From: Nitrosospira multiformis
GTDB lineage: Bacteria > Pseudomonadota > Gammaproteobacteria > Burkholderiales > Nitrosomonadaceae
Direction: 5' to 3'
DNA length: 64,000 bases
Assembly: GCA_017306155.1 (NCBI GenBank)
Contig: JAFKJB010000012.1
Coordinates: 62,001-126,000, forward strand
The notes under the pieces are model-generated. The model was not told the origin of the DNA. It saw only the letters and a program-made list of their open reading frames with translations, and did no database searches. Shown here one piece after another: positions 1 to 64,000 of this stretch. The position numbers and the translations under genes are program-made. Numbering within the stretch: position 1 is the stretch's first letter; each line of letters begins with the position of its first letter.

Positions 1-1616
<1,616 letters not shown>

Positions 1617-1620
<4 letters not shown>

Positions 1621-2543
1621 GGCCGCTCCGTCATGGCTGCCGCAACTGTTGCCCGATCAAGATGCGGGGCAAACATTTCGATGAAATCATACACGTATTT
1701 GCGCAGATAACTGTTGCGGCTGATACCAATGCGTGTCGTGCTGGGTTCGAACAGGTGGCTGGCGTCGATAGCCCGCAAATGCTTGTCGCGTGAAGGCTCA
1801 AACGCCATCTGCGCCAGTATCCCGATCCCCAGTCCCAGTTCCACATAGGTTTTAATGACATCAGCATCAATCGCCGTGAGCACGACATTGGGAACCAGGC
1901 CTTTTGCATCGAATGCCTGATTGATCTTCGAGCGGCCGGTAAATGCAAAATCATAAGTGATGATCGGATGCTCGGCGATCGCTTCCAGTGTCAATTCCTT
2001 GAGTTTGAGCAGAGGATGCCTGGGTGGAACGATTATGCAACGGTTCCACTGGTAGCAGGGCAGCATGACGAGTTCGCTGAACAGTTCGATCGCTTCCGTG
2101 GCAATCGCTATGTCGGCCACCCCGGATGTGACCAGTTCAGCGATCTGTGTCGGATTGCCCTGGCGTAAAACCAGTCGCACCTTGGGGTAGCGTGCGGTAA
2201 AATGCTGGATTGCGGAAGGCAACGCATACCGCGCCTGTGTATGGGTCGTAGCGATAGTCAGAGAGCCGCTCGCTTCATTGGCAAATTCCTGCCCCACCTG
2301 CTTCAGGTTTTTTGCGTCTCTTAACATTCTTTCGGCAATTTCGAGAATCGCCCGGCCGGGTGGCGTGGTTTCAACCACGCGCTTGCCGTTTCGTACAAAA
2401 ATATCCACCCCCAGTTCGTTTTCCAGCAGGCGGATCTGCTTGCTGATACCAGGCTGGGAAGTATGGAGAATTTCCGCCGCCTTGGATAAGTTCAGGCCCT
2501 GGTTGGCGACTTCGCATAAATAACGCAATTGCTGCAATTTCAT
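1617..2543 (-). CDS. cysB: LysR-family regulator, CysB/Cbl type
   Basis: 308 residues, the normal length for a CysB-like LysR regulator. An N-terminal winged helix-turn-helix (about residues 1-60, with the segment AAEILHTSQPGISKQIRLLE) is followed by a periplasmic-binding-protein-like effector domain. Its sequence follows the CysB/Cbl pattern: the TTHTQARY stretch near 100, YDFAFTGRS near 200, and GLGIGILAQMA near 235. CysB proteins activate sulfate-assimilation operons and respond to O-acetylserine or N-acetylserine. The gene is divergent from cysI across 183 bp that contain a strong inverted-repeat operator. This supports the assignment and suggests control of both itself and the cys run. 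It ends inside the mutL start codon. It could equally be called cbl, since the two paralogues cannot be separated by eye. Confidence 0.93.
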
Positions 2544-2556
2544 GATCGGGATCTAA

Positions 2557-2586
2557 ATAACATTAAGTTATGTTAATCTAACATAA
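2557..2586. promoter_or_regulatory. Triple half-site operator between cysB and cysI
   Basis: Three copies of one hexamer alternate in orientation: TAACAT (2558-2563), ATGTTA (2570-2575) and TAACAT (2579-2584). The second and third extend to a perfect 8-bp inverted repeat, TTATGTTA / TAACATAA, separated by 3 bp. The first two also form ATAAC-N5-GTTAT (2557-2571), the T-N11-A geometry typical of LysR operators. The position is 14-43 bp upstream of the cysB start and about 140 bp upstream of cysI. It is the obvious candidate for CysB binding and cysB autoregulation; binding itself is inferred. Confidence 0.6.
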
Positions 2587-2594
2587 TATTCTTT

Positions 2595-2625
2595 CGCGAT
2601 ATATATGTTCATTGCTATTATCGCG
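2595..2625 (+). other. Inverted repeat in the cysI leader
   Basis: CGCGATA (2595-2601) pairs perfectly with TATCGCG (2619-2625) around a 17-nt loop and is followed by TTTT. It lies about 100 bp upstream of cysI. It could be a weak leader hairpin or part of the regulatory region; no riboswitch class was recognised. Confidence 0.35.
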
Positions 2626-2726
2626 TTTTCGATGCATCATGCGCGGTTTCCTGCTTCTCGCGTGCGTGGGCGAAGCGGGAGGGGTGATGAGGTATGGCAT
2701 ACACAGTGGAATAGTGGAGGATGTAA

Positions 2727-4820
2727 ATGGGTTATCTGGATAACCTCGCGAATGACGGGGAAATAGCTTTATACGATCAGTCGGTACAGGAGTACCGCGA
2801 TCTGAAAATGGATGTTACGCGCTTTACTGCCGGCCGCCTTCAGATGGGAATTTACGGCCAGCGGCAGGAAGGGGTCAACATGGTGCGTATCAAGCTGCCC
2901 GGCGGACGGGTATCCGCTCCGAAACTGCGAACGATCGCCTCCGCTCTGGAGAAATTCTCCCGGCATGATGTGGTCCATATCACCACGCGCCAGGATATCC
3001 AGATGCATTACGTGCCTCTGGAGCAGACGCCGGCCACCTTGCGCCACCTGGCGGAGGGGGGATTGACCACGCGCGAGGCATGCGGCAATACGATACGGAA
3101 TATAACGACCTGTCCCCTCTCCGGGGTATGTCCACGCCAGCATACCGACGTCACCCGGCATCTGGAGGGAACGGTGCGGCATATGCTGCGCAATCCCCTG
3201 ACGCAGCAGATGCCGCGCAAGTTCAAGATCAGCCTGTCAGCGTGCGAAGCCGATTGTGCGCAGGGGATGATGCATGATCTCGGCGTCATCGCGGTACGCA
3301 ATGGCGACCGCTTCGGCTTCAAGGTGGTCGCGGGCGGCGGGCTCGGGCACAAGCCGCACGAAGCTATCGTAGTAGAAGAGTTCATCGAGGAGAAAGACCT
3401 GCTGGCGGTGATGGAGGCGGTGATCCAGCTGCATAACCGCTACTCGGACCGGGCAAAACGCGCCAAGTCACGGATCAAGTTTCTTGTGGATAAATTTGGT
3501 CCGGAAGGGTTTGTCGAGAAATATCGCGAAGAGTTGGTTCGTACCAAATCGGCACTGGCAACCGTGGATTATCCGAAAGGAGAGTGGAGTGCCGGGGGCG
3601 ATGGGGAAGCGCCGGGCATCGGTGCACCGCGCCGCATTTTCCCGCAGAAGCAGGCGGGCTACTATGTGTTCCCCATCAGTGTGCCGATGGGGAATCTGGA
3701 CGTGACCCAATTGCGCGGTCTTGCCGATATCTGCGACACATTCGATCTGCCCGATATCCGCACCAGCCAGGATCAGAACATGTTCCTGCCAGACGTGCCC
3801 GAAGCCAAAATCGAGCCCCTGCGGGCTGCCCTTGCTGCTTTGGGGCTGGGAGTGCCGAAGGCAGGCGATGATGTGGTGGCGTGTCCGGGAACATCGACCT
3901 GCCGTCTGGGGATTACTTCCAGCACGATCGTAGGACCCAAGCTGAGCGGCGGCGAGCATGACCTGAAGATACGGGTATCAGGATGCCATAACGGCTGCGC
4001 GCAGCCGGAAGCGGGAGATATCGGCATCTACGGTGAAGGCAAGCGCATGCACGGCAAGCTCGTGCCGCATTACCAGATGCATTTCGGCGGTAATGGGATG
4101 GCGCGTGGCGCGCTGGCGTTCAAAGGTCCATCGGTGCCGACGGCCCGCGTCGAGGAGGCGGTGAAGCGGGTGCAATCGGCTTTTTCCGCCACACGTGAGG
4201 CGGATGAGCCCTTCTTTTCCTGGGCGCATCGGAAGGATAAGGCCTATTTCAATGATCTGCTGGCGGATCTGGTGGAGGTCAAACCCGAACAAGTGGAATC
4301 TGTTCTGCGCGATCATGGCCAGAAGGCTGATTTCAAGGTGTTGCAATTGGGCGGGGGGGAGTGTGCCGGCGTGGTTCAGACAAAGACCGGTACGAGCTTT
4401 TTCGAAGCGGCGCACGAGCGCAATTACCGGGATGCGCTCAAGTTTCAACTGAAATTTGCCGATTCTGTCGCATGCGCCGAAGAAATCGCGCGCTTGCTCG
4501 CACAAGGCACGCTGGAATTGATTGGCGGCGAGAAGCGCGATGACCTGTCGGGTTTGGCGGAGGAGTTTAGACGCTTGCTGCCCACCAAGCCGAGGTTGTC
4601 GCGGCAGTTGGCTAAATTCGCAGAAGATTTTGCGAGCCCGGCGGAAGAGTTGAATGATGCTCGCCTGACCGAGTGGTTTGCCGAGCTGGATACGTGGACG
4701 ATGGAGGTTGCGCAGTTCTGCCTGGATTTCGACCGCGGGCTCGATCTGGAGGGGGCGCTGCCAAGGCCGCTTCCCGCCAGGGCCGCGATGGGACGGGCGC
4801 CTTCCTCGGCAACTGTCTGA
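2727..4820 (+). CDS. cysI: Sulfite reductase hemoprotein with C-terminal extension
   Basis: Reduces sulfite to sulfide with six electrons during cysteine biosynthesis. The ferredoxin-like half domains and the paired siroheme domains fill about residues 1-540. The siroheme/[4Fe-4S] ligands are visible as C386-x5-C392 and C420-x3-C424. An ACEADCAQG stretch sits near residue 173. At 697 residues it is about 130 longer than the classical 550-570-residue CysI. The extra segment, from about 540, contains an LGGGECAGVV motif and then alpha-helical sequence that faintly recalls HEPN-type helical domains (uncertain). The start is well supported by GGAGG eight bases upstream of the ATG. cysH follows after 42 bp. 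No cysJ flavoprotein or cysG is present, so the electron donor is probably ferredoxin or an unlinked reductase. Confidence 0.93.
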   Translation: MGYLDNLANDGEIALYDQSVQEYRDLKMDVTRFTAGRLQMGIYGQRQEGVNMVRIKLPGGRVSAPKLRTIASALEKFSRHDVVHITTRQDIQMHYVPLEQTPATLRHLAEGGLTTREACGNTIRNITTCPLSGVCPRQHTDVTRHLEGTVRHMLRNPLTQQMPRKFKISLSACEADCAQGMMHDLGVIAVRNGDRFGFKVVAGGGLGHKPHEAIVVEEFIEEKDLLAVMEAVIQLHNRYSDRAKRAKSRIKFLVDKFGPEGFVEKYREELVRTKSALATVDYPKGEWSAGGDGEAPGIGAPRRIFPQKQAGYYVFPISVPMGNLDVTQLRGLADICDTFDLPDIRTSQDQNMFLPDVPEAKIEPLRAALAALGLGVPKAGDDVVACPGTSTCRLGITSSTIVGPKLSGGEHDLKIRVSGCHNGCAQPEAGDIGIYGEGKRMHGKLVPHYQMHFGGNGMARGALAFKGPSVPTARVEEAVKRVQSAFSATREADEPFFSWAHRKDKAYFNDLLADLVEVKPEQVESVLRDHGQKADFKVLQLGGGECAGVVQTKTGTSFFEAAHERNYRDALKFQLKFADSVACAEEIARLLAQGTLELIGGEKRDDLSGLAEEFRRLLPTKPRLSRQLAKFAEDFASPAEELNDARLTEWFAELDTWTMEVAQFCLDFDRGLDLEGALPRPLPARAAMGRAPSSATV

Positions 4821-4862
4821 TTAGCTCGATGAATGATTGACTGGGAATAACTGGTTGGGGAC

Positions 4863-5621
4863 ATGAGCCTGGATCAAAAAATCGCAGAGGCGCGCATATT
4901 GCTGGAAAAGGTGCAGAAAGATCATGCGCCTGCCACCTTCGCCAACAGTTTCGGCGCCGAGGACATGGTGCTGACCGATCTCATTGCGCGGCATTATCCG
5001 GATATCGGGATGCTCACACTGGATACCGGACGGCTTCCGCAGGAAACCTATGATCTCATGCAGCAGGTTACCGAGCGGTACGGCATCCGGATTCCAGTCT
5101 ATTTTCCGGACGCTGCCGCAGTGGAAGCATACGTGGCGCAGAACGGCCCCAATGCGTTTTACGACAGCGTGGATTTGCGCAAGAAGTGCTGCCGCATCCG
5201 CAAGGTCGAACCGTTGAAGCGCGCCTTGAGAGGCAAGCACGCATGGATTACCGGCTTGCGCCGGGATCAGGCGCCTACCCGGAAGGATCTGGCCGCATCG
5301 GAGTTCGATGCCGAGAACGGCCTGCAAAAATTCAGCCCCCTGCTGGACTGGAGCCAGGCTGATGTATGGGCGTATCTCAAGCAGTTCGATGTGCCCTACA
5401 ACGCCCTGCACGACAAGGGTTACACGAGTATCGGATGCGCTCCTTGCACTCGCGCCATTACCCCTGGCGAGGATGTTCGCGCCGGCCGCTGGTGGTGGGA
5501 GGATCCGGAAATCAAGGAATGTGGCCTACACCCCGGCAAAAAACATGGCGCCCAGAATGTCGCAAGCGCCACCCCTGCCGGTTCAGGCGCGGTAGTAAAG
5601 GATCTGGCTGTTTCAGATTGA
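4863..5621 (+). CDS. cysH: Assimilatory adenylylsulfate (APS/PAPS) reductase
   Basis: Reduces activated sulfate (APS, possibly PAPS) to sulfite with thioredoxin or glutathione-type donors. 252 residues with a PAPS-reductase/ATP-pyrophosphatase fold. The [4Fe-4S] ligand pairs C109-C110 and C192-x2-C195 are present. These mark the iron-sulfur APS-reducing class rather than the enterobacterial PAPS reductase. The catalytic cysteine is in the C-terminal ECGLH motif (C220). It sits 42 bp after cysI and 114 bp before cysD, on the same strand, consistent with one transcript. No cysC (APS kinase) is seen here, which fits direct APS reduction. Confidence 0.95.
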   Translation: MSLDQKIAEARILLEKVQKDHAPATFANSFGAEDMVLTDLIARHYPDIGMLTLDTGRLPQETYDLMQQVTERYGIRIPVYFPDAAAVEAYVAQNGPNAFYDSVDLRKKCCRIRKVEPLKRALRGKHAWITGLRRDQAPTRKDLAASEFDAENGLQKFSPLLDWSQADVWAYLKQFDVPYNALHDKGYTSIGCAPCTRAITPGEDVRAGRWWWEDPEIKECGLHPGKKHGAQNVASATPAGSGAVVKDLAVSD

Positions 5622-5735
5622 ATGCGGATCCCGGAGAGTGGAAATAAAAGACGTCAGCGAGTGCAGCAGCGGTAGCAGAAACAAGGGAATCAGGAATCGC
5701 ATGAAGCGCCTCCTGAACTGAATGGGGATTGTTTG

Positions 5736-6737
5736 ATGGACGTTATTTTGAATCAAATGGATGAATTTGCACCTGTTGCAGGGCCGGTTGCAGGTCTTGT
5801 GATGAAGAATGAACCGGTGGTCATCAAGCGGCGTGTCGTGCGGCAACTTGGCCATCTTGAAGCACTGGAAAGTGAAGCAATCCACATCATGCGCGAGGTC
5901 GCGGCCGAGTGTGCCAATCCCGCTCTACTCTTTTCCGGTGGCAAGGACTCGATTGTTCTTCTGCGTCTGGCGGAAAAGGCTTTCCGCCCAGGACGTTTCC
6001 CGTTTCCTTTGATGCATGTCGATACTGGCCATAATTTCCCGGAAGTGATCGAGTTTCGTGACCGCCGTGTCAAGCAACTCGGTGAGCGTTTAATCGTTGC
6101 CAGCATGGAAGACTCGATCAAGCAGGGAAGGGTGGTGCTGCGCTCGGAAAATCAGAGCCGTAATCCCTTTCAATCCGTAACGCTGCTGGATGCCATCGCC
6201 GAGCATGGTTTCGATGCCTGTATTGGCGGGGCGCGGCGCGACGAGGAGAAAGCGCGGGCCAAGGAACGCATATTTTCCTTCCGGGATGAATTCGGCCAAT
6301 GGGACCCGAAGAACCAGCGTCCGGAATTATGGGATCTTTACAATGCAAGAGTTCATCCGGGAGAAAATATCCGCGTATTTCCCATCAGCAACTGGACGGA
6401 ACTCGATGTGTGGGAATACATCTCGCGCGAGGGGCTGGAGGTGCCGCACATCTATTTCGCCCACAGGCGCGATGTCATCCGGCGCGGCAGCGGCCTTTTG
6501 CCGATATCGCACCTGGTTCAGCCGAAGGAAGGGGAAAAGGTTGAGAATCTCATGGTGCGCTTCCGGACGGTGGGTGACATGAGCTGCACCTGCCCGGTGG
6601 AGTCGGCAGCGGTCGGTATCGGGGAAATCATTGCAGAGACGGCGATTACGCGAATTACTGAACGGGGTGCAACGCGCATGGACGACCAGACATCGGAGGC
6701 TTCCATGGAGTTGCGCAAGAGAGAAGGGTATTTCTGA
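5736..6737 (+). CDS. cysD: Sulfate adenylyltransferase subunit 2
   Basis: Catalytic subunit of ATP sulfurylase, which makes APS from sulfate and ATP; it works as a heterodimer with CysN. The PP-loop motif SGGKDS is at about residues 67-72, and the later RRDEEKARAKER and ENIRVFPISNWTELDVWEY stretches are typical of the family. I place the start at the ATG at 5736; the in-frame TTG immediately before it (5733) is an alternative. The protein carries about 30 N-terminal residues before the usual CysD beginning, so an internal ATG near 5802 is also possible. cysN follows after 142 bp with a terminator-like hairpin in between. Confidence 0.95.
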   Translation: MDVILNQMDEFAPVAGPVAGLVMKNEPVVIKRRVVRQLGHLEALESEAIHIMREVAAECANPALLFSGGKDSIVLLRLAEKAFRPGRFPFPLMHVDTGHNFPEVIEFRDRRVKQLGERLIVASMEDSIKQGRVVLRSENQSRNPFQSVTLLDAIAEHGFDACIGGARRDEEKARAKERIFSFRDEFGQWDPKNQRPELWDLYNARVHPGENIRVFPISNWTELDVWEYISREGLEVPHIYFAHRRDVIRRGSGLLPISHLVQPKEGEKVENLMVRFRTVGDMSCTCPVESAAVGIGEIIAETAITRITERGATRMDDQTSEASMELRKREGYF

Positions 6738-6753
6738 GAGACCTTGCCCTCTC

Positions 6754-6779
6754 CCGAGCGGCTCCGGTTTTCCTTTTTT
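6754..6779 (+). terminator. Weak hairpin plus T-run between cysD and cysN
   Basis: CCGAG (6754-6758) pairs with CTCCGG (6762-6767, one bulged base) around a 3-nt loop, followed directly by TTTTCCTTTTTT. It resembles a short intrinsic terminator 17 bp after the cysD stop. Because cysN is 100 bp further on and functionally coupled, it may act as a partial terminator that sets the CysD:CysN ratio, or may be inactive. Confidence 0.35.
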
Positions 6780-6879
6780 AAAATGACAGCTTCGGAAAGC
6801 AGATAATCTCCCATTCTTTTCATCTTTGTTGCAGGTCAGATGAAGTAACGGAGAAAAAGAATTTCCAGACGAGTGTTAA

Positions 6880-8169
6880 ATGTCAGTTATTGAAAATATT
6901 TCCTTCGATCATTCGGAGTTATTGCGTTTCATTACCGCCGGCAGCGTGGATGACGGCAAAAGCACGCTGATCGGCCGCTTGCTGCACGACTCAAAATCGA
7001 TTTTTGAAGATCAGCTGAGCGCGATCGCCCATACTTCCCGTAAGCGCGGGATGGAAGCTGTCGATCTGTCGCTGCTCACCGATGGCCTCCAGGCAGAACG
7101 CGAACAAGGCATTACCATCGATGTAGCCTATCGTTACTTCGCCACCCCCAAGCGTAAGTTCATCATTGCTGACACGCCGGGGCATGAGCAATATACCCGC
7201 AATATGGTAACCGGCGCTTCCACCGCCAATCTCGCCATTATCCTGATCGATGCCCGCAAGGGTGTGCTCACGCAATCCCGCCGTCATGCCTACCTCGCCA
7301 GCCTCGTCGGTATTCCTCATCTGGTGGTGGCGGTCAACAAGATGGATCTGGTGGGTTATTCCCAGGACGTGTTCGAGCGAATCTGCCAGGAATTTCACCG
7401 TTTCGTTGCCGGACTCAATCTGAAAAACATCGCTTATATTCCGATGTCTGCCCTGAACGGCGACATGGTGGTCGAGCGCGGCAGTAACCTCGGCTGGTAC
7501 AAAGGCATGACGCTGATGGATTTACTGGAAAAGGTTCCGGTTGACCATGACATCAACCTTGAAGATTTTCGCTTTCCCGTGCAATTGGTATGTCGCCCGC
7601 AAACGGAGGAATGGCATGACTTCAGGGGCTACATGGGCCGTATCGAATCCGGTTCCATCAGTGTGGGTGACGAGGTGCAGGTTCTGCCTTCCGGCCTGAC
7701 CTCGCGCATCAGGGAAATCGTCACTTATGAAGGAAATGTCGAGGATGCGGTTGCGCCCCAGTCGGTAACGCTGACGATTGAAGATCATCTGGATATATCA
7801 AGAGGGGACATGCTGGTAAAAACTTCCCAGCTTCCCCAGGTTACAAAAGAATTTGATGCGATGCTGTGCTGGTTGTCTGAGCAGAGCCTCGATTCCCGGC
7901 GCAAATACCTGATCAAGCACACCACACGGGTGGTAAAAGCCGTCATATCCCGCATAGATTATCGGCTGGATATCAATACCCTGAACCATGACGCCGCTGA
8001 TACTCTCAAAATGAATGACATTGCGCGGGTATCGCTCAAGGTCCATCAGCCTCTGGTATGGGATGCATACCCGCGTAATCATGCGACCGGGAGCTTCATC
8101 GTGATCGATGAGGTTACGAACAATACCGTGGCCGCAGGGATGATCTGTCCTTCAAAAGGCCAGGGCTGA
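6880..8169 (+). CDS. cysN: Sulfate adenylyltransferase subunit 1 (GTPase)
   Basis: GTP-binding regulatory subunit of ATP sulfurylase; GTP hydrolysis drives APS synthesis by CysD. The translation-factor-type GTPase motifs are clear: GSVDDGKST at residues 21-29, DTPGHEQY from 98, and NKMD at 153-156. They are followed by EF-Tu-like domains II and III. 429 residues, slightly shorter than enterobacterial CysN (about 475). There is no fused C-terminal CysC kinase domain, in keeping with a pathway that reduces APS directly. It is the last gene of the cys run before a 288-bp gap. Confidence 0.95.
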   Translation: MSVIENISFDHSELLRFITAGSVDDGKSTLIGRLLHDSKSIFEDQLSAIAHTSRKRGMEAVDLSLLTDGLQAEREQGITIDVAYRYFATPKRKFIIADTPGHEQYTRNMVTGASTANLAIILIDARKGVLTQSRRHAYLASLVGIPHLVVAVNKMDLVGYSQDVFERICQEFHRFVAGLNLKNIAYIPMSALNGDMVVERGSNLGWYKGMTLMDLLEKVPVDHDINLEDFRFPVQLVCRPQTEEWHDFRGYMGRIESGSISVGDEVQVLPSGLTSRIREIVTYEGNVEDAVAPQSVTLTIEDHLDISRGDMLVKTSQLPQVTKEFDAMLCWLSEQSLDSRRKYLIKHTTRVVKAVISRIDYRLDINTLNHDAADTLKMNDIARVSLKVHQPLVWDAYPRNHATGSFIVIDEVTNNTVAAGMICPSKGQG

Positions 8170-8457
8170 CGACAAGCCCCGCGGGCTGTCAGGTCTGTAA
8201 GGCAGCAGAGCAGCCGGCAGTTCAATGTTGCAGGGGCCGGCGGCACCACGCATTCCGAATGCTCAACAGGCCTTGTAGACAGATAGGACAGACAAGGGGC
8301 GGATAAGGGGAACAGGACCTTGCCGCTTTTGTGTTTTTAAAGCGGGAAAAAGCACAAACTGAAAAGGGATATAAAACTTTTCGTACATGATCAGTTCTGA
8401 TAGCTGATGATTTTTGTCTCATTTTGATTTCACTTATAACTTTTGAATGACTTTATC
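8170..8457. other. Intergenic region after cysN
   Basis: No credible gene. Just after the cysN stop, GACAAGCCC and GGGCTGTC form a GC-rich hairpin (about 8171-8190, one bulged A) without a T-run. The remainder becomes AT-rich toward 8457 and presumably carries the promoter of the next gene; no convincing -35/-10 pair was identified. Confidence 0.4.
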
Positions 8458-11400
8458 ATGACAAGTTTACAATCGGCGCTTCACCCGGCACAGGCATCTG
8501 AGGTTCCCTCTCCGGCGCTGGGGTTTGGCATGGCTTTTGCCGACCTGTATCGTCGGGAAGGGCTGGTGAGACTGGATCAGGCATTCCTTGGTTTTCTCTC
8601 CGAAGGAGAGCCGGGGCTGCGTGTTCGCCTGGAGCAGGCACGAATCCAGCCCGATCATCTCGATCGCAAGGAAGAGGCCGCGCTGCTGATTGAAGTCGCG
8701 CCCTGGATGGAGGATTTCATTGCCAGACTGTTCGGCATAGAGAAGGAAGCCGGAGCGCTTGCCGCACGTCATCATCAGCTGGCACCCCTTTATTCCTGCA
8801 AGAGGCTGTTCGTGCAGCGGCGCGCCATGAACAAAGTCAGCGAGGCGGATGCCGCCGCAGTGGATGGCGTTGCACTGGAAGCAAAACTGGCGGCTGAATT
8901 CGGCGCTCCTTTCTCAGAGCTGGTTTTTGCAACAAAAGTGGCGGAGTGGCTGCTGGACGAGGGCGCGAATGAAGACCGCCTCAAGGATGCCTTGCTGTAT
9001 GCCGCCTGGGCGTTAAAGACTCCTGCGGGACGGGAGCGCAATGCAACGGGCGTATTGTTCAAGGCCCCGGCCAAGCTCGATTTCCTGCATCTGCTGTCAA
9101 CGGAAACGGACACGTCGGCAGGTTATACCGTTCACAAGCTTCATCATGTACGGCGCCGGGAAGGATTTTCCCTCACCGACCAGGGAACCGACCTGACGGG
9201 CGCCCTGGATGAGTCGAATTACTGCATCTGGTGCCATGAACAGGGAAAGGATTCCTGCTCCAAGGGGATGAAAGAAAAACAAAAAACACCCGATGAGCCT
9301 GTTAACTTCAAAAAAAGCCAGCTTGGCGTGCTGCTGACAGGATGCCCTCTGGAAGAGCGCATTTCGGAATTTCACAAACTCAAGACGCAGGGCGTGGCGA
9401 TAGGCGGCCTCGCGATGATTGTCATCGACAATCCCATGTGTGCCGGCACGGGGCATCGTATCTGCAACGACTGCATGAAATCCTGCATTTACCAGAAGCA
9501 GGAACCGGTCGATATCCCGCAGGCCGAGACGCGCACCCTCAAGGATGTCCTGGAACTGCCCTGGGGATTCGAGATCTACAGCCTCCTGACCCGCTGGAAT
9601 CCGCTCAATCTGCGTCGCCCGGTGCCGAAGGCGCCGACGGGCCGCAAGGTGCTGGTGGTGGGCATGGGGCCGGCGGGGTATACCCTGGCGCATCATTTGA
9701 TGAATGACGGCCATACCGTGGTTGGAATCGATGGCCTCAAGATCGAGCCCCTGGAACCGGAACTCTCGGGCGTGAACAAGCAGGGAGAGCATGTTCCGTT
9801 CAGGGCCATCCGCAATACCGATGAGCTGTCGGAGAACCTGGATGAGCGTATGCCCGGCGGGTTCGGCGGTGTTGCGGAGTACGGCATCACCGTTCGTTGG
9901 GACAAGAACTTTCTCAAGCTGATCCGCCTGCTTCTGGAGCGTCGGGAGGAGTTTGCGCTTTTTGGCGGGGTCCGCTTCGGCGGAACGCTTACTGCGGACG
10001 ATGCCTTCGCCATGGGGTTCGATCATGTAGCACTTGCCGCAGGGGCAGGGCGTCCTACCGTGCTCGATTTGCCCAATGGCCTGGCGCGCGGCGTTCGCGC
10101 TGCCTCCGATTTCCTGATGGCATTGCAGCTGACCGGGGCGGCCCAGACCAACTCGGTTGCCAACATGCAGTTGCGCCTGCCGGTGGTGGTCATCGGGGGA
10201 GGACTGACAGCCATCGATACCGCGACCGAAGCACTGGCATACTATCCCGTGCAAGTGGACAAGTTCCTCCGCCGATATGAAATTCTTACGGCTGTCCAGG
10301 GTGAAGCAGCAATCCGTGGAGCCTGGGATGAGGAAGAGCGCGAAATTGCCGAGGAGTTTCTCAGTCATGCCAGGGCCATTCGGGCAGAGCGCAGGGAAGC
10401 GGAGCGGGAAGGACGGGTTCCGCGGATACTGGAACTGCTGCAATCCTGGGGAGGCGCGACTATCGCCTATCGAAAACGCCTCATCGACAGCCCCTCCTAC
10501 ACGCTCAACCATGAAGAAGTCGAAAAAGCCATGGAGGAGGGCATATGGTTTGCCGAAGGACTCACTCCCCTCCGTGTGGATACCGATAGGTGGGAGCATG
10601 CGAAGGCGGTGCATTTTGCGGTGCAGGCACTCGACGAAACCGGTTCCTGGCAGAAAACCGGGCAAGCCGTATTGCCTGCCTGCGCTGTTCTGGTCGCAGC
10701 GGGAACGCAGCCCAATACGGTGCTTGCGCGGGAGGACGATAAACATTTCAAGCTGCATGGGCGCTATTTTGCCGCATGCGATGAAAACGGCGATCCGGCC
10801 AGTCCGGCACGCGGAAACCCCAAGCCCGAGCATCCCACCGTACTGTTGAGCCGTAATGAGGATGGGCGTTTCATCAGCTTCTTCGGCGACCTGCATCCGT
10901 CCTATTCGGGAAACGTGGTGAAAGCGATGTCCAGCGCCAAGCAGGGTTATCCCGTGGTCAGCCACGTGCTCGAACGCCTGGCGCCCGCTTCGACGAAGCC
11001 CGCCTGGCTGTTTTTTGCGGAGATCAATGGCAGGCTGCGCGCAACCGTGCACAAGGTCGAACGCCTCACGCCCAATATCGTGGAGGTCGTCGTGCATGCG
11101 CCGATGGCAGTGGAACGTTTTCACCCGGGACAATTTTATCGCTTCCAGAACTTTGCAACGCTTGCCACAACCGCAGGCGATACCAAGCTGGCGATGGAAG
11201 GCATCGCGCTTACCGGCGCCTCGGTGGATGTTTCCCGCGGCCTGGTTTCGCTCATCGCGCTGGAAATGGGCGGGTCCGCGGATTTATGCGCAAGGCTCAA
11301 TCCGGGAGATCCCGTGGTTCTGATGGGCCCGACTGGCACGCCTACAGAAATTCTGCCGGATGAGACCGTGGCATTGGTGGGCGGGGGGCTCGGTAATGCC

Positions 11401-12036
11401 GTACTGTTCTCCATCGGGGCTGCGGCCCGGGCTGCAGGATCGAAAATTTTGTATTTTGCCGGCTACAAGAAGCTGATCGACCGTTACAAGGTAGCTGAAA
11501 TCGAAGCCGCAGCCGACGTGGTGATCTGGTGCTGCGACGAAGCACCCGGCTTCACGCCTTCCAGGCCGGGCGATTACAGTTTTGTGGGGAATATTGTCGA
11601 GGCAATGGCCGCTTATGGAAGCGGTGCCCTGGGGCCGCAGAAAATCCGTCTGGCGGACGCCGATCGCATCATTGCCATTGGTTCCGACAGGATGATGGCG
11701 GCTGTGGGTGCTGCCCGCCATACCAGGCTCAAGCCCTATCTGAAAACGGACCATTTCGCCATCGGCTCCATCAACTCACCGATGCAGTGCATGATGAAAG
11801 AAATCTGTGCTCAATGCCTGCAACCGCATAAGGACCCGAAGACCGGAGAGGTTACCTATGTCTTCTCGTGCTTCAACCAGGACCAACCACTCGACCAGGT
11901 CGATTTCGGTGGACTGGCGTCGCGTTTGCGCCAGAACAGCGTGCAGGAGAAACTGACCACCCGCTGGATCAGCCATTGCCTGAAAGAGACGAGCCAGCCG
12001 GAGCTCGAAGCTTCTGCGGAACCGGTCATTAAGTAG
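8458..12036 (+). CDS. NfnAB-like FAD/iron-sulfur oxidoreductase fusion (GltD-like + PyrK-like)
   Basis: A 1192-residue protein in at least three parts (numbered from the ATG at 8458; an upstream in-frame TTG lies at 8443). Residues 1-250 match no domain I know. A Cys motif follows (C256-x2-C259-x7-C267). Then comes a second cluster with C328, C336, C339 and C343 ahead of a PVDIPQ segment, as in the iron-sulfur linker of GltD. A GltD-type flavin/NADP part follows, with dinucleotide-binding motifs near 398 (VVGMGPAGY) and 578 (VIGGGLTAID). From about 855 the sequence resembles PyrK/NfnA ferredoxin reductase, with a [2Fe-2S]-type ligand set C1111-x5-C1117-x2-C1120-x17-C1138. The family is usually labelled only 'FAD-dependent oxidoreductase'. 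A role in NADPH/NADH/ferredoxin electron exchange is inferred from this architecture and from the adjacent transhydrogenase genes. Confidence 0.85.
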   Translation: MTSLQSALHPAQASEVPSPALGFGMAFADLYRREGLVRLDQAFLGFLSEGEPGLRVRLEQARIQPDHLDRKEEAALLIEVAPWMEDFIARLFGIEKEAGALAARHHQLAPLYSCKRLFVQRRAMNKVSEADAAAVDGVALEAKLAAEFGAPFSELVFATKVAEWLLDEGANEDRLKDALLYAAWALKTPAGRERNATGVLFKAPAKLDFLHLLSTETDTSAGYTVHKLHHVRRREGFSLTDQGTDLTGALDESNYCIWCHEQGKDSCSKGMKEKQKTPDEPVNFKKSQLGVLLTGCPLEERISEFHKLKTQGVAIGGLAMIVIDNPMCAGTGHRICNDCMKSCIYQKQEPVDIPQAETRTLKDVLELPWGFEIYSLLTRWNPLNLRRPVPKAPTGRKVLVVGMGPAGYTLAHHLMNDGHTVVGIDGLKIEPLEPELSGVNKQGEHVPFRAIRNTDELSENLDERMPGGFGGVAEYGITVRWDKNFLKLIRLLLERREEFALFGGVRFGGTLTADDAFAMGFDHVALAAGAGRPTVLDLPNGLARGVRAASDFLMALQLTGAAQTNSVANMQLRLPVVVIGGGLTAIDTATEALAYYPVQVDKFLRRYEILTAVQGEAAIRGAWDEEEREIAEEFLSHARAIRAERREAEREGRVPRILELLQSWGGATIAYRKRLIDSPSYTLNHEEVEKAMEEGIWFAEGLTPLRVDTDRWEHAKAVHFAVQALDETGSWQKTGQAVLPACAVLVAAGTQPNTVLAREDDKHFKLHGRYFAACDENGDPASPARGNPKPEHPTVLLSRNEDGRFISFFGDLHPSYSGNVVKAMSSAKQGYPVVSHVLERLAPASTKPAWLFFAEINGRLRATVHKVERLTPNIVEVVVHAPMAVERFHPGQFYRFQNFATLATTAGDTKLAMEGIALTGASVDVSRGLVSLIALEMGGSADLCARLNPGDPVVLMGPTGTPTEILPDETVALVGGGLGNAVLFSIGAAARAAGSKILYFAGYKKLIDRYKVAEIEAAADVVIWCCDEAPGFTPSRPGDYSFVGNIVEAMAAYGSGALGPQKIRLADADRIIAIGSDRMMAAVGAARHTRLKPYLKTDHFAIGSINSPMQCMMKEICAQCLQPHKDPKTGEVTYVFSCFNQDQPLDQVDFGGLASRLRQNSVQEKLTTRWISHCLKETSQPELEASAEPVIK

Positions 12037-12107
12037 GGAACATCGCCTTTCAAGAAAACGGGAATCCAGGACTTTTCCTTTTCCAAACCAGCACAAGTAT
12101 AGACTGG

Positions 12108-12153
12108 CTCTGCCGGACGACGAAAATGTGGCGACAAAACGTTATCGGCAGAG
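12108..12153 (+). repeat. Inverted repeat downstream of the oxidoreductase
   Basis: CTCTGCCG (12108-12115) and CGGCAGAG (12146-12153) are perfect complements around a 30-nt loop, 71 bp after the stop codon at 12036. No T-run follows. It may stabilise the 3' end of the mRNA or help end transcription. The rest of the 395-bp gap (12037-12431) contains no gene. Confidence 0.4.
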
Positions 12154-12326
12154 TTCCCCACCTACGCTTCTGCATTTCCATGAACTGTTACAGCCAGAAG
12201 TGCTGGGATCGAGAATCGGAATCATTTCATGTCCGCGCTGATTTCTCTGCGGGAAGGATTGCCGGAAAGTTGTAGAAAAGAACCCGTTTTCATTTGATGA
12301 GGCACTGCATCATGCTAAGGTTCATT

Positions 12327-12403
12327 TATAATTCGGGGTTTTTGTTGAAACAGGCCTCCGCGACAGGTGCAAGAGGTTTTTCACCTCGCCACCGAACGTG
12401 GCG
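12327..12403 (+). promoter_or_regulatory. Possible pnt promoter and structured leader
   Basis: A consensus-like TATAAT lies at 12327-12332, about 100 bp before pntAA, without a clear -35 element. Two small hairpins follow in the would-be leader: GAGGT/ACCTC (12373-12387) and CGCCAC/GTGGCG (12387-12392 and 12398-12403, loop CGAAC). The second is just upstream of the GGGAG ribosome-binding site. Confidence 0.3.
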
Positions 12404-12431
12404 CATACAAGAAAGATAAAGGGAGATATTC

Positions 12432-13559
12432 ATGCATATAGGAATACCGGCAGAAACCCGCGGGGAAGAGACCCGGGTTGCCGCCACGCCGGAGACGGTC
12501 AAGAAATTTACCGCCAAGGGTTTGCATGTCGTTCTGGTCCAGTCTGGCGCTGGTGCGGGCGCGAGCATACCGGACGAGGAGTACCGGGCTGCCGGAGCAA
12601 GTATTGTGACCGACCCCGGCGAGCTGTATGGCCAGTCTCAGATCGTGCTCAAGGTGCGCGCGCCCGAGGCATCCGAACTTGCATTGATGCGCAAGGATGC
12701 CGTATTGGTTGGGCTGCTTTCTCCGCATCAGGCCGAGGGCATCGAGGCGCTTGCGGCTCACGGCATAACCGCTTTCTCGATGGAGAAACTGCCGCGCATC
12801 TCGCGTGCCCAGAGCATGGATGTGCTGTCGTCACAGGCCAACATTGCCGGATACAAGGCGGTGATCATGGCCGCCAATATTTACCAGAAATTTTTTCCCA
12901 TGCTGATGACAGCCGCCGGTACGGTAAAGGCGGCGAGGGTATTGGTTCTCGGCGCAGGGGTGGCGGGATTGCAGGCGATTGCGACCGCCAAACGGCTGGG
13001 GGCGGTAATCGAAGCATTCGATGTGCGCCCGGCAGCCAAGGAGCAGGTGGAAAGCCTGGGCGCCAAATTCGTCGAGGTTCCGCTCAGCGATGAGGAAAAG
13101 GCACAAGCGGAAACCGCGGGCGGATACGCGCGCGAGATGTCGGAGGATTACAAACGCCGCCAGAGCGAGCTGGTGCACCAGCGTGCCGCAGCAGCCGACA
13201 TTATCATTACGACGGCGCTGATTCCCGGCCGTCCGGCCCCCGTGCTGATCCGGGAAGAAACGGTGCAGGCGATGAAGCCGGGTTCTGTCATTGTCGACCT
13301 GGCGGTTGAAGCCGGCGGCAATTGCCCCTTGTCTGAATTGAACAAGGTCGTCGTGAAACATGGCGTGCATCTCGTCGGCATTGCCAATCTGCCCGGACTG
13401 GTAGCCGCCGATTCCAGCGCTCTGTATGCACGTAATCTGATGAATTTTCTCAACCTGATGCTCGACGCGAAGACGGGTGAGCTCAACATAAACCGTGAGG
13501 ACGAAATCATCGCCGGAACCTTGGTGTGCGCCAATGGAGAAGTCATCGGGAAAACCTGA
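12432..13559 (+). CDS. pntAA: Proton-translocating NAD(P) transhydrogenase, alpha subunit part 1
   Basis: The soluble NAD(H)-binding domain I of the membrane transhydrogenase, which uses the proton gradient to drive hydride transfer from NADH to NADP+. 375 residues, an AlaDH/PNT-type fold with the Rossmann motif VLGAGVAGLQA around 172-182. The characteristic RQSELVHQRAAAAD loop is near residue 240. The gene ends where the membrane part would begin in enterobacterial PntA, so this is the split form found in Rhodospirillum and many betaproteobacteria. GGGAG lies about 7 bp before the ATG. pntAB follows after 104 bp containing an inverted repeat. Confidence 0.96.
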   Translation: MHIGIPAETRGEETRVAATPETVKKFTAKGLHVVLVQSGAGAGASIPDEEYRAAGASIVTDPGELYGQSQIVLKVRAPEASELALMRKDAVLVGLLSPHQAEGIEALAAHGITAFSMEKLPRISRAQSMDVLSSQANIAGYKAVIMAANIYQKFFPMLMTAAGTVKAARVLVLGAGVAGLQAIATAKRLGAVIEAFDVRPAAKEQVESLGAKFVEVPLSDEEKAQAETAGGYAREMSEDYKRRQSELVHQRAAAADIIITTALIPGRPAPVLIREETVQAMKPGSVIVDLAVEAGGNCPLSELNKVVVKHGVHLVGIANLPGLVAADSSALYARNLMNFLNLMLDAKTGELNINREDEIIAGTLVCANGEVIGKT

Positions 13560-13565
13560 AAGAAC

Positions 13566-13626
13566 ACGGACCAGGCGGAGAAGCGGCCCCCAGGTTTTTA
13601 TCGTTGCTTTTTCTCCCCCCGTCCGT
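13566..13626 (+). repeat. Two-helix inverted repeat between pntAA and pntAB
   Basis: ACGGAC (13566-13571) pairs with GTCCGT (13621-13626), and inside it GGAGAA (13577-13582) pairs with TTCTCC (13611-13616). The two helices are separated by an internal loop of 5 and 4 nt. This gives 12 paired bases in an otherwise unpaired leader. It could modulate the ratio of soluble to membrane subunits, or protect the RNA. Confidence 0.4.
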
Positions 13627-13663
13627 ATCCTGGTAAAAAATTAACAGATTAAAAGGAGCGATC

Positions 13664-13969
13664 ATGATTGGTGAAATTGACCCAACCATTATTAATCTCA
13701 CGGTATTCGTGCTGGCCGTGTTCGTGGGTTATCACGTGGTCTGGAATGTGACTCCAGCCCTGCACACGCCATTGATGTCGGTGACCAATGCGATTTCCGG
13801 CATTATCCTCGTCGGCGCCATGCTTGCCGCCGGGCCGGCGGAAACCGACTGGGGCGTATGGCTGGGGGCTGCCGCGGTAACGCTGGCTGCGATCAATGTA
13901 TTCGGCGGGTTTCTTGTTACCCAGCGGATGCTGGAAATGTTCAGAAAAAAAGATAAAAAAGGAAGCTAG
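13664..13969 (+). CDS. pntAB: NAD(P) transhydrogenase, alpha subunit part 2 (membrane)
   Basis: 101 residues forming the membrane-embedded C-terminal part of the alpha subunit. Three hydrophobic segments are evident (about residues 9-25, 38-58 and 64-88). The [19 protein letters not shown] segment is highly typical of this family. An AAAAGGAG ribosome-binding site precedes the ATG. The stop is separated from the pntB start by only 3 bp, so the two are surely cotranslated. Confidence 0.95.
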
Positions 13970-13972
13970 TCA

Positions 13973-15352
13973 ATGTCGGCAAATACGGTCGCTCTCGCGT
14001 ATCTTATCGCCTCGGTTTTCTTCATCCTGGCGCTAAAAGGTTTAAGCTCGCCGCTCTCCGCCCGGCGCGGGAATATGTTCGGAATCATCGGAATGGTAAT
14101 CGCGGTCATTACCACGCTTACCATCACCAGGAACTGGGCGCTGATCATTGTCTGTATCGCCCTGGGAGGCACCATTGGCGCTGTTGTGGCGCGGCGCGTG
14201 CAGATGACCGCGATGCCGGAACTGGTCGCGTTCATGCACTCCCTCGTCGGTCTGGCAGCGGTATTCATCGCCATCGCCGCGGTCAACAATCCCGCTTCCT
14301 TTGGCCTGCCGGAGATATTGCCGATGGGCAGCAAGCTGGAGCTGTTCCTCGGCACATTCATCGGCGCCATGACCTGGTCGGGTTCGGTGATAGCCTTCCT
14401 CAAATTGTCAGGGCGGATGAGTGGTGCACCCATCACCTTCAACGGTCAGCATAAGGTCAATCTGACCATGGCGATCATCATGGTTGGATTCGGCCTGTGG
14501 TTTTTCTTCAGCACCACCACGAACTGGACTGCTTTCGCCACCATGACCGCGATTGCGTTCGTGCTCGGCTTTCTCATCATCATTCCGATTGGCGGCGCTG
14601 ACATGCCCGTGGTCATTTCCATGCTCAATTCCTACTCCGGCTGGGCCGCGGCCGGTATCGGATTCTCGCTTGGCAATCCCATGCTGATCATCGCAGGATC
14701 ACTGGTGGGCAGTTCGGGCGCGATCCTGTCCTATATCATGTGCAAGGCGATGAACCGTCCATTCCTCTCCGTCATACTGGGCGGATTCGGGAGTGAAGGA
14801 GGGGCCGCCGTGGCGAGTGACGGGACGCAGAAAACCTACCGCAGCGGCAGCGCGGACGATGCCGCTTTCATCATGGGAAATGCTGACAGCGTTATCATCG
14901 TGCCGGGCTACGGACTGGCCGTGGCCAGGGCGCAGCACGCGGTGAAGGAACTGGCGGAAGTGCTGCACAAGAAAGGCGTGAATGTGCGTTTTGCCATCCA
15001 TCCCGTTGCAGGGCGCATGCCGGGGCACATGAATGTGCTGCTGGCGGAGGCCGAGATACCGTATGAGCAGGTGCTGGAGATGGATGAGATCAACAGCGAT
15101 TTTTCCAATACCGACGTGGTGCTTGTGCTTGGCGCCAACGACGTGGTGAATCCGGCAGCAAATGTGCCGGGCAGCCCGATCTACGGCATGCCCATTCTGG
15201 ATGCGTATAAAGCGCGTACGGTAATGGTGGTCAAACGCAGCATGGCTGCGGGTTATGCCGGCCTGGATAACGATCTCTTCTATATGGATAAGACCATGAT
15301 GATATTCGGGGATGCCAAGAAGGTCGTCGAAGACATGGTCAAGGCCCTGTAA
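13973..15352 (+). CDS. pntB: NAD(P) transhydrogenase, beta subunit
   Basis: 459 residues: an N-terminal half of about eight to nine membrane helices forms the proton channel with PntAB, and the C-terminal part is the NADP(H)-binding domain III. The family hallmarks are the GFGSEGGAAVASDGTQK-type linker near 265, GYGLAVARAQHAV near 310 and the VLGANDVVNPAA loop near 385. With pntAA and pntAB it forms a complete three-subunit transhydrogenase that supplies NADPH. It is followed 29 bp later by a dienelactone-hydrolase-like gene on the same strand. Confidence 0.96.
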   Translation: MSANTVALAYLIASVFFILALKGLSSPLSARRGNMFGIIGMVIAVITTLTITRNWALIIVCIALGGTIGAVVARRVQMTAMPELVAFMHSLVGLAAVFIAIAAVNNPASFGLPEILPMGSKLELFLGTFIGAMTWSGSVIAFLKLSGRMSGAPITFNGQHKVNLTMAIIMVGFGLWFFFSTTTNWTAFATMTAIAFVLGFLIIIPIGGADMPVVISMLNSYSGWAAAGIGFSLGNPMLIIAGSLVGSSGAILSYIMCKAMNRPFLSVILGGFGSEGGAAVASDGTQKTYRSGSADDAAFIMGNADSVIIVPGYGLAVARAQHAVKELAEVLHKKGVNVRFAIHPVAGRMPGHMNVLLAEAEIPYEQVLEMDEINSDFSNTDVVLVLGANDVVNPAANVPGSPIYGMPILDAYKARTVMVVKRSMAAGYAGLDNDLFYMDKTMMIFGDAKKVVEDMVKAL

Positions 15353-15381
15353 CGCCGAATATCACCGAATATTACCTGCAA

Positions 15382-16170
15382 TTGGATGATAATGCCGGAT
15401 GTAATGACGCAGTGAGCGCAGTCAAGGGCTTTTCGGAAGAATTGTTCACTGCGGGCGACCATACATTCCCGATTTTCCGGAAAGGTGCGGGGCTCGGCGT
15501 CATCCTCCTGCACGAACTGCCGGGCCTCACGCCAGAGACTGTCGAGTTTGCGGAGTGGTTGGCAGATCGGGGGTTTCACGTGGTTATGCCACTTCTGTTC
15601 GGCAAACCGCTCCAGTCCCTAACGCTCGGCCTGCTGAAAGCGCCTTTCGTATGCATACGGAAGGAATTCAACATTCTTGCTGCTGGTAAATCGAGCAGCA
15701 TCACAATACCGCTTCGGGCTTTGTGCCGAAAAATACATGCGGAACGCGGCGGTCCCGGTGTGGGCGCCATCGGCATGTGCTATACGGGCGGATTCGTTTT
15801 GGCCATGATGCTCGAAGCATCACTCCTCGCACCTGTGGCCGCACAGCCGAGTCTGCCGTTCTTTCAGCCCGAAGGGCTCGATATCGAACCCGAAGTGCTG
15901 TCCTTCGCATCCAGCCGCAAGGATACGATGTCGTTACTCGGACTCCGTTTCGAGGATGATGCGCATTGTCCCGCCGCTCGATTCAGGCGGCTGGAAGGCT
16001 CACTTCAATCTGCTCCGGGATCATCCATTCCGCGCTTCCGGTCTGTTACGGTGCCCGGGAAAGGGCATTCCACCCTCACATTGGATTACCGGACAGCCCT
16101 CGATCAAGGAGTCGATACTCGCAAGCGGGTGCTCCAGCACTTGCGCAAACAATTGATGCACTCGCCATAA
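15382..16170 (+). CDS. Dienelactone-hydrolase family protein
   Basis: An alpha/beta hydrolase of the dienelactone hydrolase family, 262 residues from a TTG at 15382; a GTG at 15412 is an equally plausible start. The HELPG oxyanion-type segment near 43, the nucleophile elbow GMCYTGG with a cysteine nucleophile (as in dienelactone hydrolase), and a late GKGHST histidine motif are present. The true substrate is unknown; many chromosomal homologues are general hydrolases unconnected with chloroaromatic degradation. It lies 29 bp after pntB and could be cotranscribed, without an obvious functional tie. Confidence 0.82.
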   Translation: MDDNAGCNDAVSAVKGFSEELFTAGDHTFPIFRKGAGLGVILLHELPGLTPETVEFAEWLADRGFHVVMPLLFGKPLQSLTLGLLKAPFVCIRKEFNILAAGKSSSITIPLRALCRKIHAERGGPGVGAIGMCYTGGFVLAMMLEASLLAPVAAQPSLPFFQPEGLDIEPEVLSFASSRKDTMSLLGLRFEDDAHCPAARFRRLEGSLQSAPGSSIPRFRSVTVPGKGHSTLTLDYRTALDQGVDTRKRVLQHLRKQLMHSP

Positions 16171-16356
16171 TTCTCCCCTTTGCAACGTCCCGTCGAATAT
16201 TTTTTTCGAGTGATTTCGCGCCGGTTGTATACTTGCGAGAATGATGGAGGGGCTTCCGCAACTGCAGCCACTTATGCACCCTCTCTGTCAACCTTCCGAG
16301 GTTCAGTCATACAATAAAAAAACGCTCTCCTCACTTCCTGGTTACCCCAGTTATAT

Positions 16357-17478
16357 ATGCCTATGCTGATCGGATTGCCCAAAGAAACGAAAGACCATGA
16401 AAACAGAGTCGGCATGACTCCAAGCAACGTCAAGGCATTGACGCGCCGCGGCCACCGCGTGCTTGTGCAAAAGGGAGCAGGAGAAGGCAGTTTTCTTTCG
16501 GACGATGAATATCGCCTGGCAGGAGCTATGATTGTTCCGCGGGCGGAAGATGCGTGGGCAGCGCAACTGGTGATCAAGGTCAAGGAACCGACTTCTGCGG
16601 AATATGGTTATCTGCATCGGGACATGATTCTTTTCACTTATCTTCATCTGGCCTCGGACCGTCCTCTTGTCGAGGCTTTGCTCGGGAGCGGCGTTACGGC
16701 TGTGGCTTACGAAACGGTGCAAACCGCAGATGGGAAATTGCCGTTGCTGGCGCCCATGAGCGAGGTGGCGGGACGCATGGCTACCCAGATCGGCGCGACC
16801 TATCTGCAAAAAACACAAGGGGGGCGAGGCGTGTTGATGGGCGGTGTTCCTGGTGTGGCCGCGGCCAACGTCGCCATTCTCGGTGCAGGCATCGTGGGAA
16901 CGAATGCTGCCCGCGTCGCTGCGGGGTGTGGCGCCCAGGTCACCGTGCTGGATGTGAGCCACGACCGCCTGAAATACCTGGATGACATATATCGTGGGCA
17001 GTTGCAGACGCGCTTCAGCGATGAATACAATATCGAGGAAGCGGTCTACAATGCCGATCTCGTCATCGGTGCGGTTTTGATCCCAGGGGGACGAACCCCC
17101 TGGCTGGTAACGGCGGATATGTTGCCGAAAATGCGAAGAGGATCGGTTATCGTCGATGTGGCCGTGGATCAGGGGGGATGCATCGAAACAAGTCGACCCA
17201 CTACCCACAGCAACCCAACCTATGAGATCGAGGGGGTGGTGCATTATTGTGTCGCGAACATGCCGAGCGCCGTTCCTCGTACCAGCACCTTCGCACTTAG
17301 TATCCAGACGGCGATCTATATCGTGCAGCTAGCGGATGAAGGCCTGGATGCGGTCAGAAAAAATCCGGCATTGAAATACGGAATGAACACGCATCGCGGA
17401 TCGGTCACTTATCCCACGATTGCGCAGGAATTTGATATGCGATATGTCGATCCCTTGCAGGCGCTGGGAAAAGCCTGA
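16357..17478 (+). CDS. ald: Alanine dehydrogenase
   Basis: NAD-dependent interconversion of alanine with pyruvate and ammonia. 373 residues; the ATG at 16357 is followed two codons later by another (16363), which gives the usual MLIGLPKE beginning. Catalytic-site segments are visible: R17 in the ENRVGMTP stretch, K76 in VIKVKEP, H97 in YLHLA, and a Rossmann motif AILGAGIVG near 172-181. It belongs to the same AlaDH/PNT superfamily as PntAA four genes upstream, but the full length and catalytic residues make it a true alanine dehydrogenase. In an ammonia-based lifestyle it could assimilate ammonium or recycle NADH. Confidence 0.94.
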   Translation: MPMLIGLPKETKDHENRVGMTPSNVKALTRRGHRVLVQKGAGEGSFLSDDEYRLAGAMIVPRAEDAWAAQLVIKVKEPTSAEYGYLHRDMILFTYLHLASDRPLVEALLGSGVTAVAYETVQTADGKLPLLAPMSEVAGRMATQIGATYLQKTQGGRGVLMGGVPGVAAANVAILGAGIVGTNAARVAAGCGAQVTVLDVSHDRLKYLDDIYRGQLQTRFSDEYNIEEAVYNADLVIGAVLIPGGRTPWLVTADMLPKMRRGSVIVDVAVDQGGCIETSRPTTHSNPTYEIEGVVHYCVANMPSAVPRTSTFALSIQTAIYIVQLADEGLDAVRKNPALKYGMNTHRGSVTYPTIAQEFDMRYVDPLQALGKA

Positions 17479-17621
17479 ACAAACCCTAACCTGGGCAAAT
17501 ATTTTAGTGGAATGGTGGGCCGTGCAGCCATGAATGATATCGGCTGAGAAGTCTCTCCCATTGTCTTTCCATATCGGCGCAGACCGAATCCATACCGCGG
17601 ATTGTGTTCCTGTATCAGCTC

Positions 17622-17640
17622 TTGACCCCGCTCAGGTCAA
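17622..17640. promoter_or_regulatory. Inverted repeat upstream of the Kef-type antiporter
   Basis: TTGACC (17622-17627) and GGTCAA (17635-17640) are perfect complements around 7 bp, 68 bp upstream of the antiporter ATG. It may be an operator or a small hairpin; no regulator is assigned. Confidence 0.3.
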
Positions 17641-17707
17641 TTCCTGATAAATCCGGCAGGAAAAGAGGTTTATCATGGCGTGATTATTGTCTCCATCGGC
17701 AAATTCC

Positions 17708-19426
17708 ATGCCTCATAGTTTTACCCTGATCACCACCATTGCTGTCAGCTTCGGGCTTGCGTTGCTCATGGGGCTGATCGCTAACCGGTTGAAGTTACCA
17801 GTACTCGTCGGCTACCTGACCGCAGGCGTCATCATGAGTGCCAACACACCGGGATTCGTGGCTGATATGGAGCTTTCAGGCCAGTTGGCGGAAATCGGTG
17901 TCATTTTGCTGATGTTCGGAGTGGGATTGCATTTCTCACTCAAGGATTTGTTGGCGGTGCGTCGTATTGCTTTGCCTGGCGCCCTCGTTCAGATTAGCGT
18001 CGCTACGGCCTTCGGCGCTGCCGTCGCTCTTTCCTGGGACTGGAATCTAGGCGTCAGTATCGTATATGGCGTGGCGCTTTCGACCGCGAGCACCGTTGTC
18101 TTGCTGAGAGCCCTGGAGCAGCGGGGCTTGCTCAAATCGGTCAATGGTTCGATTGCAGTGGGATGGCTGATCGTTGAAGATGTAGCGATGGTTCTTGTTC
18201 TTGTATTGCTACCCCCACTTGCCGACTGGTTGCGCGGCGACGTGAGCGGAGCTGCAGCGGGCGTATCGAGCCTGGATTTGTTGATTTCGGTCCTGGTTAC
18301 TTTCGGCAAGGTGGCCATTTTCATTGCGCTGATGCTTGTTGTGGGGAGGCGCGTTTTTCCCAAGTTGCTCTGGTATGTCGCCAGCACCAACTCCAACGAA
18401 CTCTTCATTCTGAGTGTAATTGCTGTTGCGATAGGCATTGCCTATGGTTCAGCCATGCTCTTCGGCGTTTCGTTCGCACTGGGCGCGTTCTTTGCCGGCA
18501 TGGTCATGAGGGAGTCGGATCTCAGTCATCGCGCCGCTCATGAATCGCTGCCTCTTCGGGACGCGTTCTCGGTTTTGTTTTTTGTCTCCGTGGGAATGCT
18601 GTTCGATCCCGATATACTGATAAAGCAGCCTTTTCACCTGGTCGCCACACTCGGTATCATCATCATTGTCAAGTCGCTTGCTGCCTTCCTGCTGGTACTC
18701 GCCTTCCGCTACCCCTTGAATACAGCGCTTACTGTATCAGCCAGCCTGGCGCAGATCGGTGAATTCTCGTTTATCCTGGCCGGTCTGGGAGTATCGCTCG
18801 GACTCCTGCCGGTTGAAGCGCAGAGTCTCATACTCGCGGCAGCTTTCATCTCGATCACATTGAATCCGCTGATATTCAAGCTGATTGAACCGGGGCAGGC
18901 GTGGATACGTTCCCATTCCGGAGTGGCGCGCGTCCTTGAGCGTTCGGACGATCCCCTGGCGGAGTTGCCGATCACTGTCACATCAAGTTATGTTACGAGT
19001 CATGTCGTGCTGGTGGGATATGGACGCGTAGGCGAGCGCATCAGTGAAACGCTCAGGAAAGAAGGTGTTCCCCTGGTTGTTGCCGAGCAGAATCGGGAGA
19101 TCGTCGAAGGGTTGCGCAAGCGCGGCATTCACGCCGTTGCGGGAGACGCTGCGGAGCCGTCGGTGCTCATCCAGGCACATATCGCGCGAGCCGCGATGCT
19201 GGTGATCGCGGTTCCCGATACACTACGCGCTCGCCGAATGATCGAAACTGCACGTATACTTAACCCGCCGATCGGGATTATCGTGCGTACGCATAACGAA
19301 GAAGAGGCGGCGCTACTGAGAAAGGAAAGTGGAGGAATGGTGTTTCTCGGGGAACACGAACTTGCGTCCAGCATGGTCCGGCATGTGCTGGCAAATTTCC
19401 CTAAAGCCGCCATGGATGCTGCATGA
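17708..19426 (+). CDS. CPA2-family cation/proton antiporter with RCK domain (Kef/YbaL type)
   Basis: A membrane antiporter that probably exchanges K+ (or Na+) for protons. About 12 hydrophobic helices fill residues 5-385, with the conserved GYLTAGVI and LLMFGVGLHFS segments of the Na+/H+ exchanger fold. A cytosolic TrkA-N/RCK domain begins near residue 432 with the nucleotide-binding motif GYGRVGERI. The closest architecture is YbaL/RosB rather than KefC, since no long C-terminal tail follows. I prefer the ATG at 17708; an upstream TTG at 17687 would add seven residues. The 229-bp gap before it carries a small inverted repeat. Confidence 0.9.
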   Translation: MPHSFTLITTIAVSFGLALLMGLIANRLKLPVLVGYLTAGVIMSANTPGFVADMELSGQLAEIGVILLMFGVGLHFSLKDLLAVRRIALPGALVQISVATAFGAAVALSWDWNLGVSIVYGVALSTASTVVLLRALEQRGLLKSVNGSIAVGWLIVEDVAMVLVLVLLPPLADWLRGDVSGAAAGVSSLDLLISVLVTFGKVAIFIALMLVVGRRVFPKLLWYVASTNSNELFILSVIAVAIGIAYGSAMLFGVSFALGAFFAGMVMRESDLSHRAAHESLPLRDAFSVLFFVSVGMLFDPDILIKQPFHLVATLGIIIIVKSLAAFLLVLAFRYPLNTALTVSASLAQIGEFSFILAGLGVSLGLLPVEAQSLILAAAFISITLNPLIFKLIEPGQAWIRSHSGVARVLERSDDPLAELPITVTSSYVTSHVVLVGYGRVGERISETLRKEGVPLVVAEQNREIVEGLRKRGIHAVAGDAAEPSVLIQAHIARAAMLVIAVPDTLRARRMIETARILNPPIGIIVRTHNEEEAALLRKESGGMVFLGEHELASSMVRHVLANFPKAAMDAA

Positions 19427-19537
19427 GATACACGAACAGGTAAAGCGGCCTCAAGGTTTGCTCAGGTCTGGCTTGAATGCATTTTCATCGTTTCGCAGGG
19501 TGAATTACCGGGTTTGGGTTCCAGGAAGGAGAGTTCA

Positions 19538-19903
19538 ATGACTGACAGGATCACTATTTATCAGAAACCGACATGCAGTAAATGCAGGGCGACGCTCGCT
19601 CTGCTGAAAGAAAGCGGGGAAGAGTTCGATGCGGTCAACTATTATGACTCACGGCTGACCGTTGAACGACTGCGCGAACTGATTGACAAACTCGGTATTC
19701 CGATAATGGAGGTATTGCGTCGCGAGGAATCGCTCGCACGCGACTTAAAGCTTGTCGAACGGCACCTGTCGGGCCAGTTGTCCGATGAGGAGTTGATGAA
19801 AATCATGGTGGAGAACCCCGATCTGATTCAGCGTCCGATCGTGGTAAGAGGCAATCAGGCGGTGCTGTGCCGCCCGCCGGAGAATGTAACGAAGTTGTTG
19901 TAA
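19538..19903 (+). CDS. ArsC/Spx-family thiol reductase (YfgD-like)
   Basis: 121 residues from the ATG at 19538, which has AAGGAGAG eight bases upstream. The thioredoxin-fold start ITIYQKPTCSKCR carries a cysteine pair at positions 11 and 14. The later RREESLA and RPIVV segments are typical of ArsC-like arsenate reductases. The YfgD subgroup is widespread and not proven to reduce arsenate. No ars genes are nearby, so a general glutaredoxin-linked reductase is as likely as arsenate detoxification. Confidence 0.85.
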   Translation: MTDRITIYQKPTCSKCRATLALLKESGEEFDAVNYYDSRLTVERLRELIDKLGIPIMEVLRREESLARDLKLVERHLSGQLSDEELMKIMVENPDLIQRPIVVRGNQAVLCRPPENVTKLL

Positions 19904-20023
19904 CATATCATCTTTAAAGTTGGCTCCGTTGATGTGGCATGCGCCCATGAAAGGATGCTGCCCTGGAGCCGGCGGAACTCGTGAATCAATCTGTGATATG
20001 CTAACCATGTGCGAAAAACGATA

Positions 20024-20452
20024 ATGAATTTCAGGTTAATCAAAGTGTTAAGGATAGCTGCCTGCCTTATTCCCATTGCGCTGACGGGAACGACCGCTAC
20101 AGTTGCTGCGGAGGAAGCCGAATGTTCCGGGTGCCTTTGCCCTGGAAATCCCTGTCGGTTGTGTCCATTGCCACCTTCATCAAAGAATGATCCTGCAATG
20201 CAGGATGGGCAGGACGAGCCGGATGCCTGTCGCAAGATCAGGGAAAAAGTGCCGCCGGTTTCCGCAAATACCGATCCGGACGAACATTACGCGAGCCTGG
20301 ATAAATCGATTATGGAGTGCGTAAGAAATGGTGGTGACGTTGTCATGAATTCACGACGCAACAAGGAGTTTCCTTCCAAGCATTATTGCAAACCTTATCT
20401 TGCTTCCGGCGCTTCCAGTGCCGCAGCGAATTCGTCCCGGACGAAAAAATAG
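20024..20452 (+). CDS. Hypothetical secreted cysteine-rich protein
   Basis: 142 residues from the ATG at 20024 (a GTG at 20009 is an alternative). A signal peptide is clear: a basic start, hydrophobic residues 8-22 and an ATVAA cleavage region near 25-29. The mature part opens with a dense cysteine cluster, C34-x2-C-x-C-x4-C-x2-C47, and has three more cysteines at 69, 99 and 122. The total is eight, compatible with disulfides or metal binding in the periplasm. I do not recognise the family. It lies directly upstream of, and in line with, the GlrK-QseG-GlrR genes. Confidence 0.6.
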   Translation: MNFRLIKVLRIAACLIPIALTGTTATVAAEEAECSGCLCPGNPCRLCPLPPSSKNDPAMQDGQDEPDACRKIREKVPPVSANTDPDEHYASLDKSIMECVRNGGDVVMNSRRNKEFPSKHYCKPYLASGASSAAANSSRTKK

Positions 20453-20562
20453 AAATCAGAAAAGGCCGCATGCCCGGACTGGATAGCGTACTGGATAGAA
20501 CAGTAAGCATCCTGCATCAGTGTTGCCGGATCCCGGCACTTCCGATCGTTTGAACTGCCCCA

Positions 20563-22155
20563 ATGGAGTTTTCCAGACCTGAGTGGCAGAATCAGTATGA
20601 GGCAAGTGCAAATAAAATTGCTCCGATTCCTCAAAGGAACCAAAGAAGAGAAATGATTGCCCCCGGGGAGGCCGGAAGACAGGATAGCGCAAGCGCTTCG
20701 TGGGTAAGACTGCGCCGTAAGCCCAAATCCTTTGTCAAACTCATTCTGCTGGGCTTTGCTCTGGTCGGTTTGCCACTGATCGTGGCACTCATCAATAGCG
20801 CTTTTTCCATTGACCGGTTGGCGAACCAGAGCCGGAAGGCTGTATATCAGGCGGCGGAGATTGCGCACAGCAGCCGCGCTCTTGCGGATGAAATCGCGAA
20901 CATGGAGCGGGCGGTGCGGCAGACTCACATTCTGGGGGATACCGCTCTGCTGGAGGGTTATTTTCGCGGGCATGCCGGATTCGAAAAAATCGCTGCGGGC
21001 CTTGCCGGCCTCTCCCTCAGCGACGAGCAGAGGCGATTGCTGGTGCAATTGAAATCAGAGGAAGCTGTCATTTTCGAGAGGGTTGCCACCGTCAAGGAAT
21101 CACCAGAAGAGTTGCGTAAATTGATCGGCAACTTCGGTCACCTGCGGGATTCCGCACGCTTCTTTTTCTCGCTCGGGTACGCGCTCATAGAGCGCGAGGT
21201 GGACGAAATGCAGGATATGGCAGGATCCGCGCGCTTTACGGTTGGGTGGCAACTGCTTGCACTGATTCCATTTGCCGTATTGCTCGCCTTCTTTTTTTCC
21301 TTCCGGATTGCCCGCCCGATCCGCCAGATTGAAGAGGCCATTCGCAGCATGGGGCAGGGGAAGCTGCATAAGGCGATTCGGGTGGATGGCCCTCAGGACC
21401 TGGTTTATTTTGGCGAAAGACTGGACTGGATGAGGCAGCGTCTGCTAAAGCTCGAAGAGCAGAAGACGCGGTTTCTGCAGCATGTTTCTCATGAACTCAA
21501 GACCCCGTTGACGGCCATGCGGGAAGGAGCGGATTTGCTCGTGGAAGGTGTGGCTGGCAAGCTGACGGACGAACAGCAGCGCGTTGCCAGCATCCTTCAC
21601 AGCAATAGCCTGCAGTTGCAACGGCGCATCGAGGACCTGCTGAGTTATAGCGCCCTCCAGACCGAGAAAGCCGCGCTGGTGAAACAGGAGGTGAGTTTGA
21701 AGAAGATTCTGGATGCGGTACTGCACGATCAGAATCTCATCATTATGAACAAAGGCCTGAGAATAGATTTGTCATGTCCGGAAGTGATGCTGGAGTGTGA
21801 ACCGCAAAAAGTCAAAGTGATCGTGGACAATCTTTTATCGAACGCCGTGAAATTCTCGCCCAGGGGAGGATGCCTCCGCATCTGGACAAGCGAGACAGCG
21901 GGGATTGCGCAACTGGATATAGTGGATACCGGACCCGGAGTGGATGATGCCGATCGGGAGAAAGTATTCGAACCGTTCTATCAGGGGCGAAAAGTGCTCG
22001 ACAGCCACGTAAGAGGAACGGGTCTGGGATTGTCGATCGCCCGGGAGTACGCGCTTGCGCACGGGGGAAACATCGAGCTTGTGCCGCTGGCTGATCGCGG
22101 TGCCCACTTCCGGCTCACCCTCCCCGTTCACGATGTGCCTGAGGGATCAGCATGA
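20563..22155 (+). CDS. glrK: Sensor histidine kinase GlrK/QseE-like
   Basis: Membrane sensor kinase of an envelope-stress two-component system. Two transmembrane helices (about residues 50-70 and 228-250) flank a periplasmic helical region and are followed by a HAMP linker. The phosphoacceptor is H310 in HVSHELKTPL. ATPase boxes follow: NLLSNAVKFSP, DTGPGVDD and GTGLGLSIA. Length is 530 residues from the ATG at 20563; a second ATG at 20653 has a better ribosome-binding site and gives 500 residues. The stop overlaps the next start (ATGA). The order kinase, lipoprotein, NtrC-type regulator matches enterobacterial glrK-qseG-glrR. Confidence 0.9.
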   Translation: MEFSRPEWQNQYEASANKIAPIPQRNQRREMIAPGEAGRQDSASASWVRLRRKPKSFVKLILLGFALVGLPLIVALINSAFSIDRLANQSRKAVYQAAEIAHSSRALADEIANMERAVRQTHILGDTALLEGYFRGHAGFEKIAAGLAGLSLSDEQRRLLVQLKSEEAVIFERVATVKESPEELRKLIGNFGHLRDSARFFFSLGYALIEREVDEMQDMAGSARFTVGWQLLALIPFAVLLAFFFSFRIARPIRQIEEAIRSMGQGKLHKAIRVDGPQDLVYFGERLDWMRQRLLKLEEQKTRFLQHVSHELKTPLTAMREGADLLVEGVAGKLTDEQQRVASILHSNSLQLQRRIEDLLSYSALQTEKAALVKQEVSLKKILDAVLHDQNLIIMNKGLRIDLSCPEVMLECEPQKVKVIVDNLLSNAVKFSPRGGCLRIWTSETAGIAQLDIVDTGPGVDDADREKVFEPFYQGRKVLDSHVRGTGLGLSIAREYALAHGGNIELVPLADRGAHFRLTLPVHDVPEGSA

Positions 22156-22697
22156 GGAGGGTGCCGCGCACAGGAGGATTATGGCTGGTTTTGCCGGTGG
22201 CGGCGTTGATGTTTCTGGCTGCGTGCGCAGCCATTGAAAGCGTTGAAAGCCCGCGGGCTGTCGAGCCGCTGCCAACCGAACTGGTAGTGACCGGGCAGAT
22301 GGATGATATGATGGAGTTTTATGATTTCATCCGCAAGCAGTCGCCGGTGGAGTTGATCCGGGTATACGACAAGGCGAAACAGAGCTTCATGCGGAACAAA
22401 AGCGACACCAACCGCGCCCGTCTGGTATTGCTCCTCATCCTGCCGAATACTTCCTTTCGAGACGTTACCTCTGCAACGCATCTGCTCAATGAATGGCCGA
22501 AAGACTCGAAATCGGCAAATAATTTACAGAGCTTCAGAAACCTGCTGGCCAGCTTGCTTGCAGAGCAACAACGGTTGAACCACAGCATCGAGGAACTTTC
22601 GCAGAAACTGAAAGATGAGCAGAAGCGTGCGGAAACCCTGCAGAGTCAGATCAATGCCATAAAAAGTATGGAAAAGAATCTGCTTAAAGAATTGTAA
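22152..22697 (+). CDS. qseG: QseG-like outer-membrane lipoprotein
   Basis: 181 residues with a lipoprotein signal: a hydrophobic helix at 10-24 ending in the lipobox FLAAC with C25. Alanine at +2 favours outer-membrane sorting. The middle is helical, and residues about 135-175 form a coiled coil rich in Leu, Gln, Lys and Glu. In enterobacteria QseG is an outer-membrane lipoprotein that interacts with GlrK (QseE) and stimulates it. Position and size, rather than sequence identity, are the main grounds for the name. It is translationally coupled to the kinase and lies 14 bp before the response regulator. Confidence 0.8.
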   Translation: MRRVPRTGGLWLVLPVAALMFLAACAAIESVESPRAVEPLPTELVVTGQMDDMMEFYDFIRKQSPVELIRVYDKAKQSFMRNKSDTNRARLVLLLILPNTSFRDVTSATHLLNEWPKDSKSANNLQSFRNLLASLLAEQQRLNHSIEELSQKLKDEQKRAETLQSQINAIKSMEKNLLKEL

Positions 22698-22711
22698 AGA
22701 AACGTAAAATC

Positions 22712-24073
22712 ATGTCCGATGCAAAACCTAGAATTCTGATCGTTGACGACGACACCGATCTGCTTGAATTGCTGACCATGCGTCTTACGGCGGCGGGATA
22801 CAAAGTGGACGCCGTCCCGAGCGCAGAGGCGGCCCTGAACTATCTGGATGTGTCACGTCCGCAACTGGTCATCAGTGATATGCAGATGAGCGGCATGGAT
22901 GGCATGGCATTATTTGAGCAAATCCATCGCACCTTGCCGACCTTGCCGGTGATCATACTCACGGCGCACGGAACGATTCCCGATGCCGTCACGGCTGTCC
23001 AGCGAGGGGTATTCGGTTATCTTGCCAAACCTTTTGACAGCAAGACGTTGCTAGCCAATATCAGTCAGGCGCTCAAGTTCGTTCCGGGCGCCGTCTCACA
23101 GAAAGAACTGTCGCAGGCATCGTGGCGCAAGAATATCATCACTCAGAGCGCTGTCATGGAGGACATTCTCACTCGGGCGGGACTGGTTGCGGAAGGTGAC
23201 GCCAGCGTGCTGATCTATGGAGAAAGCGGCGTGGGCAAGGAACTGTTCGCGCGTGCCATACATGATGCATCCAAACGGTCCGACCATCCGTTTGTCGCCA
23301 TCAATTGCGCGGCCATTCCGGAACAGTTGCTGGAATCCGAGTTGTTCGGGCATGTCAGAGGAGCATTTACCGGGGCTGTCAGGGATCATAAGGGTTTATT
23401 CCAGTTGGCTGAGGGAGGCACTCTCTTTCTCGACGAAATCGGCGATATGCCGGTTTTACTTCAGGTCAAGCTGTTGCGTGTTCTGCAGGAGAGGCAGGTT
23501 CGACCGGTTGGATCGACGCAATCGATCCCGGTGGATGTCCGTATTATTTCGGCCACTCACCGCGATCTGAAAACAGAAATCGCTGCTGGAACGTTTCGGG
23601 AAGATCTGTATTACAGACTGGACGTGGTGTCACTTACCATCCCGGTTCTGGCGCAGAGGCGCGAAGATATTCCCTTGCTGATAAATTACTTCCTCGGCAC
23701 ATTTTCAGAGAAATACCAGAAAAACATCAATGGCTTCTCTCCCGAGGCAATGGAAACACTGGTTGCCGCATCCTGGCCCGGCAACGTGCGTCAACTCATG
23801 AACGTCGTCGAGAGATGTGTTGCATTGAGTACTGCACCTCTTATTTCGCCGGTGCTGGTCTACGATGCGATGCACCGGGAAGAAGAACAGCTCGTGTCTT
23901 TCGAGGACGCGCGCAGAAGTTTTGAACGGGATTATCTGGTGCGCGTACTTAAAATCACGGGAGGAAACGTTACCCAGGCAGCGCGCCTCGCCAAGCGTAA
24001 TCGGACGGAGTTCTACAAGCTGCTGCAGCGATACCAGCTTGATCCATCCGTCTTCAAGCAGGCGCAGGTTTAA
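22712..24073 (+). CDS. glrR: NtrC-family response regulator GlrR/QseF-like
   Basis: 453 residues in three parts. The receiver domain has phosphoacceptor D56 in VISDMQMSG. The AAA+ sigma-54 activation domain has Walker A GESGVGKE at 170-177, the sigma-54 contact loop GAFTGA at 217-222, and Walker B LFLDEIGD. The C-terminal Fis-type helix-turn-helix spans about 415-450 (GNVTQAARLAKRNR). It should activate sigma-54 promoters when phosphorylated by the upstream kinase. In enterobacteria the main target is the small RNA glmY. I found no convincing -24/-12 promoter or GlmY-like gene beside this locus. Confidence 0.93.
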   Translation: MSDAKPRILIVDDDTDLLELLTMRLTAAGYKVDAVPSAEAALNYLDVSRPQLVISDMQMSGMDGMALFEQIHRTLPTLPVIILTAHGTIPDAVTAVQRGVFGYLAKPFDSKTLLANISQALKFVPGAVSQKELSQASWRKNIITQSAVMEDILTRAGLVAEGDASVLIYGESGVGKELFARAIHDASKRSDHPFVAINCAAIPEQLLESELFGHVRGAFTGAVRDHKGLFQLAEGGTLFLDEIGDMPVLLQVKLLRVLQERQVRPVGSTQSIPVDVRIISATHRDLKTEIAAGTFREDLYYRLDVVSLTIPVLAQRREDIPLLINYFLGTFSEKYQKNINGFSPEAMETLVAASWPGNVRQLMNVVERCVALSTAPLISPVLVYDAMHREEEQLVSFEDARRSFERDYLVRVLKITGGNVTQAARLAKRNRTEFYKLLQRYQLDPSVFKQAQV

Positions 24074-24624
24074 GAAAAGTAAGGATTGGACTAAGCGGTA
24101 CAGGTTCTGCTGGCGGTCTTCCTTTTTCCTTTCTTCACTGGATCAGGACTGACCTGCGATGGGTCTGTACTCATCCTCGACATATTGGTTGTCTTTCTTC
24201 ACGATAAAACCCAGTTCGGTCCATCACCGGAATGTCAGGTAATCGTTGTTTTTTCATTCGCAGCGATCTCGCTGTCGATGAGTCCTTGCCGAAATCATCC
24301 CTAGACGAATTTAAATCCTGAATCAGGCTGCCAGCAGCGTTATTTTTCCCGAATTGTCGCGATAGAGCGTAGGAGGAACAATTCCGGGAGATTCGGAACC
24401 AAAAAACGTGCCTTCGCTGTTTCCTGCGGGCTTTTCTTCCTATTCATACCGCTTTCCATAATTTTCAGGCTGGTTTGGTGAAGTATCCGCTAGCTGATTA
24501 TGTTCGGCAGCGAACGGAAAAGGAAGTCAGCGTCCTACAGACTGTCCGGATAACGGATCATTTTGTCGCATTGCTCCTTTTGTTTTTGTTAAATACCTGC
24601 ATTTAATCATTGGGGATGCGCGCT
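24074..24624. other. 551-bp intergenic region after glrR
   Basis: No gene can be called. The minus strand holds an open stretch of about 88 codons without a normal start (around 24180-24440), and a neighbouring frame also reads as protein-like tails. This could be a decayed gene. A short hairpin TCCG-N5-CGGA occurs near 24545-24557. No tRNA or recognised small RNA was seen. Confidence 0.35.
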
Positions 24625-25290
24625 ATGGGTTCCTTGCATGATGATGTTTCTGAAGCCCGGGCTGTTCGCATCCCGGCAAGCGAGGTCGTGCTGAATGCCG
24701 ATCTGACAATGCCGCCCCACGCGCGGGCCATTGTCGCCTTCGCTCATGGCAGCGGCAGCAGCCGGCACAGCATTCGCAATCGCTACGCGGCTGAAATGCT
24801 GAATGCATGTAACTTCGCCACTCTCCTTGCCGATCTCCTGACTGAAGAAGAGGAAGCCATTGACATGCGTACGCGGCATTTGCGGTTCGATATCCCGATG
24901 CTGGCGGACAGGCTGATCGATATCGCTGTCTGGCTCCAGCAGGAGCCCCAGACGAGAGATTTGAAAATAGGCTGGTTTGGAGCGAGCACCGGCGCCGGAG
25001 CAGCGTTAATTGCAGCGGCGCGGCGTCCGGAAAATATCATGGCCGTGGTTTCACGGGGCGGACGCCCCGATCTCGCGAGTGCTTATTTACCGGAGGTTGT
25101 AGCACCTGTACTTCTCATCGTAGGGGAAAACGACCCCCAAGTTCTGGAGTTCAACAAGGAAGCGCTCGCCCGTCTCAATACCGAATCGAAACTGGAAATC
25201 GTGCCGAACGCCACTCACCTGTTTGAAGAACCGGGAACGCTGGAGGCAGCCGCCGGTCTTGCCGCCAAATGGTTTCAGGGCCATTGCTAG
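24625..25290 (+). CDS. Alpha/beta hydrolase (dienelactone-hydrolase-like)
   Basis: 221 residues from the ATG at 24625, with GGGGA eight bases upstream; in-frame TTG and ATG codons at 24610 and 24616 are alternatives. The fold markers are AFAHGSGSSRHS near 40, the nucleophile elbow GWFGASTGAGAA near 120 (serine nucleophile), LLIVGENDPQV (acidic residue) and NATHLFEEPGTLE (histidine). This family is commonly found next to, or fused with, a phosphoribosyltransferase domain. Here the remnant of exactly such a gene follows immediately, and an erythromycin-esterase homologue follows that. Substrate unknown. Confidence 0.85.
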   Translation: MGSLHDDVSEARAVRIPASEVVLNADLTMPPHARAIVAFAHGSGSSRHSIRNRYAAEMLNACNFATLLADLLTEEEEAIDMRTRHLRFDIPMLADRLIDIAVWLQQEPQTRDLKIGWFGASTGAGAALIAAARRPENIMAVVSRGGRPDLASAYLPEVVAPVLLIVGENDPQVLEFNKEALARLNTESKLEIVPNATHLFEEPGTLEAAAGLAAKWFQGHC

Positions 25291-25316
25291 ACAAGTAATG
25301 GACAGGCGATAAAGCC

Positions 25317-25643
25317 ATGCCGGGCGATGTATATCACTTCGCAAACACAGCCGAAGCAGGAAGGATGCCGGAGGAAGCGTTATCAGTCTACGCGGGGGAG
25401 AACCGACGTGCTTGTTCTGGCGTTTCCACGCGGGGGAGTGCCGGTTGCTATGAGATTGCGCGGATACTGTCCGTACCGCTGGATATATGGCTTGTACGGA
25501 AACCGGCTGTGCCAGGGCCAGGAGAACCGGCAATGGGAGCGATGACGGGGATAGAAACTCTTGTCCTCAACAAGGAAATCATCAAGCTTCTGAATATCGA
25601 TGAGGCTTCCATCGATGCTGCCATAGCCAGGGAGCGGTTTTAA
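25317..25643 (+). pseudogene. Broken phosphoribosyltransferase gene (two frameshifts, truncated)
   Basis: Pieces of one PRTase protein lie in two reading frames. The first frame has FANTAEAGRMPEEALSVYAG. A neighbouring frame carries the motif DVLVLAFPRGGVPVA. Reading then returns to the first frame with YEIARILSVPLDIWLVRKP and AMGAM. This requires one extra base near 25400, beside a run of G's, and one missing base near 25451. The original frame then stops after IAARERF-like sequence at 25643, about halfway through a normal 210-220-residue protein. The later PRPP-binding DDGxATG segment is absent. The neighbouring hydrolase and esterase genes are the usual partners of an intact copy. A sequencing error could mimic the two indels but not the missing 3' half. 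Confidence 0.75.
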
Positions 25644-25729
25644 GGAAGGATCAAGGCAGGATTCAGGAGGGCAAGGGAGACTGAGGGAATTGCAGGACTC
25701 CTTGCCTGAGGGTCCAGGAGGATTTCATT

Positions 25730-27112
25730 ATGGCTGATATCGATCTTGATTACCATTTGATCGATGTGCTGGAGCAGGACGCTCGCCCTGTGGCGGAATA
25801 CGATGCTGGCCGTGAATTGATACGCACGGTACGCGAGCATGTGCAGGGAAAAAAGTTTGTCCTGATCGGTGAAGCGAGTCACGGTACAGCCGAATTTTAT
25901 CGCCTGCGTGCTGAAATTACTCAACACCTCATTGCCGAGGACGGATTCGACGCTGTTGCGGTCGAGGCGGACTGGCCGGATGCCTATCGGGTTAACCGCT
26001 TTGTTGCGGGCCGGTCGGAAGACAAGGATGCGGGTACGGCCTTGTCCAATTTCGAGCGGTTTCCCGCATGGATGTGGAGGAATACCGAAGTATTCGCTTT
26101 CATTACATGGCTGCGCAACTATAACCAGGAGACGGGGAGGTACAAGCGCGAGCAGCAGGAACCGGTAGCGCCAGTGGGATTTTATGGACTCGATTTGTAC
26201 AGTATGACAACCTCGATGCGGGCTGTGCTGGCATATCTGGATAAGGTCGATCCGGAAGAAGCCGCTGCGGCACGGGCGCGCTATGGTTGTTTTGGCCAAT
26301 TCATCGAAAATCCGCAGGCATATGGTTATGCCATTGCGTCCGGGCGGTGGGATTCGTGCGAACAGGAAGTGATTGCGCAACTCATGCAGCTTCAGCGAAA
26401 AGAGCGGCTTTATGTTGAAAAGGATGGTGCATTTGCCGGAAACGAATATTTTTCGGCGCAGCAGAATGCTGAACTGGTGAGAAATGCGGAAGAATATTAT
26501 CGCGCCATGTTCAGGGGAAGACCCAATACCTGGAACCTGAGAGATCGGCACATGTTCGAGACACTCGAAAAGCTCGCAAGCCATCTGGAAGACCAGCTGA
26601 AGCGGGAAGCGCGCATTGTTGTCTGGGCCCACAATTCTCATCTTGGCAATGCGGCGGCCACCGAGATGGGGCGGCGCGGCGAATTCAACATCGGCCAGCT
26701 CGCTGCCGAGAAATATCGGGACAAGTCGCTGCGCATCGGGTTTTCGACCAGCCGCGGAACAGTGACAGCAGCGACCGACTGGGACGGACCCGCCGAAACG
26801 AAAACCATCCGTGTACCGCTTGCGGGCAGTTACGAAGAAATTTTTTCGCAACTCGAAAAGAAACGCTTCTTTTTCAATCTCACCGCTGGAGGCGAGGCTT
26901 TGGGATTCTTGGAAGAGGAGCGGCTGCAGCGTGCGATTGGCGTGATCTACCGGCCTGAAACGGAGCGCATGAGCCACTACTTCTATACCTGTCTTCCGCG
27001 CCAGTTCGATTTCATGATTCACATTGACAAGACGGAAGCGCTGCAACCGCTACCGGCATGCGTCCACCGCCGGACCGGTGAAATGGATGAGACTTATCCT
27101 TCAGGCTTGTAG
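25730..27112 (+). CDS. Erythromycin-esterase family protein
   Basis: 460 residues of the erythromycin-esterase/EreA-like family (Pfam PF05139). Family motifs are visible: GEASHGTAEFYRLRAE near 46-61, VEADWPDAYRVNRF near 82, WMWRNTEV near 108, and WAHNSHLGNA near 300. The conserved His and Glu residues of these motifs form the active site in characterised esterases. Chromosomal homologues are widespread and most have no demonstrated macrolide activity, so this is not evidence of antibiotic resistance. It lies after the hydrolase and the broken phosphoribosyltransferase gene, which normally form a set with it. Confidence 0.88.
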   Translation: MADIDLDYHLIDVLEQDARPVAEYDAGRELIRTVREHVQGKKFVLIGEASHGTAEFYRLRAEITQHLIAEDGFDAVAVEADWPDAYRVNRFVAGRSEDKDAGTALSNFERFPAWMWRNTEVFAFITWLRNYNQETGRYKREQQEPVAPVGFYGLDLYSMTTSMRAVLAYLDKVDPEEAAAARARYGCFGQFIENPQAYGYAIASGRWDSCEQEVIAQLMQLQRKERLYVEKDGAFAGNEYFSAQQNAELVRNAEEYYRAMFRGRPNTWNLRDRHMFETLEKLASHLEDQLKREARIVVWAHNSHLGNAAATEMGRRGEFNIGQLAAEKYRDKSLRIGFSTSRGTVTAATDWDGPAETKTIRVPLAGSYEEIFSQLEKKRFFFNLTAGGEALGFLEEERLQRAIGVIYRPETERMSHYFYTCLPRQFDFMIHIDKTEALQPLPACVHRRTGEMDETYPSGL

Positions 27113-27338
27113 AGGAGAGGGTTCGCCAGCAATATCCGTTCACTTCCTGCTGTCCGAAAATCAGCCTTGGATATCAATCGGTACTCGATTCCTTGCTTTT
27201 TGAAAAATGTGGACTATTTTTAAAAATGCTTCCTCCTGTACAAAAGATACACAAAGAGGAACCCTATCTAGAGTGGTCTCATCTGTCGCTCTTCTCGAGT
27301 TGAGCGTGATCTGGATAAAAAAAATATAAAACATGGAT

Positions 27339-27369
27339 ATCGCACCCGGGGTGGGCTTCCGGGTGCGAT
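27339..27369. repeat. Strong inverted repeat upstream of the Kazal-domain gene
   Basis: ATCGCACCCGG (27339-27349) and CCGGGTGCGAT (27359-27369) are perfect 11-bp complements around a 9-nt loop. An A-rich run precedes it, so on the minus strand it looks like a hairpin followed by a T-run. On the plus strand it could end the esterase transcript or lie in the leader of the next gene, 62 bp on. The rest of the 318-bp gap (27113-27430) holds no gene. Confidence 0.55.
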
Positions 27370-27430
27370 TAGTTCATCAAAAGGGAAAGGGTAAATAATG
27401 TAACCACACTACCTGTTGATGGAGGAAGCA

Positions 27431-28216
27431 ATGAGTAAATCGGGCTTTGTTGTTTTTCTGATCGGAGCCGCGCTTGGTATAACGCCGACTTTCGCAGCCC
27501 AGGGTGAAGGCGGCGGAAGCGTAGATATTGCAAACCGTGCCGTGAACATCAACCTCGGCAGTACGGGAGGGGCGCTGGACAGCGCGGCGGTGATATCAGT
27601 GCGAAAGGCAGTGGGAAAGGCTATCAGCGAAGAGACGGTGGACACTTTTGCTGTTTATAGCCCAAGAGTGGGAGGTCCCCTTCAGATAGAAGAAGGACTG
27701 AGCGCATGCGCGGAAGCAGGCTTCAGCTCGAAGCCGGGCGACTTTAAAGCTTTCGTCAAGCGCTTGCGTGACATTCGTCCCAGGGCGGGAACGTTCCTCA
27801 ATGTGGAATTCACCGATCGGTGCAAACCTGTTGAGGGTGGGGGCGGGGGGGCGGTCTGTGGAGGTATTGCGGGGACACGTTGTCCCGACGCAAGGCAATA
27901 TTGTGACTTTGGGGCCAAATGCAAGATGCCGGACGCACAAGGTCAATGCAAGACCAAGCCCGCCATTTGTCCGCAAATCTTCAAGCCTGTCTGCGGGTGT
28001 GACGGCAAGACTTACAGCAACTCATGTACCGCAGCAGCTGCCGGTGTTTCCGTCGAACATGAAGGGGAGTGCAAGAAGTCCGAGCCGCAAGCCTGCGGCG
28101 GAATCGCCGGCATCCCCTGCCCTGAAGGCCAGGCCTGTGTGGATGATCCCAGGGATGATTGCGATCCTGCACGGGGCGGAGCGGATTGCCCGGGAATCTG
28201 CAAGGGTAAAAAATAG
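27431..28216 (+). CDS. Secreted Kazal-type protease-inhibitor-like protein
   Basis: 261 residues from the ATG at 27431, which has GGAGGA five bases upstream. A signal peptide covers about residues 1-23. Residues 30-140 are an unrecognised domain. A Kazal-type domain occupies about 178-224, with the core PVCGCDGKTYSNSC and a closing Cys. It is bracketed by two copies of a CGGIAGxxCP motif (153-162 and 232-241). The second copy opens a Cys-rich tail with C-x4-C-x6-C-x8-C-x3-C spacing. Kazal domains bind serine proteases in eukaryotes; in bacteria their roles are mostly unknown. A periplasmic or extracellular inhibitor is a reasonable inference. The gene sits between two strong inverted repeats. 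Confidence 0.8.
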   Translation: MSKSGFVVFLIGAALGITPTFAAQGEGGGSVDIANRAVNINLGSTGGALDSAAVISVRKAVGKAISEETVDTFAVYSPRVGGPLQIEEGLSACAEAGFSSKPGDFKAFVKRLRDIRPRAGTFLNVEFTDRCKPVEGGGGGAVCGGIAGTRCPDARQYCDFGAKCKMPDAQGQCKTKPAICPQIFKPVCGCDGKTYSNSCTAAAAGVSVEHEGECKKSEPQACGGIAGIPCPEGQACVDDPRDDCDPARGGADCPGICKGKK

Positions 28217-28252
28217 AGCAGCGGGAATACGGGCTAATCGTTGGAAGTCTTA

Positions 28253-28310
28253 TGACTACTCTGGATAAGCATTTTTACCCGGTGGCGGACAGCTTATCCA
28301 GAGTTTGTCA
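28253..28310. repeat. Long inverted repeat downstream of the Kazal-domain gene
   Basis: ACTCTGGATAAGC (28258-28270) pairs perfectly with GCTTATCCAGAGT (28292-28304) around 21 nt. A further TGAC/GTCA pair (28253-28256, 28307-28310) lies beyond a small mismatch. No T-run follows. It could be an mRNA-stabilising hairpin or terminator, or a relic of a small mobile repeat. Confidence 0.55.
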
Positions 28311-28408
28311 CCCGAATGTTAGACAACGTACAGAGCGATTCCCCGGGCAGGTGTTAAAAACCGGAAGGTTCGGCCGTTAGAAAGAAAGAGTCAGGCCATT
28401 TAATCACA

Positions 28409-28723
28409 GTGGCACAGCCACAGCGGTACGCCGTGCAACCGATCAATAGTTCCGGAGGAAAAATCTTGAGCGTATCATCTGCCAGAGGCAACGCAAGAAT
28501 CAACAGCAGCGGGATCGAAAACCCGGTCGAGAATACGGAAGAAGCGATTACCGACAGCCCGGCAGCAACCGGGTCTTATGGACCATACAGGCAGGAACGG
28601 AGGAAAGGTCACCAGATGATTTCTACCGCACGTTATTACCAGGTCGAGCGGCGCGGTGGCACCCGCTATGGTTATGAGGAAACACAGGACTGGTCGGATA
28701 CGGAGCCGGATGGGGCGCCTTAG
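28409..28723 (+). CDS. Small protein with DUF2934-like C-terminus
   Basis: 104 residues from a GTG at 28409. The first 65 are low in conserved character and rich in Ser, Asn and Gly. Residues about 71-100 (AxYYQVERRG, then a YGYEETQDW stretch) match the short DUF2934 pattern, in which an aromatic/RG core is followed by DW and acidic residues. An internal ATG at 28619 would yield only this part. Function unknown. It precedes the heat-shock cluster by 178 bp. Confidence 0.5.
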   Translation: MAQPQRYAVQPINSSGGKILSVSSARGNARINSSGIENPVENTEEAITDSPAATGSYGPYRQERRKGHQMISTARYYQVERRGGTRYGYEETQDWSDTEPDGAP

Positions 28724-28901
28724 ATGGGGCGCCTTATGTTCAGGCAGGAATTTTTGACAGCAGGAGACACAGAGATTCAGGCAAAAGATTCAAGGCATGT
28801 AATGCGTAATGCCGGAAGGTCGAATGCGACAGAAATGAGGCTGCAAGGGTAGAAAAATTCATTCATTTAATCATTTTCATTTGATTTAAAAGGAGAAAAC
28901 T

Positions 28902-29351
28902 ATGGCAAATATTGCTCGGCGTTCGCCTTTTGCTAGCGACATTATGCGCTATGACCCGTTTTACAATCTGGATGACTGGTTCAAGAATTGGGGAATGCGT
29001 CCATTTTCAATGGATATGGAAACTGCGCCCCAGATCAAGATCGATCTTACCGAAAATGACACCGCCTATACGGTTCGTGCAGAAATACCCGGAGTAAAAA
29101 AGGAGGATGTCAAGGTTCAGGTAGAGGGTAACCGCGTATCCATCAGCTGCGAAACCAAGCAGGAAAAAGAGGAAAAAGAAGGAGAGAGGGTGATTTGCCG
29201 GGAATGCCATCAGGGATCGAGCTACCGGAGTTTTATGCTGGCAAACGAAGTGGATGAGACCAGGGCTGAGGCAAAATATGAAAATGGCACATTGGAACTG
29301 ACGTTACCGAAGAAGGAAGGAAAAACCGCCAAACGGATCGAGGTGAAATAA
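28902..29351 (+). CDS. Small heat-shock protein (Hsp20/alpha-crystallin)
   Basis: 149 residues. The alpha-crystallin domain runs from about 45 to 145, with the typical EIPGVKKEDVKVQVEGN strand region and the late YENGTLELTLPKKE motif (A-x-x-x-N-G-x-L). Such proteins hold unfolded proteins in an ATP-independent way. AAAAGGAG lies upstream of the ATG. It is unusually Glu/Lys-rich between residues 85 and 100. It opens a run of stress genes that ends with a second, longer Hsp20. Confidence 0.93.
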   Translation: MANIARRSPFASDIMRYDPFYNLDDWFKNWGMRPFSMDMETAPQIKIDLTENDTAYTVRAEIPGVKKEDVKVQVEGNRVSISCETKQEKEEKEGERVICRECHQGSSYRSFMLANEVDETRAEAKYENGTLELTLPKKEGKTAKRIEVK

Positions 29352-29415
29352 TCCGGGTAATGTTCTTCGGGTCATCAGACTGATCGTTCCGCTCCACCCT
29401 GACAGGAACTCCACC

Positions 29416-29916
29416 ATGACGCATCCTCCATTTGTCGGCTTTCGTCAGATTTCCCGACATGACCAGCTCTTCAAGGAGCGTATCCACGATCCTTACAGGG
29501 TGAGGCAAAAACCGCCGGAACCCACTGTATGCCCCAGTTGCGGAGCCGTATTCCATGAAGGGCGCTGGCAATGGGGCGAAGCGCCCGCAGACGCGCACCA
29601 GGAAATGTGCGCTGCCTGCCAGCGTATCCGGGATGATTTCCCTTCCGGCTTCGTCACGCTGGGTGGCGAGTTCTATGCCGCGCATCATAGTGAAATCATG
29701 CACATCGTACACAATGTGGAAAAGCGTGAAAAGATCGAGCATCCATTCAATCGCATCATGGCCATTGAAGAAAAAGATGGGGAAACCCTTGTGACGACCA
29801 CTGATATCCACCTGGCGAGAGGCATCGGCGAAGCCATACACGACGCGTATCAGGGCGATCTGGAATTTCACTATAACCCGGAAGAGTATTTGTTGCGCGT
29901 GCACTGGATGCGCTAG
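29416..29916 (+). CDS. Zinc-ribbon protein, BCAM0308 family
   Basis: 166 residues resembling the BCAM0308 family of uncharacterised proteins. Two CxxC pairs (VCPSCGAVFHEGRWQW near 39-54 and MCAACQRI near 69-76) look like a zinc ribbon. They are followed by an alpha/beta part with HHSEIMHIVHNVE and a C-terminal region similar to the NMD3-like fold. Homologues are often placed beside Hsp20 genes, as here, which suggests a stress or proteostasis role; no activity is established. Confidence 0.75.
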   Translation: MTHPPFVGFRQISRHDQLFKERIHDPYRVRQKPPEPTVCPSCGAVFHEGRWQWGEAPADAHQEMCAACQRIRDDFPSGFVTLGGEFYAAHHSEIMHIVHNVEKREKIEHPFNRIMAIEEKDGETLVTTTDIHLARGIGEAIHDAYQGDLEFHYNPEEYLLRVHWMR

Positions 29917-30014
29917 AAAAAACTTTGGGACAGCATTCCGGGCAAACCCGATACGTGTTTCCGATTGCAACATACCATCCCTTTAATGAGAGTGTGATCA
30001 AAGTGGAGGGCAGG

Positions 30015-30464
30015 ATGCCTGTGGGCGAAATCTGTAACCGTGATACTGTAATCATGAAACGGGATGAGACGATTGGGAAGGCAGCCCAGCTCATGCGTCA
30101 GCACCATGTAGGCGACGTGATCATTATCGAAGAGCGGGACGGCCTCAATATTCCTGTCGGAATTGTCACCGATCGCGACCTGGTGGTGGAAATCATGGCA
30201 ACCGGGCTGGATGCTGCTGTCATCACCGTGGGCGACATGATGGAGCAGGAGCTCGTTACCGTGAAAGAAAGCGTGGGGGTATTCGAGGCGATTCAATACA
30301 TGCGCAGCAAGATGGTACGGCGCTTGCCGGTAGTGGGTGAGAATGGCGCCCTGATGGGTGTTCTTACACTGGATGACTTGCTGGAACTGCTATCGGAAGA
30401 ATTGCTGGCGATTTCCCGGCTGACAAGTTATCAACGGCAGAGGGAAGCAAGACAACGACATTAA
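30015..30464 (+). CDS. Tandem CBS-domain protein
   Basis: 149 residues from the ATG at 30015, preceded by GGAGGG; an upstream TTG frame is less likely. Two CBS domains (about 1-62 and 72-132) make one Bateman module, a sensor of adenine nucleotides. Motifs include GIVTDRDLVVE and GVLTLDDLLELL. No catalytic or membrane domain is attached. It lies between the zinc-ribbon protein and the second Hsp20. Regulation of a partner by energy state is an inference. Confidence 0.88.
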   Translation: MPVGEICNRDTVIMKRDETIGKAAQLMRQHHVGDVIIIEERDGLNIPVGIVTDRDLVVEIMATGLDAAVITVGDMMEQELVTVKESVGVFEAIQYMRSKMVRRLPVVGENGALMGVLTLDDLLELLSEELLAISRLTSYQRQREARQRH

Positions 30465-30560
30465 AAGACCGACAGGATCAAGAGGCGGCTGAAAATACGC
30501 GACCTGGATTTCCGGCCCCCGATCACTGCCGGTTTTTCCCATAATCGGAAGGAGCATGAC

Positions 30561-31073
30561 ATGATGGATTCCGTGAAGAATGCAGGTGAAAATATCAGCC
30601 GGAGACTCAGCCGGACATGGGATCAGGTTTCAGACGGTTGGCGTGAACTCGTCCACCGTGGCAGCGATGCCCTTACGCACTTTGTACACCGCAAGGGTGA
30701 GGAAGGCAAAGTGCAGACTTCTGCTGCCAGCACGCCGGCTTTTTCTCGCTGGAGTATTCTGGCAGGCGATATGGAAGAAACGGACAAGGAAATCGTGGTA
30801 CGGATAGAAGTGCCTGGCATGGAAAAAAAAGACTTTGAGATCAGCATAGAGGACAATATGCTTTCTCTGAGAGGGGAAAAACGCTTTGAGCGTGAGACAA
30901 CTGACAGCAGATATCATGTCATGGAACGTGCCTACGGCGTTTTCCAGCGAACCCTGCCATTGCCGGCGGAGGTGGATGCAGACAAAGCGGGAGCAGACTA
31001 CAAGAATGGCGTGCTGACCATTCGTCTGCCCAAGCTGAACGTTGAAAAGGGCAGGTTCATTTCCATATCATGA
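30561..31073 (+). CDS. Second Hsp20-family protein with long N-terminal arm
   Basis: 170 residues. An N-terminal arm of about 65 residues (amphipathic, Trp/Arg-rich) precedes the alpha-crystallin domain, with EVPGMEKKDFEISIEDN near 90 and YKNGVLTIRLPK near the end. It differs clearly from the Hsp20 at 28902, so it is not a recent tandem copy. GGAAGGAG lies upstream of paired ATG codons. Its stop overlaps the start of the next gene (ATGA), so the two are translationally coupled. Confidence 0.92.
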   Translation: MMDSVKNAGENISRRLSRTWDQVSDGWRELVHRGSDALTHFVHRKGEEGKVQTSAASTPAFSRWSILAGDMEETDKEIVVRIEVPGMEKKDFEISIEDNMLSLRGEKRFERETTDSRYHVMERAYGVFQRTLPLPAEVDADKAGADYKNGVLTIRLPKLNVEKGRFISIS

Positions 31074-31717
31074 TAAGACGGCATTTTGTTTTTCAGCGCC
31101 GGCGCGCCCTGCCGATGATTATGCTTGTCTGCCTGCTTGCAGGCGCAATGACGGCTGCGTTGGCAGCCTCAACGTATTTAGCGGCCAAGCCAGACGTTCC
31201 CTTGAGTCGGAACGAAAGAAAACCAGAGAAGGAGGAATCTCGCATGTCTATGACGATAACATCTTCATCCTTTGCGAATCACGGAGAAATTCCTGTTCGT
31301 CATACCTGTCAGGGACATGATGCTTCGCCCGAGTTGTTCTGGGAAAATATACCGGAAAATGCGAAAAGCCTGGTTTTGATTGTGGATGATCCGGATGCGC
31401 CCGATCCTGCTGCTCCCAAGCTGACCTGGGTGCACTGGGTGCTATATAACATTCCTCCTGCGGCTCAAGGTTTGCCTGAGGGAGTGGCGGAAGCCGATCT
31501 TCCCATTGGAACGCTCGGCGGGCTCAATGACTGGCAGCGCACAGGGTATGGTGGTCCCTGTCCTCCTATCGGCAAGCATCGATACTTTCATAAACTCTAC
31601 GCGCTGGATATCATGCTTCCGGATTTGAAGCATCCCACCAAGGCAATCCTCGAGCAGGAGATGCAGGGACATGTCATCGCGCAATCAGAACTCGTTGGGC
31701 TGTATCAGAAGCAATAG
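31070..31717 (+). CDS. YbhB/YbcL-family (PEBP) protein with signal anchor
   Basis: 215 residues. An N-terminal hydrophobic segment (about 14-33) suggests export or anchoring, followed by a PEBP/Raf-kinase-inhibitor-like domain (about 59-215). The ligand-pocket motifs are present: VDDPDAPDP, WVHWVLYNIP and GPCPPIGKHRYFHKLYAL. An internal start at residue 59 (MSMTITSSSF) would make a cytosolic form of normal YbhB size. The biochemical role of bacterial PEBPs is unclear. It is coupled to the upstream Hsp20. Confidence 0.88.
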   Translation: MIRRHFVFQRRRALPMIMLVCLLAGAMTAALAASTYLAAKPDVPLSRNERKPEKEESRMSMTITSSSFANHGEIPVRHTCQGHDASPELFWENIPENAKSLVLIVDDPDAPDPAAPKLTWVHWVLYNIPPAAQGLPEGVAEADLPIGTLGGLNDWQRTGYGGPCPPIGKHRYFHKLYALDIMLPDLKHPTKAILEQEMQGHVIAQSELVGLYQKQ

Positions 31718-31788
31718 ACTGCTGCTGCCTTTTTTCTTTTTTTACGCTTCGGTTCATCCAGCGCGGTTCTGTACACCCAAGAAGATAA

Positions 31789-32790
31789 ATGCGCAATATG
31801 GCACGGCCGGTCATGAAAGTCCCACCTGGGGAGCTGTCTGAATTGCGGCGTAAACCCAATTGCGCTTTACCCATAAAGTGGGCGGTGAAGGGTGTAGTCA
31901 AAGACTTGAAGTATGCCCGAGACCTGTCTTTTCATCTGCTTAAACGGGAGAAGGAGGGTGAGAAGCCCCTGGTGAGGTTGTATGAAAAGGCTATCTCTCC
32001 CCGTTATGATCGTCCTGTTTGTCTTTTCTGCAGCTTCGACGAAGATAGCGTCGTCAGGGAAAACGTGTATTACTACCTCAAGGCTTTGATGCTGGCCGGC
32101 TTCGATATCATATTCATCAGTTCGAGCAGCACGATTTCAGCAAGCGACCTGGAAAAACTGTCCTGGTGTTGTATCGCAATAATAAACCGTGAGAATAAGG
32201 GATACGATTTCTATGGGTGGAAAACGGCGCTGGAAAAATATCCCGAATATCGCGAGCATAGCGGTCTTCTGTTAGCCAACGATAGCGTACTTGGTCCGTT
32301 ATTCAGCATCGACAATATCATTGCCAGTCTCGAAGGCAGCGAGGCTGATATCGTGGGAATGACGGATTCTTTTCGTTTTTATCCCCATCTGCAGTCCTAT
32401 TTCCTCTACTGCAAGAAAAAAGCTGTGTCCTCCCATGAATTTCTTCGTTTCTTCGCGGAAATCGAGGTTCTGGAATTTAAGCCGGCCATTGTGCGCAGAT
32501 ATGAAGTCGGTTTTTCCCGTTCTCTCAGCCGACGCTTTCGTCTTGCGGCGCTCTACAGCCTGGAACAGGTTCTTGCCCAAACTGATTGCAATTACAGGCC
32601 CCTGCAATGGGTCGAGCCGACCTTCCACCTGCGCAAACCGCTTATTACCGAGTTTGGATTCCCGTTTCTCAAAAAAAGTGTGCTGACAAGAAAGGGTGTG
32701 AGCCTGGGGGAAGTTTCAGCGATGCTCGCGGAAGCCGGCTCTTCCTACGAGACAGAAATTCTCAGCGACTGGATGTCGCTTCGCGGATAA
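31789..32790 (+). CDS. RgpF-like (rhamnan synthesis protein F family) glycosyltransferase-related protein
   Basis: 333 residues resembling the rhamnan-synthesis F family (PF05045). Typical segments are VCLFCSFDEDSVVRENVYYYL near 76-96, NRENKGYDFYGWKTALE near 138 and LLLANDSVLGPL near 160. Members take part in building rhamnose-rich surface polysaccharides. With the FkbM methyltransferase downstream it suggests a surface-glycan or exopolysaccharide function, although no nucleotide-sugar genes are adjacent. Confidence 0.78.
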   Translation: MRNMARPVMKVPPGELSELRRKPNCALPIKWAVKGVVKDLKYARDLSFHLLKREKEGEKPLVRLYEKAISPRYDRPVCLFCSFDEDSVVRENVYYYLKALMLAGFDIIFISSSSTISASDLEKLSWCCIAIINRENKGYDFYGWKTALEKYPEYREHSGLLLANDSVLGPLFSIDNIIASLEGSEADIVGMTDSFRFYPHLQSYFLYCKKKAVSSHEFLRFFAEIEVLEFKPAIVRRYEVGFSRSLSRRFRLAALYSLEQVLAQTDCNYRPLQWVEPTFHLRKPLITEFGFPFLKKSVLTRKGVSLGEVSAMLAEAGSSYETEILSDWMSLRG

Positions 32791-32867
32791 GGCACGATTT
32801 TGCCCGATGGCGGTTCCCCTTCGTTGCTCTTGAGAGCCTCGAAAGAAGGAATCCAGAACTATCGCCT

Positions 32868-33026
32868 ATGATTTCCGCTTTCGCTGAAGCGGTGATTGAG
32901 CGATCTCTAGACGGACTCACCCTGTTGCAGCAAAAATATCTGGGCTCTGGGACCATAAACCGGATATCCTTCGCTCTTTTACTGCTTTCTGTTTTCATCT
33001 CTACTAACAAATTACGGTCGGCGTAG
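32868..33026 (+). CDS. Possible 52-residue membrane peptide
   Basis: An ATG at 32868 opens a 52-codon frame whose C-terminal half is one hydrophobic helix (ISFALLLLSVFIS). Its TAG abuts the ATG of the FkbM gene directly. No ribosome-binding site and no known family. It may be spurious; the exact stop-start junction is the only argument for it. Confidence 0.2.
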   Translation: MISAFAEAVIERSLDGLTLLQQKYLGSGTINRISFALLLLSVFISTNKLRSA

Positions 33027-33800
33027 ATGTCTTCATTTTTCATGGATGTTTTATCCGGATGCGCAGTCGCGTTGTACGGATTGAAGGGGGGCTACACGAA
33101 AGTCAATGTCAAGGGTCAACCCATTCGTATCGCGGTAGACAACTTTCGGACGCTCCAGCGGGCAAAAACGTATTCTATGAAAGAACCTGATACCCTGGAG
33201 TGGCTTGACAGTTTTGAATCCGGTTCCTGCTTCTTCGATCTGGGGGCGAATATCGGCCAGTATTCCCTGTATCCGGCGAAGAAATACGGGAAGGATATCC
33301 ATGTATATTCGTTCGAGCCCCAATGCGCCAATTATTATTTATTAAATAAAAATATTTATCTCAACAAGCTCGATAAAAATATTACCTCCTATTGCGTGGC
33401 TGTTTCCGGAGAGGAAGGCTTTTCGAAACTTTATATTCCCAAATTCATAGGCGGAGGAAACCGTTCCCAGTTCGGAAAAGAAGATTTGAAGAACATGAAA
33501 AAATCCGCCGCGCATATTCAGGGCATGTTTGGCGTGACACTCGATGACTTATGCTCGAAATGGGGTTTTCCCTATCCCAACTACATCAAGATCGATGTGG
33601 ATGGCATCGAGATAGCCATTATCCGGGGCGCCGGAAATGTGCTCAGGAATGCGGCACTGAGATCCGTCATCGTCGAACTGGGAACAGTCGAGGAGCAGCA
33701 GGAAGCAGTAGCGCTGATGGAGCAGGCGGGTTTGAAAGTCAGATTCAAAACCACCCGGAATTGGGGGGAAACCTGCTTCGTGTTCGCAAGGCAGGATTGA
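33027..33800 (+). CDS. FkbM-family methyltransferase
   Basis: 257 residues with a class I SAM-binding core: CFFDLGANIGQYSL (motif I) near 69-82, SFEPQCANYYLLNKN near 96, and the FkbM-specific IKIDVDGIEIAIIRGA near 188-203. FkbM enzymes methylate hydroxyls on sugars or polyketides. A local AT-rich run (about 33330-33375) and Asn/Lys/Tyr-rich codons differ from the neighbours, hinting at lateral acquisition. It follows the RgpF-like gene, so methylation of a surface glycan is likely. Confidence 0.86.
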   Translation: MSSFFMDVLSGCAVALYGLKGGYTKVNVKGQPIRIAVDNFRTLQRAKTYSMKEPDTLEWLDSFESGSCFFDLGANIGQYSLYPAKKYGKDIHVYSFEPQCANYYLLNKNIYLNKLDKNITSYCVAVSGEEGFSKLYIPKFIGGGNRSQFGKEDLKNMKKSAAHIQGMFGVTLDDLCSKWGFPYPNYIKIDVDGIEIAIIRGAGNVLRNAALRSVIVELGTVEEQQEAVALMEQAGLKVRFKTTRNWGETCFVFARQD

Positions 33801-33825
33801 TCAAGTCTCTTCTTTGTAGAATCCT

Positions 33826-33960
33826 GATTCGCTCGTCCTGCGCCTGCCAGAGGGCTTTTCCTGAACTTGTCGAAGGGTTTTGTCCTGAACACCGCGCGCG
33901 CCTTCGAACCTTCGGCAGACTCGGAATCAGGCGAACCCGGATGAAGGGTTCAGGGTGAAC
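33826..33960. repeat. Fragment of a palindromic intergenic repeat
   Basis: TCCTGAAC occurs twice within 27 bp, around a TTGTCGAAGGG core. The stretch has partial complements further on (GAATCAGGCGAA against CCTGATTCGC, and GGGTTCAGG). The core TGAACTTGTCGAAGG is a variant of a common betaproteobacterial REP-like element. It fills the gap between the FkbM gene and the convergent ABC transporter and could act as a transcription boundary. Confidence 0.45.
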
Positions 33961-34019
33961 AGGGGACAAAGGGACGGGGCGAATGGAGACGAAAGCTCCA
34001 GTATGCACTCGTTGGCCGC

Positions 34020-35783
34020 TTAACGGGAAACAAAAGCCGTTTCCCTGCGAGACAAGGAGGAAGTATCCCGCTCCGCGGGTGCGTAACGAGCTGCCTCCGC
34101 TGGCTGCATCCGTTCCGCCTTTCCCCTGGAAAGCGCAAAAATCACATCCGCTGCGCTGATTAGCGCCGGCTGATGGGAGACGGCAACAATCGTGAGTTCC
34201 TGTGTGAGGTTGCGCAGTGTTTCACAGACAAGCCGTTCGCTTTCCGGATCGAGCGCACTTGTCGGTTCATCCAGTACCAGGAAGAGAGGCCGGTGAGCCA
34301 GCGCCCGGGCAATCGCAATGCGTTGGCGCTGCCCTCCGGATAACAGGCCGCCCCGCTCGCCGACGATGGTATGGAGGCCATCCGGCAATCCACTGACGAA
34401 CTCCCATGCGCCAGCCTGGCGCAGGGCTCTTTCCGCATCCGCTTCAGTCAGTTCGGGTGCGCCGACGAGAATATTATTGAGAATGCTGTCATGCAGCAGC
34501 ACGTTTTCCTGGGCGACATATCCGATCATGCGACGCCAGGCACGGGGATTGATGTCACGCATGGGCACGCCATCCACCAGGATTTCCCCTGACTTGGACT
34601 CCGCCAGGCCGCACAGGAGATCCAGCAGGGTGCTTTTGCCGACTCCCGACGGTCCGGCTACAGTGGTGAACGACCTGACCGGGATTTCGAGATTCAGGTC
34701 CTGAAAAATCGGCTTGGTGTCGTAATCGAAGTTGACGTGGCGCAGGCTGATGCCCTTTTCAAGTGTCGGTTCGCGCGTGCCTGATGTTCTTTCCGCTGCG
34801 GCGCGTGCTTCTGCAACAGCGGTGCGCAAGGCCCAGTAGGCGCTTTCCTGCGCCATCAGATTCTGGTATTTCCTCTGCGCCTTATTGAGCAAACTGAGGA
34901 GCCGGGTCAGAAGAAAGACCATCACCATCACCGAGGGCAATGAGAGTCCCCATACTTCCAGGGCCAGATAAAGGCCGATTGCCATCAATGTGGCGAGGAT
35001 AGGCTCCTGCAGCGCCATCAGGGCTTCACGCGCGATGATTTCCCGCCGGGTAGCCTTTTCCAGTTGCTGGGTCTGGTCGCGCAGGATCGCTTCGGCTACA
35101 TTGTCTCTCGCCATGGCCTTGAGCGATTTTACCGAAACGAGCACATCCGAAAGATACCTCAGCAGGTTTCGCAGCAGGTGCGTCTGCCGGGTTCCCGCCT
35201 TGCGTGTCGCACGAATCAACTGGTGCAGCACCTGCATCATGATGATGCCCACCAGAATGGAAGTAAGGGTGGCCTCCCATGAAACGAACATGGCCACGGT
35301 TCCGTAGACGACAACCTGTACGGCCAGCGCGAGTACAGTGACGCTGTGCTCAAAGCCATTGGCTGCCCGGTAGGCTTCGGTGGCGACGGAATTGGCCAGG
35401 GAACCCATCGGCTGGCGCAGGTAATACTGCCAGCGGCTGGCAAGCAGCGCGTCGATCAGTTCGAGGCGGAGGGCGGTAGCCACATGGGCAACCGCATAAC
35501 CGACCTGCCTGTTCGCCATCAATAATATGAGGCTTTTGAGGATCATGCCTCCCACGATGATCAGCAGCATGGTGCCTATGGTGGGAGAAATTCCGATGTT
35601 CTGGAGAACTTCGGCAATATGCCGACCCATGTCCGAACTGGCGGAATCGCCGACAGCGATCGAAAGGAGTGGAAGGAGGGCAGTGAGGCTCAAGCCTTCT
35701 GCAATGCCTGCCGCCAGAAGCGCAATCAGGACGTATGCAGTACGCCTCGGGGAAAGCATGCAATAGGCAAGGAGAGTTCGCAT
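34020..35783 (-). CDS. ABC transporter, fused permease and ATP-binding protein
   Basis: 587 residues, a half-transporter exporter. An N-terminal membrane domain with about six helices (residues 15-310) is followed by a nucleotide-binding domain with Walker A GPSGVGKS near 376-383, signature LSGGQRQ near 480 and Walker B LFLVLDEPTSALD near 498. The domain order matches MsbA/LipA-type or bacteriocin-type exporters. It lacks the N-terminal peptidase that would mark a peptide exporter. Substrate unknown; the neighbouring glycan genes are convergent, so they need not be linked. Confidence 0.9.
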   Translation of the reverse strand: MRTLLAYCMLSPRRTAYVLIALLAAGIAEGLSLTALLPLLSIAVGDSASSDMGRHIAEVLQNIGISPTIGTMLLIIVGGMILKSLILLMANRQVGYAVAHVATALRLELIDALLASRWQYYLRQPMGSLANSVATEAYRAANGFEHSVTVLALAVQVVVYGTVAMFVSWEATLTSILVGIIMMQVLHQLIRATRKAGTRQTHLLRNLLRYLSDVLVSVKSLKAMARDNVAEAILRDQTQQLEKATRREIIAREALMALQEPILATLMAIGLYLALEVWGLSLPSVMVMVFLLTRLLSLLNKAQRKYQNLMAQESAYWALRTAVAEARAAAERTSGTREPTLEKGISLRHVNFDYDTKPIFQDLNLEIPVRSFTTVAGPSGVGKSTLLDLLCGLAESKSGEILVDGVPMRDINPRAWRRMIGYVAQENVLLHDSILNNILVGAPELTEADAERALRQAGAWEFVSGLPDGLHTIVGERGGLLSGGQRQRIAIARALAHRPLFLVLDEPTSALDPESERLVCETLRNLTQELTIVAVSHQPALISAADVIFALSRGKAERMQPAEAARYAPAERDTSSLSRRETAFVSR

Positions 35784-35967
35784 AAGTTGGGCCTGCAGAC
35801 TATGGAGTTATCATAACCTAAATTGTGAATACGGTCCTGAAAAACCCTTGCACCAACAAGGAATTCAATGAATTCGGCTCAAAAGCTGGGTGTGTGGTTA
35901 TTGCAGGGAAAAGGGCAATCAGGTGGAATTGCGGGCAGGATATCTTTGCACGCTTGTTCCGGATTAT

Positions 35968-36195
35968 TCAGTCGGTCTTTCTAACTCCCCGGATATTGAT
36001 TGTTGCCAGGGCGAACTGGAGACCGAGAATCGCAAGCGCCTGGACGTGCCATCCCCAGATTATCCAAAGCACATTGCTGAGGAGAGAAAGCAGAAAACCG
36101 GCCTGGCGCATCCGCCTGGCCTGATAGGTCAGGAGCCAGACCGAAAGAATATTGATCACCATGGCAGGCCATTGTAGCAAATTGAAGTAATCCAT
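35968..36195 (-). CDS. Small membrane protein, three predicted helices
   Basis: 75 residues with three hydrophobic stretches (about 10-25, 32-48 and 52-68), a basic turn QARRMRQAG between the first two, and a basic C-terminus. GGAGG is well placed before the ATG. The spacing loosely recalls single-repeat PnuC/SemiSWEET-like proteins, but the resemblance is weak and no transport role is claimed. It is isolated, 184 bp from the ABC transporter start. Confidence 0.6.
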   Translation of the reverse strand: MDYFNLLQWPAMVINILSVWLLTYQARRMRQAGFLLSLLSNVLWIIWGWHVQALAILGLQFALATINIRGVRKTD

Positions 36196-36530
36196 GTTCC
36201 TCCGATTCTCCTGAAAACAGGCTGTGCTCCAGTCGAGATTATGTAGACCTGCAGTATGTTGAATTCAATGCATAAGAAACATTAAAAGCATGAAGTCCGG
36301 GATGCTGCCCCGCATCTTTTTCGCACTCCGCGCTCAGGCTTTCGCATCCGGTTTCGATCATTTCATCCATAGACCAGCAGTTCCATTCGAAAGAACACAA
36401 ATCAGAGTGCCAGAGTGGAAAAGGCTTGTATTCTCCTGGGTGCGCAATCGCACATACAAGCGCAGGCGGGAAGAGCATGATTTATATTTCGATATTTGCC
36501 TTGAAAAGGGATTCACCTCTCCGGTCAATC
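36196..36530. other. Intergenic region upstream of Ku
   Basis: 335 bp between divergent genes. Both strands contain open frames, but none has a recognisable product or a good ribosome-binding site. It presumably holds the Ku-LigD promoter; nothing distinctive was seen. Confidence 0.3.
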
Positions 36531-37445
36531 ATGGCTGCATCTGCTTCAACCTGGGCTCTATGGAAGGGCGCCATCAGTTTTGGACTGGTGCATATTCCCG
36601 TGGCCCTTCATGCCGCCACGACCGAGCAGGGTTTGAATTTCGACTGGCTGGACAAGCGCAGCATGGATCCCGTCGGCTATAAACGCATCAACAAGAGGAC
36701 CGGGAAGGAGATCGATAAGGAAGATATCGTCAAGGGAATCGAATACGAGGATGGTCATTACGTGACTTTGAGCCAGGAGGAGATTGCCGCCGCTTATCCC
36801 AAGACCACGCAGACGATTGCGATCGAAATGTTCGTGCCGGCAACTGATATTCCCTTCATCTATCTGGAGCGTCCCTACTATGTCACCCCCGCCAATAAAG
36901 GCGAAAAGGTTTATGCGCTTTTGCGCGAGACCCTGTCCAGGACCGGGCGCGTCGGCATTGCCCGGGTGATTATTCAAACAAAGCAGCATCTTGCCGCTCT
37001 TATTCCGTCCGGCCGCGCATTGATCCTTAATCTGTTGCGCTGGGAGGATGAAATCCGGGACTCGGAAAATCTGAATTTTCCGGCCGCGGGTGCCAGGGAG
37101 ATCGGCATTACCGATAAAGAATTGAAAATGGCCGAGCAACTGGTGATGGACATGAGCGGCAAATGGGACCCGGATGAATTTCATGATTCGTTCAAGAATG
37201 AAATCATGAAACTCGTAAACGAGAAAGTTGAAACGGGGGATATACAGACGGTGACGCAGCCGGAAGAAGTCGAGTTGCAGCGTGGCGGGGCGCAAATACT
37301 CGATCTCACCGAATTGCTCCAGCGCAGTTTGAAGAAGCGCGCAGACAACGAAAACCGTGACCGGAAAACTGCAAGAGAGCCTGCCAGGTCGAAGGCTGCC
37401 TCCCCTGCATCTGCCCGTAGCGCGCATAAGCGCCGATCAGTATAG
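36531..37445 (+). CDS. ku: Non-homologous end-joining protein Ku
   Basis: 304 residues from the ATG at 36531. An upstream start would add 35 non-conserved residues, so I reject it. Bacterial Ku begins as here with a WKGAISFGLVHIPV strand. It binds double-strand DNA ends as a homodimer and recruits LigD. The beta-barrel core (to about residue 250) is followed by a lysine/arginine-rich tail (about 260-304), typical of the DNA-contacting C-terminus. It is 14 bp upstream of ligD on the same strand, forming the two-gene end-joining operon. Confidence 0.95.
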   Translation: MAASASTWALWKGAISFGLVHIPVALHAATTEQGLNFDWLDKRSMDPVGYKRINKRTGKEIDKEDIVKGIEYEDGHYVTLSQEEIAAAYPKTTQTIAIEMFVPATDIPFIYLERPYYVTPANKGEKVYALLRETLSRTGRVGIARVIIQTKQHLAALIPSGRALILNLLRWEDEIRDSENLNFPAAGAREIGITDKELKMAEQLVMDMSGKWDPDEFHDSFKNEIMKLVNEKVETGDIQTVTQPEEVELQRGGAQILDLTELLQRSLKKRADNENRDRKTAREPARSKAASPASARSAHKRRSV

Positions 37446-37459
37446 GGCGGATTCGTAGA

Positions 37460-40012
37460 ATGAGAAATGAAGACTCGCTAAAAACTTACCGCGCTAAACG
37501 TGATTTCTCGATAACACCCGAGCCGAGCGGCACTGCCAGCGGCAAAACAGCCATCAAGAGGACTGCCAAGGCTTTGTCCTTTGTTGTCCAGAAGCACTGG
37601 GCAACGCGTCTGCACTACGACTTCAGACTGGAGCTGGAGGGAACGATGAAGAGCTGGGCTGTCCCCAAGGGCCCCAGTTTCGATCCTGGTGACAAGCGCA
37701 TGGCGGTCCACGTCGAAGATCATCCTGTTTCCTATAACAGTTTTGAGGGCGAGATACCGTCAGGTCAGTATGGCGCCGGTAAAGTCATTATCTGGGACAA
37801 GGGAATCTGGCTTCCGCTCGAAGATCCACGCGAGGGATATCGTGACGGCAAGCTGAAATTCGAGCTGCGCGGGCTCAAGCTGAAAGGGCGCTGGGCCCTG
37901 GTGCGCATGAGAAAGGAGGAAAACAAAAAGCAGGAACCCTGGCTGTTGATAAAAGAAAAAGATGAATATGTCCGTTCATCACGGGAGTATAGCGTGGTGG
38001 ACGAAATGCCGGACAGCGTGGCCGAACTCGGCCTGCCAGAGCCTTCCAAAGTATCTGCAACGTTGGGAAGCAGGTCACCCAAAAGCAGATCGATATCGCG
38101 GAAGGGAACGGAAACAGCCTTGCCGGACAAGGCGCGCAAGGCCGACCTTCCGCGCACCTTGACGCCGGAGCTCGCCACGCTTGTGGACGAACCCCCCTTG
38201 GATCCGGAAGAGTGGATTTACGAAATCAAGTTCGACGGGTACCGAATGTTGAGCAGAATAGAGGGAGGAGAAGTTCGCCTCATCACGCGGAATGGAAATG
38301 ACTGGTCCTGCAAGCTGCCGCATCTGGTAAAAGCGCTGGGAAAGCTCAAACTGAAGTCATCCTGGCTGGATGGTGAAATTGCGGTACTGGATGAAAATGG
38401 TATTCCCGATTTCCAGTCGTTGCAGAACGCTTTCGACAGTGCGCATACCGAGCGCATCATTTATTACCTCTTCGATGTGCCTTTCCATGATGGGTATGAT
38501 TTGCGGGACGCTTCCCTTGTCGAACGCCGCGCGTTACTGCAAAAGCTGTTTGAGACACCCATTCCTGACGAAATACGTTTCAGCGACATTTTCAGTGCCT
38601 CTCCAGCAGAAATTCTCGATTCCGCTTGTCGGCTTGGACTGGAGGGGGTGATCGGTAAGCGCAAAACCTCCGCTTATGTCTCGCGCCGCTCTCAGGACTG
38701 GATAAAGCTCAAATGTAAAAACCGCCAGGAATTCGTTATCGGCGGGTATACAGATCCCAAAGGTACGCGAAAGGGTATCGGATCTTTGCTGCTCGGCTTT
38801 TATGATGAAGACCGAAAACTCAGATATGCGGGAAATGTGGGCGCGGGTTTCAGCGATAAGACCCTGCAGGACCTCAGGGCAAAGCTGGACAGGGTTGCTT
38901 CGGAAGATTGCCCTTTTGTGAAAGCGAGTGGCATCGATAAAAATGCGCACTGGGTCGAGCCCCGGCTGATCGCGGAAGTCTCCTTCGGTGAATGGACGCG
39001 AGGAGGTCATATTCGCCACTCGGTATTCCACGGTTTGAGATCGGACAAAAAGGCGGATATCATTGTTCGCGAGAAGCCTGTGCATCCTGCAGCGAAATCC
39101 GAGCCTGCAAGCGCCATGCCAAGATCCCTGAAAGTGACGAACCCGGAGCGGGTGATCGATCCCTCCACCGGGCTTACAAAGATCGATCTCATACGCTACT
39201 ACTCGCTGGTAGCGCCTTTGATGCTGCCTCATCTCGCGCGGCGGCCGGTCTCGCTTGTGCGCGCCCCAGAGGGGGTAACGGGCGAGCTCTTTTTTCAGAA
39301 GCATTGGGAGAAAGAGAACATGCCGGGGGTCGAGCAGCTTGATCCGTCGCTCGACCCTGACCATCCTCCGCTGCTCGAAATCTCAACCGCTGAAGGCCTC
39401 CTTTCCGCAGCGCAAATGAACGTAATCGAGTTCCATACCTGGAACGCTACCCGAAATGCCATTGGCAAGCCTGACAGAATCACGTTCGATCTGGATCCTG
39501 GCAGCGGAGTCGAATGGCCACTCATCCAGGAAGCAGCACAGCTCGTCAATGTCTTTCTCAAGGAATTGGGGTTGAAATCTTTCCTGAAAACGAGCGGGGG
39601 CAAAGGTTTGCACATCATTGTGCCGATCAGGAGGCTGCGTGACTGGGATACGGTGAAAGGTTTCTCCCAAGCCATCGTGCAGCATCTGGCCAAAACCATT
39701 CCAACCCGTTTCGCCGCAAAAAGCGGCCCGCGCAACCGGGTGGGAAAGATTTTCATTGATTACCTGCGCAATGGGTTCGGGGCCACCACGGTATCCGCCT
39801 GGTCAGTACGCGCGCGGCCCGGATTGGGCGTTTCTGTACCGCTGGCATGGGAAGAACTGTCGTCACTGAAAAGCGGTGCGCGCTGGTCCGCCTCCAATAT
39901 CCATGAGCGCCTGGATAAGGGTAACGATCCCTGGGCCGACTACGCGGAGACGGGCCAGTCGATAGTTCCAGCCATGAAAAAACTGGGATTCAATCCCACA
40001 TCCAAGGCATAA
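37460..40012 (+). CDS. ligD: Multifunctional ATP-dependent DNA ligase LigD
   Basis: 850 residues with all three activities in the order phosphoesterase, ligase, polymerase, as in Pseudomonas. The 3'-phosphoesterase spans about 15-190 (HWATRLHYDFRLELEG motif). The adenylating ligase domain spans about 235-540, with the nucleotidyl lysine K257 in EIKFDGYR. The primase-like polymerase domain runs from about 555 to the end, with metal-binding DLD at 677-679 and the SGGKGLH motif. With Ku it forms a minimal double-strand break repair system. A 45-residue basic linker separates the first two domains. Confidence 0.96.
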   Translation: MRNEDSLKTYRAKRDFSITPEPSGTASGKTAIKRTAKALSFVVQKHWATRLHYDFRLELEGTMKSWAVPKGPSFDPGDKRMAVHVEDHPVSYNSFEGEIPSGQYGAGKVIIWDKGIWLPLEDPREGYRDGKLKFELRGLKLKGRWALVRMRKEENKKQEPWLLIKEKDEYVRSSREYSVVDEMPDSVAELGLPEPSKVSATLGSRSPKSRSISRKGTETALPDKARKADLPRTLTPELATLVDEPPLDPEEWIYEIKFDGYRMLSRIEGGEVRLITRNGNDWSCKLPHLVKALGKLKLKSSWLDGEIAVLDENGIPDFQSLQNAFDSAHTERIIYYLFDVPFHDGYDLRDASLVERRALLQKLFETPIPDEIRFSDIFSASPAEILDSACRLGLEGVIGKRKTSAYVSRRSQDWIKLKCKNRQEFVIGGYTDPKGTRKGIGSLLLGFYDEDRKLRYAGNVGAGFSDKTLQDLRAKLDRVASEDCPFVKASGIDKNAHWVEPRLIAEVSFGEWTRGGHIRHSVFHGLRSDKKADIIVREKPVHPAAKSEPASAMPRSLKVTNPERVIDPSTGLTKIDLIRYYSLVAPLMLPHLARRPVSLVRAPEGVTGELFFQKHWEKENMPGVEQLDPSLDPDHPPLLEISTAEGLLSAAQMNVIEFHTWNATRNAIGKPDRITFDLDPGSGVEWPLIQEAAQLVNVFLKELGLKSFLKTSGGKGLHIIVPIRRLRDWDTVKGFSQAIVQHLAKTIPTRFAAKSGPRNRVGKIFIDYLRNGFGATTVSAWSVRARPGLGVSVPLAWEELSSLKSGARWSASNIHERLDKGNDPWADYAETGQSIVPAMKKLGFNPTSKA

Positions 40013-40033
40013 AGAACGCTATCAGGACAGATA

Positions 40034-41071
40034 TCAGGGCTTTACTCCAGTAACCAGATTGTAGTAACCGAAGGCCGGACGCACTTCGATGTCCTGAAAT
40101 CCCGCTTCCGTCAGCATTGTTGAAAGTTCCCTGCCAGAATATGATCTGCCTTCCGTCCATCCTATCATCAGCATGCTGAAGGCAGCGGCTGCAAACGGTC
40201 CGGTCTTTTCATCGTTGTAAAGCATGCCATGGATGATGATCCGGCCTCCGGAAGGAAGACTGTTGAAGCTTTTGGCGGTGAGGAAATTACATTTTTCCGG
40301 GGGCCAGTCATTGTAGACAGTGGAATAAAAGTGAAGATCGGCGGCAGGCAACGTGTCGCTCCACATGCTTCCTTCCTGTGTCCGGATACGGTCCTGCAGG
40401 CCCTGGCGGGCGATGAATTCCTGCGCGATCTCGCAGACGAGCGGGAAATCGAAAACGATGGCCTGCAACTGCGGCCATTTTGATACGGCGCCAATTGAAT
40501 GGGCGCCTGAGCTTCCTCCGATATCGAGCATTGTCCGGTAGCTGGAAAGATCAAGGATCCCTGGCCAGTAGAGAGCCGAGGTAATGCTGAAACTGTACAT
40601 ACCGCGGGTAAACCTGCGTACCTGCTCAGCCTGCTCCTCCGGAGACTGATGATATATGCCTGACCCTCCATAAACCTGGGGGCTGTCCGAAAGAATTGCT
40701 TTTTTCAGGCTGGCAAAGGAATGTACCTGATCATCGTCTATCATCAGATCCCAGAAATAGCCGAAATAGCTGGGGCTGGTTTCCAGGAGATAGTGCTCCG
40801 CAATTGGCGTGAGGGAGTAGTACCCATCCTGAAAGGATAAGAAACCGGCCGCGGTTGCAGTGGTTAAAACGGCTTCAGCGGGCCGTGCCTTGATATTCAA
40901 CTTGTCGCAGATTTCGGTGAGCGACAGCGGCCCGTCGGCGAGCAGGGGAAATATTTTCAGCTTGTGCGCCAGCAGTAATGCAGGGTAGCCATAGACTCCA
41001 AGCACGATATCCCAGAGGGGCCGGTCGTCTTCTATCTGCTTGGTGGGTGTGTTCATGGAATCTTGGGACAT
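40034..41071 (-). CDS. SAM-dependent O-methyltransferase (family 2-like)
   Basis: 345 residues from the ATG at 41071, which has GAGGAA upstream; a farther ATG (41137) lacks one. An N-terminal winged-helix dimerisation region (LLAHKLKIFPLLADGPLSL, ICDKLNI) precedes a SAM-binding domain with LDIGGSSGAHS near 185, as in plant-type and antibiotic O-methyltransferases (PF00891). The usual catalytic His after the SAM fold may be the one in IIIHGMLYND. Substrate unknown. Its neighbours on the same strand are an SRPBCC protein and an SDR. Confidence 0.85.
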   Translation of the reverse strand: MSQDSMNTPTKQIEDDRPLWDIVLGVYGYPALLLAHKLKIFPLLADGPLSLTEICDKLNIKARPAEAVLTTATAAGFLSFQDGYYSLTPIAEHYLLETSPSYFGYFWDLMIDDDQVHSFASLKKAILSDSPQVYGGSGIYHQSPEEQAEQVRRFTRGMYSFSITSALYWPGILDLSSYRTMLDIGGSSGAHSIGAVSKWPQLQAIVFDFPLVCEIAQEFIARQGLQDRIRTQEGSMWSDTLPAADLHFYSTVYNDWPPEKCNFLTAKSFNSLPSGGRIIIHGMLYNDEKTGPFAAAAFSMLMIGWTEGRSYSGRELSTMLTEAGFQDIEVRPAFGYYNLVTGVKP

Positions 41072-41224
41072 TGCAGGTTCCTCGGGCGGGAATGATGGAG
41101 ACACGTTAGGACCTGTTAATGCTTCAAAGTAATTCATTGAACTAAAAGCATTAATCTGAATATTTCCATCTAAATAAAACTTTTACAAACGATGAGATGT
41201 GTAATATGTGTTAACAGGCCTAAC

Positions 41225-41719
41225 TTATGCGCCTGGTTCGCTTTTCATCAGGCGCTTTATATTTTGTACCGTTCGTTCCGCGCCATCCTGCACCGCGGTC
41301 CTGATCATTGGCTCAAACGGCCGCATCATCATCTGGATCTCAAGTAATTCGAACTTAAAGAAAAGCGTGGCTGAGCCTGCATGATGCTCATCCTGCAACT
41401 CGTAGATGCAGCGAAAAGGATCGGAGATGCCCGCGAATGCCAGACGGCGATCAGGCTCATAAATCGTAATCCTGAACTTTGATTCCGAACGATGTCCCTG
41501 GTCAACACGCACCTGCCGTGCGATAGTTCCGAGGCAGACCGGACCCTTGGTGATTTGCTCGAGTTCTTTTACCTCCGGTGACCACCTGGGGTAGTTCAAA
41601 AAGAGATTTTCACCGATAAACTGGAATGCCTGTCTCGCCGGATATTCAAGAAGAATGCTCGCTTTGCCCACTACCGGCTCGGAGGGACCAAGGTTGAACA
41701 TCGATCCTAAATTGAACAT
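41225..41719 (-). CDS. SRPBCC-superfamily protein
   Basis: 164 residues with a START/Bet v1-like helix-grip pattern: the opening strand ASILLEYPARQAFQFI, a WSPEVKELEQI turn, alternating strands, and a long C-terminal amphipathic helix. GGGAGGAG lies before the ATG. The family includes cyclases, lipid carriers and stress proteins, so function is not determined. It lies 153 bp upstream of the methyltransferase, and a shared hydrophobic small-molecule substrate is conceivable. Confidence 0.7.
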   Translation of the reverse strand: MFNLGSMFNLGPSEPVVGKASILLEYPARQAFQFIGENLFLNYPRWSPEVKELEQITKGPVCLGTIARQVRVDQGHRSESKFRITIYEPDRRLAFAGISDPFRCIYELQDEHHAGSATLFFKFELLEIQMMMRPFEPMIRTAVQDGAERTVQNIKRLMKSEPGA

Positions 41720-41832
41720 CTCGGCTCCTCCCTTCCATCTCGAAACGGAATTTATATATCCTGTTGAACAATACTGTTCCTGTAACGTCTATCATATCAG
41801 GAATGTCAGCAGTAACTCCCTGCAATTCATTT

Positions 41833-42714
41833 TTATCCGTTTACTATTTTGCCGCCATTGGGATGCAGCACCTGTCCGGACATGTAGGAGCAGTCCCAAG
41901 AGGCCAGAAAGACATAACAGGGGGCGATTTCATCAGGTTGCCCAGGGCGTTTCATTGGAACATTCTTTCCAAAATCGTCGACTTTATCCGGAGAAAAAGT
42001 GGCAGGTATCAGCGGAGTCCATATCGGACCGGGTGCAACCGCATTTACATGTATTCCCTGCTCGATCAGCTGGAGCGACAGAGAGCGGGTAAATGTGACA
42101 ATGGCACCCTTGGTGGCGGAGTAATCAACCAGATGGGCGCTTCCCTTGTAGGCGGTGACAGAGGTGGTATTGATGATGCGTGCTCCTTTTTTCAGGTGCG
42201 GAAGCACCGCTTTCACCATGTGGAACATGGAAAATATGTTCGTGCGAAACGTTTTTTCGAGTTGTGCCTTATCGATATCGAGGATGCTTTCCTGAACATG
42301 CTGCTCGGCCGAGTTATTCACGAGTATTTCGACATGATGAAAGGTGGAAAGCGTTTTTTCCACTACCTCGGCACAGAATTTTTCGTCCCCCACATCTCCC
42401 GCTATTAGAATGCATTTTCTTCCACATTTCTCGATTTCTTCCTTGGTATGCCGAGCGTCCTCATGCTCTTCGAGATATGCGATTGCAATATCCGCTCCCT
42501 CCTTTGCGAAAGCAATGGCAACAGATCGTCCAATGCCACTGTCTCCCCCGGTAATGATCGCAACTTTTGACTCCAGTTTACCGCTCCCATGATACTCGGC
42601 CATGCTGGAATCGGGTTGAGGGTGCATTTCGGTTTGCAGCCCGGGTTGGCGCGATTGATGCTGCTTGGGAATGTCATTACCTTTTTTCGCGTCTTTCTCG
42701 GTATCATTGGTCAT
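41833..42714 (-). CDS. Short-chain dehydrogenase/reductase (YdaD/GSP39-like)
   Basis: 293 residues from the ATG at 42714. An N-terminal arm of about 45 residues (Gln/His/Pro-rich) precedes the Rossmann fold, with TGGDSGIG at 55-62, NNSAEQ near 133, catalytic S185 and Y198-x3-K202. This extended-arm type is common among general-stress SDRs such as Bacillus GSP39. NADP preference is not decided here. It is the last gene of a leftward run that begins with the Crp-like regulator. Confidence 0.9.
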   Translation of the reverse strand: MTNDTEKDAKKGNDIPKQHQSRQPGLQTEMHPQPDSSMAEYHGSGKLESKVAIITGGDSGIGRSVAIAFAKEGADIAIAYLEEHEDARHTKEEIEKCGRKCILIAGDVGDEKFCAEVVEKTLSTFHHVEILVNNSAEQHVQESILDIDKAQLEKTFRTNIFSMFHMVKAVLPHLKKGARIINTTSVTAYKGSAHLVDYSATKGAIVTFTRSLSLQLIEQGIHVNAVAPGPIWTPLIPATFSPDKVDDFGKNVPMKRPGQPDEIAPCYVFLASWDCSYMSGQVLHPNGGKIVNG

Positions 42715-42992
42715 GGCTCTCTCACTGATCTGGTTAAGCCCGTATCCGGACATGTTTTCTTTCCCGATTATCGGACGATTTGCGGTTCTTCTCGATAATC
42801 CGGTTGATGAGCGGCAGGCAAGGCAGGTTATTGAAGCGCTTTCTTACCATTGCGTCTCATTTCGCAGAAAATAGTCATTTTCTACAGTTGCAATTTTTAC
42901 TCCGTTCGCTTGCACACCAAGACCGAAGGCGACTCCATGAGTGGGAGGCGAGTAAGGTAAGGGGAAACAGCCATATCAGAATATTCCTGGTA

Positions 42993-44993
42993 TTACTTTG
43001 GCTTTACCGCCTTGGGATGATCCCCGTCTCTCTTATCTTTGACTCCAGCTGCGCGCTTCGCTGGCGTTTCCACTGAGGCGATCAATGCCCTGCAATTGGC
43101 ATCTTTGGCCAGTCCTGTTTCAATGGTCGGAATGAGTGCTGCTAAAGGTGTCGCAAGAACTCCCAATAAGACCGCTGCCCCCGCGCGCATGGCCAATATC
43201 TTATCGGGAAGGATTACAGGATCCTTGAAAGTGCCTTCTAGGTGAATAGGGGTGCGAAGGCTCAGGATGCTGACATCCTTGGCTTGGGGAGACAGTTTCA
43301 TGTCAATCTTTTCTTCAGCGAGGCTTATCTGTCCTTCAGCGACAATCTTGGTATCGGGCGTGTCGATGACGAAAGCTTTGCTGCTCATGATGCCTTCCTT
43401 GATGCCAAAATCGATTACCCCGCACCTTACCGGCACGTTCTTGTCCCCGGCAAACAGGAGCTTGATGATCTGGCCCCCATCAAGTCCGATCACTTCCAGC
43501 AACAGCTTGCTGATCTGGCCGCCTGACATGATCAGGCCAAAGTCCCCATCGGCCGAACCCAGCAGCGCGCCGACGGACTTGCCGTGGCTTTTGATGTTTA
43601 TTGCCCCGCCGATTACGCCTGCACTATTCTTCGTGATTTCGAGCTTGGGAAAGAGCTTTGGCAATTGCAGGCGCTTGACGTCAACTTTGATTTCTCCCCT
43701 GGGCACTTCCGGGCGCGTGTTGATTGTGATGTTCGAAATGATATTCCCACCCGCCACTGCAAAGTTGGCGGGAGCCAGGGTCAGAAGCCCATTGTCTACT
43801 TTCAGGTGGCTTACGAGATGTTCCACCGGCAACTCCTGGTTGCGGATTGATTCACCCCTGAATTTTAGGTCGGCATCCATCGCCTGAAGACCTTCTACTC
43901 CAAACTCCTTGTCCGGTAAAATACGGCCTTTCTGGGCTTTTGCCGAGGCTTTCTTTTTCTGTTTTTCCGCTGGGGTGTCCTGCGGTTGCGGCCCGCGTCG
44001 AGCCCCAATAAAACCTTGCAAATCGCTCAGGTCGAGTACTTTGGATACCACGTCGCCGCGAAGGAGTGGTCGCTCGCCGCCCGTGTCGAATACAATATCG
44101 CCCCCGAGATCGCTGTTGCCCACCTTCCCGGAAAACCCCTTCATGGACCACTCGGTATCATGGTGCAATACTCTCCCGGAAATATGATAGGGTGGCGAGG
44201 GGAAAATAACGATTCCAGTTACCGGATAAAGAGCGGATAAATCCTCTCCGTGTAAATCCAGCTTCAAGTCCACTTCCGTCATCTCGGCGAGCCCTTTGAT
44301 GGTTCCGCCCGCACTTGCGCGCGTCGTTCCGACTTCGACGCTCGCTTTAATCGGATAGGGAACGGCCTTATCCGCAAGTGACATTATCTTGCCGCCCTGC
44401 ACTCGCGCTGTGAATTTCAGGTCGGTAAATTTACCTTCCGCTGCCACATGAAGGGGCAATTCTCTGGCATCTACCGCTGGGTCCGTGAATACATCGGCTG
44501 CTATATCCGTCTTGGTCTTTGGATCACGGAAGAGGACTTTTCCCTGATCCAGAGTGAACTGACCGATTTCGGGCAGTTCCATTTTCTTTTTTTCCTCTTT
44601 TTTCAGGTCCCAGTTTCGCCTTCCATCCATGCTTTTTTCCAGGAGAACCCAAGGTCGCGTGATGGAGATCTCGGGCAGCACGATGTTCCCGAACAGGAGG
44701 TCCCATAGGCTGATTCGCGCAGCCACCCGATCCACGGTAACCATGGGTTGTTCGGTTCCCCATGCAGCATTGGCAAGCGAAAGCCCTTCAACGCTGACGA
44801 GGGGATGGAGTGACAGGTTTACATCGAGATCACCGCGAATCGTGAATTCACGGCCCGTCTTCTCCGCAACCTGCCGCTCGATGTATGGTTTCAACATATT
44901 CCAGTCGAACCATATGATGAATGCTATGACGAGCAGCAGGAATGCAGTGCCGGAGACGGATAATATTTGCCTGGTGCGGACGCTCATGATCAA
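42993..44993 (-). CDS. AsmA-family envelope protein
   Basis: 666 residues. A single N-terminal transmembrane helix (about 13-31) anchors a large periplasmic beta-rich domain. The N-terminal AsmA block (WFDWNMLKPYIERQVAEKTGREF) and a C-terminal block near 470-610 fit the AsmA family, now linked to bulk phospholipid transport between membranes. The C-terminus is Lys-rich. A start two codons later (44987) is possible. The 278-bp gap on its downstream side contains only a small AT-rich repeat. Confidence 0.88.
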   Translation of the reverse strand: MIMSVRTRQILSVSGTAFLLLVIAFIIWFDWNMLKPYIERQVAEKTGREFTIRGDLDVNLSLHPLVSVEGLSLANAAWGTEQPMVTVDRVAARISLWDLLFGNIVLPEISITRPWVLLEKSMDGRRNWDLKKEEKKKMELPEIGQFTLDQGKVLFRDPKTKTDIAADVFTDPAVDARELPLHVAAEGKFTDLKFTARVQGGKIMSLADKAVPYPIKASVEVGTTRASAGGTIKGLAEMTEVDLKLDLHGEDLSALYPVTGIVIFPSPPYHISGRVLHHDTEWSMKGFSGKVGNSDLGGDIVFDTGGERPLLRGDVVSKVLDLSDLQGFIGARRGPQPQDTPAEKQKKKASAKAQKGRILPDKEFGVEGLQAMDADLKFRGESIRNQELPVEHLVSHLKVDNGLLTLAPANFAVAGGNIISNITINTRPEVPRGEIKVDVKRLQLPKLFPKLEITKNSAGVIGGAINIKSHGKSVGALLGSADGDFGLIMSGGQISKLLLEVIGLDGGQIIKLLFAGDKNVPVRCGVIDFGIKEGIMSSKAFVIDTPDTKIVAEGQISLAEEKIDMKLSPQAKDVSILSLRTPIHLEGTFKDPVILPDKILAMRAGAAVLLGVLATPLAALIPTIETGLAKDANCRALIASVETPAKRAAGVKDKRDGDHPKAVKPK

Positions 44994-45201
44994 GACAAGT
45001 TTCTGATCCTGAAGCAGAGGAAGACAGATTCATCATACTTCTGCCCATACAACGATTCAGTACGTCAGCGCACACTGGGAAGAGTGCGGTGAGTACCTGC
45101 AACTGGTATGGATTCGGGTTGCCGCCTGGAACGAAATAAATTGAGATAAATGTGGCAGGGAGATGCAGAACTGAGGAGGAAGGAGAGAGAAAGACTGACA
45201 T

Positions 45202-45924
45202 TCAGAATTTTTTTACGTCGTGAAACAGACGCTCAAACTCCTTCTTGACAACGTCATAGCACTCGCAGACATGTCCTTGCAGTCCCGCACGGTTGAGGAC
45301 GGTAATATGTCCCCGGCGATAGCGAATAATCTCGGCTTGCTGCAACTTGCCGGCGGCCTCGGTAATGCCCTCGCGGCGCACGCCCAGCATACTGGCGATG
45401 AGTTCCTGAGTCATGACCAGCTCCTGGGAGTTCAATCGATCGAGCGTCAGCAGTAACCAGCGGCATAATTGCTGTTCGATCGTATGATGTCGATTGCATA
45501 CCGCCGTCTGGGAAATCTGTGTAATGAGCGCCTGGGTATAGCGCAGTAATACGCGCTGCAATGGACCTCCCTGATTGAACTCCTGCAGCAGGAGAGGACC
45601 CTTCAGACGGTAACAGTAGCCGGCCGTCTGAACCGTTGCCCAGACAGGCGTATTCTCGCCGCCCATGAACAACGAAATGCCCAGCATACCCTCATTTCCT
45701 ACGCCGGCGACTTCTGACGACGAACCATTTTCCAGAATATAGTGCAGGGAAATGATGGCCGACGTAGGAAAATAGACATGGGAGAGGCGCCCGCCGGATT
45801 CGCACAGGACGTCACCAAGCGGCATATGAATCAGTTCCAGATGGGATTTCAGACGTTCGAGTTCTGCCGGGGGCAGAGCGGCTAGAAGGTGGTTTTGGCT
45901 GAACTGTGGCGGAGGACTTTGCAT
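45202..45924 (-). CDS. Crp/Fnr-family transcription regulator
   Basis: 240 residues: a cyclic-nucleotide-binding-like domain (about 20-145) and a helix-turn-helix (about 165-225, MTQELIASMLGVRREGITEAAG). The cNMP pocket lacks the canonical RxxER arginines of CAP, so the ligand is unknown. A degenerate homologue lacking its DNA-binding half lies 10 kb away at 55474. It is divergent from the glucan synthase gene across 689 bp and could control it, although this is not shown. Confidence 0.88.
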   Translation of the reverse strand: MQSPPPQFSQNHLLAALPPAELERLKSHLELIHMPLGDVLCESGGRLSHVYFPTSAIISLHYILENGSSSEVAGVGNEGMLGISLFMGGENTPVWATVQTAGYCYRLKGPLLLQEFNQGGPLQRVLLRYTQALITQISQTAVCNRHHTIEQQLCRWLLLTLDRLNSQELVMTQELIASMLGVRREGITEAAGKLQQAEIIRYRRGHITVLNRAGLQGHVCECYDVVKKEFERLFHDVKKF

Positions 45925-46613
45925 CCGCTAGCAGAAGAGAGAAAATCTTATGAAGCCGGGTGGTATGGGCATGCTGAAAGAAATGCAAATGCATTAAAAA
46001 GATTTCACAGGCAGATTTTACAGGTTTGCCGGCTGCGAAATACCCATTCAGACCTATGATAGCATTTCTTTCCAGCAGATCCCGATGTGCGCGACGAGGC
46101 TCTGAGTATTCCATCTTACCGGTTGCCATATTGTGCGCTAGCGTACATACTACGGATGAGTTATCCGTTTATCATTTTCCTGCTTGAAAAAATGCCTGCA
46201 AAGATGGCTGTGGTCCACGCCGAAAAGACGTTTGCATCGTTCAAGCCGGTTTTTTTATACATCGACCCCGATATCCAGAGAGAATTGCAAGAGGACTTGG
46301 GATTGGAAAGTGTAACGATGTCCCCCATGAAATCCCGGTAATAATTTCATCGGGGCCATCCTACCGAGGTAACGGGCCCTGTGAAGACACCCGATAGAGA
46401 AGGTGTCAGGCAATACTTCCAGAATCGCTCTTTGGCTTTTCTTCTAACCATGCGAGTTCCGGAAAGCGCTGCCAACTCCAGGAGGTCTGGGCATGAACTT
46501 CCGGTACCCAAAGAACGAACGGGGCAGAATGTCATGTGGCGCAGCCCTTCTATCCGAAGGGCCGGCGATTTTAATTTCGCTGCTGACCGGACACAGCCTG
46601 GAGAATATCCCAA
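45925..46613. other. 689-bp region between the Crp-like regulator and the glucan synthase
   Basis: No firm gene. Two weak candidates lie on the plus strand: a 61-codon frame at 46156-46341, and a 78-codon frame at 46381-46617 whose TGA overlaps the TTG start of the glucan synthase. Neither matches a known family. Regulatory sequences for both flanking genes are expected here; no clear -35/-10 pair was identified. Confidence 0.3.
46156..46341 (+). CDS. Doubtful small ORF (61 residues)
   Basis: ATG at 46156, no good ribosome-binding site. The product starts with a hydrophobic stretch and ends hydrophilic, and has no recognised family. Base composition at third positions is only mildly GC-rich. 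Recorded so the gap is documented; it may not be translated. Confidence 0.2.
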   Translation: MSYPFIIFLLEKMPAKMAVVHAEKTFASFKPVFLYIDPDIQRELQEDLGLESVTMSPMKSR

Positions 46614-49600
46614 TTGAACGCTAAAGGCACCCCTGTTTCTGAATTTTTGAGTTCGGTTACCGCGCGGCTTCACAACATCAGAAAGCCGCGTATTTCACTG
46701 AGTGAAGAACTTCCCCTGCGGTCCGAACTGTTCGGTGCGGATCAGATGGAGCTTTACGGCGGCATACTTGCGGCTTCCCACGAGGTATCGTCGGCCCGAG
46801 GCACCGATCAGTTACTGGCCAGGCTGGATGAGAATGAGGCAACGCTATTCAATATCTGTCGTTTGCTGACCGAGGCAGTCATGGCAGATAAGCTGCTCAC
46901 TCCTGCAGGGGAATGGCTCTACGACAACTTTTACCTCATCCAGGATCAGATTCGCACCGCCAAGCGTCACCTTCCCAAAAGCTATAGTCGCGAATTACCC
47001 CTCCTTGCCAAGGGAACATCCGCTAATCTCCCCCGTGTATACGATATAGCGTTGCAAGCAATATCGCACGGGGACGGGAGAGTGGATACGGAGAGCCTCA
47101 GACGTTTCGTAGCCGCGTACCAGTCAGTCGTCAATCTGCAACTGGGCGAACTATGGGCGATACCGATCATGCTGCGGCTATCGCTGATCGAAAATCTCCG
47201 GCGTGTCGGCGTGCATGTGGCAGCGGGTCGAACAGACCGCAATCTCGCTGATACCTGGGCCGATGAAATCATCCAGGTAGCGGCAAAAGATCCGAAAAGT
47301 CTCGTTCTCGTCATTGCAGATATGGCGCGCTCGAACCCCCCCATGACAACTCCGTTCATTTCGGAACTGGTGCGCCGATTGCAGGGGCAGGGACCTGCCC
47401 TGGCGCTTCCGTTGACCTGGATCGAGCAGCGACTGGCCGAATCAAACCAGACGATCGACCAGCTGGTGCAATTGGGAAACCAGCAGCAGGCCGCCGATCA
47501 GGTTTCCATCTCGAACAGTATCAACAGCTTGCGGACCCTGGGCGCCATAGACTGGCGCGAATTCGTCGAAACCACCAGTGTTGTGGAACAGACCCTCCGG
47601 GAAGATCCGCGTGGAATTTATGCGGAGATGGATTTCGCTAGCCGCGACCACTACCGGCATGCGGTGGAGCGATTGGCCAAGGCAAGTCCTCTGTCGGAAG
47701 TTGACGTGGCCCGGACAGCGCTTCGCCTGGCGCGTGAGACAACGACAAGTACTGCCGAGGAGAATGTTCGGGAGCATGTCGGATTTTACCTGACGGACGA
47801 TGGCTTGCCTGATCTTGAGGAAGCGATAAAGATACACTGGTCGCTGCGTGAGCAATTCTCGCGCGCAACCCGTAAATACCCTCTTTTCTGGTATCTCGGC
47901 AGCATCGCGTTAATCACGCTGGGTCTGGCGAGTGCCTTGCTGATCGAAGCGCATGAAGATGGTGCCAGTGGATGGCTGTCAGGTCTTGTTGGCGTACTCG
48001 CGCTGTTTGCGATGAGTCAGTTGGCGGTGGCGCTGGTCAACTGGGCGAGTCCTTTTCTGGTGAAACCTCATCTGCTGCCGCGAATGGATTTCTCCAACGG
48101 CATTCCCTCTACATTTCGAACGCTGGTCGTGGTTCCAACGGTGTTGTCGCGGGAATCTGAAGTCGCGGCCTTGGTGGAGGCACTTGAAGTCCGGTTCCTG
48201 GCAAATCAGGATGAGAATGTCTATTTCGGTTTGCTCACAGATTTCATGGATGCAAATCAGGAAACGCTTCCCGAAGATGACTCCTTATTGGGAATCGCCC
48301 GTACGGGCATCGAGGATCTCAACCGGAAGTACGGGAGCCGTATTGCAGGTGGCATGAGCAGTGGTATGAATGGCGCTCCGGAAGCGTCAGCGCAGAAGCA
48401 GGAAACCCGGTTTTTCTTGTTCCATCGCCCTCGCTGCTGGAATCCGCAAGAGGGAGTGTGGATGGGTCATGAGCGCAAGCGCGGAAAACTGGCGGACTTG
48501 AATGCGCTCCTGCGTGGCGGGGGAAGGGAAGCATTTTCCATCGTAGTGGGCAATACGGATTTGCTTGCCAATATCAGGTACGTCATCACCCTCGATACCG
48601 ATACCCAATTACCGCGGGAGATCGCTCATCAGTTTGTCGGAGCAATGGCGCACCCCTTGAACCGGCCACGCCTCAAGGGGACCAGTGGCAAGGCTGTGGT
48701 AACGGAAGGCTACGGCATTCTGCAGCCCCGGGTGGCGGTGACATTATCGAGCACCAACCGGTCACGGTATGCATGGCTGTTTGGTGGTGAGGCAGGCATC
48801 GATCCCTATACCCGGGTTGTTTCGGACGTATATCAGGATTTATTCTACGAAGGCTCCTTTGTCGGAAAAGGGATCTACGATGTGGATGCGTTCGAGCAAT
48901 CGGTCTGCCGGCGTTTTCCCGAGAACAGGATTTTAAGTCATGATCTCCTGGAAGGCTGCTACGCTCGCGCGGGCCTGCTGAGCGATGTGCAGCTGTATGA
49001 GAAATTCCCATCTCGCTACAGCGCAGACGTAAGCCGTCGCCACCGGTGGATACGGGGGGATTGGCAGCTGGCGAGCTGGTTGCTCACCCGGGTTCCCGGC
49101 CCCGGCGGAAGTTATCAGCCAAACCCGCTATCCATCCTGTCGAGATGGAAGCTGATGGATAATCTCCGGCGCAGTCTTGTACCGGCAGCCCTGCTGTTGC
49201 TTCTGCTGGTGGGTTGGCTGGCGCTCGACAATGCATGGTTCTGGACCCTGGTTGTGGTCGGCACGGTCGTTATCCCGAGCGCTATTACCACGGCCTCCGA
49301 TCTGCTGAAGAGACAGGCCGACGCGCCTCTGCGCTCTCACATCGTCGCTACGATGCGCACTGGCGGACGGCATTTCGCGCAAAACCTGTTTGGGCTAGCC
49401 TGTCTGCCGTACGAGGCTTATTTCAGTCTGGATGCGATACTGCGCACTCATGTGCGACTTTTCCTCACACACCGCCGGCTCCTTGAATGGACTCCTTCTC
49501 ATCTTGCGGAACACGAATATGATTCGGCGAATAGATGGGGCGGCCTCAGCACTTCCTTCAGGGCAATGTGGGTAGCGCCGGCGACTGCGGTAACAGCCGG

Positions 49601-52600
49601 CGCGGGAATGATAGCGACTGCTCCCGTGGCACTGATTCCGGCCTTGCCCATACTGCTTTTTTGGGCGGCAGCGCCATTTATTGCCTGGTGGATAAGCCAG
49701 CCTCTTCCGCTGCGCGGCACGGAGTTAAGCAAGGGACAACTCCAATTTTTACGTGAGACTTCGCGCCGTACGTGGTATTTCTTCGAAACTTTTGTCGGTC
49801 CTGAGAATAACTGGCTGCCGCCTGATAATTTTCAGGAGCACCCCGTGGCGACTGTTGCGCACAGGACGTCGCCAACCAACATGGGATTGGCGCTGCTCGC
49901 AAATGTGACTGCCTATGACTTCGGCTACATTGGCCCATTGCAACTCATCGAGAGGACCGAAAACACGCTCCAATCGATGGAAACCCTGGAACGGCATGCC
50001 GGCCACTTTTACAACTGGTACGATACGCAGACAAGAACTCCCTTGACGCGTTACATATCGAGCGTGGACAGCGGTAATCTTGCAGGCCACCTATTGACAT
50101 TGCGTGCCGCGTTGATGGCAATAGCGGATATGCCGGTCGTCCACAAAGAGTTATTTCCGGCTCTTGCCGATACTCTGCAGATTCTCGAGAGAACTTCTGG
50201 TTCCGAGGCTGCCAGTGCTTCTTTATCCCAGTTCGGAAAGGCATTGGCGCTCGCAAGGGAAGGCTCCCGGCATACTTCTGTCAGCCTGCATGCAGAACTG
50301 GATCGACTCGCTGCACTTTCCAGGGAAATCGTGCATGAGATCGAGAAAGCACGCCGTGCTTCAACCGGGCAGGAAGCCCATGAATGGGCAACGGCGCTAA
50401 ATCAGCAATGTGAGCGCGCTCTTGCTGAACTTGGCAGTCTCATACCTTCTGCCGCATTGGAGAACTCCGATGCGGTTGCGGAGATCCCCTCCTTGCGACA
50501 ACTTGCAGACCAGGGCGGGGAGGCAGCACGTGAACATCTGGCTGTTCTCGAACGCCTGGTCTTTCAGGCGGGAGAAAGGGCGAAAATGGAGTACGACTTC
50601 CTGTTCAACCCCGCGCAGCGGCAGCTTGCGATCGGGTATAACGTGGGTGAGCAGCGACGGGATGCCAGCTACTATGATCTGTTGGCATCAGAAGCGCGGT
50701 TTACCAATTTTGTTGCTATTGCACAAGGCGAATTGCCGCAGGAAAGCTGGTTTGCGCTGGGGCGGATGCTTACAGCTCACAATGGGGAGACTGCTTTGCT
50801 TTCCTGGAGCGGCTCGATGTTCGAATACCTCATGCCGTTGCTGGTCATGCCCACCTTTGAAAACACGCTTCTCGATCAGACCTGCAAGGCGGCTGTCAAC
50901 AGACAGATTGCCTATGGGCAGGAGCGGGGGGTGCCGTGGGGTATTTCGGAATCCGGTTACAACGCCGTGGACGCCCAGTTCAATTATCAGTATCGGGCGT
51001 TCGGTGTGCCCGGCCTGGGCATCAAGCGCGGCCTGGGAGAAGATCTGGTCATTGCACCTTATGCATCCGCTCTGGCATTGATGGTTGCGCCGGAAGCCGC
51101 CTGCCGTAATCTGGAGGAGCTGGCTGCCCTGGATATGATGGGAAAATTCGGCTTTTACGAAGCGCTGGATTATACGCCCTCGCGGCTGCGCCGGGGCGAG
51201 ACGTCTGCGATCGTGCGCTCATTCATGGCTCACCATCAGGGAATGAGTTTTCTTTCGCTCGCATACCTGCTGCTTGACCAGCCCATGCAGAGACGGTTCG
51301 ATTCCGAACCCATATTCCAGGCAACCATGCTTCTGCTGCAGGAGAGAATACCCAAAGCCACTGTCATACGTTCCCCCATTGCCGAGCTCCCCGATGTTCG
51401 GGTTATCAAGGAGCTTCCGGAAATGCCGATCCGGCTGCTTTCAACAGCCAACACGCCGATTCCGGAAGTGCAGCTTCTCTCCAATGGCCGGTATCATGTC
51501 ATGGTGACCAATAGTGGAGCGGGAAGCAGTCGCTGGAAGGATCTGGCCATTACGCGCTGGCGGGAAGATGGAACCTGCGACTACTGGGGGACTTTCTGTT
51601 ATTTGCGTGACGTTGCAAGCGGCGAATTCTGGTCGAATACCTATCAGCCCGTGCTGAAAGAGCCAAAGCGTTACGGAGTGGTTTTTTCTGAAGGGCGGGT
51701 CGAGTTCCGCCGGCGGGATCTGGATTTCGATACCCATACCGAGATTACCGTATCGCCCGAGGATGATATCGAGCTGAGGCGGATCCGTATCACCAATCGC
51801 GCGTGGACGCGACGGGAAATCGAGGTCACATCTTATGCTGAAGTCGTGCTGGCGCCTGCGATGGCTGACGCTCAGGCGCCCGCCTTCGGCAATCTCTTCG
51901 TGCAAACGGAAATACTGGCGGACAGGCATGCCATTTTATGCAGCAGGCGTCCTCGTTCCCAAAGCGACCCGGTGCCCTGGATGTTCCACTTGATGACGGC
52001 GGATGGGGTCGCTTCTGAAGCGGTTTCCTACGAGACCGACCGCATGGCATTCATTGGGCGGGCAAACGATGTGTCTGCGCCGGTGGCAATGAGGGAAGCA
52101 GGACCGCTCTCCGGCAGTTCGGGTTCAGTGCTCGACCCGGTCGTTGCCATCCGCAAGCGGATGATGCTCGAGCCGGGGGAGTCGGCGATCGTGGATATTG
52201 TCACGGGCGCGGGAGATTCCCGTCACGCAGTCATGCATCTGGTAGAAAAATACCAGGACCAGCATCTGAAAAATCGCGTTTTCGATCTTGCCTGGACTCA
52301 TAGCCTCATTGTTCTGCGCCAACTCAATGCAACTGAAGCCGACGCACAGCTGTTTGGACGCATGGCTGGTTCCATTCTGTATGCAAGTCCTTATCTGCGC
52401 GCCGATGAGGCACTGCTGAGCAAGAATCAGCAGGGGCAATCGGGTTTATGGGGCTATGCCATTTCCGGCGACTTGCCTATTGTGTTGCTGCAGATTACCG
52501 ATATGGCCAACATCGAACTGGTACGCCAACTGGTGCAGGCGCATGCCTACTGGCGCGTGAAAGGGATGGCGGTCGACCTGGTCATCTGGAACGAGGATCA

Positions 52601-55316
52601 CTCAAGTTACCGCCAGCAACTGCATGATCATATCATGGGACTTCTGGCCGGTAGTGCGGAAGCCCATGTGCTCGATCGGCCAGGCGGTATTTTCATCCGC
52701 CGTGGGGAGCAGATTGCTCCGGAAGACCGGATCCTGATGCAGGCTGTTGCGCGCGTGATTATTTTCGACACGAATGGGAAACTGATCGAGCAGTTGACGA
52801 ACCGCCTTCCAAGCGACCTTCCACTGCGACCGTACCCCCTGAAACCGGTGCAGCGCTCCAACTCCAAAGAAACTGGGGGATTGCCGCGCCGGAATCTATT
52901 GTTTGATAACGGTTTCGGCGGTTTTACTTCAGATGCGCGCGAATACGTCATCGCTGTTGAGCAGGATCGGAGAACGCCGGTTCCCTGGTCAAATATTCTG
53001 GCAAATCCGCAATTCGGTACGGTTATTTCCGAAAGTGGACAGGTTTATACCTGGGGTGAGAATGCGCATGAATACCGTTTGACCCCTTGGCATAACGACC
53101 CGGTCTGCGATTCAAGCGGCGAGGCCTACTATCTGCGGGATGAAGAAAGTGGAGATTTCTGGTCGCCTGCTCCTCTTCCGACTCCAGGAGCCGCCTCCTA
53201 TGTTACCCGCCATGGGTTCGGTTACAGCGTATTCGAGCATACAGGAAAAGGTATTTTTTCCGAACTGTGGGTTTATGTTGCCCGTGATGTGCCTGTCAAG
53301 TTCGTTGTATTGCGGATTCGCAATGATTCCGGACGACCCAGGAGACTTTCCGCAACAGGATACGTGGAGTGGGTGTTGGGGGACCTTCCCGAGAAGACGC
53401 GAATGCATGTGGTCACCGAGATCGATCCGGCAAGCGGAGTGCTGCTTGCGCGCAATCCCTACAATAACGAGTTTTCAAGCCGGGTTGCATTTTTCGATGT
53501 CGACGACAGAACGCAAAGTGTGACGGGTGATCGGACGGAATTTATCGGCCGCAATGGACGAATGCGAAATCCCGCGGCTATGGCTGCCCTGGATCTTTCG
53601 GGCAGGGTAGGAGCAGGATTGGATCCTTGCGGCGCTATCCGTGTTCCTTTTAATTTGCCGGCGAATGCGACGCGAGAAGTTGTCTTTCGCCTGGGTGCGG
53701 GACTTCATCGTGAAGATGCACTGGAAATCGTCCAAAGGATGCGCGGACTACAGGTTGCACATGATGAACTTGAAAAGGTGCGCCGCTACTGGGATCGAAC
53801 GCTCGGGGGCGTGCAGGTGGAAACCTCCGATCCATCCGTCAACGTGATGGTCAATGGCTGGCTGGTGTATCAGGTCATTGCCTGTCGCTTGTGGGGGCGC
53901 AGCGGATACTACCAGTCCGGCGGCGCTTTTGGATTCCGTGATCAATTGCAGGATGTGATGGCGCTGGTTCACGTCGAACCTGCTCTGGTGCGTGAGCACC
54001 TGTTGCGGGCTGCGGGCCGCCAGTTTATCGAAGGGGATGTTCAGCACTGGTGGCATCCTCCCGTGGGACGCGGTATCAGGAGTCGCTGCTCGGACGATTA
54101 CCTCTGGCTGCCTCTGGTCGCTTGTCACTATGTCGCGACGACCGGGGATACCGGAGTGCTGAACGAGACAGCATCTTTTCTCGAAGACCGGCCTGTCGCT
54201 TCAGACGAGGAATCATACTACGATTTACCCGCTCATTCCGCTCAGGTGTCCAGTCTGTATGACCATTGTGTCCGTGCAATCGTGCATGGATTGCGGTTTG
54301 GCGAACATGGACTTCCTTTGATGGGTACAGGTGACTGGAACGATGGGATGAATCTCGTCGGTTTCCATGGCCGGGGCGAAAGCATCTGGCTCGCTTTTTT
54401 CTTGTATGACATTCTCATTAAATTTTCCGATCTTGCCGCTGGGCACGGTGACGAGGCCTTTGCCGAACGATGCAGAAAGGAAGCAGACCAGCTGGGCAAG
54501 AATATCGAACAGCATGGCTGGGATGGAAAGTGGTATCGCCGCGCCTATTTCGACGATGGTTCTCCACTGGGTTCTTCCAGCAATACCGAATGCCGCATCG
54601 ACTCGATCGCACAAAGCTGGTCGGTTTTATCTGACGGAGGCTCTCCCGAGCGCCAGCGGCAGGCGATGCAAGCGGTAGATGAACAGCTTGTCCGGCGGGA
54701 TGCTCGCCTGATTCAGCTTCTCGATCCTCCTTTCGACCACTCTGACCTCAATCCAGGCTATATCAAGGGCTACGTGCCAGGTGTGCGGGAGAACGGGGGA
54801 CAGTATACGCATGCAGCGATATGGGCAGCCATGGCTTTTGCAGTTCTGCGGGATCATAAGCGGGCATGGGAACTGCTTTCCATGATCAATCCAGTAAACC
54901 ACGGACGATCCTCCCAGGCTGTATCGGTCTACAAGACCGAGCCCTATGTCGTCTCAGCCGATGTTTATGCGGTGCCTCCCCATACGGGCCGGGGTGGGTG
55001 GTCGTGGTACACAGGCTCCGCCGGCTGGTTGTACCGCCTGATGCTGGAAACACTGCTGGGTCTTACAAGGGAAGGGACAAAACTTCATTTCAACCCCTGC
55101 CTGCCGGAAGACTGGACCGGTTTTACGGTGAAATACCGCTATGGAGAAACCATTTATCCAATCATTGTCAATCAGGCAGCCATCGATCCGGATAAGGAGG
55201 TCGTCATCGTAGACGGTGCCGAGCAGCGTGAGCTGACTCTCAGCCTTGTCGATGACAAGGCCTCGCACCATGTAGAAGTGCGGATGAGCCGCTCTCGCGA
55301 TATATTAAGGCAATGA
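46614..55316 (+). CDS. ndvB: Cyclic beta-1,2-glucan synthase (NdvB/Cgs-like)
   Basis: 2900 residues, the full length of the Brucella/Rhizobium enzyme that makes periplasmic cyclic beta-1,2-glucans. The start is a TTG with GGAG about 10 bp upstream. Three clusters of membrane helices (about 423-480, 853-900 and 988-1028) surround a cytosolic GT84 glycosyltransferase. It has D661/D663 in LDTDTQLP and the RHRWIRGDWQ acceptor-site motif from R809. Then come a glucoamylase-type domain (about 1380-1546), two GH94 carbohydrate-binding domains (about 1600-1895 and 2092-2378) and a GH94 phosphorylase domain. Its general acid is D2577 in TGDWNDG. Initiation, elongation and cyclisation or chain-length control map to these parts in the model enzymes. 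No ndvA-like exporter is adjacent. Confidence 0.93.
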   Translation: MNAKGTPVSEFLSSVTARLHNIRKPRISLSEELPLRSELFGADQMELYGGILAASHEVSSARGTDQLLARLDENEATLFNICRLLTEAVMADKLLTPAGEWLYDNFYLIQDQIRTAKRHLPKSYSRELPLLAKGTSANLPRVYDIALQAISHGDGRVDTESLRRFVAAYQSVVNLQLGELWAIPIMLRLSLIENLRRVGVHVAAGRTDRNLADTWADEIIQVAAKDPKSLVLVIADMARSNPPMTTPFISELVRRLQGQGPALALPLTWIEQRLAESNQTIDQLVQLGNQQQAADQVSISNSINSLRTLGAIDWREFVETTSVVEQTLREDPRGIYAEMDFASRDHYRHAVERLAKASPLSEVDVARTALRLARETTTSTAEENVREHVGFYLTDDGLPDLEEAIKIHWSLREQFSRATRKYPLFWYLGSIALITLGLASALLIEAHEDGASGWLSGLVGVLALFAMSQLAVALVNWASPFLVKPHLLPRMDFSNGIPSTFRTLVVVPTVLSRESEVAALVEALEVRFLANQDENVYFGLLTDFMDANQETLPEDDSLLGIARTGIEDLNRKYGSRIAGGMSSGMNGAPEASAQKQETRFFLFHRPRCWNPQEGVWMGHERKRGKLADLNALLRGGGREAFSIVVGNTDLLANIRYVITLDTDTQLPREIAHQFVGAMAHPLNRPRLKGTSGKAVVTEGYGILQPRVAVTLSSTNRSRYAWLFGGEAGIDPYTRVVSDVYQDLFYEGSFVGKGIYDVDAFEQSVCRRFPENRILSHDLLEGCYARAGLLSDVQLYEKFPSRYSADVSRRHRWIRGDWQLASWLLTRVPGPGGSYQPNPLSILSRWKLMDNLRRSLVPAALLLLLLVGWLALDNAWFWTLVVVGTVVIPSAITTASDLLKRQADAPLRSHIVATMRTGGRHFAQNLFGLACLPYEAYFSLDAILRTHVRLFLTHRRLLEWTPSHLAEHEYDSANRWGGLSTSFRAMWVAPATAVTAGAGMIATAPVALIPALPILLFWAAAPFIAWWISQPLPLRGTELSKGQLQFLRETSRRTWYFFETFVGPENNWLPPDNFQEHPVATVAHRTSPTNMGLALLANVTAYDFGYIGPLQLIERTENTLQSMETLERHAGHFYNWYDTQTRTPLTRYISSVDSGNLAGHLLTLRAALMAIADMPVVHKELFPALADTLQILERTSGSEAASASLSQFGKALALAREGSRHTSVSLHAELDRLAALSREIVHEIEKARRASTGQEAHEWATALNQQCERALAELGSLIPSAALENSDAVAEIPSLRQLADQGGEAAREHLAVLERLVFQAGERAKMEYDFLFNPAQRQLAIGYNVGEQRRDASYYDLLASEARFTNFVAIAQGELPQESWFALGRMLTAHNGETALLSWSGSMFEYLMPLLVMPTFENTLLDQTCKAAVNRQIAYGQERGVPWGISESGYNAVDAQFNYQYRAFGVPGLGIKRGLGEDLVIAPYASALALMVAPEAACRNLEELAALDMMGKFGFYEALDYTPSRLRRGETSAIVRSFMAHHQGMSFLSLAYLLLDQPMQRRFDSEPIFQATMLLLQERIPKATVIRSPIAELPDVRVIKELPEMPIRLLSTANTPIPEVQLLSNGRYHVMVTNSGAGSSRWKDLAITRWREDGTCDYWGTFCYLRDVASGEFWSNTYQPVLKEPKRYGVVFSEGRVEFRRRDLDFDTHTEITVSPEDDIELRRIRITNRAWTRREIEVTSYAEVVLAPAMADAQAPAFGNLFVQTEILADRHAILCSRRPRSQSDPVPWMFHLMTADGVASEAVSYETDRMAFIGRANDVSAPVAMREAGPLSGSSGSVLDPVVAIRKRMMLEPGESAIVDIVTGAGDSRHAVMHLVEKYQDQHLKNRVFDLAWTHSLIVLRQLNATEADAQLFGRMAGSILYASPYLRADEALLSKNQQGQSGLWGYAISGDLPIVLLQITDMANIELVRQLVQAHAYWRVKGMAVDLVIWNEDHSSYRQQLHDHIMGLLAGSAEAHVLDRPGGIFIRRGEQIAPEDRILMQAVARVIIFDTNGKLIEQLTNRLPSDLPLRPYPLKPVQRSNSKETGGLPRRNLLFDNGFGGFTSDAREYVIAVEQDRRTPVPWSNILANPQFGTVISESGQVYTWGENAHEYRLTPWHNDPVCDSSGEAYYLRDEESGDFWSPAPLPTPGAASYVTRHGFGYSVFEHTGKGIFSELWVYVARDVPVKFVVLRIRNDSGRPRRLSATGYVEWVLGDLPEKTRMHVVTEIDPASGVLLARNPYNNEFSSRVAFFDVDDRTQSVTGDRTEFIGRNGRMRNPAAMAALDLSGRVGAGLDPCGAIRVPFNLPANATREVVFRLGAGLHREDALEIVQRMRGLQVAHDELEKVRRYWDRTLGGVQVETSDPSVNVMVNGWLVYQVIACRLWGRSGYYQSGGAFGFRDQLQDVMALVHVEPALVREHLLRAAGRQFIEGDVQHWWHPPVGRGIRSRCSDDYLWLPLVACHYVATTGDTGVLNETASFLEDRPVASDEESYYDLPAHSAQVSSLYDHCVRAIVHGLRFGEHGLPLMGTGDWNDGMNLVGFHGRGESIWLAFFLYDILIKFSDLAAGHGDEAFAERCRKEADQLGKNIEQHGWDGKWYRRAYFDDGSPLGSSSNTECRIDSIAQSWSVLSDGGSPERQRQAMQAVDEQLVRRDARLIQLLDPPFDHSDLNPGYIKGYVPGVRENGGQYTHAAIWAAMAFAVLRDHKRAWELLSMINPVNHGRSSQAVSVYKTEPYVVSADVYAVPPHTGRGGWSWYTGSAGWLYRLMLETLLGLTREGTKLHFNPCLPEDWTGFTVKYRYGETIYPIIVNQAAIDPDKEVVIVDGAEQRELTLSLVDDKASHHVEVRMSRSRDILRQ

Positions 55317-55473
55317 GCCTGGAACGTCCCGGAATCCAGTAAATATACCGGCTACCGCCAGTATGATGTTTGTCCCTGTTTGCTCGCCGAATTTTAAGTT
55401 GGTCAGGTGATAAGCCGGGGTTGAGCGAGGGGAAATTCCTTTCACAGAAGCACCAATCTTGTCCAAGCCCAGG

Positions 55474-56085
55474 TTATAGAAAATGACCGGGAGCGTGGGC
55501 GGAACGAGACGGAAGCCGACAAGAAGGCTCATCAAGGGTGGAAGGTGTAAATATGCGCGGGGAAAACCTGGCCGGAGTAGCGGATGTTTTCGTTGGCGTG
55601 CCTCGTCTTGCTGATGGATGCGCCCCAGGCATGGGGGAGGGGATAAACCCGCTCGTCAAGGCATGGGTATAGCGCTGGAGCAGATAACGCAGAGGACTTC
55701 CCAACTCAAACTCGTTTCTCAGGCTCGCAGCACTGAGACGATAGGCGTAGCCCGCGGTCGCCACCAGAGCTTGAGTCGGCGCGATCTTTCTCCCCATCAG
55801 CATGGAAATACCGAATACTCCTTCCTTGCCGATAGCGGCAATTTTTACTGTTTCTCCTCTATCGGAAACGGTAAGCAGGGAGATGACGCTGCTGGTGGGG
55901 AAATATACCAGGTCCAGTTCGCCCCCGTTTTCATAGACCGGCCAGCCCTGTGATAAGGCCACAAATTCAAGGGAAGGCTGCAAACGCTCATAATCCTTTT
56001 GGGGGAGAGCTGCTAACAAAAGATTTTGCCTGTGAGAAAGGTTTTGCGTGGGAGTGCCTTGCAGGGCAGTAAGAATATGTGACAT
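55474..56085 (-). pseudogene. Truncated Crp-like regulator, DNA-binding half lost
   Basis: The first 145 residues align throughout with the cNMP-like domain of the intact regulator at 45202 (shared motifs LLLAALP, VYFPTS, VGxEGxxGIS and RYTHAL against RYTQAL). Similarity then stops abruptly near 55650, where the intact protein continues into the helix-turn-helix. What follows is 58 residues of Pro/Ser/Arg-rich unrelated sequence. No helix-turn-helix was found in other frames downstream to 55317. It might still make a ligand-binding fragment, but as a regulator it is broken. Confidence 0.7.
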
Positions 56086-56279
56086 GTTTTCCTCACTATT
56101 CGCTGGTCCGATAAAAAATTTTCCTTTATTCTTGGAAGAGATTACCTGTCAATTTACACAACCGTATGTGCGGTGTCAGACAGACATTCGCTTTGAAAAA
56201 AGAAAAAATCAGCTATGCTCGTGCACGAGATAAGGAAGGTTCTATTTTATTTACTCTATTCATAGCATAGGAGGTTGTA

Positions 56280-56594
56280 ATGGTTAGAACCGGCAGGGGA
56301 AGCAAAGAAAAACTCATCAAAGATTTCCGTTCGGTTATTGCTGATACAGAGGAACTAATGAGGCTCGTAAGCAACGAAGGCGAAGGAAAGGCGCAGGCGG
56401 TGCGGGACAAGCTTAACCATAACCTGAGTGTGGCCAAGGAATATTTACGTAATTTTGAGGACGTGGTGGTGGATAAATCCAGAGTCGCCGCACGTGCTAC
56501 TGATGAATACGTACATGAGAATGCGTGGCAGACGGTCGGGCTGGCGGTTGCGGTGGGCATTCTGGTCGGATATCTGATAAGCCCGCGCGATTAG
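56280..56594 (+). CDS. DUF883 family protein (ElaB/YqjD-like)
   Basis: 104 residues: a long amphipathic helical N-terminal part, then one hydrophobic C-terminal helix (about 82-99, VGLAVAVGILVGYLI) ending in a short SPRD tail. This is the usual layout of ElaB/YqjD/DUF883 proteins, which tether ribosomes to the membrane in stationary-phase Escherichia coli. A purine-rich GGAGG lies just upstream of the ATG. It stands alone, with 143 bp to the next gene. Confidence 0.85.
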   Translation: MVRTGRGSKEKLIKDFRSVIADTEELMRLVSNEGEGKAQAVRDKLNHNLSVAKEYLRNFEDVVVDKSRVAARATDEYVHENAWQTVGLAVAVGILVGYLISPRD

Positions 56595-56737
56595 CCCGTT
56601 CAGATGGAAAAGCGGGGTGAGGGAAAAGGATCGATGATACTCACAAGGAGAAGCCGGTCTTTAAATCATCCTGCTGTCCGCAGACGACATTTGGTGCTCC
56701 CAAAAAAAAACAATCTCTGTGCCAAGGAGGACTGGCA

Positions 56738-57769
56738 ATGAAAATATCAACAACAGTTGTCGCGCTTGTCGTGTTGCTGTGTGGAGGAAGCGCCAGTGCT
56801 GCCGCCCCTTTCAGCAGTCTTATCGTATTCGGGGACAGCCTGTCCGATGCGGGAGACAATCCTTCCGCTGTCACTAGCCTTTACAAAGAGCTTGGGGGTA
56901 ATTGCGATCCTTTGCATCCCTGCCTACCCTCGATATTTGGGCCGTCTTATGATGGGGGCCGCTTCTCCAACGGGCCGGTCGCCTCGGAGTATCTGGCGAA
57001 AAACCTCTTTCCCGCCGGAGTAAATACGGCCAATTTTCAGGGTTATGCCGTCGCCGGTGCTACGTCGGGTAATCACAACGTTGGTAATGATGCTGATCCA
57101 AGTGGCATATTGAACCTGCCGGGCATGCAGCAGGAGGTGAATCTCTATATGAGTAATGCCAGCGGAGCAGCAGACCCACACGCTTTGTACCTCGTTTGGG
57201 GCGGGAGTAATGATTATCTTATCCACGATTCTCCCGTCCAGGCCGCCCGAAATATAGGAAGTTACGTGAACATGCTTGCAGCGGCAGGAGCGCGGAATTT
57301 TCTTGTGCCGAACCTGCCTGATCTCGGTCTTACCCCCTTCGCCAGGAGGGAAGGTGAAGTATTGCAGGCGCACGACTATTCCGTTGTGTTCAATACGGAA
57401 TTGGCGAACCAGCTCGGAAGTTTCGACGGAACTCTTCCAGGGGTAAGCATTCACCGTTTCGACACATTCACGTTTCTGAACGATGTTGTACAGCATCCGC
57501 TCAATTACGGGCTCACCGATGTGACCAATCCGTGCTTCACTCTACTGGGGAGTACATGCGACAATCCCGACGTACGTCTCTTCTGGGATGATTTTCATCC
57601 CACTACTCACGCTCATGCCATTCTGGCAGCAGGCTTCGCCGCTGCGATACCGGAGCCAGCGGCAATCTTTATGTTCATGCTTGGCCTGCTGGTGCTTGCC
57701 GCGGCGGTAAGCAGGAGACAAAGGGCCTTATACGCTGAGACGCAGGTGGAAGCCCGCATACCCATGTAA
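56738..57769 (+). CDS. PEP-CTERM-anchored GDSL/SGNH hydrolase
   Basis: 343 residues. A signal peptide (about 1-22) precedes an SGNH esterase/lipase domain. Block I is FGDSLSDAG with nucleophile S34, and the Asp-His pair is in WDDFHPTTHAH near 282-292. GGSNDYL supplies the GxxND block. The C-terminus has a PEP-CTERM sorting signal: IPEPA, a hydrophobic helix and RRQR. An unusual 15-residue tail follows the basic cluster. The protein should be exported and processed by an exosortase. AAGGAGG lies upstream of the ATG. Likely an esterase acting at the surface or on exopolysaccharide. Confidence 0.88.
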   Translation: MKISTTVVALVVLLCGGSASAAAPFSSLIVFGDSLSDAGDNPSAVTSLYKELGGNCDPLHPCLPSIFGPSYDGGRFSNGPVASEYLAKNLFPAGVNTANFQGYAVAGATSGNHNVGNDADPSGILNLPGMQQEVNLYMSNASGAADPHALYLVWGGSNDYLIHDSPVQAARNIGSYVNMLAAAGARNFLVPNLPDLGLTPFARREGEVLQAHDYSVVFNTELANQLGSFDGTLPGVSIHRFDTFTFLNDVVQHPLNYGLTDVTNPCFTLLGSTCDNPDVRLFWDDFHPTTHAHAILAAGFAAAIPEPAAIFMFMLGLLVLAAAVSRRQRALYAETQVEARIPM

Positions 57770-57817
57770 CAAGGGCAAGGATGTTATCTGTAACGACTTC
57801 TCCGATATTCCATTCCT

Positions 57818-58135
57818 ATGCTGGTAACATTCAAGACTTCCGCTCATGCTGACATCATCATGTTCGGTGATATTGCAAAACAGTTGCTGAAGATGATGGG
57901 GCATAGCGGGACCGTACCCAGTGCGATGGTAGCGGATGAAGTGCCTGCAGCGCTTGATCGCCTGAGGCATGCCGTCGAGGTGGGAAGAGCGGACGAGGTA
58001 CAGAAGCCGCAAGACAATGCCGAGCAGGCGGGCGATCAGCAGAGTGTCAGCCTGAGGTATCGCGCATTACCGCTGATTGAACTGCTCTCTGCAGCAGCCC
58101 GGAAGCACAGCGACGTGATGTGGGATAAGACCTAG
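57818..58135 (+). CDS. DUF1840 family protein
   Basis: 105 residues. The opening MLVTFKTSAHADIIMFGDIA and the later VPAALDRLRHAVE segment match DUF1840, a small cytosolic family conserved across betaproteobacteria and of unknown function. It starts 48 bp after the GDSL hydrolase and is convergent with the PEP-CTERM gene on the other strand. Confidence 0.85.
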   Translation: MLVTFKTSAHADIIMFGDIAKQLLKMMGHSGTVPSAMVADEVPAALDRLRHAVEVGRADEVQKPQDNAEQAGDQQSVSLRYRALPLIELLSAAARKHSDVMWDKT

Positions 58136-58238
58136 GACCTAGATTTTGACTGGATGTCGAAACTGGAGGGGCGCCGCGGAAGCGACTGCGTTGCATGGAG
58201 CCGCCCCGATCAGGACGGCAAACATTCTGCAGCGGAGA

Positions 58239-59042
58239 TTAATGCATGCTTCTTCGGCGCACCAGTGCGCCCATCAACCCAAGGCCCGCCAACAACATTG
58301 TATAAACCTCGGGTTCGGGAACCACGCCTGCCACCAGCGTTGCCGTAACGCCATACTTCGTTGAGAGATCGGGATTGCTGGCTTCCTGGGCAAAATAGTC
58401 CGTGCCGCCGACGAACACAGAGTAGTCGCCGGGCTTGAGATTCATGAATGTATGCGAAACCTTGCCGTCAGGCGTACCATCGGAGCCGAAGCCGGTACCA
58501 TCATAGGCATGACCGATATACTTGAAGAAGCTCAGGCTTGGAGGGATGGGGATTCCATTCAACTTGCCCGGGTCGTTGCCGATCGACCAGTCCGCGAGAG
58601 CTTTGAATGATCCCTCTGTACCGGGGGCACGATTGGCAACCGATATTTCGGCAGAATCATAATCCGCCTTCATAGGGGCCAGGTGCGCCAGGCCCTGATA
58701 GAGAGAGAAACCAGGTTTCAGGCCCAGCTGGGAAGTCGAGACGTTGCCCAGATGGTCAATCACCCGGGAAGTCGCCTGCTCGAATGTGAGCGTCACGTTC
58801 GTTTCTTCGGCAAGGGTAAAACGATAGGGGCGCAGTTTGTGGCTATCGCCATTATCCGAGTCGGTCCCGTCGATCCAGCCGTAATTGCCTGTAACCGCCT
58901 GTCCGGACAACGTTGCTGTGCTGTAGGTGTTGTCGAAAATACCGAAATTGCGGTCCGTATAACCCACATGCGCCATCGCCGGCAGCGAGATGATGGCGGT
59001 GACAATGGCGGTAGCAGCGGGCAGATGGAATGCTTTTTTCAT
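58239..59042 (-). CDS. PEP-CTERM sorting-domain protein
   Basis: 267 residues. Signal peptide (about 1-24, cleavage after PAMA) and a C-terminal PEP-CTERM element: VPEP, a hydrophobic helix, then RRR. The middle 215 residues are beta-rich, with a YRFTLAEETNVTLTFEQAT jelly-roll-like strand pattern. I do not recognise the catalytic type, if any. Exosortase-processed proteins are thought to be tied to extracellular polysaccharide. Its own upstream region carries a near-perfect 28-bp palindrome. Confidence 0.82.
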   Translation of the reverse strand: MKKAFHLPAATAIVTAIISLPAMAHVGYTDRNFGIFDNTYSTATLSGQAVTGNYGWIDGTDSDNGDSHKLRPYRFTLAEETNVTLTFEQATSRVIDHLGNVSTSQLGLKPGFSLYQGLAHLAPMKADYDSAEISVANRAPGTEGSFKALADWSIGNDPGKLNGIPIPPSLSFFKYIGHAYDGTGFGSDGTPDGKVSHTFMNLKPGDYSVFVGGTDYFAQEASNPDLSTKYGVTATLVAGVVPEPEVYTMLLAGLGLMGALVRRRSMH

Positions 59043-59161
59043 ATTGGTCCCTCGTTGATTGTCTAAAGGTATGTGTTTTCCGTATTTTTAAGATACCGGC
59101 ATATTTACGCGTAAGTGCCGATAACGGGGAGTATTTATTATTCATATCGGTAAATCAATGT

Positions 59162-59189
59162 GGCATATTGTCGCATGCGGCAATATGCC
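59162..59189. promoter_or_regulatory. 28-bp near-perfect palindrome
   Basis: Left arm GGCATATTGTCGCA (59162-59175) and right arm TGCGGCAATATGCC (59176-59189) are complementary with one mismatch and no spacer. It lies 120 bp upstream of the PEP-CTERM gene start on the minus strand. The lack of a loop and of a T-run favours a protein-binding site over a terminator. The surrounding 340-bp gap (59043-59382) holds no gene. Confidence 0.5.
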
Positions 59190-59382
59190 GCAGCTTCCTG
59201 ATGGAGGAGTTGACGGGGACCGAAAGAAGCAATGCCATGGTGAGATATGACGTGGATGAATAGGCAGAGAGGATGCCGGGAACCTGGAACTGAAAGATGA
59301 ATTGTGGAGGGAAGGGATCGTGGAGGAATCTTGTGCCGGGATGACAGAGTGATAGTGTTGCGGCGCCTGAAGATACGGCTGA

Positions 59383-61476
59383 TCAGGTAGTGCTGGCGCT
59401 GATATGGGTCAGTTTTTTTGATCCGACGAGGTTATCGATGGCCGTAATCAATGCAACGGAATCCACAGGTTTGGACAGGTGTTTCTGGTAGCCTGCGCTC
59501 ATCATTTTGGCCTTGTCCTCCGGATGGGCGAATGCCGTGAGGGCGATAGCGGGAGTTGTCCCCCCATGTTCTGCCGAAAGGCTTCTCACTTCGGCGATGA
59601 ACTGATATCCGTTTTTTTCCGGCATGCTGATATCGCTGATAACGATATCCGGTTGCTCGGTCTTCAAGAATTCCAGACCATCTGCTGCACACGCAGCCGT
59701 AATCACGCTTGCTTCCTGCTGCACCAGAATTCGCCTGATGAGTTCGCGCGCATCCAGTTCATCATCGATAACCAACACTTTCAACCCCTTGAACAAGGAC
59801 TGCGGTTTGATGCATTCCTGGGACGGGAACGGTTCACTTTTTGTCTCGGGAACAGGAGGAGCGACCGGCAGGTTGATGATAAAGGAGGATCCTTGTCCCT
59901 CTCCTGGACTTTCTGCATGCACCGCTCCGCCATGAAGCTCCACCAGTTGCTTCACAATGGCGAGACCAAGGCCGAGTCCGCCGTACTGTCGTGTAAGCGA
60001 AGCATCTCCCTGCCGGAAGCGGTCAAAGACATAAGGCATGAATTCGGGCGTGATTCCCAGCCCGGAGTCGCTTATCCTGATTTCGAGGAACGAATCCCGC
60101 TGTTTTACTGTAATTTCTATTTTCCCGCCCTTGGGCGTAAATTTTATCGAATTGGAGAGCAGATTCCAGAGTATCTGCTGGAGCCGGCCGGAATCTCCAA
60201 TGATGGAATCGATTTTTTTGCCCAATGTTTTTTGCAGAACGATCCCTTTGGCCTGCGCTGTCGGCCTTACTGATTCGACCGATGTCTCGACCAGATTGGC
60301 GATATCCTGCGGACGCATGTCCAGTCTGACTTTTCCGGAGATGATGCTGCTCATCTCGAGGAGATCTTCAATCAGCTTGTTCTGGGCACGCGCATTTCGC
60401 TCGATCGTTTCCAGTCCCATGTGGATGTTCTCTTTTTTAAGGTTTCCGCTCAGGATGAGCTGGGACCATCCCAGGATTGCATTTAACGGGGTTCTCAATT
60501 CATGGGAAAGGGTTGCCAGAAACTCGTCCTTGAGGCGGCTTGCGCGCTCAGCTTCATCTCGGGCGATTCGTTCATTCTCGAGAAGCTGCTGTTTTTCCGC
60601 ATCTGCCAGGGCTAATGCTTCGCCGAGCTTGGCCACTTCGTTACTCGTCGCTTGCCCATAGCGGCTGGGAAGAATGCCACGGGTGACCCCCGCGACCTGA
60701 CGGCCGAGATCGGCCAGCGGTCGCAGTATGTTGAACCGGGTATAAAAAATGATACTCATCGTGGCTACCAGGGCGACGAGGATAAGCGCCATCTCGAAGA
60801 TGATCTGGCGTTCGAGTCGCGCCACGCCGAGATTCGATTGGGCTTGCATTCGTTCACCGAATAGATCGATGAATGTCTGGATCGGCTTCATGATAGCGGC
60901 TTTTTCCGCAATATACTGTTCACTGAACAGGAGCTTTATCGCCAGATCACGATCGGGTTCGCCGCGTACGATAAAATTGCCGTCACCATCGTCATATAAG
61001 CCTTCCATTGCGGCAAAGGCGCGCTGCTCAAATTTGACCAGGTCGTTGGAGCGCTCCAGCGATTCTTTCAGTAAGGCATATTCCTCATTGTTCAGGCCCC
61101 CTTGCTGAAACCTCTCCAGTAGCGGAACAGCGCCGTTTTGCCTGACAACGGCAATCTTCCCCGCCATCATGAGATCCCAGTATGTCGGGGAATAATTCAA
61201 TGGTCGCGGATGCCGGCCATCGCGAATCTCCAGTATCTCGTTGAAATAACGTTTGTAGACCGGGTCTCCCGTGACAATATAGGTACGCGCCATACGTGTG
61301 AGGTCGCTGGAGGTGTGAAGCAGTTCATCCCCAAGCAGAAGCGCCTGGAATCGATGACGCTCGGCAATATTGATCTCTTCACGAATACTCATTGAATGAA
61401 AGACGAGCGCACCGATCGCCACAAGCAACAGTGCAAGGATAACATTGGACAAACTGATAAAATTTCTGATATTCAT
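59383..61476 (-). CDS. Hybrid sensor histidine kinase/response regulator
   Basis: 697 residues from the ATG at 61476 (an upstream start adds six). Two transmembrane helices (about 6-28 and 220-240) enclose a periplasmic helical sensor, followed by a HAMP linker (NILRPLADLGRQ). The kinase core has phosphoacceptor H325 in LSHELRTPLN and ATPase boxes NLLSNSIKFTPKGG, DSGLGITPEF and GLGLGLAIVK. A C-terminal receiver domain has D615 in VISDISMPEKNG. No DNA-binding output is attached and no partner regulator is adjacent. The sensor input is unknown. Confidence 0.92.
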   Translation of the reverse strand: MNIRNFISLSNVILALLLVAIGALVFHSMSIREEINIAERHRFQALLLGDELLHTSSDLTRMARTYIVTGDPVYKRYFNEILEIRDGRHPRPLNYSPTYWDLMMAGKIAVVRQNGAVPLLERFQQGGLNNEEYALLKESLERSNDLVKFEQRAFAAMEGLYDDGDGNFIVRGEPDRDLAIKLLFSEQYIAEKAAIMKPIQTFIDLFGERMQAQSNLGVARLERQIIFEMALILVALVATMSIIFYTRFNILRPLADLGRQVAGVTRGILPSRYGQATSNEVAKLGEALALADAEKQQLLENERIARDEAERASRLKDEFLATLSHELRTPLNAILGWSQLILSGNLKKENIHMGLETIERNARAQNKLIEDLLEMSSIISGKVRLDMRPQDIANLVETSVESVRPTAQAKGIVLQKTLGKKIDSIIGDSGRLQQILWNLLSNSIKFTPKGGKIEITVKQRDSFLEIRISDSGLGITPEFMPYVFDRFRQGDASLTRQYGGLGLGLAIVKQLVELHGGAVHAESPGEGQGSSFIINLPVAPPVPETKSEPFPSQECIKPQSLFKGLKVLVIDDELDARELIRRILVQQEASVITAACAADGLEFLKTEQPDIVISDISMPEKNGYQFIAEVRSLSAEHGGTTPAIALTAFAHPEDKAKMMSAGYQKHLSKPVDSVALITAIDNLVGSKKLTHISASTT

Positions 61477-61732
61477 GAATCCATCTCGCTGCAATTACCC
61501 GCCAATTATCGTTACCTATTGCATCAATTGCCTGTTTTAATTTTATACGCCCGGGCTCCCAAGCGCGATTTATTTACAGGTTTCTGTATCGGCGAGGGTG
61601 ATATACAGCAGGCGTCCTTCCCGCTTTTCTAAAAGAACGGCAATCCGCTCTATTTCTTCATTTCTCCCATGCAATGCTGCTGAAATAAACCGATGGTATA
61701 TTTCCCGGTATCAATACATAGGAGGAAAAAAG

Positions 61733-62749
61733 ATGCATTCATATCGTTTCCGACTGTTTTTTGTGGTTCTGGCAATTCTGCTCAGCTTCAGCGCAGCAGT
61801 TGCCGCGCTGCGTAGCATGTCCGCGAGCTACGGTTCCGATGCAAATCACAAAATGTTTGATGATTTCAACAAGGCGTTTGTCAGGCACTGGAAAACGCGA
61901 ACGGGCGTGGAGGTTACGATCCGGCATGCAGAAAGCAAACCGGGCATACCTCTCCGGGCGAATGTAGATGGGCTTGATGTCATGTCATTTGCTCTATCCT
62001 ATGATCCGGAGACACTGCAAAAAGCCAGTAAATTTTCGTTGCCTGACTGGCAAAAACCCCTACCGCAAAAGTCGCCATATACCTCGACTATTGTCTTTCT
62101 GGTGCGCAATGGCAACCCGAAGAAGGTGCGGGATTGGAATGATCTCGCAAAGCCGGGTATCGAGATCGTAACTTCCAATCCAAAGACTTCGGGGGATGCG
62201 CGCTGGAGTTACCTGGCTGCCTGGGGGTATGCGCTCAAGCAGCATGGAGGAAGTGACGTAACAGCGATTGAATTCATAAAAAAAATACTTGGCAACGTAA
62301 AGACTCTGGAAACCGGAACGCGTGGTTCACTAGCGACTTTCGTCGAACGCGGCAGAGGAGATGTGTTGCTGATTTGGGAGAATGAAGCCCACCTGATCGT
62401 CAAAGAGCACGGCGGAGACAAGTTTGAGATTGTTACCCCCTCCCTCTCTATCCTGGCCGAACCCGCTGTGAGCATAGTAAGCGATGTTGCCTCACGGAAT
62501 GGAACGCGTGAAGTGACCCGCGCTTACATCGATTATCTCTACACACTGAAGGCACAGGAAATAGCAGCCAGACACTATTATCGCCCGCGGGATGAGAGAA
62601 TAGCCTCCAGGTATTCGATGCAGTTTCCATCCCTCGAATTGTTTACTGTCGATGACGTGTTTGGCGGCTGGAAGGAGGCCCTGAACATCCATTTTGCGGA
62701 CGACGGCGTTTTCAATCGGATTCAAGCGCATTCAAGCGCACTTCACTGA
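61733..62749 (+). CDS. sbp: Sulfate/thiosulfate-binding periplasmic protein
   Basis: 338 residues from the ATG at 61733 with GGAGG upstream; the longer upstream frame is rejected. A signal peptide spans about 1-23. Sulfate-pocket segments of the Sbp/CysP family are visible: SYGSDANHKMFDDFN, NPKTSGDARWSYLAAWGYA, and LFTVDDVFGGW near the end. It should deliver sulfate to an ABC transporter, but no permease or ATPase genes are adjacent, so it is an orphan 53 kb from the cys genes. A 10-bp tandem repeat changes the reading frame of its last residues. Confidence 0.92.
   Translation: MHSYRFRLFFVVLAILLSFSAAVAALRSMSASYGSDANHKMFDDFNKAFVRHWKTRTGVEVTIRHAESKPGIPLRANVDGLDVMSFALSYDPETLQKASKFSLPDWQKPLPQKSPYTSTIVFLVRNGNPKKVRDWNDLAKPGIEIVTSNPKTSGDARWSYLAAWGYALKQHGGSDVTAIEFIKKILGNVKTLETGTRGSLATFVERGRGDVLLIWENEAHLIVKEHGGDKFEIVTPSLSILAEPAVSIVSDVASRNGTREVTRAYIDYLYTLKAQEIAARHYYRPRDERIASRYSMQFPSLELFTVDDVFGGWKEALNIHFADDGVFNRIQAHSSALH
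62721..62740 (+). repeat. Perfect 10-bp tandem duplication at the end of sbp
   Basis: TTCAAGCGCA occurs twice in direct succession. Because 10 is not a multiple of three, the duplication sets the frame of the final codons, ending at TGA 62747-62749. With one copy the frame would run on about 25 more codons. Confidence 0.8.
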
Positions 62750-63198
62750 AATTGCAACCATGTTGGCAATGTGGCAGCGTTTCCAGCAAACTGACACTCA
62801 TGCCTACCAAAATCTTCTATAAATTCCTGCTATCTTTCCGGCTGCAGTTTCCTCTCTTTTTCAAACCCGCTGTTTCATCGAAATAAAGAATTCTTTCCGG
62901 GTTTTTCACTTTTTTCTTTGCTGCTGGCCGCTTTTTGCTTCAGCCACCTTCAGCTCCCTTTGAGTGGAAGGCGGCTGCGGGCATATGTTTTGCATCAGCG
63001 GCTTAGGACATTCTTCGAGATATGGCCAATTGACTTTTTCCAATTTATGTGCGCCAGCGCACTGAGCTATAAGCGATAGCGCGGGATGATTGAATCGCAG
63101 GATCGGAAACGAAGCCGGTGTGGAGCAGGGCATGAATTGCCCCTTAGCTACGAGTCATTGGCGACCCTTAATTCAAATCTACTCGGGAGAAAAACGGC
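62750..63198. other. 449-bp intergenic region
   Basis: No supported gene. The minus strand has a 75-codon frame (62906-63133) with no family match or ribosome-binding site. The region becomes T-rich around 62880-62940 and presumably contains the end of sbp transcription and the promoter of the BON-domain lipoprotein. Confidence 0.3.
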
Positions 63199-63798
63199 AT
63201 GGGTATTCAAAATAAATCGCTTGTTCTGACTATTGCGCTCATCGGTGCGCTTGCTATCGCAGGTTGCGGAAAGAAGGAAGAGAAAGCACCTGCTCCTGGG
63301 GAGCCGAAGTCGGAGGCTCAAACAGCTCCAACGACGATTGGCACCGAGATTGATGATACGGCGATTACCGCTAAAGTAAAAACCTCGCTTTTGGCGGACG
63401 ATTACGTCAAGGGACTGGATATCAAGGTGGAGACGCGCAAAGGGGAAGTTCAACTCAGCGGATACGTGGATAGCCAGGAACAGATTGATAAGGCGGTTGC
63501 AATTGCGAAGGGTATTAAGGGCGTCAAAACCGTCGACAATGAAATGATGGTAAAAGAGGACGAAGCCTCGGTTGGTGAAAAGATTGATGACACTATCATC
63601 ACTACGAAGGTCAGGGCTGGGCTGACAGGGGATAGCAGTATCATGAACAGTACTGATATTGCAGTAGAAACCCAGGAGGGAGAGGTTCAGCTTAGCGGTC
63701 ATGTGAACGATCAAGCCCAGATGGATCGCGCTGTCGAGATTGCACGTGGGGTTGAAGGTGTCAAGAATGTCGTCAATAAAATGAGCATCAAGGAATAA
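63199..63798 (+). CDS. Lipoprotein with two BON domains (OsmY-like)
   Basis: 199 residues. A lipoprotein signal ends at lipobox AIAGC (C23); a lysine-rich spacer follows. Two BON domains occupy about 52-118 and 125-199, each with a DDTxIT-xKVxxxL start and the RKGEVQLSGYVD or QEGEVQLSGHVN centre. BON proteins such as OsmY associate with membranes and respond to osmotic stress; the lipid anchor places this one in the envelope. GGGAG lies upstream of the ATG. A CsbD-family gene follows after 77 bp. Confidence 0.92.
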   Translation: MGIQNKSLVLTIALIGALAIAGCGKKEEKAPAPGEPKSEAQTAPTTIGTEIDDTAITAKVKTSLLADDYVKGLDIKVETRKGEVQLSGYVDSQEQIDKAVAIAKGIKGVKTVDNEMMVKEDEASVGEKIDDTIITTKVRAGLTGDSSIMNSTDIAVETQEGEVQLSGHVNDQAQMDRAVEIARGVEGVKNVVNKMSIKE

Positions 63799-63875
63799 AC
63801 AGGAATCGGGAGCGGCTGCACCGCAGGCGCCAATTTCAGGATTTTTAACTGAATCAGACCGAAAAGGAGCTAAAA

Positions 63876-64000
63876 ATGAACTGGGATCAAGTAGAAGGCA
63901 ACTGGAAGCAACTCAAGGGTAAAGTGAAAGAGCAGTGGGGCAAGCTCACCGATGATCATATCGACCAGATCGCCGGGCGGAAGGATCAACTCTCCGGCCA
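63876..64000 (+). CDS. CsbD-family stress protein (3' end outside window)
   Basis: AAAAGGAG is followed by an ATG at 63876. The 41 codons in the window read as the typical CsbD beginning (MNWDQVEGNWKQLKGKVKE, then WGKLTDD and the IAGRKDQLSG repeat start). CsbD-like proteins are short (60-70 residues), hydrophilic and stress-induced. The frame is open to the window edge. Confidence 0.93.
   Translation, partial: MNWDQVEGNWKQLKGKVKEQWGKLTDDHIDQIAGRKDQLSG

What the first reader, a model, noticed from the sequence alone, without database searches (positions are those of the whole stretch)
8458..12036. Giant NfnAB-like oxidoreductase with an unassigned 250-residue N-terminus
One polypeptide joins a GltD-like flavoprotein part and a PyrK/NfnA-like ferredoxin-reductase part, the two halves of the electron-bifurcating NADH:ferredoxin-NADP reductase. 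It adds three visible Cys clusters (256-267, 328-343, 1111-1138). The first 250 residues match nothing I recognise. A bifurcating or transhydrogenating enzyme in one chain, next to a membrane transhydrogenase, would be an unusual redox device for an aerobe.
Basis: partly seen in the sequence, partly recalled or inferred. Interest (0 to 1): 0.7.

Follow-up and report, generated by a model that had tools for sequence, protein, structure and literature searches.

The report
Single-chain Nfn-like enzyme for sulfur assimilation
An ammonia-oxidising bacterium carries, inside its sulfate-assimilation gene cluster, one giant protein that combines both halves of an anaerobe-type electron-splitting enzyme plus an unknown helical domain, and it most likely passes electrons from NADPH through ferredoxin to sulfite reductase.

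Summary
ORF 8458-12036 (+) encodes 1192 aa: a family-private all-helical domain (residues ~21-205), two [4Fe-4S] sites plus a GltD/NfnB-like FAD/NADP(H) module (~232-845), then an NfnA/PyrK-like module with a [2Fe-2S] site (~855-1175). A full-length model (pLDDT 84.7) matches NfnI L and S. Seven Cys, Glu357, Arg480 (= NfnL Arg201), the NADP motif and four [2Fe-2S] Cys are kept in 93 of 93 relatives. The family is known but uncharacterised (PRK06567-like, below cut-off). The membrane transhydrogenase is a lineage-specific neighbour. The recurrent link is sulfur and ferredoxin: cysB/cysI-H-D-N here, divergent cysD-cysNC operons in two other genomes, and a GntR-flavoprotein-ferredoxin-ABC cluster in six Betaproteobacterial loci and Acidithiobacillus caldus. 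The host has sulfite reductase, but searches found no CysJ, stand-alone ferredoxin reductase or GltB. Best reading: a single-chain NAD(P)H:ferredoxin oxidoreductase feeding sulfite reductase. Bifurcation is possible but unproven; three deep lineages have lost or degraded the NAD site yet keep the other sites.

The parts
8458..12036 (+). single-chain NfnB-NfnA-type oxidoreductase, 1192 aa (alternative TTG start at 8443)
8518..9072 (+). residues ~21-205: family-private all-helical N-terminal domain
   Evidence: AF2 alone pLDDT 92.3, pTM 0.72; no credible Pfam, PDB sequence, PDB fold (53) or BFVD (79) match; in 17 of 17 strong genome hits it lies in this ORF
9151..9537 (+). residues ~232-360: two [4Fe-4S] sites, proposed ligands C256 C259 C267 C296 C336 C339 C343 E357
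   Evidence: aligned with NfnL from C296 on, the first three Cys placed by pattern; 93 of 93 conserved
9625..10992 (+). residues ~390-845: GltD/NfnB-like FAD and NADP(H) module, with R480 at the NfnL R201 position
10273..10455 (+). residues ~606-666: helical insert inside the NADP(H) subdomain, 61 aa
   Evidence: model helices 616-620, 625-651, 657-663; length 61 in 87 of 93
11020..11982 (+). residues ~855-1175: NfnA/PyrK-like FAD, NAD(H) and [2Fe-2S] module
11788..11871 (+). proposed [2Fe-2S] ligands C1111, C1117, C1120, C1138
   Evidence: 93 of 93 conserved
1617..2543 (-). cysB (LysR regulator), divergent from cysI
   Evidence: NCBIfam PRK12684 and PRK12681 over cut-off
2727..4820 (+). cysI: NirA-family-like nitrite/sulfite reductase, 697 aa
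   Evidence: best: NirA family and ferredoxin-nitrite reductase, below cut-offs; NIR_SIR over cut-off at this place
4863..5621 (+). cysH, (phospho)adenylylsulfate reductase
   Evidence: over cut-off
5733..6737 (+). cysD, sulfate adenylyltransferase subunit (true start may lie further down)
   Evidence: over cut-off
6880..8169 (+). cysN, sulfate adenylyltransferase subunit
   Evidence: over cut-off
12432..13559 (+). pntAA, proton-translocating transhydrogenase alpha, first part
   Evidence: PRK09424 over cut-off
13664..13969 (+). pntAB, transhydrogenase alpha, last part
   Evidence: matches positions 425-509 of PRK09424
13973..15352 (+). pntB, transhydrogenase beta
   Evidence: PRK09444 E 4e-170, full length, below its cut-off

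Best explanation
The protein is a single-chain NAD(P)H:ferredoxin oxidoreductase of the NfnB-NfnA kind. NADPH, which the neighbouring Pnt transhydrogenase can make from NADH with proton-motive force, reduces the FAD of the GltD/NfnB-like module. Electrons leave one at a time through two [4Fe-4S] clusters to a ferredoxin (FdxA is encoded in the genome). Ferredoxin then reduces the assimilatory sulfite reductase CysI, for which no CysJ partner was found. The NfnA-like arm ([2Fe-2S], second FAD, NAD site) either takes a second electron, which makes NADPH-to-ferredoxin transfer bifurcating with NAD+ as high-potential acceptor, or lets NADH serve as an alternative donor. The private helical domain may be a docking or oligomerisation element. 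Shown here: architecture, conservation of the proposed cofactor ligands, gene neighbourhoods, and what family searches did not find in the genome. Inferred: cofactor binding itself, electron direction, ferredoxin as partner, sulfite reductase as end user, co-transcription, and the role of the N-domain.
For: Fold match to both NfnI subunits, and 93 of 93 conservation of the proposed [4Fe-4S] and [2Fe-2S] ligands, R480 and the NADP motif. Gene order cysB/cysI-cysH-cysD-cysN-gene-pnt in the window. A CysI homolog lies in 27 of 80 loci. Among these, cysI is of unlike types (14 window-like at 63-85%, 12 of a 578-aa type only 27-30% identical to the window's, and L077's own), yet the oxidoreductase stays. 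The link recurs with other cys genes: L110 has cysI-siroheme synthase-cysH-cysD-cysNC-gene with a 2-bp gap, and in L117 cysNC overlaps the gene's start by 4 bp. Their CysD/CysN are only 35-40% identical to the window's, while the oxidoreductase is 59-60%. A NIR_SIR protein lies directly upstream in L077. FdxA is the gene directly upstream in the A. caldus pTcM1 operon and in L075, and is part of the upstream cluster in five Betaproteobacterial loci. Host genome: no CysJ at E <= 1e-60; one FAD_binding_6 protein, a Fer2-fused 349-aa reductase; one further NAD_binding_1 protein, ferric-reductase-like; one TrxR-family protein; no GltB; FdxA present. G063, with a second type of cys operon, has sulfite reductase but no FAD_binding_6 protein, no CysJ at that threshold and only one TrxR.
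Against: No assay exists. Sulfite reduction does not need a ferredoxin-level potential (recalled), so a bifurcating enzyme is not thermodynamically required. Of the 80 loci, 27 have CysI and 6 the GntR-flavoprotein cluster; most of the rest show no sulfur or ferredoxin neighbour with the queries used, and several are short contigs. G343 keeps the gene but has no NIR_SIR protein at all, so sulfite cannot be the only use. In family f39, FAD_binding_6 counts do not differ between carriers (23 in 8 genomes) and non-carriers (27 in 10). The KorAB neighbours in L116 and L118 lie tail to tail with the gene, not in one operon, and both genomes are of one genus, so they count for little. G355 and G343 have a second TrxR-like protein that could be a ferredoxin reductase, and the host has a Fer2-fused reductase. 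Rnf and Fix complexes were not searched in the host; Gallionellaceae iron oxidisers, some of whose kin carry this gene, are reported to have Rnf (PMC10734462, passages). The gaps of 288 bp (cysN to the gene) and 395 bp (gene to pntAA) leave co-transcription open.
Confidence: 0.52

Rival explanations
1. True electron-bifurcating transhydrogenase in an aerobe: 2 NADPH + NAD+ + 2 Fdox give 2 NADP+ + NADH + 2 Fdred (or the reverse), as in NfnAB, with Pnt recycling the NADH. It overlaps with the best explanation and differs in requiring coupled NAD+ reduction.
For: Both FAD modules, the NAD and NADP motifs, all proposed cluster ligands and the N5-Arg equivalent are present in the window protein; pnt is adjacent in 23 of 80 loci.
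Against: StnC has the same Arg and is described as non-bifurcating at that flavin (PMC10482914). The Glu ligand position is also Glu in the GltD chain 7mfm_I. L113 has deleted, and L122 and L102 have degraded, the NAD motif. No PntAA or PntB hit in the 14 stretches fetched from other carriers.
Confidence: 0.25
2. Direct reductase partner of sulfite reductase (a CysJ replacement): the helical N-domain docks CysI and no free ferredoxin is needed.
For: cys operon linkage in three separate places of the tree; no CysJ found in the host; private N-domain in 17 of 17 strong hits.
Against: Other copies sit with ferredoxin and no CysI. G343 has the protein but no NIR_SIR protein. CysI is of unlike types beside the same enzyme.
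Confidence: 0.1
3. Glutamate synthase small subunit or a fused GltD, as the NCBIfam name suggests.
For: GltD-family NCBIfam and PDB matches.
Against: No GltB (GXGXG) match in the host or in G343; the NfnA half and N-domain are foreign to GltD; Arg instead of the Lys of the GltD chain 7mfm_I at the N5 position. Three other carriers tested (G102, G063, G355) do have GltB.
Confidence: 0.03
4. NADH/NADPH transhydrogenase or NAD(P)H balance enzyme without ferredoxin, working beside Pnt.
For: Two nucleotide sites in one chain; pnt neighbour in 23 of 80 loci.
Against: The proposed Fe-S ligands are conserved in 93 of 93 while the NAD motif is kept in 90, the opposite of what a pure transhydrogenase needs; ferredoxin-linked neighbours recur.
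Confidence: 0.07

Closest known systems
NfnAB / NfnI (5jca, 4ylf)
   Same: Both folds, FAD and nucleotide motifs, [4Fe-4S] ligand positions with the Glu, N5-Arg position
   Different: One chain in B-then-A order; extra helical N-domain; 61-aa insert in the NADP domain; four Cys at the [2Fe-2S] site (an Asp ligand in NfnA is recalled, not tested); found here in aerobic lithotrophs
'Pattern C' fused Nfn of Actinobacteria, Alpha- and Gammaproteobacteria (PMC6405883)
   Same: Single chain with the NfnA part at the C-terminus (passages)
   Different: About 200 aa longer than other fused Nfn according to the review; no N-domain is described in the passages seen; also uncharacterised
NCBIfam NF005128 / PRK06567 'putative bifunctional glutamate synthase subunit beta/2-polyprenylphenol hydroxylase'
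   Same: Aligns from residue 21, N-domain included, 763.4 bits
   Different: Below the 1072-bit cut-off; the model has 1031 positions, and the window's match leaves model 914-965 against about 115 residues around the NAD site unaligned
StnC / NfnABC large subunits (8oh5, 9bov, 9n5u)
   Same: GltD-like NADPH module with two [4Fe-4S] clusters in StnC; sequence and fold matches to all three
   Different: StnC carries a NuoG-like part and works with StnAB; no NfnA homologue in Stn
CysJ and ferredoxin-NADP reductases (Fpr, TrxR-type)
   Same: Proposed job: carry electrons from NADPH towards sulfite reductase
   Different: Different domains; not found in the host apart from a Fer2-fused reductase

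Membership tests
NfnAB-type electron-bifurcating transhydrogenase | GltD-like module with FAD, NADP(H) and two [4Fe-4S] sites | tested here: met
   Fold and ligands in 93 of 93; the first three Cys are placed by pattern, not by an aligned template
NfnAB-type electron-bifurcating transhydrogenase | NfnA module with FAD, NAD(H) and [2Fe-2S] | tested here: met
   Fold TM by target length 0.86 to 5jca_S; NAD motif intact in the window and in 90 of 93 rows, the window counted; the [2Fe-2S] site itself did not align reliably
NfnAB-type electron-bifurcating transhydrogenase | Arg at flavin N5 (NfnL R201) | tested here: met
   R480 aligned with one gap, 93 of 93; a low-confidence loop (472-476) lies next to it in the model
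NfnAB-type electron-bifurcating transhydrogenase | Glu ligand of the proximal [4Fe-4S] cluster | tested here: inconclusive
   E357 invariant, but the GltD chain 7mfm_I has Glu there too, so it does not discriminate
NfnAB-type electron-bifurcating transhydrogenase | Coupled NADPH/NAD+/ferredoxin reaction, short-lived anionic semiquinone | not testable with these tools
   Needs purified enzyme
NfnAB-type electron-bifurcating transhydrogenase | Two subunits, nfnA before nfnB (the common arrangement) | tested here: not met
   One chain, B then A; fused forms exist too
NCBIfam NF005128 (PRK06567) | Score above curated cut-off 1072 | tested here: not met
   763.4 bits; 0 of 398 genomes over the cut-off
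Glutamate synthase small subunit (GltD) | GltB partner in the genome | tested here: not met
   No PF01493 match in G000
CysJ (sulfite reductase flavoprotein) | TIGR01931 match | tested here: not met
   No TIGR01931 match at E <= 1e-60 in G000, where this gene lies; the protein's NCBIfam list, best 25 of 31, does not hold it
Pattern C fused Nfn | Fused chain with the NfnA part at the C-terminus | tested here: met
   Domain order against passages of PMC6405883
Pattern C fused Nfn | Sequence clade membership | not tested
   Their sequences were not fetched

The most novel reading that the evidence does not exclude
Pnt and this enzyme together form a proton-motive-force-driven ferredoxin reductase in aerobic ammonia oxidisers. 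Pnt spends protons to make NADPH from NADH. The fused enzyme bifurcates NADPH electrons to ferredoxin (low potential) and NAD+ (high potential), and the NADH returns to Pnt. This would be a soluble-plus-membrane counterpart of Rnf or FixABC, used to power sulfur assimilation and other ferredoxin reactions in nitrifiers.
Probability: 0.17. Interest if true: 0.8.

Novelty: new variant of a known kind. Interest (0 to 1): 0.5.

Why it matters
Sulfite reductases without CysJ need an electron supply. In the host no stand-alone ferredoxin reductase was found, and in G063 none of the searched classes. A giant Nfn-like chain in the cys operon is a concrete, testable candidate. If it bifurcates, flavin-based electron bifurcation would be at work in the core assimilation of aerobic lithotrophs; the review whose passages I saw names only one aerobe among known Nfn hosts (PMC6405883). 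If it does not, the family shows how Nfn parts become a plain ferredoxin reductase, with natural variants (A. caldus, L113, L122) that have lost or degraded the NAD site. Either way the public name 'glutamate synthase / polyprenylphenol hydroxylase' is probably misleading.

Tried and rejected
Co-occurrence with PNTB: uninformative, 352 of 398 Pseudomonadota genomes have it. CysJ anti-correlation: 0 of 17 carriers over the cut-off against 59 of the 381 others, weak and confounded by ancestry; at E <= 1e-60 two carriers (G139, G114) do have a CysJ-like match. FAD_binding_6 counts in 17 carriers and 18 non-carriers that I picked by hand: zero in 3 of 17 against 0 of 18, but no difference inside family f39. 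KorAB beside the gene (L116, L118): on rechecking the two gene sets are tail to tail, not divergent as I first noted, so I no longer count them as support and lowered the main confidence from 0.55 to 0.52. N-domain identity: Pfam on 69 members (best E 0.015, one member), PDB profile (best E 1.3), Foldseek PDB (best E 2.0) and BFVD (best E 0.89) gave no credible match; a related fold among cellular AlphaFold models cannot be excluded, since that library was not on hand. Geometry of the electron path between the two flavins: not measured; no model coordinates were among the files in the Python box. The [2Fe-2S] site could not be aligned reliably to NfnA or PyrK by sequence, so the Cys-for-Asp remark rests on recall. 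Promoter-like sites 5 against 6.4 expected (sd 2.5) and terminator-like sites 14 against 12.2 (sd 3.7): uninformative. Literature searches (one search returned only unrelated papers) listed no functional study of this family among the titles and abstract starts shown. Rows dropped before counts: L068 and L076 (truncated), L123 (split gene), L085 (G291) and G236 (not fetched) are not in the 93-row set; 15 loci with short flanks were left uncounted in the tree mapping.
Full report
What is there. The ORF at 8458-12036 (+), with an alternative TTG start at 8443, encodes 1192 aa. It is single copy in a 3.02-Mb, 36-contig genome of 98.3% completeness. The closest named relatives are Nitrosospira briensis and Nitrosovibrio (89-90% identity), so the host is very probably a Nitrosospira-like ammonia oxidiser (inference). 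NCBIfam places residues 21-725 in PRK06567, 763.4 bits, under its 1072-bit cut-off, and the C-terminal part with PyrK/NfnA-like models, also below cut-offs. Pfam gives Pyr_redox_2 over its cut-off and Fer4_20 below it, and nothing for the C-terminal module. PDB sequence matches include the NfnI L and S subunits.

Structure. An AlphaFold2 model from 70 aligned relatives has mean pLDDT 84.7 and pTM 0.87. Foldseek matches 5vj7_A, 5jca_L and 5jfc_L (TM by target length 0.70-0.74) and 5jca_S (0.86) at E 1e-17 to 1e-16. Residues ~21-205 are all helical and, folded alone (residues 15-212), reach pLDDT 92.3. That domain has no Pfam match in the window member and none better than E 0.015 in 69 members, no PDB sequence match better than E 1.3, no PDB fold match better than E 2 and no BFVD match better than E 0.89. 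A profile of it finds 17 of 398 Pseudomonadota genomes with E <= 3.3e-10, the same 17 that carry the gene, each time in the gene's own frame, plus three weak hits at E 8e-4 to 0.05. As far as this sample shows it is private to this family.

Cofactor sites. Invariant in 93 of 93 are C256, C259, C267, C296, C336, C339, C343, E357; G402, G404, G407; R480; G580, G582, T584, D587, R672; and C1111, C1117, C1120, C1138. E357 aligns with the Glu of NfnL and also of the GltD chain 7mfm_I. R480 aligns with NfnL R201, which hydrogen-bonds flavin N5, a condition considered crucial for bifurcation; 7mfm_I has Lys there (PMC10482914 section 9 read, passages). StnC has the same Arg but its flavin is described as non-bifurcating (same source). 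The NAD-binding glycines G975, G976, G977 and G979 are all intact in 90 of 93; they are deleted in L113 and degraded in L122 and A. caldus L102. The conserved core is thus NADPH-FAD-Fe-S; the NAD arm can be lost.

Neighbourhood. In the window the order is cysB (divergent), cysI, cysH, cysD, cysN, this gene, pntAA, pntAB, pntB. CysI is closest to NirA-family and ferredoxin-nitrite reductase models, below their cut-offs. Of the 80 loci, 27 have a CysI homolog: 14 window-like, 12 of an unlike 578-aa type and L077's own. PntAA, PntAB and PntB lie in 23 of 80, including two Nitrotoga loci and L069. Six Betaproteobacterial loci (L036, L037, L042, L047, L053, L070) carry upstream a GntR regulator, a FrdA/AprA-like flavoprotein (67-70% identical to that of A. 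caldus), a small 4Fe-4S protein, a HEAT protein and a nitrate/taurine-type ABC transporter; FdxA is found in five of the six. NCBIfam names the A. caldus flavoprotein 'fumarate reductase/succinate dehydrogenase flavoprotein subunit' over cut-off, with AprA models further down. The only plasmid hit among 72,556 records (E <= 1e-20) is A. caldus pTcM1, where GntR, flavoprotein, 4Fe-4S, HEAT, FdxA and this gene are consecutive. A 2025 paper labels the module ferredoxin/APS reductase/GntR and predicts organosulfonate uptake and assimilation for two plasmid-borne operons (PMC12375680, section 22 read, passages); it does not discuss this gene in the text seen.

Independent recurrence. Of 17 carriers in the phylum sample, the window is one, G236 was not fetched, and stretches were asked for 15; G291's contig is only 4.1 kb, so 14 new loci were analysed. 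G063 (L110) has cysI, siroheme synthase, cysH, cysD, cysNC and then this gene after 2 bp. G355 (L117) has cysD, cysNC and this gene, overlapping by 4 bp. Their CysD and CysN are 35-40% identical to the window's while this protein is 59-60% identical, so the cys genes are of a different type; L110 and L117 themselves are sisters on the tree and count as one. G102 (L114, same family as the host) has cysH-cysD-cysN upstream with regulator genes in between. The other stretches show no cys gene with these queries. In G048 and G206 the gene lies tail to tail with 2-oxoacid:ferredoxin oxidoreductase genes. On a 93-row FastTree tree the cys context falls in three separate places and the flavoprotein-cluster context in two; mapping sulfur against other context needs at least 8 changes, with 15 short-flank loci uncounted. 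L113, L122 and L102 are long branches whose position is unsure.

What family searches did not find. In the host, CysJ (TIGR01931, E <= 1e-60) has no match. PF00970 finds one protein, a 349-aa Fer2-FNR fusion. PF00175 finds that protein and a ferric-reductase-like membrane protein. TIGR01292 finds one thioredoxin reductase. PF01493 finds no glutamate synthase. FdxA is present, and the only sulfite reductase match is the one in the window. G063 has sulfite reductase but no PF00970 protein, no CysJ match and one TrxR. G355 is similar but has a second TrxR-like protein; G343 has neither sulfite reductase nor PF00970 and also has a second TrxR-like protein. These gaps make the enzyme the best candidate for reducing ferredoxin in the host. 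Rnf and Fix were not searched.

Mechanism and limits. I commit to an NAD(P)H:ferredoxin oxidoreductase that feeds the ferredoxin-type sulfite reductase, with NADPH supplied in part by Pnt (0.52, lowered from 0.55 after the KorAB arrangement was rechecked). Against it: no assay; most loci outside Nitrosomonadaceae have no telling neighbour; G343 keeps the gene without a sulfite reductase; inside family f39 carriers and non-carriers have about the same number of FAD_binding_6 proteins (23 in 8 against 27 in 10). True bifurcation is open (0.25 as a rival; 0.17 for the full Pnt-coupled scheme).

Known or new. Fused Nfn with the NfnA part at the C-terminus is described as 'Pattern C', uncharacterised, in Actinobacteria, Alpha- and Gammaproteobacteria (PMC6405883, passages). 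The family name PRK06567 exists without a tested function as far as the search listing shows. New here are the private helical domain without a known fold, the invariance of the ligand set, the loss of the NAD arm in three lineages, and the repeated link to sulfur assimilation and ferredoxin. In the papers held, searches listed no study of this link; only titles, abstract starts and the passages named were seen.

Noticed in passing
L113:7978-11049, L122:7291-10710, L102:9022-12483: Three deep relatives have deleted or degraded the NAD-binding glycine motif of the NfnA-like half but keep all proposed Fe-S ligands: natural variants for testing bifurcation.
   Followed up: partly
window 2727-4820 and L009:2350-4083: Two unlike sulfite reductases (27-30% identical) occupy the same operon position in different Nitrosomonadaceae; the 578-aa type comes with a 173-aa partner.
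   Followed up: partly
L036, L037, L042, L047, L053, L070, L102: Conserved GntR, FrdA/AprA-like flavoprotein, small 4Fe-4S protein, HEAT, FdxA (not found in L037), sulfonate-type ABC cluster of unproven function; a DUF971-like protein (name recalled) also lies in the six Betaproteobacterial loci.
   Followed up: partly
L116:5041-7614, L118:5128-7710: 2-oxoacid:ferredoxin oxidoreductase genes tail to tail with this gene in two genomes of one genus of family f39.
   Followed up: no
G000 whole genome: No PF01493 (glutamate synthase large subunit) match in the window's genome, unlike G102 of the same family.
   Followed up: no
window 16357-17478: Alanine dehydrogenase shortly downstream of pntB on the same strand, itself a relative of PntAA.
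   Followed up: no
L034, L039, L053, L062, L077: MAG titles (Bordetella parapertussis, Chitinophaga pinensis, Rhizobium) may be mislabelled: the first four group with environmental Betaproteobacteria and L077 stands apart in the gene tree.
   Followed up: no
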